From: Trueperaceae bacterium
Lineage (GTDB): Bacteria; Deinococcota; Deinococci; Deinococcales; Trueperaceae
NCBI GenBank assembly: GCA_030147925.1
Contig: JASBUK010000136.1
Location: forward strand, 1-36,202
Length of the DNA: 36,202 nucleotides
Direction of reading: 5' to 3'
A model generated the notes under the pieces. That model was not told the DNA's origin and did no database searches. It saw nothing but the letters and a program-made list of their open reading frames with translations. Position numbers and translations under genes: made by a program. Numbering within the stretch: position 1 is the first letter of the stretch; each line of letters starts with the position of its first letter. Of this stretch, positions 1 to 36,202 are shown one piece after another.

Positions 1-12
1 TTCTCTATCGTA

Positions 13-57
13 GTCGAGCAGATTGGGCGTCACCGGCCAATCTGCCGCCGACTTTTT
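13..57 (+). terminator. Rho-independent terminator of a plus-strand gene lying before the window
   Basis: A perfect 9-bp stem (GCAGATTGG at 18-26 with CCAATCTGC at 37-45) is flanked by an outer GTCG/CGAC pair and followed by five T at 53-57. It reads as a terminator on the plus strand. A plus-strand transcript probably ends here, converging on the minus-strand USP gene. Confidence 0.7.
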
Positions 58-104
58 GATCGTTTCCCAAACCTTTAAAGATTCGCTTGTCTTGGTAGTT
101 GCGT

Positions 105-674
105 TCACCTTTGACCCCTTTCAACCAAATTGGTCAGCAGCAAGGGCTCGGCAGCAGCTTCTAAAACGGGACGCACCATCATTACCGGCACCCTTACGCT
201 GCGCAGGACTTTTTCGGCCACGCTGCCCATCAAAGCCCGGCTCAAACCACGGCGACCGTGCGTGGCCATCACCACCAGATCAATTTCTTCCTCCTCGACA
301 TAGTCGGCAATCTCCTGGGCGGCGTCGTCCCCAAAGCGTACGGCCAGCAAAACCAAAAAACCCGCTTCTTTTAGCTCTTTTAAGTCCTCGGACATCTCAT
401 CTTTCAGCTCGGCACGAAAACCCTCCCAGATTTGACTGGCGTAAACCGGATGCTCGGCGAGTTCGATATCTCGCTCGCTGTCATAGACCAGTTTTGACCA
501 GCCATCAAAGATCACCGCCCGGGGTGGCACACCGGTGGCTCCTTCGGGGGGAGAGGCGACACGCAGCAGCGTCAGCACATAATCTTTGGGATTTAGCAAG
601 CGGAGCACCGTTTTTAGCACCTGCTGGCTAAACTCCGAGCCGTCAAGCGGGATGAGCGCCTTAAAGCTTGTCAC
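105..674 (-). CDS. Universal stress protein (UspA family)
   Basis: This 189-residue protein has a single Usp domain. It opens with a beta strand ending in P-L-D-G-S, where the family binds ATP phosphate. Its C-terminal part carries ATHGRRG followed nine residues later by GS, the G-2x-G-9x-G-S/T signature of ATP-binding USPs with Ala in the first Gly position. It is longer than the usual 140-150 residues because of an insertion around residues 40-100. The start is GTG at 674, with GGAGG six bases upstream; a nearby ATG runs straight into a stop. It is the last gene of a run with the eRF1-like gene and another USP, so the three are probably co-transcribed. The ligand is not determined by sequence. 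Confidence 0.9.
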
Positions 675-743
675 GGCATCCTCCTTTCTTTAGGTCAGCC
701 ACAGGGCCCGCAACGCTTTGGAAAGCAAACCTCACCTCTTTTG

Positions 744-1901
744 CTACCAGCGCTTGAGCCCGGCCAAACCATCAAACTCACTGCTTAGCTGGGCCTCAGC
801 CTCATTACAGACAAACTCCAGCCGCACACCATAGGCGAGCGCCAGTTCAGGCAATACGTTTTTAAAAAGCTCGAGCTCGTGCTTTTCATCAGGGCAAAGC
901 CGCTGGGCTATTGTGGCCGTTGGTGCTATTAGGCCACTCTCGGTGCAGCGGTAGACCGTCTTATCCAGCGTCCAGGGCAGCACCAGGACATAAAGCCTCC
1001 CTGCTTGTAAGGCCTCTAACACCTCTTCAAAGCCCCAGAGCCCCGACTCGCGAATCTGCGCTAACAAACCTAGCTCCTGCTCACGTTCCAGTTGGCGAAT
1101 GAGTGGCCGCGCCAACTCTAAAAACTCCTGAGCGGAAGCCGCAGGATTGCTGGGCAGCGGCAAACGGCCCACCACCTTTTGGCGCAAGGCTTTGGGCAAA
1201 AGAGCCTCCAGGTCCAGAACTGCTGCGTCCGAACCCATGAGAATCAGGCGATCGATACCTCTGGCTTGTACTGTATCGGCTAAAAGATGTGCGACTTCTT
1301 TGTGAAAGCGGTAAGTCCAGGCTGCCACACGGCGGTCAAACCTATCTTTACCGGCCCCTCCCCGCGCGGGTATACCCACGGCGGTGCCGGTGCGGGCTTC
1401 GGTAAATTTCCGCCAGGCCTCGGGGTCAAGGGGTCGAATCGCGTCTTGCAGTTCTTCAATATCGTCTAGGTAAATTTCAAAGTAGCGCCACTTGGCTTGA
1501 TCTAAGTAGACCAATCCGTAACGCTCCCTTTCATCTAAAGCCAGCAGTAGCGGCGTGGCATAGACCTCACCCCAGCGGGCCAGCACCCCGTTACCGGGCG
1601 TAAGCAGCGGCAAATCGCTTTGAATATAAAAGGTCTGGAACAACTTGAAATCTTTACTGGCAAACACCACCAGGACATGCCCCCGGGGAATGACGTGCTC
1701 GAGCTTTAGTTTGGTGAGCAGGTCGCCGATATAGGATTTGTCGAGCCCCAGAGCGCTCAAGGCCTCTCTGGCCCTTAAGACAAAGGCCTTACCGGCATTT
1801 TCGGGCTTGGCCGGGTTCACATCCAAATATAAGGACAAGACCGGCTGCTTATAAGGAATAATAACCCGATGAAGGGTCTGAATAGCCTCTTGTCCAATCA
1901 C
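744..1901 (-). CDS. Bacterial eRF1-like protein (baeRF / VLRF1-type)
   Basis: This 385-residue cytosolic protein resembles the bacterial eRF1-like (baeRF) group. The N-terminal half begins with the typical VLSLYLDVNPAKPEN stretch. A loop at about residues 175-190, rich in Gly and Arg, precedes a helix beginning AAWTYRFHKEVAHLL, which occupies the place of the eRF1 peptidyl-release loop. The C-terminal third looks like an L7Ae-like fold. It is not a normal release factor because no clear GGQ is present. Members are thought to act on ribosomes or nascent chains, often under stress. The start is GTG at 1901 with GGAGGTG just upstream. It sits between two USP genes with short gaps, which supports a stress role. 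Family assignment is from recognised pattern, not a search. Confidence 0.7.
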   Translation of the reverse strand: MIGQEAIQTLHRVIIPYKQPVLSLYLDVNPAKPENAGKAFVLRAREALSALGLDKSYIGDLLTKLKLEHVIPRGHVLVVFASKDFKLFQTFYIQSDLPLLTPGNGVLARWGEVYATPLLLALDERERYGLVYLDQAKWRYFEIYLDDIEELQDAIRPLDPEAWRKFTEARTGTAVGIPARGGAGKDRFDRRVAAWTYRFHKEVAHLLADTVQARGIDRLILMGSDAAVLDLEALLPKALRQKVVGRLPLPSNPAASAQEFLELARPLIRQLEREQELGLLAQIRESGLWGFEEVLEALQAGRLYVLVLPWTLDKTVYRCTESGLIAPTATIAQRLCPDEKHELELFKNVLPELALAYGVRLEFVCNEAEAQLSSEFDGLAGLKRW

Positions 1902-1933
1902 GATTCCACCTCCAAAGCTATTGAGCGATGGCG

Positions 1934-2389
1934 TTATTGATCCTGCGTTTTTGCTACGCAGCGGATGACCAAATGAGGCTTTGCCGATCTGCGCAACAAG
2001 GCTTCGGTCACCGAACCCAGCAGTACTCGGTCAAAACCCCCGCGCCCGTGGGTCCCTATTACCACCAGGTCATAGTCAGGCTCGAGCTCAAGGATGGCTT
2101 TAGCCGGGCGCTTGCCCTCAACGAGCAGGCTTTTGGCGTTAAGCCCTGCTCGCTGGGCACAGACCTGGGCTTTTCTTAGGCTATATTCCGCATGGCGCTT
2201 TAGATCGGCATAGAGTGCCGGCTGATACGGCCCCCCCTCCGAAGCGGTATAAAGAGCCCGCAAGGGATTATCCAGGACATAAACAAAGGTCAAATCAGCA
2301 GCCAAAGTTTTAGCCAAAGCCAAAGCCTGCGACACAGCCTGCTCACTGCAGCTGCTGCCGTCGATGGGCATCAGGATGCGCTTGTACAC
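1934..2389 (-). CDS. Universal stress protein (UspA family)
   Basis: This 151-residue protein is a canonical single-domain USP. It starts with MYKRILMPIDGSSCSEQA and carries GTHGRGG, then GS after nine residues, so the full ATP-binding signature is present. The start codon is GTG at 2389 with AGGAGG eight bases upstream. It is the first gene of the minus-strand run USP, eRF1-like, USP. The gap to the next gene is about 30 bases, consistent with one transcript. Confidence 0.92.
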   Translation of the reverse strand: MYKRILMPIDGSSCSEQAVSQALALAKTLAADLTFVYVLDNPLRALYTASEGGPYQPALYADLKRHAEYSLRKAQVCAQRAGLNAKSLLVEGKRPAKAILELEPDYDLVVIGTHGRGGFDRVLLGSVTEALLRRSAKPHLVIRCVAKTQDQ

Positions 2390-2477
2390 AACTCTTGCCT
2401 CCTTTGGCGAGGCTCTCTGGCAACCCTAAAACCTAATTCTGTACTTTTGAGTATAGGCTCTAGCAGTTACTTTTTGT

Positions 2478-2497
2478 AGATGACGAACGTCCCGAAA
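2478..2497. repeat. 20-bp intergenic repeat, copy 1
   Basis: The sequence AGATGACGAACGTCCCGAAA is present here and again, base for base, at 13021-13040. Both copies are in non-coding DNA and in the same orientation. The core contains the small inverted repeat GACG-AA-CGTC. It may be a protein-binding site or part of a dispersed element; function is unknown. Confidence 0.75.
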
Positions 2498-2508
2498 AAG
2501 GCAGTGGC

Positions 2509-2600
2509 TGGTGAGTAGTTAGTAGTAGGTAGTTTGTAGGAAAATCTCCCCTTTCCTCTTTCCACTTTTTACTTTCTACATTTTTTTTACTTTCCACTGA
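2509..2600 (+). repeat. Heptamer-based intergenic element, copy A
   Basis: A stretch of 7-bp units of the form RGTRGTN (about 2514-2541: AGTAGTT, AGTAGTA, GGTAGTT, TGTAGGA) is followed by a pyrimidine-rich tail with ACTTTCCACT-like words up to 2600. The same layout occurs at 11300-11526, 15059-15113 (inverted) and 26250-26335. It occupies most of the gap between the USP gene and the zinc-ribbon gene. No coding potential is seen. Confidence 0.75.
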
Positions 2601-2681
2601 CCATCCAATTCGTTATCATATAGACAAGTCGGAGTTTTTTGGCCTTTTAAGCCTGGTTTTTTTAGCAAAGGGGTGAAAACG

Positions 2682-2888
2682 ATGGCCGAAGCCTTAGTAG
2701 CAAAATGCCCTGCCTGTGATGGTCTTATTGATTTGCCAAACGCCTCTGTTGGCCTGCAAGTCGAATGTCCGGATTGCGAAGAACTGCTGATTATCAGCTC
2801 GCTTAAACCTTCTGCGCTGAGCTACGCGCTGGATATGGAAGAAGAGGCCAGCTTTGCCAATGAGGACGCCCGGCGACAGGAACGTTAG
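2682..2888 (+). CDS. LysW-like zinc-ribbon protein without the carrier C-terminus
   Basis: This 68-residue acidic protein contains CPAC at residues 9-12 and CPDC at 29-32, a four-Cys zinc ribbon. The order and spacing resemble LysW, the amino-group carrier of the alpha-aminoadipate lysine pathway. LysW proteins end in EDWGE, whose last Glu is loaded with substrate. Here the C-terminus ends in arginine-rich residues and has no Trp, so the carrier function is unlikely. ATG at 2682 is preferred because AGGGG lies eight bases upstream; a GTG at 2673 is also possible. The gene stands alone among stress genes, with no lysine or arginine biosynthesis genes near. Its stop overlaps that of the convergent tandem USP by four bases. 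Confidence 0.75.
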   Translation: MAEALVAKCPACDGLIDLPNASVGLQVECPDCEELLIISSLKPSALSYALDMEEEASFANEDARRQER

Positions 2889-3730
2889 CGTACTACCAAG
2901 ACCGGCAGCTCGAGCCTGCCCAAGAGGTTCTGAAACTCCGCCTCTTTGAGCAGCGGGCTGCTTCCCGGCAAAATCAACACGCCCCCGTCTTCGCTTTGGG
3001 CCAGTTTGGCAATCTGCTCACCTTGTAGTGTGGCCAAGCACCGGTAGCGCACCTTGGCCACTCCCAAAGATTTAAGCCTTTCGCTTGCGGCCGCCTGTAA
3101 ACGCTCGGCGTCCTCGCTAGCAGCGCCGGGGATGAGCACCAACAAACCATCTTCTTTGCCGTGCAAAATCGCCGCGGCCAAGTCCAGCCCTGCCACAGCC
3201 TGGCTGCTGTCAAAAAGCACCATCAAAGGATGGCTCAAATCGATGTCGCGCTCGAGCAACAAAACCGAGCCGCTAGCCTGCGCCAAGACCGTACGGGCGG
3301 TGGCTCCCAACCCTCGTTTACCGGGGCGTGACCAGCCCGTCTTGCCCAGAGTGATCAAGTCAGAGACCGATGCCGCCGCTAAGACCTCGGTGACGACTGC
3401 ACCGCGCGTGACCCGAAAAGACCAGCGCACCTTCGAGTGTTTGGCCGCCGCTTCGAGCGCTCGACGCGCCCTTCCCGCCTGCAATCTGAGCTCTTGCTCG
3501 AGCCCGGCTTTATCAAGGTCGCGCAACACCCCGGAAAAGGACACGATCTGGCGCTCATAGGGTAGTTCGGCCACCTTGAGCAGCTCTATGTCTTCGACGA
3601 ACAAACCCAAAAGCTCGGCCTCTAGCTCCGCGGCCAACTCGGCAGCCGCCGCCAGCGCCGAAAAGCTGTGCGAAGAAGCGTCCAAGGCCACCAATATTCG
3701 CCTGATTTTCGCGGCCATCATCCCGCTCAT
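2885..3730 (-). CDS. Tandem universal stress protein (two Usp-like domains)
   Basis: This 281-residue protein contains an N-terminal Usp domain starting IRRILVALDASSHSFSALAA and a second, shorter Usp-like half from about residue 165. Neither half shows a clean G-2x-G-9x-G-S motif: the first has GKTGWSRPGKRGLGATA in that region, and the second ends with LPGSSPLL. It may therefore bind nucleotide weakly or differently. The start codon at 3730 overlaps the stop of the Lon-type protease gene by four bases (ATGA), so the two are translationally coupled. This suggests the USP serves with the protease, perhaps as a sensor or adaptor; that role is inference. Confidence 0.85.
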   Translation of the reverse strand: MSGMMAAKIRRILVALDASSHSFSALAAAAELAAELEAELLGLFVEDIELLKVAELPYERQIVSFSGVLRDLDKAGLEQELRLQAGRARRALEAAAKHSKVRWSFRVTRGAVVTEVLAAASVSDLITLGKTGWSRPGKRGLGATARTVLAQASGSVLLLERDIDLSHPLMVLFDSSQAVAGLDLAAAILHGKEDGLLVLIPGAASEDAERLQAAASERLKSLGVAKVRYRCLATLQGEQIAKLAQSEDGGVLILPGSSPLLKEAEFQNLLGRLELPVLVVR

Positions 3731-6123
3731 TCCTGCTGCTGTGGCTGTGCAGCGGCGGCAAAGGCGGCACGCGCCGCCGACAATTCCTTCAAACGCTGAG
3801 TGACCAAAAAGTTGACGCTGCCCTCAGGATAATCACCGGCCTCATTAAGCTCACCCGCAGGCAGACCGCTGAGTATCTCCATGCCCTGATCGATACTGTC
3901 TACCGGATAGACATGAAACCTGTCGGCTCGAGCCGCCTCAACGACATCCTGGCGCAGCATAAGATGCTTGACATTGGCTTTGGGAATGATTACACCCTGC
4001 TCGCCGGAAAGCCCCCGGGCTTTACAAAGGTCAAAAAAGCCCTCAATCTTTTCATTTACACCGCCAATGGGCTGTACTTCGCCGTGCTGATTAACCGAGC
4101 CTGTCACCGCTAAGGACTGCCTGAGCGGCAGTTCGGCAATGGCTGATAGCAGTGCATAAAGCTCAGCAGACGAGGCGCTGTCACCCTCGATGCCGCCATA
4201 AGACTGTTCAAAAACCAAACTGGCTGCCAAAGACAGCGGTTGCGCCCGGGCATAACGAGCGCCTAAAAACCCGGAGAGAATGAACACGCCCTTGGCATGC
4301 AGGGGGCCGCCCAGTTCCACTTCGCGCTCAATATCAATTACCTCGCCCTCGCCCAGCCTCACCCTGGCGGTGATGCGGCTGGGGCGTCCAAAGCTGAAGT
4401 TGCCCAGTTGCAAGACCGAAAGTCCGTTGACCTGCCCGACCTTGGTGCCGGCGGTGTCAATATAAATGGTGTCGCACAAAATCTCTTGCTGTATACGCTC
4501 TCTTATGCGGTCGGCTCGGTAGGTCTGGGCATCTATGGCAGTTTGCACGTCAGCCGCCGTCACCACGCCGTTAGCGGATTGTCCGGCCCAGTAATCCGCC
4601 TCGCGCAAGAGGTCTGCTAAGTCGGCAATACGGGCGCTAAGCTTTTCGCCGTCGCCCACCAAGCGCGAGCTTTGCTCAATTACGCGGGCAACGGCAGCCT
4701 TGTCAAAAGCACGCAGTTTTTCCTTGCGGATCAAGGTGGCCAAGAGCCGGGCATAAAGCAAATGATGTTCGGAGCTGCGCTCAATATCATCATGAAAATC
4801 CGCAGCCACCTTAAAAAGCTCGCTAAATTCAGGGTCATAGGCGCAGAGCAGATAATAAAGCAGGCGATCACCCAGCAAAACCACCTTGACATCAAGGGGT
4901 ACTGCTTCCGGCTCTAAAGAAACCGTGCTTATCAGGCTGAGCGCCTGGCCCAGCGATTCAATGCGAATCTGCAGGGCGCGCAAGGCCCGCTTTAAGCCTT
5001 CCCAGGCATAGGGTTGTAGCAAAACTTTACGAGCATCTAAAAGCAGATAACCGCCGTTGGCCCGGTGCAAAGCACCAGGCTTGATCAGCATAAAGTCGGT
5101 CACCAAGGTGCCCATCTGGGCAATGTGTTCAATGCGGCCAATGAGATTGGCAAAGCTGGGGTTGTCTTCGTATACGACCGGAGCGGCAGTAGAAGCACCA
5201 TGATCGACCAGCACATTTATCTGATAGCGACGTTTTATGCTCGAGCCTTCACCGGCAGCTTGTCCATCCTTGGTCCGCAAAAAGTCTCGGGCGTTATCAA
5301 TGATGTCCTTTTGTACCTCAAGAAGATAATCGAGTACTTCGGCATGCCCGGCATATTTCTCACGGAGTTCGTCAATGAGGTGACCCACAGAAAAATCGGT
5401 GGTCTCGCGGTTTAGCTCACGAATCTTGCTGCGCATTTCCCGTTCCCAGCGGGGAATTTCGCGCAGAATTTTTTGCAAGCGCTCTTGTAACTGCTCAATG
5501 TCTCCCTGCAAGCGCTTTTGCTCTTCTTCCGGCAACTTCTTAAAGGCCTCCGGGGTGACGACTTCACCATCTTTTACCGGGGCGAAAATCATTCCCACCG
5601 GCGTGTGCAGCAGGGCAAAGCCATGCGTCTTGGCATGTTGCTGAATATCGTCAAAGGCCTGTTCTGGACGCTGCTTGAATTCTTCTTCGATGCTGTGCAA
5701 ACGGGCCTGATACTCGTCGCTCTCAAAAGCTACGGGCAAGACGCTGCTTATTTCCTCGACCAGCGTGTCCATATCCTCGCTGAGCTGTCTGGCCATGCCC
5801 GCCGGCAACATCAGCCGTGAAGGTTTATTGGCCGCCGCAAAATTATGAACATAGCAAAGGTCGTGGGGTATCGGTCTTTTTTCGGCCTGTTGGGTCAAAA
5901 AATGCTCGGCCAAAAAATGCTTGCCCATGCCGCTCGGCCCCAGGGCAAAAACGTTGTAGCCATCGTGATCGATGCCCACAGCAAAGCGCACCGCCTCCAC
6001 GGCGCGTGGCTGACCGACTATTTCGGCATCGTTGCCAAGCTCTGCCGTGGTGACAAAATCAAACTGCTCGGGATCGCAGCTTCGGCGCAGGGCCTCGGGT
6101 GTCAATTCTCCAGGCGTTTTCAT
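3727..6123 (-). CDS. Lon-family (S16) ATP-dependent protease, LonB/YcbZ-like
   Basis: This 798-residue protein combines an AAA+ ATPase with a C-terminal Lon protease domain. Walker A is GPSGMGKH at residues 62-69, close to the N-terminus, so the long substrate-recognition N-domain of LonA is absent. A coiled-coil-rich insertion spans about residues 150-270. The proteolytic dyad is Ser649 (GDSAS) and Lys692 (GGVNEKIEG), 43 residues apart, as in classical Lon. No transmembrane segment is evident, unlike archaeal LonB, so it fits the cytosolic YcbZ-like group. It would degrade damaged or regulatory proteins using ATP. It is coupled to the tandem USP downstream. A 10-bp inverted repeat and a pair of 12-bp direct repeats lie upstream. 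Confidence 0.9.
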   Translation of the reverse strand: MKTPGELTPEALRRSCDPEQFDFVTTAELGNDAEIVGQPRAVEAVRFAVGIDHDGYNVFALGPSGMGKHFLAEHFLTQQAEKRPIPHDLCYVHNFAAANKPSRLMLPAGMARQLSEDMDTLVEEISSVLPVAFESDEYQARLHSIEEEFKQRPEQAFDDIQQHAKTHGFALLHTPVGMIFAPVKDGEVVTPEAFKKLPEEEQKRLQGDIEQLQERLQKILREIPRWEREMRSKIRELNRETTDFSVGHLIDELREKYAGHAEVLDYLLEVQKDIIDNARDFLRTKDGQAAGEGSSIKRRYQINVLVDHGASTAAPVVYEDNPSFANLIGRIEHIAQMGTLVTDFMLIKPGALHRANGGYLLLDARKVLLQPYAWEGLKRALRALQIRIESLGQALSLISTVSLEPEAVPLDVKVVLLGDRLLYYLLCAYDPEFSELFKVAADFHDDIERSSEHHLLYARLLATLIRKEKLRAFDKAAVARVIEQSSRLVGDGEKLSARIADLADLLREADYWAGQSANGVVTAADVQTAIDAQTYRADRIRERIQQEILCDTIYIDTAGTKVGQVNGLSVLQLGNFSFGRPSRITARVRLGEGEVIDIEREVELGGPLHAKGVFILSGFLGARYARAQPLSLAASLVFEQSYGGIEGDSASSAELYALLSAIAELPLRQSLAVTGSVNQHGEVQPIGGVNEKIEGFFDLCKARGLSGEQGVIIPKANVKHLMLRQDVVEAARADRFHVYPVDSIDQGMEILSGLPAGELNEAGDYPEGSVNFLVTQRLKELSAARAAFAAAAQPQQQE

Positions 6124-6173
6124 TGCTTATCGTCTCCCAAAGATGTCGTCACGGTTTCCGTTATTGGGCTTTT

Positions 6174-6252
6174 GCTCTGCTCTGCAGCCTGTTATTTTAG
6201 TTTAGAGCAGAGCGGTAAGCTTGCTGGCTCGTTGGACACAATTTTAGTTTAG
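6174..6252. promoter_or_regulatory. Inverted and direct repeats upstream of the Lon-type gene
   Basis: GCTCTGCTCT at 6174-6183 pairs perfectly with AGAGCAGAGC at 6204-6213. The 12-mer ATTTTAGTTTAG occurs at 6194-6205 and again at 6241-6252. The region separates the end of the hydrogenase operon from the Lon-type gene, both on the minus strand. No T-run follows the hairpin, so it is more likely an operator or RNA structure than a simple terminator. Confidence 0.45.
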
Positions 6253-6260
6253 GGCTTATC

Positions 6261-6743
6261 CTAGCAGCTGTGCCCAGGGCTGTAAATGTCGTCTTTAACT
6301 TGCTGTAGCAAAGTCGACATGGCCTGCTTTAGTTCGAGCGACAAACCCTCACCCAGTTCAAAATCTGCGCCTTCAAGCCCGTAAACCGTCAGCGACTCGG
6401 GCAACTGGCCTAAAGCCCTGGCCAATTCGATAACCTCCGCTAGGCCAAAATCGTGGCTGGAAAACCGGAAAAACTGCGCTGGCAGAGGCTCTTTATCTGC
6501 CCTGAAGCAGTGCAGCGTCCCGGCAGGAGACCCGGAGGAAACCGCGTCTAACACCACGACCTGCACGGCATCTTGCCACCAGTCCAATAGTGCCAGGGGC
6601 TCGCCCAAGACCTTGACTACCACGCCCGGTAAGGCCTCGGCCTCCAGAAATCTTGCCAGCCGGAGTCCAGCGCCGTCGTCATGGCGAGCGGCATTGCCTA
6701 GACCGATCACCAAAACCGGGGCGGGCTCAGTCTCGCTCGACAT
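6261..6743 (-). CDS. [NiFe]-hydrogenase maturation endopeptidase (HycI/HyaD/HoxW family)
   Basis: This 160-residue protein starts with [21 protein letters not shown], the conserved N-terminus of hydrogenase maturation proteases, with the Gly-Asp region that senses nickel. A second conserved segment, [17 protein letters not shown], follows. It should remove the short C-terminal peptide from the large subunit after the NiFe(CN)2CO centre is inserted. The start ATG at 6743 overlaps the large-subunit gene by 17 bases, so enzyme and protease are co-translated. No hypA-F genes are in the window, so the rest of maturation must be encoded elsewhere. Confidence 0.9.
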
Positions 6744-8037
6744 GGAGTTTCAAAAAGTGCGTGGCGCAGGAAATACAGGGGTCGTAGTTGCGAATCGCCT
6801 GCTCGCATTGCCACTGCAAGTCCTGATCCGAAAGTTTAAGCGACTGCGCCACAAAACCATATAAATCCTGCTCGATGACCTTTTGGTTTTGCGAGGTCGG
6901 CGGCACGATCTTGGCGCTTAGAATCGTACCCGTCTCGTCAAAACTATAACGATGATAGAGAATCCCTCGTGGCGCCTCTGTGCAGCCATAGCCGGTGGCA
7001 GCTCGGGGCTTAAGTTCGACAAAGGGTTTTTCTGGCATCTCATAGTCAGCAATGATGCGCAAAGCTTCATCGCAGGCATAAAGCGTTTCTACGCTGCGCA
7101 CAATAATGCTCTTAAAGGGATTACGGCAAACCTTAGCTAGTCCGGCTTCGCGAGCCGCTTCTTGGGCCAGGGGCGAAAGCCTGTCAAAATTCAGGCTGTA
7201 GCGAGCTAGCGGCCCTACAAAGTAAGGCCCTCGGGCAGCTAAACGAGAGTGTAGCGCCGTGCTGTGCGGCTCATGTTCTTCGCTAAAATGCTCTTCATAT
7301 TCCCGTACAGCGATATCTAAACCCTTATTGGAAACCAGCCGCCCTTCGTTAAGGGGATATTCCTCCGGGTGCGCCAGAGCCACGAATTCATAGTCCTGTT
7401 CGAAATCTGCAAAGTTAAAACCGGAGACCCATTTGACCGTGGCTAAGGCCGCTTCGCGGGCTTGCTTAAGCTTCTCGCGAATATCCTTGAACTCGGACAC
7501 GCGCGGTACTCGGTAAAAACCACCTACACGCACATTGATGGGGTGAATTTCCCGGCCACCCAAAAGTGTCATCAGTTCATTGCCGGTCTTTTTAAGCTCT
7601 AAACCTCGCTGGACTATCTCCGGATAATCGGCGGCCATGTGGATGGCGCTTTCATAGCCTAAAAAGTCCGGGGCGTGCAACAGATAGATATGCAGGGCGT
7701 GGCTTTCAATCCATTCGGCACAATAAAGCAACCTTCTTAGCTCACGCAGCGGCCCCTCAACCCGTACGCCAAAGGCATCTTCGATGGCATGGCAAGAACT
7801 CATCTGGTAAGCCACCGGGCAAATGCCGCAAATGCGCGCGGTAATGTCCGGCGGTTCGGTATAGGCCCGCCCCTGCAAAAAGGCCTCGAAAAAGCGCGGC
7901 GGCTCGTATATCTTGAGCTTGACATCGCTGACTTTGTCGCCCTTTAGCTTGATATACATGGCCCCTTCGCCCTCGACGCGGGCCAGCGCTTCTACCTTGA
8001 TGGTGCGCGTTTTACTGCGCTTATTGCTTACGGTCAT
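6727..8037 (-). CDS. hydA: [NiFe]-hydrogenase large (alpha) subunit, group 3b-like
   Basis: This is a 436-residue large subunit. The nickel-binding motifs are present: RICGIC with Cys70 and Cys73 near the N-terminus and DPCISCATH with Cys421 and Cys424 near the end. Cleavage after His427 would release a nine-residue peptide. In the first motif the place where many groups have His (RxCGxCxxxH) is Tyr. The start is ATG at 8037; a longer open frame to 8196 only reads through the small-subunit gene and gives a non-hydrogenase, Arg/Trp-rich sequence. The stop of the small-subunit gene lies 14 bases inside this gene. With the beta, gamma and delta genes upstream it should form a soluble NAD(P)-linked enzyme. 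Confidence 0.93.
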
Positions 8038-8809
8038 GCGCCTCACTCTCCTTACGGAACGGCCCCGCATAGGCGTTAAAAGTGCGTAGCGCCCGCAGCA
8101 AATCCAAGTCGCTGGCATCCAGCTCGGTCTGCCACCAGGCCGCCAGCGAGACGGTATTGGGCGTCTCCATGGGGCCAAAACAGCCATAGCAACCACGGTT
8201 GTAAGCCGGGCAAAGCGCCCCGCAGCCCGCTTGTGTTACCGGCCCTAAGCAGGCCGTTCCCTGCGCGACCATCACGCAGGTTGTCCCCCGGCGCTTGCAC
8301 TCTAAACAGACGCTGCTGGCCGGGGTGTTGGGTTTGCGCCCATACAAAAAGGCGCTGAGCACTTCGAGAAGTTGTTGTTTGCTGATTGGACAACCGCGCA
8401 GCTCAAAGTCAACAAAGACATGATCGGCAATGGGCGTGGACTTAGCGAGGCTGTCAATGTATTTGGGCTGGGCGTAAACCACGGATACAAACTCTTGAAC
8501 ATCTTTAAAGTTACGCAGCGCCTGAATGCCGCCGGCGGTGGCGCAAGCGCCGATGGTGACAAGCGTCTTGGAAGCGCGGCGCACTTGCTGAATGCGCTTG
8601 GCATCGTGCGGTGTGGTGATAGAGCCTTCGACCAGCGAAAGATCATAAGGACCTTTAACTACCGCCCGTGAGGCTTCTAAAAAGTTGGCAATTTCGACCT
8701 CGCCGGCAATTGCTAAGAGTTCGTCCTCACAATCCAAGAGGCTGAGTTGGCAGCCGTCACAAGAAGCAAACTTCCAGACGGCCAGTTTGGGTTTGCGTGC
8801 CCTGGTCAC
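8021..8809 (-). CDS. hydD: [NiFe]-hydrogenase small (delta) subunit
   Basis: This 262-residue iron-sulfur subunit lacks the twin-arginine signal of membrane uptake hydrogenases, so it is cytosolic. It begins [17 protein letters not shown], with Cys17 and Cys20 for the proximal [4Fe-4S] cluster, then [10 protein letters not shown] and LRGCPISK. The C-terminal part has many more Cys (residues about 165-215, including CLEC and CYGCFGP) for the medial and distal clusters. The start is GTG at 8809 with GGGAGG upstream, just one base after the stop of the gamma gene. It passes electrons from the NiFe site to the flavin subunit. Confidence 0.93.
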
Positions 8810-8810
8810 T

Positions 8811-9668
8811 TCACACCTCCCAGGTATTTAGCAGCTTTTCAACCCGTTTTAGCGCAAACACCGGCCCGTCTTTGCAAACAAACTGGGGGCCGAACTGACA
8901 ATGACCGCAAAAACCAATGGCGCACTTCATGTTGCGCTCTAAAGAAACAAAGATGCGGCTGCTATCTACACCGCGCCTAAGCAGTTCCTGGGTGGTAAAG
9001 CGCATCATCACTTCCGGGCCGCAGATCATCGCCACGGCATCCTGCGGGTCAAAAGGGGCCCTGCGAATAAGAGTGGTGGCGACACCGACGTTGCCGCGCC
9101 AGGATTCGGTGGCGCGGTCAACCGTCACGTGAACCTCAAGGTCAAAATGTGCCCGCCACCTAGCCAGCTCTTTTTTATAGAGGATGTCTTCGGGGGTGCG
9201 GGCGCCATAAAGCAAGACCACCTTGCCGTATTTTTCCCGCTGCGCCAAGATGGCATAAAGTGCCGGGCGCAGCGGCGCTAGGCCAATGCCGCCGGTGACC
9301 AGCACAATATCGTGACCGCCAGCCTCTAAAACCGGCCAATTGCTACCAAAAGGTCCGCGCAGACCCAGCATGTCGCCCGGTTTAAGCCGACTCATCGCCT
9401 TGGTCACGGTTCCTACTGCGCGGGTGGTGTGTAGCAGCGCCGTATTATCAGCCGGGTCGCCGCTGATGGAGATGGGTATCTCGCCCACGCCAAAGACATA
9501 GAGCATATTAAATTGCCCCGGCGCAAAGGCAAAATCAGCCGTTTTATCGACAGGCTCGAGCTTAACCGTAAAGGTATCAGCCGTTTCGCGCCATAAGCGC
9601 TCGACGACAAAACGCTGTGGCAGCATCGGATCGAGAGCAAACCGGGGAGAATTAGTCAGCCGTGCCAT
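8811..9668 (-). CDS. hydG: Hydrogenase gamma subunit, FAD/NAD(P)-binding oxidoreductase
   Basis: This 285-residue protein belongs to the ferredoxin-NADP reductase-like group. It has an FAD-binding barrel ([19 protein letters not shown], about residues 49-67), an NAD(P)-binding half with [12 protein letters not shown], and [10 protein letters not shown]-terminal four-Cys [2Fe-2S] site follows ([18 protein letters not shown]). This is the sulfhydrogenase gamma layout and makes it the site of NAD(P)+/NAD(P)H exchange. The gene overlaps the cNMP-binding gene by 17 bases. Specificity for NAD or NADP cannot be read from the sequence. Confidence 0.92.
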
Positions 9669-10119
9669 AAAGATCCAATAACTGCAAGCGGGTGGCCTGG
9701 AGCCGCGCTATCATAATCCCGGCAAAGCGCTTCATAAACTCATAACCCAAGTCGTGATCTTCTTCGCATTTTTCTCGCAGACAAACCCCGTCAAAGGCGG
9801 TTGCCCGGACCAAGGTTAGGGCCTTAGCATCAAACTGCCAGCGATGTGGCGAAAACAGCCATGACCAGCCCAGGATGTCGCCTTCTTGCAAAGTCTCGAT
9901 AGTCAGCGGACCCTGTCCGGGCGCACGCAATTCTAAAGCCACCGTGCCATGACGTATTAAGTAGAACTTATCGGCCTCCTGGCCTTCGCGGGCAAGATAG
10001 CCTGCCGCCGAAAACTTCTCGTTTAAGCCGCAGCCGGCGATAAGCTCAATAACGCGGGGATCGAGCCCCGCAAAAAAGCTGTGCCTGACCAATAATTCAT
10101 CAATGGTCTGCTTGTACAT
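9652..10119 (-). CDS. Cyclic-nucleotide-binding domain protein within the hydrogenase operon
   Basis: This 155-residue protein is essentially one Crp/Fnr-type cNMP-binding domain. Features include [32 protein letters not shown] and [13 protein letters not shown], where the last covers the phosphate-binding cassette. No helix-turn-helix follows, and the chain ends soon after the C-helix ([15 protein letters not shown]), so it is not a DNA-binding regulator. The typical Arg of the cAMP cassette is not obvious: the segment reads [12 protein letters not shown]. It overlaps the beta gene by 20 bases and the gamma gene by 17, implying equal expression with them. It is probably an accessory or regulatory subunit that senses a ligand. 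That role is inference. Confidence 0.88.
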
Positions 10120-11257
10120 GCCGAGTTCCTTTCGTCTTGACGCCGGTCACAGCTTGGCTATTGCGAATAGCCGTAGCCTCGGCAGTGATGTCTATACCCA
10201 CCGGACACCAGGTAATACAGCGCCCACAGCCAACACAGCCCGAGCTGCCAAACTGGTCTATCCAACTAGCCAGCTTATGCGTTAGCCACTGGCGGTAGCG
10301 GGCCTTGCCAGAAGCCCGCACGCTGCCACCGTGGATATAGGAAAAATCTATGCTAAAGCAAGAATCCCAGTGGCGTAGCCGCTCGGCCTCTTGGCCGCTT
10401 AGGTCGGTGACGTCTTCTACGGTGGTGCAAAAACAAGTGGGACAGACCATAGTGCAGTTGCCACAACTTAAGCAACGCTCGGCGATCTCGTCCCAGCGTG
10501 GGTGGTCATAACTGGCATAGAGGATTTCCTTGAGCCCGCTGTTGTCCAGTTCGCGGCCCATTTGCCCGGCAGCAGTAGCAACTAATTGCTGAGCCGTGGC
10601 AATCTCCTGCTGGCTCGCTTCCTGGTGGGGAATTTCTTTTAGCAGTTCCGCGCCCTGCTCGCTACCCACTTCTACGGTGAAGTAATGGCGCGACGGCGCT
10701 AGCACTTCGGTTAGCGCTAAGTCAAAACCAGTTTCAACCTTAGGCCCTGTACCCATCGAGGCGCAAAAACAGTTGCCACCGGCTTGAGTACAGTTGACCG
10801 CCACGATAAAAGCCCCTTGACGCCGGGCGCGGTAGTGAGGGTCGGTGTAGCTGCCGCCTAAAAAGACCTTATTCTGGATTTCAATGGCGCTAAGCTCGCA
10901 GGCGCGAACGCCGATAAAAGCATATTTAGGGTCTTTTAAAGCTTCTTCTTGCAAGTCAAAACCCGACTCACTACGTTTAGCCCGCCACAAACGCAGGCTT
11001 GGCGGATGAAGAAAGCGCTTCCAGGAATGCGGGCCCACGACATAGCCAAAAGCTGCCTCATCGTCACGCTGGTGCAAGCGGTAGCTACCCTTATCCTGGA
11101 CATCCTGCCAGCCAAGCGGTAAGTCTTCGGGCTTTTCAAGCTGGTCATAAACAATAGCGCCGTCTTGTAGCTGCGGCCCAATCAGCGTAAAACCGCGTCG
11201 CTTCAGCGCTGTAAAAAACTCCTCCAAAGCCTCCCAATCGAGTAACTGTACCGGCAT
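10100..11257 (-). CDS. hydB: Hydrogenase beta subunit, 4Fe-4S dicluster electron-transfer protein
   Basis: This 385-residue protein matches the sulfhydrogenase beta family. The N-terminal 200 residues include YAFIGVRACELSAIEIQNKVF and NCFCASMGTGP. The C-terminal half has two cluster motifs: CLSCGNCTMVCPTCFC and CVGCGRCITWCPVGID. It links the flavin subunit to further acceptors such as ferredoxin or polysulfide. It is the first gene of the operon, started by ATG at 11257 with AGGTGAGAG upstream. The promoter must lie in the repeat-rich gap before it. Confidence 0.92.
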   Translation of the reverse strand: MPVQLLDWEALEEFFTALKRRGFTLIGPQLQDGAIVYDQLEKPEDLPLGWQDVQDKGSYRLHQRDDEAAFGYVVGPHSWKRFLHPPSLRLWRAKRSESGFDLQEEALKDPKYAFIGVRACELSAIEIQNKVFLGGSYTDPHYRARRQGAFIVAVNCTQAGGNCFCASMGTGPKVETGFDLALTEVLAPSRHYFTVEVGSEQGAELLKEIPHQEASQQEIATAQQLVATAAGQMGRELDNSGLKEILYASYDHPRWDEIAERCLSCGNCTMVCPTCFCTTVEDVTDLSGQEAERLRHWDSCFSIDFSYIHGGSVRASGKARYRQWLTHKLASWIDQFGSSGCVGCGRCITWCPVGIDITAEATAIRNSQAVTGVKTKGTRHVQADH

Positions 11258-11299
11258 GCTCTCACCTTTATTTCGATAGAACTCTTAGCCAAGATGGTT

Positions 11300-11369
11300 G
11301 GTAGTGAGTAGTTGGTGGTTTGTAGTTGGTAGTAAGTGGTGAGTGGTAGGTGGTAAGTAGTAGGTGGAA
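11300..11369 (+). repeat. Ten tandem heptamers, element copy B
   Basis: Ten consecutive 7-mers run without a break: GGTAGTG, AGTAGTT, GGTGGTT, TGTAGTT, GGTAGTA, AGTGGTG, AGTGGTA, GGTGGTA, AGTAGTA, GGTGGAA. The consensus is RGTRGTN. This is the longest and most regular copy of the family. A tail of TTTCTAC/ACTTTCCACT words related to the other copies lies at 11464-11526, separated by about 95 bases of unrelated DNA. Confidence 0.85.
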
Positions 11370-11463
11370 AAACCTTTTTAGAAGGTCTTGCCAACGGAGT
11401 TCTTTTTGGGCGTCAGCGCTTAACTGACAAATTCCAACTGTCTGATTTTGCCACCACTGCAAA

Positions 11464-11526
11464 CCCCCAAGTTTCTACCTTCTACTAACCACTTTCTACT
11501 TACTTTTTACTTTTTACTTTCCACTA
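11464..11526 (+). repeat. Pyrimidine-rich tail of heptamer element, copy B
   Basis: The segment repeats words such as TTTCTAC, CTTCTAC, TTACTTTTT and ACTTTCCACT. It corresponds to the tails of copies A and D. Its words are complementary in part to the heptamers (TTTCCAC against GTGGAAA), so the two halves could fold on each other in RNA. Confidence 0.65.
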
Positions 11527-11623
11527 AATTATCAATTTTTCATTTAATCAATCAGTATGTTTAAGACAAACCCGGTTCTGCCAGTGTCAAACGTCCCCAC
11601 TTAAGCCAGCTAATAGGGGCCAG

Positions 11624-12730
11624 CTAAGGCCGCCGGTAGCTCATCGCTTCTCTAACGCGGTCTTCGGCCATCTCGATAGCCGCTTGGCGGGGTAGCTTGT
11701 CGTTTGCCCGGCAGCGCTCGAGCAGCTCACTGGTATTGCGGCGAACTTTCTCGTCGATGGTGGTAACCGCCTGCTGCTGATTGCCGCCGCTATATTCCAC
11801 CGCCCCACAAATCACGCCTCCGGCATTGGCGATAAAGTCTGGGATGCTCAAAATTCCGTTTTCGTGCATCCAGGCTTCCGCCGCCTCGGTTGCAGGAATA
11901 TTGGCCCCCTGCAAAATCAGTCTGGCTTTTAGTTGGGGCACATTGTCTATCGTCAACACATCGGGTCGGGCTGCCGGCACCCAAATTTCACAGTCCACCC
12001 CCACCAGAGCCTCTTGCGCTATGGCCTGCCCGCCTGAAAAGCCGTGAACCGGCGAACCTCCTTCTTTATGCGCAATGAGCGCCTCGATATCCAGACCATC
12101 AGGATTGTAAACAGCGCCGCGACTGTCCGAAGCGGCCACCAGTTTTGCCCCTCGCTCTGCTAAAAAGCGTGCGGCATGTTTGCCCACCGAACCAAAGCCC
12201 TGAATCGCCACGCGACTCTGCTCTAAGACAACCCCAGCTCTATCAGCGGCAACCTCGGCGGCTACCGCCACCCCCAGGGCAGTCGCGCCAATCTCATCTA
12301 AGGGGATGCCCCCCACCGCCCGGGGCAAACCCACGGCCCGCCCAATCTCATCTCTGACCCAGGCCATACAGCTTTCGTTGGTGCCCATATCCGGGCCGGG
12401 AATGTATTCGCTAAGCTCACGGATCATGCGCGCAAAACCGCGCACCAATTTTTCTTTGTGCTCTAAGGGCCTGCGGTGATCGGCAATGATGCCGGACTTG
12501 GCGCCGCCGTGCCGCAAACCGGCGGCGGCATTTTTTAAGGTCATGGCTCGAGCCAAGCGAAATACCTCTTCTACACTCACATCCGTAGCCATCCGCACCC
12601 CGCCGATAGCCGGACCAACAGCGACATTGTCCACCACCACAATGGCCTCGAGCCCTAGCTGTGGCTGGTGCAAAAGCAAAATCTTCTCAGGTCCCAAACC
12701 ATCCTTAATCCCTTTGATAACAACATCCAT
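11624..12730 (-). CDS. Glu/Leu/Phe/Val dehydrogenase family protein
   Basis: This 368-residue NAD(P)-dependent amino-acid dehydrogenase has the N-terminal catalytic domain with GPAIGGVRM and AAAGLRHGGAKSGII, which contains the catalytic-site Lys. A Rossmann domain follows with VAIQGFGSVGKHAARFL, and a late segment reads IPDFIANAGGVICGAVEYSGG. The size and the short N-terminus favour the Leu/Val dehydrogenase-like subgroup over hexameric glutamate dehydrogenases of about 420 residues. It would deaminate an amino acid reversibly to a 2-oxo acid, NAD(P)H and ammonia. The substrate is not certain. ATG at 12730 has AGGAGG upstream. It appears monocistronic. Confidence 0.88.
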   Translation of the reverse strand: MDVVIKGIKDGLGPEKILLLHQPQLGLEAIVVVDNVAVGPAIGGVRMATDVSVEEVFRLARAMTLKNAAAGLRHGGAKSGIIADHRRPLEHKEKLVRGFARMIRELSEYIPGPDMGTNESCMAWVRDEIGRAVGLPRAVGGIPLDEIGATALGVAVAAEVAADRAGVVLEQSRVAIQGFGSVGKHAARFLAERGAKLVAASDSRGAVYNPDGLDIEALIAHKEGGSPVHGFSGGQAIAQEALVGVDCEIWVPAARPDVLTIDNVPQLKARLILQGANIPATEAAEAWMHENGILSIPDFIANAGGVICGAVEYSGGNQQQAVTTIDEKVRRNTSELLERCRANDKLPRQAAIEMAEDRVREAMSYRRP

Positions 12731-12884
12731 AAATACCTCCTGTAAAAAAGCTGCTGCCTAAAGAAAAAGGCCGTCAGCCAGCCAAATGCTGGTGATGGCA
12801 ACATTTCCTACCGAAAGTTTGTGGGCAAGCTGCCCAAAAGATGTTTTACGCTTAGCCAATCCTCACCCCTTAAGCCTGCTAATG

Positions 12885-12965
12885 CCGAATTTATTAGCTG
12901 CTGCCCTGATGATAGCTGCCCACCCATTGGCATTGGGCCAATTAGTAACCGTCTAAGAAATTCGG
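12885..12965. repeat. Long-spaced inverted repeat, possible intergenic palindromic element
   Basis: CCGAATTTATTAG (12885-12897) and CTAAGAAATTCGG (12953-12965) are inverted copies with one mismatch in 13. The 55-base interior contains a smaller TTGG/CCAA fold. It lies upstream of the dehydrogenase gene. It could be a structured RNA, a miniature mobile element or a regulatory site. Confidence 0.5.
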
Positions 12966-13020
12966 TTTCAGCGCTTTGCCTTTACGCTAAATAGTATGCG
13001 CCGCAGCGACACAGGAAAGA

Positions 13021-13040
13021 AGATGACGAACGTCCCGAAA
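13021..13040. repeat. 20-bp intergenic repeat, copy 2
   Basis: This is an exact copy of the 20-mer at 2478-2497, in the same orientation and also non-coding. Sequence on either side differs, so the 20 bases are the repeated unit. Confidence 0.75.
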
Positions 13041-13051
13041 GTACAAATTTT

Positions 13052-13153
13052 ATGAACTGGGTCAGCAGCAGTTATAAATTAAAGCGGCTTATCCTGATGC
13101 GACCGGCAAGGGCTTGCTGCTGACCCCAAACGTGGTGGGGGTGTCAAGTTCAT
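13052..13153. repeat. Nested inverted repeats between the dehydrogenase and a small gene
   Basis: An inner pair, GGGTCAGCAGCA (13059-13070) and TGCTGCTGACCC (13115-13126), is a perfect 12-bp inverted repeat. An outer pair, ATGAACT (13052-13058) and AGTTCAT (about 13147-13153), encloses it. The right end abuts the stop region of the small minus-strand gene. A related CAGCAGCAGTT motif occurs at about 13554 upstream of the hydrolase gene. It may be a miniature mobile element or a strong RNA hairpin. Confidence 0.55.
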
Positions 13154-13435
13154 TTATCGATTCGGGCCAAGCGCCGGGGTTTTTTTGGGCATGGCAACCG
13201 GGCCTTCATGAAATTCGGGGGTCCAGGTCACGACATCCTCATAAGACGCCATGAGCACGTTGAGTCCTCCGCTCATGATCCACCACAAATTACAATCCGA
13301 AATATCAAATTCTATGCGGGATTCCTGTTGATTGAGAGGCAAACGGCAGTCGAAGGATTTCAGGTCTTGAATGAGCGCACGCAGGCGCAGGGGCGAGGCT
13401 TGCGCTTTTACGTTCGCATAGGCTCGGCTTAGCAT
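13154..13435 (-). CDS. Hypothetical protein, 93 residues
   Basis: This small protein has no family that I recognise. It is accepted as a gene because ATG at 13435 has GGAGGTG at good spacing and the composition is protein-like. The N-terminal half resembles a helix-strand pattern (LRALIQDLKSF, then SRIEFDISDCNLWWIMSGGLNVL). The C-terminal 25 residues are Pro/Lys-rich and probably disordered. No signal peptide or membrane segment is seen. It is divergent from the hydrolase gene at 13598. Confidence 0.6.
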   Translation of the reverse strand: MLSRAYANVKAQASPLRLRALIQDLKSFDCRLPLNQQESRIEFDISDCNLWWIMSGGLNVLMASYEDVVTWTPEFHEGPVAMPKKTPALGPNR

Positions 13436-13597
13436 GACCCACCTCCTGATAGGGTAAAGACCAAAAGCCGCTTTTGAGATAAACCTTGCCAGTATTAACT
13501 AGAGCAAAACTAATGCTTTATAGCTAGAGACATATGTCCTTTTTATCAAGAACCAGCAGCAGTTCATAATAATCATGACAAGACCCAGGGAGGCAAA

Positions 13598-14506
13598 ATG
13601 CGATCCTTTGACGAAAAACTGCTCAATCTCTCAGCTTATGAGCACTACCAAGAAGTGTTAATTTCTTCTGTGGGCACACAAATTGCCCTCTCTATCTACG
13701 AGGCTGAGCCAGACAGCCCTTGCGTTATTTTCTTACCCGGCACCATGACGCATCCGCTGTTTTACGACGAGTTTTTGGCCGGACTTGCTAAGCAGGGCTA
13801 TAACGTCATCGGGCTGCATTTTGTCTCACACGGTAAAAGCCCTCGGGGAAAAATAATTTATGGTTTTAGCGACCTGCTGCAAAATGTTCAGGATGCCGTA
13901 ACTTACTGCCTGGAAAACTATAACGACAATATCGTGCTCATGGGCAATTCTCAGGGAGGCATCTTGAGCTTGGCCGCCGCCGCTGTAGACGGGCGCATCA
14001 GGGCTGCCTTTCCTCACGGCGTGCTCTTGCCCAAACTTGAGGAGTCGCTGTTGATTACGCGCTTACCCAGATTCTTAATGGCGGTTTATGAGCTGCTCCG
14101 CCTGTTTATACGTCTTTTGGGGTGGCTCTTACCCTTTTTGCCGGTTCCTATCTACGCTTATTTAAAACCCAAGCGCGTTTCCCGCTCGCCAGAGCTTTAT
14201 AAGCTCTTTGTCAGCGACCCCATTGGTCTGAGGAGCTATCCGCTTTACTTTTTGGCTTCACTTGTCAACGCAGATTTAAGCGGCATTAGCAACGGACGAA
14301 TAAGCTGTCCGATAGTAGTCATTGCCGCGCGGCAAGACCCGATTTTTTCCTTTAGCTATGTCTCAAAGGTCTATAAAAACATCGCCGCGCCAAAAAAAGA
14401 AATGCTGGTCTTTGATGAGCCCTATCACCTTATTTTTAACGAGGCTACCGAGCGTATCTTAGAACCAATCAGTGAAAAATTGCGGGAGTACACCACAGGC
14501 AGCTAA
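13598..14506 (+). CDS. Alpha/beta-hydrolase fold protein
   Basis: This 302-residue hydrolase shows LPGTMTHPLFYDEFL near the oxyanion-hole strand, HG at residues 78-79 (VSHGKSP), and the nucleophile elbow GNSQG with Ser118. Likely acid and base are Asp247 (AARQDP) and His277 (DEPYHLIF), giving a complete triad. A hydrophobic cap at about residues 160-190 (LLRLFIRLLGWLLPFLPVPIYAYL) could associate with membrane or bind a lipid-like substrate. GGGAGG precedes ATG at 13598. It could be an esterase or lysophospholipase; the substrate is unknown. Confidence 0.85.
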   Translation: MRSFDEKLLNLSAYEHYQEVLISSVGTQIALSIYEAEPDSPCVIFLPGTMTHPLFYDEFLAGLAKQGYNVIGLHFVSHGKSPRGKIIYGFSDLLQNVQDAVTYCLENYNDNIVLMGNSQGGILSLAAAAVDGRIRAAFPHGVLLPKLEESLLITRLPRFLMAVYELLRLFIRLLGWLLPFLPVPIYAYLKPKRVSRSPELYKLFVSDPIGLRSYPLYFLASLVNADLSGISNGRISCPIVVIAARQDPIFSFSYVSKVYKNIAAPKKEMLVFDEPYHLIFNEATERILEPISEKLREYTTGS

Positions 14507-14553
14507 AATTTGCAAGCCCTTGTTTGGTTGTGCACAAAGGAAGCAGGTCGGCA

Positions 14554-14973
14554 TCAAACATCCAGAACCACTCGAGCCTGCCAGCGTTCATTTAACTGTT
14601 TTATTGCCAGGCCGTGATAGGTGGCGTTTTTAACCTCACCCTGCCAACCAAAGGCTGCTAGGTCCAGCGTCATCCCCTTAAGGTCTGCTTCAAGTTTCCA
14701 GCCTTCTGTACCGAGCTCGAGCACAAGCTGACAGCTAACCGGCACAAATTCTTTGGTCTGGATCAAAAAAATGACTTCGTTTAGCCAGGCAACCATCAGC
14801 GCTTCTAATCCCGGAGCCACTAAGCGCAAACGCTTGCGCAGACTCCCCTGTCCGGGCGGGGCGGCAAACATAACAGCCACAAGACCGCGCATTGCCGCGT
14901 TGAAAAGCTGGTCTAAGCTCTCCACCTTAAGTTCAAAACCTACGTCGCCGGTGTGTTCAAAAGGCCGGATCAT
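14554..14973 (-). CDS. Archease family protein
   Basis: This 139-residue protein matches archease along its length. It has FEHTGDVGFELKVESLDQLFNAA at the N-terminus, with the conserved metal-binding Asp, then a core helix EALMVAWLNEVIFL. The C-terminal signature is KNATYHGLAI followed by WQARVVLDV, ending in the conserved Asp near the terminus. Archease activates the RNA ligase RtcB by promoting its guanylation and metal use. No rtcB gene lies nearby, so the partner must be elsewhere. GAGGAG precedes ATG at 14973. Confidence 0.9.
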   Translation of the reverse strand: MIRPFEHTGDVGFELKVESLDQLFNAAMRGLVAVMFAAPPGQGSLRKRLRLVAPGLEALMVAWLNEVIFLIQTKEFVPVSCQLVLELGTEGWKLEADLKGMTLDLAAFGWQGEVKNATYHGLAIKQLNERWQARVVLDV

Positions 14974-15058
14974 GTCAAAACTCCTCTTAGGTTTAAACCC
15001 CTCTCATTCTAGACCTAATACCGAATGCGACTAATTCTCTCGTCTTAAGGTTTATGAA

Positions 15059-16979
<1,921 letters not shown>

Positions 16980-16987
<8 letters not shown>

Positions 16988-17291
16988 GCAGCAAGAGTCT
17001 GACAATCAGGTAGCCGCCGCCGGTAAAAAGCTCAGCGACAGCGTCGATGAAAAGGTAGCCCGCAAACTGCGTGCCAAAAAAGATCGGGCCGTGTGGTTTG
17101 GCTTAGGAACCTTTGGCCTGATTGGCTGGTCGGTAGCCGTGCCGACTTTGCTGGGCATCGCCTTAGGCGTCTGGATTGACCGCAGCTATGCCAGCCGCTT
17201 TTCCTGGACATTGATGCTGATGTTCGCCGGCTTGGTGATTGGCTGCCTAAACGCCTGGTACTGGCTAAAACGGGAGGGTAAGATTGACTAA
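16980..17291 (+). CDS. atpQ: N-ATPase accessory membrane protein AtpQ (AtpI-like)
   Basis: This 103-residue protein has a charged N-terminal 40 residues and two membrane helices at about residues 42-65 and 73-95, the second ending WYWLKRE. AtpI-type proteins help assemble the c-ring. The start is GTG at 16980 with GGAAGG upstream. The gene lies where atpQ is found in N-ATPase operons. A Shine-Dalgarno sequence for a further small gene lies inside its last codons. Confidence 0.85.
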
Positions 17292-17451
17292 TTCGGAAAC
17301 CCTATTGCTGTTAATCTTGCTGCTCGGGGTCACCATCGTCTTGGCCATGTTTAACAAAGCGGTCTTAGAGCGCCTTGGCGTGCCTGCACTTATCGGCTAT
17401 CTGCTGCGCCCGCTACTAAGGCGCTGGCCCCAAACAGGAGTCCTGACATGA
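17284..17451 (+). CDS. 55-residue membrane protein resembling the first helix of a Kef/CPA2 antiporter
   Basis: Between atpQ and atpR lies an open frame starting TTG at 17284, with GGGAGGG at 17272-17278 (spacer five). It overlaps atpQ by eight bases and ends in the ATGA of atpR, so it is fully embedded in the coupled operon. The product has one membrane helix at about residues 6-23 (ETLLLLILLLGVTIVLAMF) followed by LERLGVPALIGYLL. In CPA2/Kef cation-proton antiporters this segment leads into the second helix. The sequence then turns basic (RPLLRRW) and stops, about 50 residues into what would be a transporter of 400 or more. Whether it is a functional subunit or a relic is unknown. The tight coupling and strong ribosome site argue for expression. 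Confidence 0.75.
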   Translation: MTNSETLLLLILLLGVTIVLAMFNKAVLERLGVPALIGYLLRPLLRRWPQTGVLT

Positions 17452-17744
17452 CAGTCTTGGCCTTGGTTTTTTTATCCGGCGTCATCTTAGGTGGTTTGTA
17501 CTTCGGTGGTCTGTGGCTTACCGTGCGCAAGCTGCCGCAGACGCACCGCCCCGCGCAGCTCTTCTTGCTTAGTTTTCTGCTTCGCACCAGCCTGGTCTTA
17601 GCTGGCTTTTATCTGCTCATGGCGGCGTCTTGGCAACGTCTATTAGCGGCTTTGCTCGGCTTTATCCTCGCGCGCATGATAATGACGCGCCATGTGGCTT
17701 TGAGCGCTAAAACCCCAGGAGGTGAACATGGATTTAAGTCCTGA
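17448..17744 (+). CDS. atpR: N-ATPase membrane protein AtpR
   Basis: This 98-residue protein has three predicted helices (about 3-25, 36-58, 62-80) and fits AtpR, a component found only in N-ATPase operons and proposed to aid c-ring assembly. A charged RKLPQTHRPAQL linker and LLRTSLVL with an intramembrane Arg are visible. AGGAG precedes ATG at 17448. The C-terminal end overlaps the start of atpB by 17 bases. Confidence 0.85.
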   Translation: MTVLALVFLSGVILGGLYFGGLWLTVRKLPQTHRPAQLFLLSFLLRTSLVLAGFYLLMAASWQRLLAALLGFILARMIMTRHVALSAKTPGGEHGFKS

Positions 17745-18420
17745 CGCAATCATTTACTGGCAGTGGGGACCGGTAAAGATAAGCGCCACCCTGGTTTTTA
17801 GCTGGCTACTGATGGCTCTGCTGACCCTGAGTTCCTATCTGATTACCCGCCGCCTTAGCTCGAGCCCCAAAATTTCAGCAGGCCAGAACCTGCTAGAAGC
17901 CATAGTGAGCTTTTTCCAGCGACAAATTCGCGAGGTGACCCAACAGGAGCCCGAGCCTTATTTGCCTTTTGTCGGCACGCTCTTTTTGTACATCGGACTT
18001 TCCAATATCCTGGCCATCGTGCCGGGTTTTCGGCCCCCCACCGGCTCTTTAACGACCACTGCGGCGCTGGCCACCAGCGTCTTTATTGCCGTGCCGATCT
18101 ACGGCATTGCGGCGCTGGGTCTAAAGGCTTATTTACGGCAATACCTCCAGCCCAGCATCATCATGCTGCCCTTTACCATCATCGGCGAGTTTTCCCGCAC
18201 CCTGGCGCTGGCGGTGCGCCTCTTTGGCAATGTGATGAGCGGCACTGTGATAGCCGCCATTCTCCTGCTGGTCGCGCCGCTGTTCTTCCCCGTTGTCATG
18301 CAGGCTTTTAGCCTGCTCACGGGCATCATCCAGGCATATATCTTCGGCATTTTGGCGCTGGTTTATATCGCCTCGGCCACCGAAATTCAAGAAAGCCGCA
18401 AGCGCCCTAAGGAGGTTTGA
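17728..18420 (+). CDS. atpB: N-type F-ATPase subunit a
   Basis: This 230-residue membrane protein carries the stator Arg164 (LAVRLFGN), which faces the rotor carboxylate. LSNILAIVPGF and PFTIIGEFSRTLAL are further conserved segments. About five to six membrane helices are evident. ATG at 17728 is preferred over a GTG two codons earlier because AGGAGG sits five bases before it. It forms the two half-channels for ion passage. Confidence 0.94.
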   Translation: MDLSPDAIIYWQWGPVKISATLVFSWLLMALLTLSSYLITRRLSSSPKISAGQNLLEAIVSFFQRQIREVTQQEPEPYLPFVGTLFLYIGLSNILAIVPGFRPPTGSLTTTAALATSVFIAVPIYGIAALGLKAYLRQYLQPSIIMLPFTIIGEFSRTLALAVRLFGNVMSGTVIAAILLLVAPLFFPVVMQAFSLLTGIIQAYIFGILALVYIASATEIQESRKRPKEV

Positions 18421-18424
18421 GTTT

Positions 18425-18697
18425 ATGGATCCCAGCAGTCTTATCGGTATAGCTTCGGTGTTTACCGCAGGTCTGACCATCGCCATCGGCTCGCTCGGGC
18501 CGGCACTGGGCGAAGGTCGGGCGCTGGCTCAGGCCCTAAGCGCCATTGCCCAGCAACCAGATGAGGCCAACACCATCACCCGCACGCTCTTTGTCGGTCT
18601 GGCTATGGTCGAGTCTACGGCCATTTACTGTTTTGTCATCTCGCTGATTCTCATCTTTGCCAACCCCTTCTGGACTGCTGTCAGCGCCGGAGGTTAA
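18425..18697 (+). CDS. atpE: N-type F-ATPase rotor subunit c with two carboxylates
   Basis: This 90-residue two-helix hairpin has Glu30 in helix 1 (GPALGEGRA) and Glu63-Ser64-Thr65 in helix 2 (GLAMVESTAIY). Aligned to the Ilyobacter c-subunit, Glu30 takes the place of the Na+ ligand Gln32, and Glu63/Ser64/Thr65 match Glu65/Ser66/Thr67. Two acidic residues in the site have been described in an N-ATPase c17 ring of Burkholderia and argue against simple Na+ binding. The coupling ion therefore stays open. ATG at 18425 has AAGGAGG upstream; an upstream in-frame start would only read through atpB. Confidence 0.93.
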   Translation: MDPSSLIGIASVFTAGLTIAIGSLGPALGEGRALAQALSAIAQQPDEANTITRTLFVGLAMVESTAIYCFVISLILIFANPFWTAVSAGG

Positions 18698-18709
18698 GGA
18701 GGCTGAGTC

Positions 18710-19501
18710 ATGGGTTTTGACTGGTTTACCTTTATAGCTCAGCTTGTCAACTTTCTGATTCTGCTGTGGCTACTAAGGCGCTTTCTCTATGGACCCATCA
18801 CCCGGGTGATGAAAGAGTGGGCGGAGAAAGTCGCCGCCGGCTTAGCGGAGGCTAAAGAGCGCGAAGCCCAGGCCGAAGAAGCCTTGGCGTCATACGCTAA
18901 GCAGAGCGAGGAGCTTGAAGGTAAGCGTCAGGAGATTTTAAGACAGGTGCAAAAAGAGGCCGAGGACAACAGGCGTCAGTTTTTGAGCGAGGCTCGAGCC
19001 GAAGTCCAGGAGGCTCGTAACCAGTGGCAACTCGCGCTTTTGCGCGAACGGGAAAACTTTTTGCAGGCACTGCGTCGGCGGAGCAGCAAAGAAGTCTATG
19101 TCGCCATGCGGCAGGCCTTGCGCGAACTGGCCGATGTCGAGCTCGAGCGGCACATCGTCACGGTATTTTTAGAGCGCTTGGCGGCGCTCCCCGAACCCCA
19201 GCGTCAAAAGATGTTAGGGGCTATCAAGCACGCCAACAACGAGCTTATGGTGCGCAGCGCCTTTGAGCTGCCGGATGCCGAGCACAAAGAGTTAAATGTG
19301 GTCTTGCATGAACTGCTTGGTGAAGAGCTTAAGCTACACTTTTTGACCACCCCGGAGCTGATTTGCGGCATTGAACTAAGCGCCCACGGTTACAAGCTGG
19401 CCTGGAGCGTTGATAGCTATTTGAGCTCTCTTGAGGCAACGCTCGAGCAGTTGTTAGCAAGCAGTACCAGCTTGGTTAAAGATCGGGGGGTGGGGGCGTG
19501 A
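18710..19501 (+). CDS. atpF: N-type F-ATPase subunit b with delta-like C-terminal part
   Basis: This 263-residue protein has one N-terminal membrane helix ([23 protein letters not shown]), then a long Glu/Ala/Arg coiled coil to about residue 130, and a C-terminal globular part with [15 protein letters not shown] and [18 protein letters not shown]. The last portion resembles the C-domain of subunit delta. N-ATPase operons lack a separate atpH, as here, and the extended b supplies that function. It is the peripheral stalk. The stop overlaps the alpha start (GTGA). Confidence 0.92.
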
Positions 19502-21012
19502 AACGTGAATTAGACCAGCTTCTAGACAGCACCTTAGACACGCTTGAGCAGGTGCGTCAAAAACGGCAGCTCGGTTTAAGCCTTGCCGAGGTGGGGCATC
19601 TTAACTTTGTGGGTCAGGGGGTTGCTCGAGCCCAGGGTTTACCCGATGTTCGCGCCGAGGAATTGCTGCGTTTAGCAAACGGGCGTCTGGGCATGGTTTT
19701 TAGTTTAAGCCCCGGTGAAGTCGGGATAGTGCTGCTCGACCCAGCCGGTAATTTAGCGGCAGGCAGTGAAGTTCAGCGCAGCGGACGCGTGCTTGACGTA
19801 GCCGTGGGCGAGGCACTCTTGGGTCGGGTGATCGACCCCTTGGGCCGCCCGCTGGATCACGGCGACCCTTTGGACACGCTTGATACCCGCCCAATTGAAC
19901 GTCCGGCCCCGGCTATCATGGAGCGCGCCCCGGTGAGCAAGCCCTTACAGACCGGCATCAAGGTCATCGACGCACTTATCCCTATTGGACGCGGACAGCG
20001 AGAGCTTATACTTGGCGACCGGCAAACCGGCAAAACCGCCATCGCCGTAGATAGCATCATCAACCAGCAGGATAGCGAGGTAATTTGCATCTATTGTGCC
20101 ATCGGCCAGCAAAGCGCCAGCGTGGCCCGGGTCATTGCCGAGCTGCGGGAGCGTCAGGCGCTGGCCTACAGCATCGTCGTCGTCGGCAGTGGCAATGACC
20201 CCGCCGGACTGCAATACGTGGCCCCCTATGCCGCCACCACCATCGGCGAGTATTTTATGGAACAAGGGCGCGATGTCCTGATTGTCTATGACGATTTAAC
20301 CCGCCATGCTCGAGCCTATCGGGAACTTTCCTTGCTGCTGCGGCGTCCTCCCGGGCGCGAGGCCTATCCCGGAGATATCTTTTATATTCACTCACGGCTC
20401 TTAGAGCGGGCAACTCATCTAAAAGAAGAACTTAGAGGCGGTTCGCTCACCGCCTTGCCCATCATCGAGACCGAAGCGGAAAACTTAGCGGCTTATATTC
20501 CCACCAACCTCATCTCGATTACCGACGGTCAGATTTATCTCTCGCCCGAACTCTTCAGCAAAGGAGTACTGCCGGCTATTGACGTGGGCAGATCGGTGTC
20601 GCGCGTGGGTGGCAAAGCACAACTAGCCGCCTATCATGCCGTGGCTGGCAGCCTGCGGCTGTCTTATGCGCAGTTTGAAGAACTCGAGGTCTTTGCCCGC
20701 TTTGGTACCCGCCTAGACGAAGCTACTCGCAAAACGCTGGAGCGGGGTCGCCGCGTCCGTGAAGTGCTCAAACAGTCACCTTATGCCACCGTGCCGGTAG
20801 CCGAGCAAATTGCCGTGCTCTTAGCCGTTAGCAACGGCCTTTTTGACGCTTATGCGCTCAGCGAACTAGCAGCGCTCGAGCACCGCGTTCGCCAGGCCAC
20901 CAAGCTTGATCTACCGCATGTTTACCAGCGCATTGAAAACAACCAGCCGCTCAGCCCCGAAGATCGCCAAGCCCTCTTAGACGTCGCTAAAGAAGCTCTT
21001 GCAGGCAGTTGA
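19498..21012 (+). CDS. atpA: N-type F-ATPase alpha subunit
   Basis: This 504-residue regulatory nucleotide-binding subunit has Walker A GDRQTGKT at residues 173-180 and the alpha signature [14 protein letters not shown]-like segment (here [14 protein letters not shown]). It starts at GTG 19498, in the stop region of atpF. Together with beta it forms the hexamer head. Confidence 0.95.
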
Positions 21013-21067
21013 TAGCAAATCCCCCATCCCCAATCCTCGCCCCAAACCTATACCAGAGGCAAAACCC

Positions 21068-21961
21068 ATGCAAAGCAGCGAAGAACTCAGACATAAGATT
21101 GGCAGCGCTACAGAGCTTTTGGGCGTGGTGCGGACCATGAAGACTCTCTCGGCGGTTAACATCCGGCAGTACGAGCGAGCGGTTACTTCATTGGCAGACT
21201 ACACTCGCTCGGTAACAATGGGTCTGCAAATCGCCTTGCGCGAGCACAGTATGGAGCTTAGCGAGCAGTTGCCCCGGGGCCAGGCGCGGGTGGGCGCAAT
21301 CATTTTTGGCTCCGATGCAGGGCTTTGTGGCCGTTTTAACGAGCAAATCGTCGATCATGCCCTTACAGAACCCGCTAAGCCGGAGAGCACCTTGCTGATG
21401 GCGGTAGGAATCCGCGCCGACGCCGCTATTACGCAACGCGGCTTTAAGGTCGAAAAGCTGTTCTCGCTGCCCAGTTCTTTAGCCGCCTTAACCGAGGTGG
21501 TGCAAGATATCCTGCTCAACTTAGAAGCCTGGAGGCTCGAGCGAGAGCTAAGCCAACTGCTGCTGTTTTATCACCGGCCCTACCAGCGGGTGAATTACCG
21601 CCCCTACAAGCAGCCCCTTTATCCGCTTGATCTAGACTGGCTGCGCAGCTTAGCCCTGCGCCCCTGGGATTCGCGCACGCTGCCAAGTTACAGCATGGAC
21701 TGGCAAGACCTGTTTGCCGGGCTCGTCCGCGAATACCTCTTTGTCTCGCTATATCGCGCCTTGGCCGAATCGCTGGCCAGCGAAAACATGGCCCGCTTAG
21801 CCGCCATGCAATCCGCCGAGCAAAACATTGAAAGGCGCTTAGCAGAATTGGGCCTGGAATTTAACCAGCAACGCCAGAGCGCCATCACCGAAGAAATCCT
21901 CGACATCATTGCCGGGGCCGAGGCCTTAAAAGATTCAATCACCACTCCCCGTTCTAAATAA
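21068..21961 (+). CDS. atpG: N-type F-ATPase gamma subunit
   Basis: This 297-residue protein has the long N-terminal helix (LRHKIGSATELLGVVRTMKTLSAVNIRQYE) and the C-terminal helix (LAAMQSAEQNIERRL) of the rotor shaft. The central region is divergent, as in N-ATPases. An upstream TTG at 20999 would add a Pro-rich stretch lying inside atpA; ATG at 21068, preceded by CAGAGG, is preferred. It is the last gene of the operon. Confidence 0.9.
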   Translation: MQSSEELRHKIGSATELLGVVRTMKTLSAVNIRQYERAVTSLADYTRSVTMGLQIALREHSMELSEQLPRGQARVGAIIFGSDAGLCGRFNEQIVDHALTEPAKPESTLLMAVGIRADAAITQRGFKVEKLFSLPSSLAALTEVVQDILLNLEAWRLERELSQLLLFYHRPYQRVNYRPYKQPLYPLDLDWLRSLALRPWDSRTLPSYSMDWQDLFAGLVREYLFVSLYRALAESLASENMARLAAMQSAEQNIERRLAELGLEFNQQRQSAITEEILDIIAGAEALKDSITTPRSK

Positions 21962-22059
21962 AAGTCTGGCCTTGGGGACATCCGTCTCTAGCGCTATTAG
22001 CGCATTTATGTACATATTGTATTAGACCTGTATTTGTCTTAATCATGGAGGTCTTAGCC

Positions 22060-22092
22060 ATGCAGCAAGGCCATAAAACTAAACGTGTTTAG
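22060..22092 (+). other. Ten-codon reading frame with ribosome site (leader or gene relic)
   Basis: ATG at 22060 follows GGAGG (spacer about nine) and opens a ten-residue frame, MQQGHKTKRV, ending in TAG. The same frame continues past two more stops into a Lys-rich string ending at a TAA near 22150. It may be a leader peptide or a relic of a small basic gene. Evidence is thin. Confidence 0.3.
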
Positions 22093-22117
22093 CTTTAATC
22101 GGGGCATTGGGAGAAAG

Positions 22118-22144
22118 TGGCAAAACACATCGCTGGTTTTGCCA
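22118..22144. repeat. 9-bp hairpin between atpG and the SDR gene
   Basis: TGGCAAAAC (22118-22126) and GTTTTGCCA (22136-22144) form a perfect stem with a nine-base loop, followed by A-rich sequence. There is no T-run in the plus direction. It could attenuate the SDR transcript or mark the end of the ATPase operon. Confidence 0.4.
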
Positions 22145-22215
22145 AAAAATAAAGATTAAGGCATAAACCTCAAGAGCTAAGTCCCGTTTTTTAACACAAC
22201 CAAAAAGGAGCCAGC

Positions 22216-23037
22216 ATGTCTCAAGATATTGCCACCCCAATCGATATTCGCCAGCGGGTTGCTATCGTCACCGGGGGTGCTAAAGGCATCGGCAAAGCCA
22301 TCACAGAAACACTCAGCCAGGGAGGCGCAAAAGTGATGATTGTCGATATCGATATCGCCACAGCCGCAAAACTAGCCCATGACTTGGGGCGCTGCGGCAG
22401 ACAGGTCGAGGCCATCGAAGCCGACGCCGCCAGTGTCGGCGATGCCAGCAAGGTGGTTGAAGCTGCGGTTGAGATCTTTGGCGGGGTAGATATTCTGGTC
22501 AACAACGCAGGCTTTTATCCCTTTACACCCTTTCTTGAGGTCGATGAAGACTGTTGGGATCGGGTCTTGGATATCAACTTAAAAAGCGTCTTTTTCTACA
22601 GCCAGGCAGCTGTACGCCAGATGATCAGCGACAAAAAACCCGGCGTCATTATCAACCTCGCCTCGGTAGAAGCAATCCGCTCGATCAAACATTTAAGCCC
22701 TTATGCCGCAGCCAAGGCCGGGGTTGTCACTCTGACCAAAGCTTTAGCGCTCGAGCTCGGCCCTCATCACATCCGCGTCAATGCCGTGGCTCCCGGGGCC
22801 ATAAAAACACCGGGCACAAAACGGATGCGCCAATTTTTACGCAAAGAGGTCAGTCGGCATCCTCTTGCCCACCGAACCTTTGCCCGGCACTTGCAAACCC
22901 TTATGGCCACCTTGCCGCTAGGCCAAGAAGGCGAGCCAAATGATGTGGCGCAAGTGGTGCTGTTTTTAGCCAGCGAAGCAGCCTCCTACATGACGGGCAG
23001 CACGGTGGTGGTAGACGGGGGGTTCACGCTTGTCTAA
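22216..23037 (+). CDS. Short-chain dehydrogenase/reductase (SDR)
   Basis: This 273-residue classical SDR has TGGAKGIG at residues 19-26 for the cofactor, NNAG at 96-99, and catalytic Ser150, Tyr163 and Lys167 (SPYAAAKAG). Asp44-Ile-Asp after the second strand (IVDIDIA) favours NAD over NADP. A conserved VNAVAPGAIKTP and a C-terminal TGSTVVVDGGFTLV complete the fold. It carries an insertion of about 20 residues, rich in Arg and His, after the substrate loop. The substrate cannot be assigned. AAAAGGAG precedes ATG at 22216. Confidence 0.92.
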   Translation: MSQDIATPIDIRQRVAIVTGGAKGIGKAITETLSQGGAKVMIVDIDIATAAKLAHDLGRCGRQVEAIEADAASVGDASKVVEAAVEIFGGVDILVNNAGFYPFTPFLEVDEDCWDRVLDINLKSVFFYSQAAVRQMISDKKPGVIINLASVEAIRSIKHLSPYAAAKAGVVTLTKALALELGPHHIRVNAVAPGAIKTPGTKRMRQFLRKEVSRHPLAHRTFARHLQTLMATLPLGQEGEPNDVAQVVLFLASEAASYMTGSTVVVDGGFTLV

Positions 23038-23100
23038 AAAAGTGGGTCAAAAAGATAATTTCGGCAAAAATTGTAAGCAACCCAGGAAAGGGGTTAAGAC

Positions 23101-23394
23101 ATGACAGGAGAAAAAGAAAAACGCAGTCTTAAAGAGGAATTTGAGGTTGCCGGTAGTCAGCTCGTCGAGCGCATCAGCGAGCTGATCAAAGAAAGCAATA
23201 CCCGCCGCGTCATTATCCGCAATTTAGAAGGCGAGGAATTAATGACCCTGCCCCTGACCTTTGGCGTGGTCGCCGGTGGCCTCATCACCATCGCCGCCCC
23301 GGTCTTAGCAGCCCTGGGCGCTCTGGCGGCGCTGGTCAGCCGGGTCAAACTAGAGGTCATCCGCGAGGAAGATAACGACAGTAAAGAGTCATAA
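23101..23394 (+). CDS. DUF4342 family protein
   Basis: This 97-residue protein has an acidic helical start (LKEEFEVAGSQLVERISELIKE), then RRVIIRNLEGEELMTLPLTFGVV, a hydrophobic helix (GGLITIAAPVLAALGALAALVS) and VKLEVIREED. This fits DUF4342, whose function is unknown. One membrane-like helix suggests membrane association. It lies 40 bases before a membrane protein gene and is likely co-expressed with it. Confidence 0.8.
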   Translation: MTGEKEKRSLKEEFEVAGSQLVERISELIKESNTRRVIIRNLEGEELMTLPLTFGVVAGGLITIAAPVLAALGALAALVSRVKLEVIREEDNDSKES

Positions 23395-23436
23395 ACCGCT
23401 TTAAGATCAACTCTGCCGATCAAAAAGGAGTTCAAT

Positions 23437-24087
23437 ATGACACTGGAGAAAAACTCACGATTCTGGGCCATTGTGTTAGTTGCTTTAGGAGCGCTTTTCC
23501 TGTTTAGCAATCTGGGTTGGCTGCCCTGGCTCACCAGCCTGGTCTGGGGGCTGCTGTTTCTTGCTGGCGGCGTGGCCTTTTTGGCAGTTTTTTACGCTAA
23601 TCGCAGCAAATGGTGGGCGCTAATCCCTGGTTTTTCCCTAATCGGCTTGAGCACGGTTGTATTCTTTGGCGACGCCGCCGTGAGCTGGCTCTTTATTCTC
23701 ATGGGCTTAAGCTTTGCCGCTATCTACCTTAACGACGAACAACACTGGTGGGCACTAATCCCGGCAGGCACAATACTGACTCTGGCCCTGATCATCTGGG
23801 CGGAGCAGGTCTTCCCACGCTGGAATGCCGGTTCGCTGCTCTTTTTGGGTTTAGCCGCCACCTTTGGGCTGCTCTATCTGCTACCTAAAAACAGAGGCGG
23901 ACAGCTCTGGGCCATCTTCCCTGCCGTGGGCTGTCTGGCGCTGGTTTTGGTAATCAGTGGCTTTAGCGGCGGTCTGTGGGGCGTACTGCTTTCGCTACTG
24001 CTCATCGTCGGCGGTGTCTATCTGCTGTGGCGGCAGCGTGGACAAAGCTCTCCATCTAATATCGATTCCGTTAAAAAGCCGAATTGA
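23437..24087 (+). CDS. Polytopic membrane protein with repeated W-A-L-I-P motif
   Basis: This 216-residue protein has about seven to eight short membrane helices. The motif KWWALIPGFSL, HWWALIPAGTI and QLWAIFPAVGC occurs three times about 60 residues apart, showing internal triplication of a two-helix unit. The N-terminus (FWAIVLVALGALFLFSNLG) resembles DUF5668/LiaF-type membrane sensors. Its last residues, NIDSVKKPN, are encoded by a dispersed repeat that also provides the stop. The function is unknown. Confidence 0.8.
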   Translation: MTLEKNSRFWAIVLVALGALFLFSNLGWLPWLTSLVWGLLFLAGGVAFLAVFYANRSKWWALIPGFSLIGLSTVVFFGDAAVSWLFILMGLSFAAIYLNDEQHWWALIPAGTILTLALIIWAEQVFPRWNAGSLLFLGLAATFGLLYLLPKNRGGQLWAIFPAVGCLALVLVISGFSGGLWGVLLSLLLIVGGVYLLWRQRGQSSPSNIDSVKKPN

Positions 24088-24101
24088 TTTCAGCTTTTTA
24101 A
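24057..24101 (+). repeat. Dispersed TAATAYCGATTCCGTT hairpin repeat, copy 1 (terminator-like)
   Basis: TAATATCGATTCCGTT is followed by TTAAAAAGC (24071-24079) and GCTTTTTAA (24093-24101), a perfect 9-bp stem with five T in the right arm. Copy 2 lies at 27635-27683. Both mark gene ends on the plus strand and could act as weak terminators. In this copy the repeat enters the coding region and supplies the last residues. Confidence 0.6.
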
Positions 24102-24242
24102 TGCGAGTGGATCCGAGCGTAGCGAGAACGATAGGCTGAGAAGAATCAAACAGGTAACTTTTCGTGTCGCCAAGAAACTAATCGTGCTCAGTGGTTTTTG
24201 ATTTTGAGGACACAATCTAAACAAAAAGGAAGTTATAGAACT

Positions 24243-26252
24243 ATGATAAATGTTGGCTCCAGCAAGAAAAAATTCTACGGGTCTTTTGGTTTAAATCTCT
24301 TAGTTATTTTGCTTTTGGCTCTGACCACAACTGGCTTAGCACAAACAGGTGATAAAACCATTTACCAGGACCCCGGCGGACTGTTTTCAGTGCCGATTCC
24401 CAGCAATTGGACGGCTGAACCTGCTGAGAACTACCTTAGCCTCAAGAGTCCTGAGGGCAATATCACCGTGCGCATTCTGGTGCTGAGCAGCGCAAATACC
24501 CAAGAAGCTGTCCGTGCCACCTGGGAAATCGTCGAGCCCGGGTTTGATTTGGCAGTGCAAGACATCATAGACATTCCGCCCGCGGTATTTGGCACCGAAG
24601 GCCTCGACGAGTTTATCGCCATGAGCTATGAGCGCGAGGACGATGGGCCTATTATCCAAGCCGAAGGGCGGCGTCTGGCTGACAGTGTTTTTGTCTTGCT
24701 TTTTAACGCCGAACTCACCGCCGCCCAGCAGCGAGCCGCGCAGTTGCAAATCATCGACAGTGGTTTTCGCATTAGCGCGCTTGAGCAAACCGACCTCAGT
24801 ACTGCCGCTCCACTGCCTCTTAACGACGAGCTCTTGGCCGAGTTTGAGGCTTATATCGGCGAAAAGATGAGCCAGCTTGAAGTTCCCGGCGCCAGCATCG
24901 CCATTGTGCAGGGCGGTAAATTGGTCTACGCCAAGGGCTTTGGCGTGCGCAATCTCGACAGCCAGGAAGCCATGACGCCTGAAACATTGCTGATGATAGG
25001 CTCGAGCACCAAATCGATGACCACCATGATGATGGCGCAACTGGTAGACGAGGGTGTCTTTGCCTGGGACACGCCCGTGATAAACATCTTGCCGGGCTTT
25101 AAGGTCGCCGACCCCGAGCTGAGTCAAAGCCTCAACATGAAAAATCTGGTCTGCGCTTGTACCGGCGTGCCCCGCCGCGACTTTGAGTGGCTTTTTAACG
25201 CCGACGAACTAACTGCCGAAGCAGTAATTGCTTCTTTAGCCGATTTCGAATTTTTTACTGACTTTGGCGAGGCTTTCCAATACAGCAATCAGATGGTGGC
25301 CAGCGGGGGCTATATCGCCACTTTAGCAGCGGGCGGTAGTTACGGTCAGCTCTATGAGGATTATCTGACGCTGTTCGAAGAGCGCATTTTAGACCCCTTG
25401 GGCATGAAGGCCTCGACCTTTTCTTTTGCCGAGGCAGTAGCAAGCGGCAACTACGCCACACCCTATGCGGCCTTGGCTACCGGCGAAACGGTTGAATTGC
25501 CCTTAACCGTCGAAGAGGTGCTTATCCCCATGGGGCCTGCCGGAGCGCTGTGGTCAAATGTGCTAGATATGGCCAACTACCTCATCACCGAGCTTAATGA
25601 GGGTCTAACGCCAAGCGGTGAGCGGCTGGTATCGGCAGAAAATCTGGCCCTTACCTGGGAGCCGCAGGTCGCCATTTCAGCAGACGCCAGTTATGGTCTG
25701 GGTTGGATTATCGAAGACTATAAAGGCTTAAAAGTCATCAGCCATGGGGGTAACACCTTTGGCTTTAGTTCGGAACTGGCTTTTTTACCCGAGCTTGACT
25801 TAGGCATCAGCATCCTGACCAACCAGCGGGCTTCGGCCTTAAATCAGTCGTTGCGCTACCGTTTGCTCGAGTTGCTCTATGAACAGGAGCCGCAATTCGA
25901 CGAGGTCTTGCAATTGCAGCTTGACCTAATAGAAAAGTCGCAAAGCGAACTGCGTGAAGCGCTAATAACGCAAATCGAAGCGGAAGAATTGCCGACAAGC
26001 TTAGGAACTTATGCCAACGATGCCCTTGGTGAAATCCGGCTGTACTTTGAAAACGGTAAATTCATCTTAGATACGGGCGAGTTTCAAAGCGAGATAAGGG
26101 CTCGAGCCGATGACGAGGGAAATATTAGCTACGGCACCTTTACCCCGCCCATCGCCGGAATGCCGCTTGAGTTTGGTGAAGATGAAAATGGTCGGCCCAT
26201 CGTCACCTTTGGAGCGGGGGTGGTGGAATACATCTTTAAAAAACTGGAGTGA
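24243..26252 (+). CDS. Secreted serine hydrolase, class C beta-lactamase/penicillin-binding fold, with N-terminal extra domain
   Basis: This 669-residue protein has a signal peptide (KKK, then LLVILLLALTTTGLAQ). Residues 40-180 form a PsbP/MOG1-like domain (DPGGLFSVPIPSNWTAEP). The hydrolase domain spans about 195-560, with Ser254-x-x-Lys257 (IGSSTKSMT), Tyr347-Ser-Asn349 and His501-Gly-Gly, the three class C motifs. A C-terminal domain of about 100 residues follows. An oddity is CACTGVPRRD at 304-313, where these enzymes usually have HTSG. The start ATG at 24243 follows AAAAAGGAAG. It probably cleaves a peptide or ester bond outside the cell; beta-lactam resistance is not implied. Confidence 0.88.
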   Translation: MINVGSSKKKFYGSFGLNLLVILLLALTTTGLAQTGDKTIYQDPGGLFSVPIPSNWTAEPAENYLSLKSPEGNITVRILVLSSANTQEAVRATWEIVEPGFDLAVQDIIDIPPAVFGTEGLDEFIAMSYEREDDGPIIQAEGRRLADSVFVLLFNAELTAAQQRAAQLQIIDSGFRISALEQTDLSTAAPLPLNDELLAEFEAYIGEKMSQLEVPGASIAIVQGGKLVYAKGFGVRNLDSQEAMTPETLLMIGSSTKSMTTMMMAQLVDEGVFAWDTPVINILPGFKVADPELSQSLNMKNLVCACTGVPRRDFEWLFNADELTAEAVIASLADFEFFTDFGEAFQYSNQMVASGGYIATLAAGGSYGQLYEDYLTLFEERILDPLGMKASTFSFAEAVASGNYATPYAALATGETVELPLTVEEVLIPMGPAGALWSNVLDMANYLITELNEGLTPSGERLVSAENLALTWEPQVAISADASYGLGWIIEDYKGLKVISHGGNTFGFSSELAFLPELDLGISILTNQRASALNQSLRYRLLELLYEQEPQFDEVLQLQLDLIEKSQSELREALITQIEAEELPTSLGTYANDALGEIRLYFENGKFILDTGEFQSEIRARADDEGNISYGTFTPPIAGMPLEFGEDENGRPIVTFGAGVVEYIFKKLE

Positions 26253-26335
26253 GTGGTGAGTAGTTAGTAGTAGGTGGCTTTTGGTTGGTAGGAAAGTCTC
26301 TACTTTCCACTTTTTGCTTCTTACTTTCCACTGAC
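26250..26335 (+). repeat. Heptamer-based intergenic element, copy D
   Basis: Starting at the stop codon of the serine hydrolase gene, 7-bp units (AGTAGTT, AGTAGTA, GGTGGCT, TTTGGTT, GGTAGGA) lead to a tail with TACTTTCCACTTTTT and TTACTTTCCACTGA. The tail almost matches that of copy A (both end ACTTTCCACTGA). The element fills the gap before the adenosine-specific kinase gene. Confidence 0.75.
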
Positions 26336-26355
26336 ATCATTAATAGGAGGCGGCT

Positions 26356-26841
26356 ATGGAACTGAGCACTGTTAAGATTGAGAAGCCCGAAACTACAAAT
26401 TTCATCCTCGGTCAGACGCATTTTATAAAAAGCGTGGAGGACATCCACGAAGCCCTAGTCACGGCGGTGCCGGGCATAAAATTTGGTCTGGCCTTTTGCG
26501 AGGCCTCGCAAAAATGTTTGCTGCGCTGGAGCGGCAACGACGAGGCCATGCTCGAGCTAGCCAGAAAAAATGCCTTGGCCATTGCCGCCGGGCATAGCTT
26601 TATCATCTTTTTAGGCGAAGGCTTCTTTCCGGTCAACATATTAAACGCCCTTAAAATGGTGCCGGAAGTCTGCCGCCTCTTTTGCGCCACCGCCAACCCC
26701 AGCGAAGTTATTGTTGCCGAAACAGAGCTGGGTCGCGCAATCTTGGGCGTTGTTGACGGGTTCAGCCCCAAAGGCATTGAAACTGAAGAGGATATTGCCG
26801 AACGCAAAAATCTGCTTAAGCAAATCGGCTACAAACTTTAA
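26356..26841 (+). CDS. Adenosine-specific kinase family protein
   Basis: This 161-residue protein matches the small adenosine-specific kinase family known from archaea and some bacteria. Conserved segments are FILGQTHFIKSVEDIHEALV, GIKFGLAFCEASQKCLLRW, AGHSFIIFLGEGFFPVNILNAL and VIVAETELGRAILGVVDG. There is no P-loop. AGGAGG precedes ATG at 26356. It lies 19 bases before the next gene and may be co-transcribed. Confidence 0.85.
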   Translation: MELSTVKIEKPETTNFILGQTHFIKSVEDIHEALVTAVPGIKFGLAFCEASQKCLLRWSGNDEAMLELARKNALAIAAGHSFIIFLGEGFFPVNILNALKMVPEVCRLFCATANPSEVIVAETELGRAILGVVDGFSPKGIETEEDIAERKNLLKQIGYKL

Positions 26842-26860
26842 TCTGAAACGGAGTGATTTT

Positions 26861-27637
26861 ATGACTCATAGCGAAGCCGTCCCCATAGAAATAACTTATC
26901 CCGATGCCGCTGATTTACAGCTAAAAATCGCGGTTGGAGCCTGCAAGCTAAGGCTCGAGCCGGGCGCGGGCGACAACTGGGTAAGCGGCAGCTACCACGA
27001 CCCCACCGGAGAGTTGGCACACAAGATTAGCGAAGAAGGCGGCACTGTCAAGATCACCCAGGAACGTAACATTGCCGCACTCTTTAGCTTTATGCGCGGC
27101 ACTCCGGTCTTTGATCTTAGGCTGGGCAGCAGCAAGACCTTTAAGCTAACGCTGGAAACCGGCGCGAGCGAGTGTCAGCTCGACTTAGGCGGCTTGCCGC
27201 TCAGCCGTGTGAACATCAAACAAGGAGCAGGCAAGCTGACTCTGGATTTTTCCGTTCCTAACTCAACAGAAATGAATCTGCTGCGTCTGGCCACCGGAGC
27301 CGGAGAGCTCGAGCTTAAAAATTTGGCTAACGCCAACTTTGCCGAGATGAGCCTTGAAGGTGGCGCCGCGTCTTACAAACTTGACTTTGGCGGTGACTTA
27401 CAACGCAGCGCACACGTCAAGATTGCCACGGGTATGTCCTCGGTAGCACTCCGCCTGCCCGCCAACACTGCCGCAAAAATCAGCGCCGAATCGGTGTTAG
27501 CAAAAGTCGAGGCAGCTGAGGGTTTTAGTCAAAAGCAAGGTGGCTACTATACAAGCGCGGCGCTTGAAGGTGTCAGCCCCTTACTGACCATAGAAAGCAA
27601 TATCGCCCTGGGGGCGCTCTCGCTGCGCTTAGCGTAA
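26861..27637 (+). CDS. Toastrack/LiaF-like beta-repeat protein
   Basis: This 258-residue protein is made of repeating beta strands with the pattern L-x-L-x-x-G-A: KIAVGACKLRLEPGAG, LTLETGASECQLDLGG, NIKQGAGKLTLDF, LATGAGELELKN and KIATGMSSVALRL. The arrangement resembles the toastrack/DUF2154 domain seen with LiaF-like membrane sensors. It has no signal or membrane helix, so it is cytosolic or acts with the membrane protein at 23437. ATG at 26861 has GGAG upstream; a longer frame to 26711 overlaps the kinase gene and is discarded. Its stop TAA is the first triplet of hairpin repeat copy 2. Confidence 0.75.
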   Translation: MTHSEAVPIEITYPDAADLQLKIAVGACKLRLEPGAGDNWVSGSYHDPTGELAHKISEEGGTVKITQERNIAALFSFMRGTPVFDLRLGSSKTFKLTLETGASECQLDLGGLPLSRVNIKQGAGKLTLDFSVPNSTEMNLLRLATGAGELELKNLANANFAEMSLEGGAASYKLDFGGDLQRSAHVKIATGMSSVALRLPANTAAKISAESVLAKVEAAEGFSQKQGGYYTSAALEGVSPLLTIESNIALGALSLRLA

Positions 27638-27683
27638 TACCGATTCCGTTTAAAAGCCGATGTTAATTCGACTTTTTTAGACA
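27635..27683 (+). repeat. Dispersed TAATAYCGATTCCGTT hairpin repeat, copy 2
   Basis: TAATACCGATTCCGTTTAAAAGCCG is followed about ten bases later by CGACTTTTTTAGAC, giving a weaker hairpin with a six-T run. The first TAA is the stop codon of the preceding gene. It is related to copy 1 at 24057-24101. Confidence 0.6.
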
Positions 27684-27796
27684 AATCGAGGGATAGCTCG
27701 AGAAAAATGAGATGGGTGGCTTTCAATACCGTTAGGGAATTAAGAGACTAGGACGAACCTGCTGTTAAAAGAGGAGAGCAGCATGAGTGAAATGCC

Positions 27797-28387
27797 GTGC
27801 AAGTTTTAGAAGCCTGGGACCGCAGCTTTGAGGCCGATAGCGTAGGCGCGGTCGTCTTTGCCTTTTGGGCCATGAACTACGAAGCCGACATCTTAGGCGG
27901 CAAGCGCTTTCCCGAAGAAGCCTTTGCCCTAGCCCCTGACCCTACAAGACCATTCGAGACACCCATGGGGCTAGCCGACCCCGGCAAAGCCGTAGAGGCC
28001 CTAGAGTTTGCGGCCAGGGCGGTTAAGCAGAGCTTTGGCTCTTTGCAAATGCCTTGGGGAACCTTTTATAATTTCCGCGTCGGCGAACTAAGTCTACCGG
28101 CTTTTGGTGCGCCACCCGAAGCATTTGGCCTGTTCACCCCGAATTTTGCCGCCCCTACACCCGAAGGGCCGCTGGCAACGGTGGCCGGCGACTCCTGGGT
28201 AGCAGTCATCGAATTTGGCGATACGATAACGGCAAGGGCGGTCTTGGCCTACGGCAATTCTACGCAGGCAGCTTCGCCTCATATGACGGATCAATTGCCT
28301 CTTTATGCCAACAAGCAGTACCGACCCGTTTGGCTAAGCCGTGAAGAAGTAGAGGCAAATCTGGAGATGCGAGAGCTTTTGAGATAG
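27797..28387 (+). pseudogene. C-terminal remnant of a penicillin-acylase (Ntn-hydrolase) family gene
   Basis: The 196 codons encode the end of a penicillin/acyl-homoserine-lactone acylase-type protein: VLEAWDRSFEADSVGAVVF, then GDSWVAVIEFGDTITARAVLAYGNSTQAASPHMTDQLPLY (shown in two halves by position: about residues 130-170), and a final PVWLSREEVEANL. Complete members have 700-800 residues, with the catalytic Ser at the beta-chain start, about 550 residues before the C-terminus. None of that is present, and a TGA lies in frame at 27788. A ribosome site (GAGGAG) and ATG at 27783 are in another frame and stop after seven codons. It is most likely a deletion relic. Confidence 0.75.
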
Positions 28388-28445
28388 CAAAAGAGTCTAT
28401 AAGAAATTACTTTATTCGTGTCGTAAATGGAATCGTCTAAGGTTA

Positions 28446-28508
28446 CGCTCGCGCTGCGCGGTACTCCGTGAACGCGAGCGATTTTCCTGGCATGGTATGC
28501 CAGGAAAA
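28446..28508. repeat. Two adjacent hairpins after the acylase remnant
   Basis: CGCTCGCG (28446-28453) pairs with CGCGAGCG (28473-28480). Directly after it, TTTTCCTGGCAT (28482-28493) pairs perfectly with ATGCCAGGAAAA (28497-28508) over a three-base loop. The second is a 12-bp near-perfect palindrome. It follows the plus-strand remnant and also the minus-strand 26-codon gene, so it may terminate in either direction although no flanking T-run exists. Confidence 0.6.
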
Positions 28509-28521
28509 CAGCACTTTGTTA

Positions 28522-28602
28522 TTAGTCGAGGGTTTCAACGGCTCGAGCCAAGCCGTAATATGCCGCGGCAATTATGCCTAACAGTGTTAAAACCAGCAAC
28601 AT
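28522..28602 (-). CDS. 26-residue single-helix membrane miniprotein
   Basis: On the minus strand AGGAGG is six bases upstream of ATG at 28602. The frame encodes MLLVLTLLGIIAAAYYGLARAVETLD and stops at TAA (the sequence is 26 residues; its hydrophobic stretch is residues 1-17). A single membrane helix with a short acidic tail is the style of small accessory subunits of membrane complexes such as CydX or KdpF, but it matches neither clearly. No large partner gene is adjacent on the minus strand. The ideal ribosome site makes expression likely. The partner is unknown. Confidence 0.6.
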   Translation of the reverse strand: MLLVLTLLGIIAAAYYGLARAVETLD

Positions 28603-28872
28603 TGGCAACCTCCTGAGTCGTGGGCGACTAACTATATTAAGTCCACGACGATTTCAATATCATCCGACAAAGGCGGCAATCACCTTCATCGGCCTAAAAC
28701 CATACTCCTGTGCCCTTACAGACTCAAGGGACATTGATACCCAAGACCCCTACCTAGACATGGACATGACAAATGACTCTGGTTATAAGAGTTGCAAAGA
28801 GCTATAAAAACAGCATCTGTTTTTCGTGCGCTAGCCGCCCGAATCGCTTTGTCTGAACTAGGAGCTGCACTT

Positions 28873-29460
28873 ATGGCTATAAAGCAAATCCTGTGGCTGA
28901 CCGTCTTTTTGCTCATCGCTTTGGGTCTTGTCTGGTTGCAGTTAAGCATTAACCGTGAGGTGGTAAGTGATATTACCGTGCTAAACCCCGAGGGCAAGGC
29001 CGGAAGCGCCCTGGTCGCCTACCACCCCGGCTTGAGCGATTTTATGCAAACCGTCACTTTAGCCTTCACCGATGGCCTTATAGCCAGTGACTGGCGAGTT
29101 GAACTGACCACCATCAGCCGCGAAACACCGGCAGAACTTGCCGACTACGATCTTCTGGCGCTGGGTGTTCATACCTACTGGTGGGCACCCGATGCACCGA
29201 CCCGCCGTTATCTAAAACGGCTGGGAGACTTAGCCGACAAACCCACCGCCGTACTGCTCACGGCCTTGGGCCAGGCAGGTCGCTCCGGGGCCAAGACTAC
29301 AGCACTAATTGAAGAACACAATGGCGAGTTAGCCAAACTGCTAACCCTGTACACTTTGCGGCCCAATGATGACGACAACCCTTCACGGCCAAATAGAGAA
29401 GTTGCTGTAGAAATGGCTTTTAAAGCAGCTAGCGAGCTGGTGGGTCTTGGGGCTGACTGA
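28873..29460 (+). CDS. Membrane-anchored flavodoxin-like protein
   Basis: This 195-residue protein has an N-terminal membrane helix (IKQILWLTVFLLIALGLVWLQLS) followed by a flavodoxin-like domain: SALVAYHPGLSDFMQTVTLAF at the FMN phosphate loop, DYDLLALGVHTYWW and TAVLLTALGQAGRSG. The helix places the domain on one face of the membrane. ATG at 28873 follows AGGAG; an upstream in-frame ATG at 28792 has no ribosome site. Its stop overlaps the start of the next gene by one base (TGATG), so the two are coupled. Confidence 0.7.
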   Translation: MAIKQILWLTVFLLIALGLVWLQLSINREVVSDITVLNPEGKAGSALVAYHPGLSDFMQTVTLAFTDGLIASDWRVELTTISRETPAELADYDLLALGVHTYWWAPDAPTRRYLKRLGDLADKPTAVLLTALGQAGRSGAKTTALIEEHNGELAKLLTLYTLRPNDDDNPSRPNREVAVEMAFKAASELVGLGAD

Positions 29461-29990
29461 TGCCAATCTTTGCAAAAGACGAACGCTGGCAGCTCTATGT
29501 TCCTTCCGGGGTCACCGTCGCGCGTATCATCCTTACACCGCTTTTTCTTGATCTGCTGCTTGCTAACAGGCTGTTGGCAGCCACCGGCCTTTTTGTGCTG
29601 CTTGGCTTTAGCGACATGCTTGACGGCTATTTGGCCAGGCGCTTAAACGCCGAAACGTCGTTTGGGGCTTATCTTGATGTGGCGGCTGATTTTTTGCTGG
29701 TCTTTAGCGCTTTTTTTGCCTTTGTCATCAAAGGGGTCTATCCTTATTGGCTGCTCTTATTAATCAGCGCTATGTTCTTGCAGTTTGTCTTGAGCTCGAG
29801 CTCAAAGCCCACCTTTGACCCCCTTGGCAAATACTATGGGGCGTTTTTGTTTATCGCTATCGGGCTCACGCTTATGCTGCCTGATCTTGCCCTCACTTAT
29901 GCCCTGCTGCTCATTATTCTTGCCGTCACGCTTGTCTCGCTGACCAGCCGCTGGCTTTATTTTCTGCGTCAGCGCCGGAACTTAAACTAA
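29460..29990 (+). CDS. CDP-alcohol phosphatidyltransferase
   Basis: This 176-residue integral membrane enzyme has the complete signature D-x2-DG-x2-AR-x8-G-x3-D-x3-D: Asp52, Asp55, Gly56, Ala59, Arg60, Gly69, Asp73 and Asp77. About five to six helices are predicted. It transfers a phosphatidyl group from CDP-diacylglycerol to an alcohol such as glycerol phosphate, or acts on another lipid. The precise alcohol is unknown. It is coupled to the flavodoxin-like gene. Its stop overlaps that of the convergent response-regulator gene by four bases. Confidence 0.88.
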   Translation: MPIFAKDERWQLYVPSGVTVARIILTPLFLDLLLANRLLAATGLFVLLGFSDMLDGYLARRLNAETSFGAYLDVAADFLLVFSAFFAFVIKGVYPYWLLLLISAMFLQFVLSSSSKPTFDPLGKYYGAFLFIAIGLTLMLPDLALTYALLLIILAVTLVSLTSRWLYFLRQRRNLN

Positions 29991-30919
29991 TCCTCGTTCG
30001 CCAAACCCAAAAAGTCATCGTGGCGCTTTTGGGCTTTGGTTCTGGCCAGGTCGGTGGGAGCCAATTCAATGCTCTTTTCCAACAGTTCCAGATATATTTG
30101 CTCATAGTAAACGCGGCGTTGCTCCGCCCAAGGAGCATCAACGGCACTTAAAAATTCGCCACCATAGTGCTGCAAGGCGTTTTCTACCGCTAAAAACGTG
30201 CCCCCGGCCACGGCCTTGTTAGCAGCCTGTTCAAATACCTCGACATCCCAAACATAACTACAAGCAAGACTTAAACGCACCAGTTCGCCATCGCTGCTAA
30301 GTTCGGCAAAAGCTTCTGTGGCTTTTTTAAGGCGATTATTCAAAACATAGAGATTGTTTTCGCTTACTGGCTCCCACCACAGGCCTGCTTTCATTTCCTT
30401 AAACAAAGCTTTGCCGCCAGCAGCCAGCAAGTATAAAAACCCCACGGCAGCCTTTTTGGCCTCCCAGTTGACCCGCTGCCCTCCATAGCTGATGCTTAGC
30501 CCTCCTAAACTACGAATACTGAGCCGTTTATCAAGCTCTTGCAAGGCCCGGGCCCGGGCCAGCCGCAAACCTACCGCCTCTAAAAGTTCCTGTGGTTTAA
30601 AGGGTTTGGTCAGATAGTCGTCCGCCCCTAAAGACATCCCCTGACGTTGATGCTCACGGTCACTAAGCGCAGTGAGATAGACAAAAGGTACGCTGCGTAA
30701 AGGCATAATCCTGCGCACGGCTTCATGGAATTCAAAGCCGGATATTTCCGGCATAGACACATCACAAATAAACAGCTCCGGTCGCAAGCCCTGCTCTAAT
30801 GCTGCCAGCGCCGCCCGGGGTTCGCTAAAGGCGCTCACCTGGTAGTGAGGCTGCAAGATAAGTTCGATAAGCTGCAAAATTTCCGCTTCGTCGTCAAGTA
30901 CTAAAATCTTGCTTGGCAT
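29987..30919 (-). CDS. Response regulator with SARP-like winged-helix output and BTAD-type domain
   Basis: This 310-residue protein starts with a receiver domain: Asp9-Asp10 acidic pocket, phosphoacceptor Asp53 (CDVSMPE) and Lys105 (LTKPF). From residue 130 an OmpR/SARP-like DNA-binding domain follows (IRSLGGLSISYGGQRVNWEAKKA), then a helical BTAD/TPR-like tail to the end. No histidine kinase gene is adjacent, so it is an orphan. There is no Shine-Dalgarno sequence; TATACT lies nine bases before ATG, so the mRNA is probably leaderless or nearly so. Targets are unknown. The neighbouring lipoprotein gene at 31406 is on the other strand and could be one. Confidence 0.85.
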   Translation of the reverse strand: MPSKILVLDDEAEILQLIELILQPHYQVSAFSEPRAALAALEQGLRPELFICDVSMPEISGFEFHEAVRRIMPLRSVPFVYLTALSDREHQRQGMSLGADDYLTKPFKPQELLEAVGLRLARARALQELDKRLSIRSLGGLSISYGGQRVNWEAKKAAVGFLYLLAAGGKALFKEMKAGLWWEPVSENNLYVLNNRLKKATEAFAELSSDGELVRLSLACSYVWDVEVFEQAANKAVAGGTFLAVENALQHYGGEFLSAVDAPWAEQRRVYYEQIYLELLEKSIELAPTDLARTKAQKRHDDFLGLANED

Positions 30920-31405
30920 ATACGACTAAGTATACGTTTTTAGACCTCAGAGGCTGCGGTTAACGCCAATCAGGTATTAGTTTTGAGGCCGCAAGACCCC
31001 TGGCTCCTGAGCCAATGTGATGCTTGCCTTAGCGCCTTAACATTTTTTTATTATCCTGGAGCCAGACCCAAACGGCACAGTGCCAAAAAAATCATCTTCT
31101 TTGCGTCCTGCAGACTAGGGCTTTATGCCGGGAAAGTGAGGCGTGTCGACATGTAAAGGGCAAAACTCCAAAAAATACGCCAAAGACAACTTTTAGAACT
31201 TTTCAGCAAACTCAGGTCATGAACCGTTGCGAATACTTTCGTAGGACAGACAAGGACAACTCGCCACTTGCTTTAGCCACGTAATATCCCGTGCAAACTA
31301 TATATGGCATTTCGTCTTGCCCTGTTGTACATTCACTATCTTAAATTCCAGCTTGTGCTTTTAAAACTTTCGCTGCGGTTTTTAGACTCCTTTCTAGGAG
31401 GGAAA
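30920..31405. other. 486-base gene-free region between the divergent response regulator and lipoprotein genes
   Basis: Seen here are a -10-like TATACT on the minus strand (30929-30934) serving the response regulator and an 8-bp inverted repeat, CTGGCTCC (31000-31007) and GGAGCCAG (31058-31065), enclosing a T-run. No convincing gene was found. The region is long enough to hold an untranslated leader or small RNA. No specific riboswitch was recognised. Confidence 0.5.
30929..30934 (-). promoter_or_regulatory. -10 box close to the response-regulator start codon
   Basis: TATACT on the minus strand is nine bases from ATG at 30919, and no ribosome site is present between them. This spacing fits leaderless transcription, which is common in Deinococcota. 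The -35 region is not clear. Confidence 0.5.
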
Positions 31406-32956
31406 ATGCAAAAAATCCGCGTTCTTAGCTATATCACGCTTGCTTTGTTGCTATTCTTAGCAGCTTGCGCTACCACTAATCCCGTAACGCCCACTCCCAC
31501 CCTTTCTGTTTCTCCACCCAGCGCCACAGTTACCGTCGGAGGTGCTGCGGTTAGCTTTAGCGCCACCCTAACCAATTCCAGCGACACCATCGTCTGGTCG
31601 CTTGATAGCGGCCCTGGCATCAACTTGCCTGATACCGGCCCAACCACCAGCTACACGCCCCCGGCAAGCGGCGGCGCAGCCACAGCCACCCTCACCGCCA
31701 CGGCAGGTTCACTGACCGCTTCGGCCACCATCACTATCAACCCGCCGGCCTCCATTACCGTTGCTGGCAAGGTGGTGGACATCTTTGGACAAGTCCGGAG
31801 TGGTTTGCCGGTCAAGATTGGTAGCACCTCAGCTAATACCGACAGCAATGGCAACTTCAGTATCAGCAATGTAACGGTTCCTTATGATGTCATCGTCATT
31901 GATTCCGCTGCTAACTCGGGCTATCTCTTTAAGGGTTTGAGCCGTACCGACCCCACTTTGCAACTCTTTGCCTTTGGGGGTACACCTGACAATAGTGCCA
32001 CCATCCAGGGTCAGCTCTCGGGTGGGGTGGGCTTTCCCAATCCGGCGGATCATGTGTCCCGGGTCATCTTTGGTTCCGATGACGGTAGTGGCGGAACTTT
32101 TATGGGGCCTGCTGTTGGACCTGCCTACGGTCCCTTTACCGTTAGCTGGTCGGGCAATGCCACAACCAACGGCAATTTACACGCCCTGCAGTGGAAAAGA
32201 GATACCAACAACTTACCAGAAGACTACACCGGTTATGGCAGCCAAGCCCTGAGCATAAGCAATGGCGGCGCCTTCTCAAGTCCCGCCACCGACATCAACC
32301 TCTCCAGTGGCGTGGCCGACACCAGCTTATCGGGCAGCGCAACTCTCCCCAGTGGCTACACTATCAACAGCAAGGTGCTTTGGGCAGATTGGGGAACAAA
32401 TCAGTCTCTCCCATTACTTTTCGACAGCAGCACGGGAACCAACTTCACCTACACTACCCCAAATATCGCCAATACCAATATTACGGCCCGGGTTACGGCA
32501 GACGAACCAAGCGGATTCGGTTTCTCGGCTGCATACGTTACGGGTCTGGCTCCCAATGCGACCACGGCTAGCCTGACGGTTCCCGAGATACCCGAACAAA
32601 TCCTGCCCGTTAACAACGCCGCGGACGTCACTAACAGCACGTCGTTTAGTTGGCAGCCCTTTGGGGGTGGTGTCCATGTGGCCTTCTTTGGTGTGGGTGG
32701 CACCAACTATTACGTTATCACTACCGACAGCCAAACCACCATTCCTGATTTAAGCGCCGAAGGGCTGCCCCTTCCAGCCAGCGCAGGTTCTACTTGGCAG
32801 GTTGTCGGTATCGCCCCCTTTGCCGACATGGACGCCGCTACCGGGCCTTCCGGCTATGCCGCAGACTTCATCAAGGCATTTTTTGGTTTTGCAGCTCCCG
32901 AAAGTAACGGTGGTTTCGGTCTTACCTTTAGCCGAAATTTCACCACAGCCCCCTAA
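31406..32956 (+). CDS. Surface lipoprotein with Ig-like and carboxypeptidase-regulatory-like domains
   Basis: This 516-residue protein has a lipoprotein signal ending LLFLAAC, so Cys21 is lipidated. Low-complexity Thr/Pro follows, then an Ig-like (Big) domain to about residue 108, then a carboxypeptidase-regulatory-like fold (ITVAGKVVDIFGQVRSGLPVKIG). The rest is Ser/Thr/Gly-rich beta structure with no catalytic motif. A late segment (PVNNAADVTNSTSFSWQPFGGG) resembles fibronectin-like repeats. ATG at 31406 with TAGGAGGG is the start. It is likely an adhesive or structural surface protein. Confidence 0.8.
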   Translation: MQKIRVLSYITLALLLFLAACATTNPVTPTPTLSVSPPSATVTVGGAAVSFSATLTNSSDTIVWSLDSGPGINLPDTGPTTSYTPPASGGAATATLTATAGSLTASATITINPPASITVAGKVVDIFGQVRSGLPVKIGSTSANTDSNGNFSISNVTVPYDVIVIDSAANSGYLFKGLSRTDPTLQLFAFGGTPDNSATIQGQLSGGVGFPNPADHVSRVIFGSDDGSGGTFMGPAVGPAYGPFTVSWSGNATTNGNLHALQWKRDTNNLPEDYTGYGSQALSISNGGAFSSPATDINLSSGVADTSLSGSATLPSGYTINSKVLWADWGTNQSLPLLFDSSTGTNFTYTTPNIANTNITARVTADEPSGFGFSAAYVTGLAPNATTASLTVPEIPEQILPVNNAADVTNSTSFSWQPFGGGVHVAFFGVGGTNYYVITTDSQTTIPDLSAEGLPLPASAGSTWQVVGIAPFADMDAATGPSGYAADFIKAFFGFAAPESNGGFGLTFSRNFTTAP

Positions 32957-32978
32957 ACTTAGAGGATTGGAGTTTAAC

Positions 32979-33002
32979 AGGCTCGAGCACCTGCTCGAGC
33001 CT
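32979..33002. terminator. Bidirectional hairpin between lipoprotein and SURF1 genes
   Basis: AGGCTCGAGCA (32979-32989) and TGCTCGAGCCT (32992-33002) form an 11-bp perfect stem with a two-base loop. It lies between two convergent genes. Each arm contains a copy of the iterated GCTCGAGC palindrome. The T content after the stem is modest. Confidence 0.6.
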
Positions 33003-33005
33003 TAT

Positions 33006-33773
33006 CTATTTGCCTGCTGCTAATTCCTGCGCCGTCTTACGCAACAAGAGGCTATAACCCACAATGCCAATAAGCGCAAAGGAAAACCACTGAATAGCGT
33101 AGCCAAGATGCGAGCCCGGGCTTAACTCCGGTTCCGGTAAAAGCAAGGGTAAACGCTTCTCCTGGGCCGGTGTTTGCACCGAAAGTTGCAAGTACAAGGG
33201 CTCGAGCCCATAGGGCATTTGCCGCCCCAGACGGTCAATATCAATCCAGAAGGCCGCCTGCAAATCTCCTTCGGGCGGGTCCTTGGCAGCCAAGCCGCTA
33301 GGCTGCTCTTGCGCAGGGAACAAAATACCCTCAACCCTCAACTCGCCTTCGGGTGGGGCGGCCTCGGCCACGGGTGGTTCATCCAGTTCATAAGGCACCC
33401 AACCACGGTTGACCAGCAGCGCCCGGTCAGACTCTAGTACCAAGGGTGTCAGCACATGATAGCCGGGCTGTCCCTCAAAAGACCGGGAGCGCAAAAGTAT
33501 TTCGTTTTCGGTATCAAACCAGCCCGTCGCCACCGTACGGCGATAAACCGCTGCCATATCATTTTCCGGTTCAGCGGCAAGTTGATAATTTGTGGCAAGC
33601 AGCTCAAAAGGCTGTGGTTCAGTCGCCAAGCGTTCCTCTAAAAGATTGTTGTAACTCAGCCGCCAATCAAAACGCCGGAGTTGCCAAAAGCCAAAATTGA
33701 TAAAGAGGGTGATTAGACCCAGAGCAATAACATGTCCTAAAAGCCAGCGCGGTTTCAGCAAAAAGGCATACAT
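33006..33773 (-). CDS. SURF1 family protein (cytochrome oxidase assembly)
   Basis: This 255-residue protein has the SURF1 layout: one membrane helix near the N-terminus (GHVIALGLITLFINFGFWQLRRFDWR), a periplasmic domain with VATGWFDTENEILLRSRSFEGQPGYHVLTPL and ALLVNRGWVP, and a second helix at the end (LGYAIQWFSFALIGIVGYSLLLRK). SURF1 aids heme a insertion into aa3-type oxidases. This implies the organism can respire oxygen, although no oxidase genes are in the window. Confidence 0.9.
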   Translation of the reverse strand: MYAFLLKPRWLLGHVIALGLITLFINFGFWQLRRFDWRLSYNNLLEERLATEPQPFELLATNYQLAAEPENDMAAVYRRTVATGWFDTENEILLRSRSFEGQPGYHVLTPLVLESDRALLVNRGWVPYELDEPPVAEAAPPEGELRVEGILFPAQEQPSGLAAKDPPEGDLQAAFWIDIDRLGRQMPYGLEPLYLQLSVQTPAQEKRLPLLLPEPELSPGSHLGYAIQWFSFALIGIVGYSLLLRKTAQELAAGK

Positions 33774-33929
33774 GCTTCTTTCTTAACATTCTTTGGCGAT
33801 AAATACTGTAGGGCTGGAGTTTGTAGGGGCGAAGTGATCTTCGGAGTGCTCCATCTCGCTAGTCAAAGCTTCGCTAAAAGACTCTCCTCTGTATCATCAC
33901 GCTGTCCTGGCTTTTTAATTTGGGTCAAG

Positions 33930-34022
33930 TTAAATCAAGCAGGGCCGAGCGTCACCTTGTTGCTCATAGTCTTCGGTCGGGTTTAGCCGAACGCGGTAAA
34001 CCTCACCGCGACGAAGAATCAC
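33930..34022 (-). pseudogene. Truncated MazF/PemK-type toxin
   Basis: A GTG at 34022 overlaps the stop of the antitoxin gene and opens a 30-codon frame containing RRGEVYRVRLNPTE and EQQGDARPCLI, followed by TAA. This is the N-terminus of MazF/PemK mRNA interferases, which are about 110 residues long. After the stop, no continuation of the family is seen in any frame down to the SURF1 gene. The catalytic C-terminal part is lost. The toxin is inactive unless a different downstream sequence completes it. Confidence 0.8.
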
Positions 34023-34270
34023 TCACGTAGCAGCGCGGCAAAGTCTCTTATGCCTTGTTCCGCCTCAGCTTTTTCGGCCTCGCGATCCAGTTTCAGGACT
34101 TCCGCTTCAATGAGTGCATCCACCCGCTCACGCAACAACTTTTTAGCAGCGGCTTCAAAGGCTGCCGAACGACTCTCATAACTACCTGATTCGACCAGTT
34201 CGTCGATTTCGCTAACGATGGCATTTGGCAGTGTGGCACTGACTTTGGTGCGGCGTGCGTTTGTGTTCAT
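34019..34270 (-). CDS. Ribbon-helix-helix antitoxin (MazE-like)
   Basis: This 83-residue protein has a ribbon-helix-helix DNA-binding N-terminus (TKVSATLPNAIVSEIDELVESGSYESRSAAFEAAAKKLL) and an acidic, Glu/Ala-rich helical tail typical of antitoxins that wrap the toxin. AGAGG precedes ATG at 34270. It overlaps the toxin start, so the pair was a translationally coupled module. It now stands as an orphan antitoxin. Confidence 0.85.
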   Translation of the reverse strand: MNTNARRTKVSATLPNAIVSEIDELVESGSYESRSAAFEAAAKKLLRERVDALIEAEVLKLDREAEKAEAEQGIRDFAALLRE

Positions 34271-34407
34271 ACCAGACCTCTTATCAAATATCGGATTGTT
34301 TTGCCGCTAAGCTAAGCGGAAGCTTCACGACTTCTAAATCAGTGTAATTTAAAGTCATTGCCCACAAATCAGCCGCTGGACGTAATTATCCGACGGGCAC
34401 TGCGAGG

Positions 34408-34602
34408 TTAATATTTTAACCCCAACGCCTGCTTAAGCACCTGCCCAATCTCTTTAGCACTCATCTCCTTAAGGCGCTCGTGCAGCTCCCGACTGCCGCG
34501 GATGCGCACCGGCCTTGAGACTTCGCCCTCAGCCAATTTTTCAACCCCAAGCGTGTGCGGGTTTGGCCTGAGTCCTTTGGTATTGGGATTGGGATTAGGC
34601 AA
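34408..34602 (-). CDS. Hypothetical protein, 64 residues (third gene of a small operon)
   Basis: I do not recognise this protein. It starts with a Pro/Asn-rich segment (MPNPNPNTKGLRPNPHTLG) from a TTG codon at 34602 with AAGGA upstream. It ends in a helical part (SRELHERLKEMSAKEIGQVLKQALGLKY). It overlaps the preceding gene by eight bases, which is the main support for translation. Confidence 0.55.
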   Translation of the reverse strand: MPNPNPNTKGLRPNPHTLGVEKLAEGEVSRPVRIRGSRELHERLKEMSAKEIGQVLKQALGLKY

Positions 34603-34828
34603 GAATTTCCTTCTCGACCAATCGATCTAAATGTTCTCTTAACTGTTCGCTATGAACAGCTAAATGAGCGATTGAACCGTATAAATCACCTTCGACTTCA
34701 TCCCGCTCATCCCCAGCTGGGAGAGTCTTTAAACGCTTAAGGATAGCAAGATAGTGCTTTGCTTCGTCAGCTAACTCTTTAAGAAGCGTATCTTCGGTTT
34801 GTCGACCATAACTAAGTAGATTTTTCAT
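34595..34828 (-). CDS. Hypothetical helical protein, 77 residues (second gene of a small operon)
   Basis: This small protein is almost wholly alpha-helical and charged (EDTLLKELADEAKHYLAILKRLKTL, then LYGSIAHLAVHSEQLREHLDRLVEKE). No family is recognised. AGGAGG lies six bases before ATG at 34828, and the start overlaps the stop of the preceding gene (TAATG). A toxin-antitoxin or phage-derived module is possible because of the neighbouring antitoxin. Confidence 0.6.
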   Translation of the reverse strand: MKNLLSYGRQTEDTLLKELADEAKHYLAILKRLKTLPAGDERDEVEGDLYGSIAHLAVHSEQLREHLDRLVEKEILA

Positions 34829-35079
34829 TACTTACCTCCTGGGAGTTTAGCACGCTTGCGGGCAACGGTCTTTTTCCAGGTCTCAATCTCCTTTGCCCAA
34901 TGAAGGATGGAACCTTCATCAGGGTTGGGGTTTTTCATCTCCGCAGCAATCTTGTCGAAATGCTCGGCAATGTTGGCTTCAAGGCTTTTGATTTGTTTGC
35001 GGAGCCGCTTATTTTCACTTATGTTTAAATTATATAACAGCGTGTAACGCGTTGTCAAGAGATTAAGTATGAAAATCAT
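34828..35079 (-). CDS. Hypothetical protein with uncertain start (first gene of a small operon)
   Basis: The open frame gives 83 residues, but a near-perfect promoter lies across its first 50 bases, so the start is doubtful. The part after the promoter is helical (ENKRLRKQIKSLEANIAEHFDKIAAEM) and ends WAKEIETWKKTVARKRAKL. The first normal start codon after the expected transcript start is ATG at 34938, which would leave 36 residues. Either the gene begins upstream and the promoter is internal, or translation uses an unusual codon, or the short form is real. No family is recognised. Confidence 0.45.
   Translation of the reverse strand: MIFILNLLTTRYTLLYNLNISENKRLRKQIKSLEANIAEHFDKIAAEMKNPNPDEGSILHWAKEIETWKKTVARKRAKLPGGK
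35029..35058 (-). promoter_or_regulatory. Consensus sigma-70 type promoter
   Basis: On the minus strand TTGACA (35053-35058) and TATAAT (35029-35034) are separated by 18 bases. Both hexamers are exact. It drives the three small genes towards 34408. The start point should fall near 35020. Confidence 0.8.
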
Positions 35080-35105
35080 TCACCGTCCTGCTCATCGGTC
35101 AAACT

Positions 35106-35231
35106 ATGGCAGCGTCAATCGAGGCCGTAATATATCATCATCCCCTCGAGCGCTGGCAGCTATGGGTAATTTTGATATTGGTTGCGGGTCTTCTGGCGCT
35201 GGTCGAGGTGCAGTTGCCGAGTATGCTGTAG
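35106..35231 (+). CDS. Possible 41-residue membrane protein
   Basis: A frame from ATG at 35106 encodes an N-terminal polar part with YHHPLERWQ, a membrane helix (LWVILILVAGLLALVEV) and a short tail ending at TAG. No ribosome site precedes the ATG. It could be a real small membrane protein, the tail of a decayed gene, or chance. A competing frame from 35069 has a Gly/Ser-rich, less protein-like product. Confidence 0.25.
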   Translation: MAASIEAVIYHHPLERWQLWVILILVAGLLALVEVQLPSML

Positions 35232-35269
35232 ATTTTATTTTAGGTAATATAGTGCTTTTATAGTACATG

Positions 35270-35298
35270 AAAAAGACGCACCCTTGCCAAGATGCGTC
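35270..35298 (-). terminator. Rho-independent terminator of the tRNA gene
   Basis: On the minus strand GACGCATCTT pairs with GGGTGCGTC-side bases (about 10 bp, with G-T pairs) and is followed by five T (35270-35274 on the complementary strand). It lies eight bases after the tRNA 3' end. Confidence 0.8.
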
Positions 35299-35305
35299 TC
35301 TAACA

Positions 35306-35382
35306 TGGTGGGCCCTGTAGGACTTGAACCTACGACCAATCGATTATGAGTCGACTGCTCTAACCAACTGAGCTAAGGGCCC
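35306..35382 (-). tRNA. tRNA with CAU anticodon, probably tRNA-Ile2 (lysidine-modified)
   Basis: A 77-base cloverleaf with acceptor stem GGGCCC/GGGCCC, D-arm AGCTCAGTTGGTTAGAGC, anticodon loop CTCATAA and T-arm with GGTTCAAGTCC is encoded, including 3' CCA. The anticodon is CAU. The body (GACTCATAATCG, then TTGGTCG) is much closer to E. coli tRNA-Ile2 than to elongator Met tRNA, so it should read AUA after TilS modification. Initiator identity is excluded because the acceptor begins with a paired G. Confidence 0.85.
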
Positions 35383-35413
35383 ATAGTTTAGCCACCCAAA
35401 GGGCGCAAGACCT

Positions 35414-35443
35414 ATTCTAACAGTGAGGTTAAAGCCCTGTCCA
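35414..35443 (-). promoter_or_regulatory. Promoter of the tRNA gene
   Basis: On the minus strand TGGACA (35438-35443) and TAGAAT (35414-35419), each one base off consensus, are 18 bases apart and about 30 bases ahead of the tRNA. Confidence 0.6.
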
Positions 35444-35609
35444 TGCCCTAAAAGCCCCTAAAGTCAAGTAGGAAAACCGTTAATGCCAGCCAAAGCCTTA
35501 TAATTTCGCTTATGCGTTATCTTTATAGATCACGCTAAAGTATATTTTCATCCACTCTGGCGTTTTCTAAGTCGTTTTCTAGGCAAGCAGGTCTTAAACA
35601 AGGAGGCTT

Positions 35610-36089
35610 ATGACAAGCACAAAATCTGTTCAACTCACCCCAAAAGGTTTGGAAAAGATCAAAGAGGAACTCAAATATCTAAAAGAAACCCGGCGGCAGG
35701 AACTTGCCGATTACATGGGCTCGGCAATTGCCGACGGCGATTTGCGCGAGAGCGCGGCTTATGACGAGGCACGCTTGTTGCAAAGCGCCAACGAGGTTCG
35801 CATTGCAGACCTTGAAGAGATTGTTCACCGGGCCGTGGTGGTTGAGCACGAAGAAGGGGAAGAGGCTATTGCCCGGCTGGGCTCGAGCCTATTGCTCAAG
35901 GAGTCTTCAGGAGAAAAGACCACCTTTCATCTCGTCGGCACTCATGAGGCCGATATCTTAGAGAACCGCATCTCGGACGAGTCGCCGCTTGGTCAGGCTT
36001 TGGTTGGGCGCAAAGCGGGCGACAAGGTAAAAGTTTCTTTGGGTAAAAGGCTTATTGAATACCTGGTGTTAGACGTTAGCTTCGAGTAG
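35610..36089 (+). CDS. greA: Transcription elongation factor GreA
   Basis: This 159-residue protein has the N-terminal coiled coil with the acidic tip ADGDLRESAAYDEA (Asp42, Asp44, Glu47), which reaches the RNA polymerase active site and promotes cleavage of backtracked RNA. The C-terminal FKBP-like domain ends with VGRKAGDKVKVSLGKRLIEYLVLDV. The acidic tip argues for a genuine Gre factor and against the inhibitory Gfh1 type. AAGGAGG precedes ATG at 35610. Confidence 0.93.
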   Translation: MTSTKSVQLTPKGLEKIKEELKYLKETRRQELADYMGSAIADGDLRESAAYDEARLLQSANEVRIADLEEIVHRAVVVEHEEGEEAIARLGSSLLLKESSGEKTTFHLVGTHEADILENRISDESPLGQALVGRKAGDKVKVSLGKRLIEYLVLDVSFE

Positions 36090-36131
36090 TTTTATTTACT
36101 GCGCTTACCCTTACTACCGGGACAAAAAAGG

Positions 36132-36202
36132 ATAGTCAGTCCGTGAGATAATTGGGGTGCTGAAATCTCAAGCATCAAAGGACTGACTATGAACCAGAAT
36201 AA
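36132..36202 (+). mobile_element. Possible left end of an insertion sequence with the start of its transposase gene
   Basis: ATAGTCAGTCC (36132-36142) and GGACTGACTAT (36180-36190) are perfect 11-bp inverted copies, enclosing a smaller TGAGAT/ATCTCA pair. ATG at 36189 follows AAAGGA and begins an open frame MNQN that leaves the window. The ribosome site is inside the right arm, so a read-through transcript would hide it. This is how several transposases are protected from outside transcription. The family is not identifiable from four codons. Confidence 0.4.

Follow-up and report, generated by a model that had tools for sequence, protein, structure and literature searches.

A promoter inside an open frame of a Trueperaceae genome points to a misread start in a possible phage-associated, toxin–antitoxin-like module

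Three small overlapping genes on the reverse strand of a 36,202-nucleotide stretch of a contig from a Trueperaceae bacterium (hereafter the window) appear to be headed by a promoter that lies inside the first of them, raising the question of where this gene starts and to what kind of module it belongs. The original prediction had described an exact TTGACA-18-TATAAT promoter and three genes overlapping by 1 and 8 bases, and both descriptions were borne out, the promoter by 12 of 12 consensus bases and the overlaps by the coordinates of the frames (Table 1). Promoter-like sites of any quality amounted to 5 in the region, compared to a mean of 1.6 (sd 1.5) for shuffled sequences, and exact TTGACA/TATAAT pairs with a spacer of 16 to 18 were found 4 times in the 2.98-Mb genome, compared to once for a reversed control pattern. 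An open frame divergent from ORF1 (35069-35263, forward strand) was considered as an amidase remnant and rejected, as it matched nothing in Pfam, PHROG, or phage records. A direct repeat of 12 nt between the tRNA-Met and the junction of ORF2 and ORF3 was taken as chance, with about 0.2 exact 12-mers expected in 2.5 kb. Farther downstream, a cut-down PemK/MazF-like toxin gene, the PF02452 match of which covers profile positions 1-26 of 109, adjoins an open ribbon-helix-helix (RHH) antitoxin gene.

Table 1. Features of the three-gene locus and its neighbours in the window.
Feature	Position	Strand	Basis or remark
ORF1 frame	35079-34828	-	83-aa open frame
ORF1 conserved part, 64-aa basic protein, putative toxin	34828..35022	-	homologs in two phyla
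ORF1 in-frame extension from ATG 35079, best read as promoter DNA	35023..35079	-	position where homology starts; stop in the matching stretch of the second copy
ORF2, 77-aa acidic predicted helical hairpin, putative antitoxin	34595..34828	-	
ORF3, 64 aa, integrase-associated family, putative regulator or recombination factor	34408..34602	-	
Promoter TTGACA-N18-TATAAT, probable leaderless transcript	35029..35058	-	TATAAT ends 6 nt before ATA
ATA codon at the ORF1 start position of homologs	35020..35022	-	alignment, start-codon table, ATG in second copy
RHH-type antitoxin, separate neighbour	34019..34270	-	PF01402, E 6e-4, just under cut-off
PemK/MazF-like toxin fragment, truncated, 30 aa	33930..34022	-	PF02452, E 2e-4, just under cut-off
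tRNA-Met, 3' end towards module	35306..35382	-	

It had also been predicted that no normal start codon follows the promoter for about 80 bases, and the next in-frame ATG is indeed codon 48 of 83 (34938), 84 bases past the ATA at 35022. That the promoter cuts into the first gene did not hold up, however, since the position at which homologs start corresponds to this ATA, 6 nt after TATAAT. When the 83-aa frame was searched against 61 genomes, 5 of 7 non-self matches began at residues 18-20, and the remaining two started at residue 6 and residue 9. A second copy in the same genome, in which the promoter DNA is also similar, accounts for one of these two early-starting alignments. The start codon of most relatives aligns with residue 20 of the frame, where the window reads ATA. 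An open ORF1 frame was found at 48 of 61 tabulated places, with ATG, GTG, or TTG at the start codon or a neighbouring codon in 42 of them. The window belongs to the 6 without a standard start at or next to this codon, its nearest in-frame TTG falling in the -35 box; the 5 others comprise the frameshifted ORF1 of G064, 3 whose TTG lies 2 to 6 codons upstream, and 1 with none. An open ORF1 frame without a standard start nearby is found in G161:C55. In the second copy (contig C151), TATAAT is followed after 6 nt by ATG, compared to ATA after the same distance in the window, and the stretch matching the upstream extension of ORF1 carries a stop. With homology starting at residues 18-20 and ATA at the start codon of the homologs, the first 19 residues of the 83-aa frame are best read as promoter DNA, and the apparent oddity of a promoter inside a gene has an ordinary cause, namely a misread start.

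This spacing is in line with a layout common in Deinococcus-Thermus (PMC12340547), in which a -10 element placed about 6-7 bp ahead of the open reading frame gives rise to a leaderless mRNA. Both copies share this layout, with 6 nt to ATA in the window and 6 nt to ATG in the second copy. The window differs from such leaderless genes in having an exact -35 box as well, and in carrying ATA where a standard start codon is expected at the 5' end. Promoters of ORF3 homologs are arranged likewise: TANNNT stands exactly 6 nt before ATG in 15 of 18 with an in-frame ATG (19 viewed), and 2 matches were obtained at any other spacing from 0 to 20. Lacking a standard start codon for ORF1, the window copy is unlikely to be fully active.

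As the original prediction implied, all 3 frames have homologs. A profile search of 111 genomes of the window's phylum identified ORF1 in 29 and, after a match in one Bipolaricaulota contig had led us to search that phylum, in 10 of 100 Bipolaricaulota genomes, one of which has 7 ORF1 matches (one a fragment); a search starting from ORF2 identified it in 34 of the 111 genomes. At 57 of 61 places in the two phyla, an open ORF2 adjoins ORF1 in the same orientation, following it at 50 and preceding it, in swapped order, at 7. The small genes are thus kept adjacent and co-oriented, as is the case for type II toxin–antitoxins. An earlier scan, using an ORF2 profile grown on the same loci that were later scored with it, had given 55 of 58 places, with no antisense ORF2 match at E 0.05 among 2946 frames. 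This 58-place scan left out 7 of 38 ORF1 rows of the window's phylum and 1 of 28 Bipolaricaulota rows (the second half of one locus); 3 of the 7 were added in the 61-place table, 3 were examined later, and G055:C43 lies at a contig edge and cannot be judged.

Pairwise distances of ORF1 and ORF2 correlate with r 0.67 (0 of 2000 permutations), as computed over 38 of the 58 places, in which at least 45 aa of each protein were available, and within genomes the correlation, based on 19 comparisons, was reached in 35 of 2000 permutations. The mean net charge is +9.9 for ORF1 and -7.8 for ORF2, and the signs are opposite in 44 of 46 pairs. Among three relatives, dN/dS was 0.04-0.26 for ORF1 (the lowest value resting on a saturated dS) and 0.28-0.34 for ORF2, with ORF1 constrained at least as much as ORF2; in a second, nearly identical trio, ORF1 showed 0-3 nonsynonymous and no synonymous changes, which is too close to judge. 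Given the low dN/dS in the three relatives, both proteins look real and under selection.

The third gene does not belong to this conserved unit. While all three had originally been proposed as one possible module, ORF3 adjoins ORF1-ORF2 in none of the 111 genomes compared except this one, where it does so in both copies. The ORF3 family is found in 25 of these genomes (41 rows), and an integrase gene follows the ORF3 homolog at 13 of 19 loci viewed, with Pfam phage-integrase domains in 10 of 10 such following genes tested. In this respect, ORF3 homologs resemble the small genes that precede tyrosine integrases in the position of an excisionase or repressor, a likeness from which the window and the second copy depart, as no integrase was noticed beside ORF3 in either. 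A single-sequence AlphaFold2 model of ORF3 contains two confident helices (residues 36-44 and 48-59; mean pLDDT 71), and the protein matched no DNA-binding family, nothing in Pfam, and nothing convincing in the PDB. An assignment of ORF3 as an RHH protein found no support: 0 of 18 members match an RHH model at E 0.1, no RHH chain was found in the PDB, the model consists of helices only, and Foldseek returned none (a 14-residue match to a designed protein, E 0.006, was ignored). Type II toxin–antitoxins regulate themselves through a promoter operator; inverted repeats in the promoters of the window (p 0.78) and of the second copy (p 0.27) do not exceed those of shuffled sequences, and in 2 of 17 ORF3 promoters of relatives the p value falls below 0.05 (L108, p 0.018; L119, p 0.003). 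The repeat in L108 (G081), ATACAACG..CGTTGTAT, precedes an ORF3-integrase operon, has ACAACG in common with both promoters of this genome, and is a possible ORF3 operator. Counting the operator motif in the genome was uninformative, with 9 matches versus 19 for a reversed control.

The settings in which the pair occurs elsewhere include proviruses. At 5 loci (L046, L047, L050, L055, and L060), it lies near a packaging ATPase that is 69-80% identical to those of the Thermus phages P23-77, IN93, or Tsatsa (the family of the first two is written 'Matshushitaviridae' in records), and 3 of these provirus loci match records titled Thermaceae. In 2 of the 5, L046 and L060, the ATPase is accompanied by both major capsid proteins related to P23-77 as well as by related lysis genes. 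L047 combines the related ATPase with one capsid protein, L050 and L055 contain the related ATPase without a capsid match in the stretch examined, and matches to virus genes are fewer in these three. The three cultivated phages compared differ from these loci in carrying neither ORF1 nor ORF2, and no such virus gene was noticed in the window. The pair stands before the ATPase in 2 of the provirus loci and after it in 3; because of these two positions and its absence from the three phages, it looks like cargo that was inserted into proviruses more than once. A PIN-domain gene is also located near the packaging ATPase in L047.

Another setting is provided by 17 genomes of one genus, which we infer to be Thermus, in which the pair is present in the gap between two host-like genes in 9 and absent in 8. 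Within the 9 occupied gaps, the pair is decayed in one and ORF1 is broken in 2 more. From reading their proteins, we take the flanking genes to be glyS and asd. The three relatives for which dN/dS is given above belong to these genomes. In several genomes that lack the pair (L144, L145, L146, and L148), the same gap holds a small gene that, in our reading, resembles DUF4926, making this gap a possible slot for small modules. Genes of known toxin–antitoxins (CcdB, Phd, DUF5615, HicB-like, ParE, and PIN) were noticed near some places, but we put no weight on them.

The breakage of the pair is one-sided. Among 65 places (38 from the window's phylum and 27 Bipolaricaulota loci), 13 have an open ORF2 next to an ORF1 that is truncated or is interrupted by a stop or frameshift. 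The reverse, an intact ORF1 beside a broken ORF2, was seen at 0 places by eye, compared to 2 that the script scored as ORF1 open without ORF2 (G012 and G084). In G012 (G012:C1:348345-348536; L037, L065), the ORF1 homolog leads into a repeat array and is missing its end, with no ORF2 found, and this place was counted by eye, like G159:C31, as having lost both genes; in G084, which was set aside by eye, an open frame missed by the ORF2 profile follows ORF1. The repeat array in G012 looks CRISPR-like. Of the 13 one-sided losses, 11 were scored by the script, G064 by eye (the script had scored it as open), and G102:C64 in a later check; they include G001, for which the ORF2 match is weak (E 0.03), as well as G082 and G075, which have lost the front half of ORF1. 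No judgement is possible for 2 of the 65 places, G062:C63 probably does not represent a genuine ORF1, and in the window copy the start codon alone is changed. Searching from ORF2 revealed 8 further places with ORF2 open and ORF1 absent or a remnant, and 2 with both broken. These counts leave out G009 and G077:C17 (both unclear), as well as G016 second, G014, G000:C139, and G044:C198, and the 8 include two weaker matches (G072:C14 and G071:C33) and two places that look like one shared event (G092 and G104). If lesions were distributed by length alone (64 versus about 80 codons), all 13 of 13 would fall in ORF1 with a probability of about 3 in 100,000, and 13 of 15 with about 1 in 1000, values that shared ancestry of some lesions would raise. 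In type II toxin–antitoxins, a toxin may be lost with its antitoxin retained, rather than the other way round, and the asymmetry fits the pattern expected if ORF1 were a toxin and ORF2 its antitoxin. It would also arise if ORF2 has the more important, lasting function.

Neither protein could be placed in a known family with the libraries searched. AlphaFold2 predicts for ORF2 two long helices arranged as a hairpin (mean pLDDT 88), and ORF1, judged from its sequence alone, looks like a helical hairpin as well, with no recognisable motif. No convincing match to ORF1 or ORF2 was obtained in Pfam, NCBIfam, PADLOC, PHROGs, or PDB sequences, searched with sets of members that differed between libraries; the best library match was to FliT for two ORF2 members (E 4e-4, under its cut-off), and no known toxin or antitoxin family was matched in these libraries. 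Fold searches with the ORF2 model returned helical hairpins of a generic kind, and no hit reached E 0.001. Scanning viral contigs for patterns, an approach that reaches close relatives only, yielded no relative of ORF1 or ORF2; in phage records, the best E values were 5 and 2 for ORF1, 0.2 for ORF2, and 2 for ORF3, and among plasmids the best for ORF3 was 0.3. In the plasmid search, a match of one Bipolaricaulota ORF1 to the end of a large DNRLRE protein in Cytobacillus (E 8e-6) was taken as coiled-coil resemblance. Among the papers listed in searches on related phages, phyla, leaderless genes, and toxin–antitoxins, no title or abstract describes the pair, which leaves room for a description elsewhere in print.

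The state of this genome can be judged from its second three-gene set (contig C151; L064 6318-8105), which has a similar promoter. There, ORF1 is frameshifted, compared to the ATA start in the window, while ORF2 and ORF3 are open in both copies, a state most simply explained by the putative toxin having been disarmed on two occasions and the other two genes having been kept. The second copy lies beside a truncated GH108 endolysin gene (PF05838, E 9e-13), ParE-like and HTH genes, and a tRNA-Arg, and is probably an island remnant. Both copies are located downstream of a tRNA 3' end, and no integrase was noticed by eye among the frames neighbouring them; we infer that both are remnants of integrated elements that have lost their integrase. 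Between the two copies of ORF3, dN is 0.36 and dS 1.55, corresponding to about 30 synonymous and about 40 nonsynonymous changes.

Taken together, we assign a probability of about one half to the reading in which this stretch represents what is left of a mobile module associated with phages, transcribed into a leaderless mRNA and built around an ORF1-ORF2 core that is most likely type II toxin–antitoxin-like. It builds on computed homology, pairing, phage and host-gene settings, purifying selection in relatives, one-sided breakage, and leaderless spacing. We do not go beyond one half because a lasting function of ORF2 alone would produce the same asymmetry. Of the original suggestion of a new toxin–antitoxin module, the two-gene core is favoured by the conserved pair, its one-sided breakage, the opposite charges, and the phage and island context, and a conserved three-gene unit is not supported. 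According to this toxin–antitoxin-like reading, ORF2 would bind and neutralise ORF1, which would be harmful when free; ORF3 would stem from the integrase operon of temperate elements and probably act as a regulator or recombination factor; and the change of the ORF1 start to ATA would leave little or no ORF1 being made, with ORF2 and ORF3 staying open. Somewhat more tentatively, and with slightly less than an even chance, the pair may represent an unnamed family that couples a basic toxin with an acidic antitoxin, both of them helical hairpins, and that is distributed over Deinococcota, Bipolaricaulota, and P23-77-like viruses, with up to 7 copies per genome (one a fragment) and order-swapped versions, the window copy having been disarmed by an ATG-to-ATA change. 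Hha–TomB is a helical pair of a basic and an acidic protein, and, like it and type II toxin–antitoxins, ORF1-ORF2 consists of small adjacent or overlapping genes with basic and acidic products, a mobile distribution, and one-sided partner loss. It differs from them in that neither protein has a convincing family match and that the toxicity of ORF1 is a prediction.

That the pair is kept between the same host genes across species, in 9 of 17 genomes, is unlike a purely selfish module and speaks against a toxin–antitoxin. It would suit an accessory complex of phages and islands that is non-toxic and made of two subunits, for instance a regulator, an anti-defence or an exclusion factor, of which ORF2 matters and ORF1 is dispensable. 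Such a complex would also accommodate the two different sites that the pair occupies in related proviruses close to packaging and lysis genes, the 8 places with ORF2 but not ORF1, and the purifying selection on both genes. A dispensable subunit is not predicted to be constrained at least as much as its partner, however, as ORF1 is in the three relatives, and no intact ORF1 was seen beside a broken ORF2 once G012 and G084 had been set aside by eye, and we consider this complex rather unlikely. Similarly doubtful is the view of the window copy as an inert leftover of a prophage or island, with a dead ORF1 and with ORF2 and ORF3 simply yet to decay. The ATA start, the frameshift in the second copy, the truncated MazF-like toxin nearby, the truncated endolysin beside the second copy, and the failure to notice an integrase by eye among neighbouring frames would all be expected of such a remnant, but the dN and dS of ORF3 suggest selection after the copies parted, and promoter and spacing are kept in both. 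We regard it as improbable, to a clearly greater degree, that full ORF1 is made, with translation starting either at the AUA of the leaderless mRNA or, given a longer transcript, at ATG 35079. While the frame is open from 35079 and AUA stands at the exact leaderless start position, the large majority of open ORF1 frames (42 of 48) use ATG, GTG, or TTG at or next to that codon, and a transcript from the exact promoter cannot include ATG 35079.

The window exemplifies how a called frame in a genome with leaderless genes can swallow its own promoter. Should the toxin–antitoxin-like reading be correct, ORF1-ORF2 would constitute a family that is missing from the libraries searched and is carried by tailless phages of the P23-77 kind as well as by two bacterial phyla, and the repeated loss of ORF1 alone provides a direct and cheap prediction that this gene is harmful.
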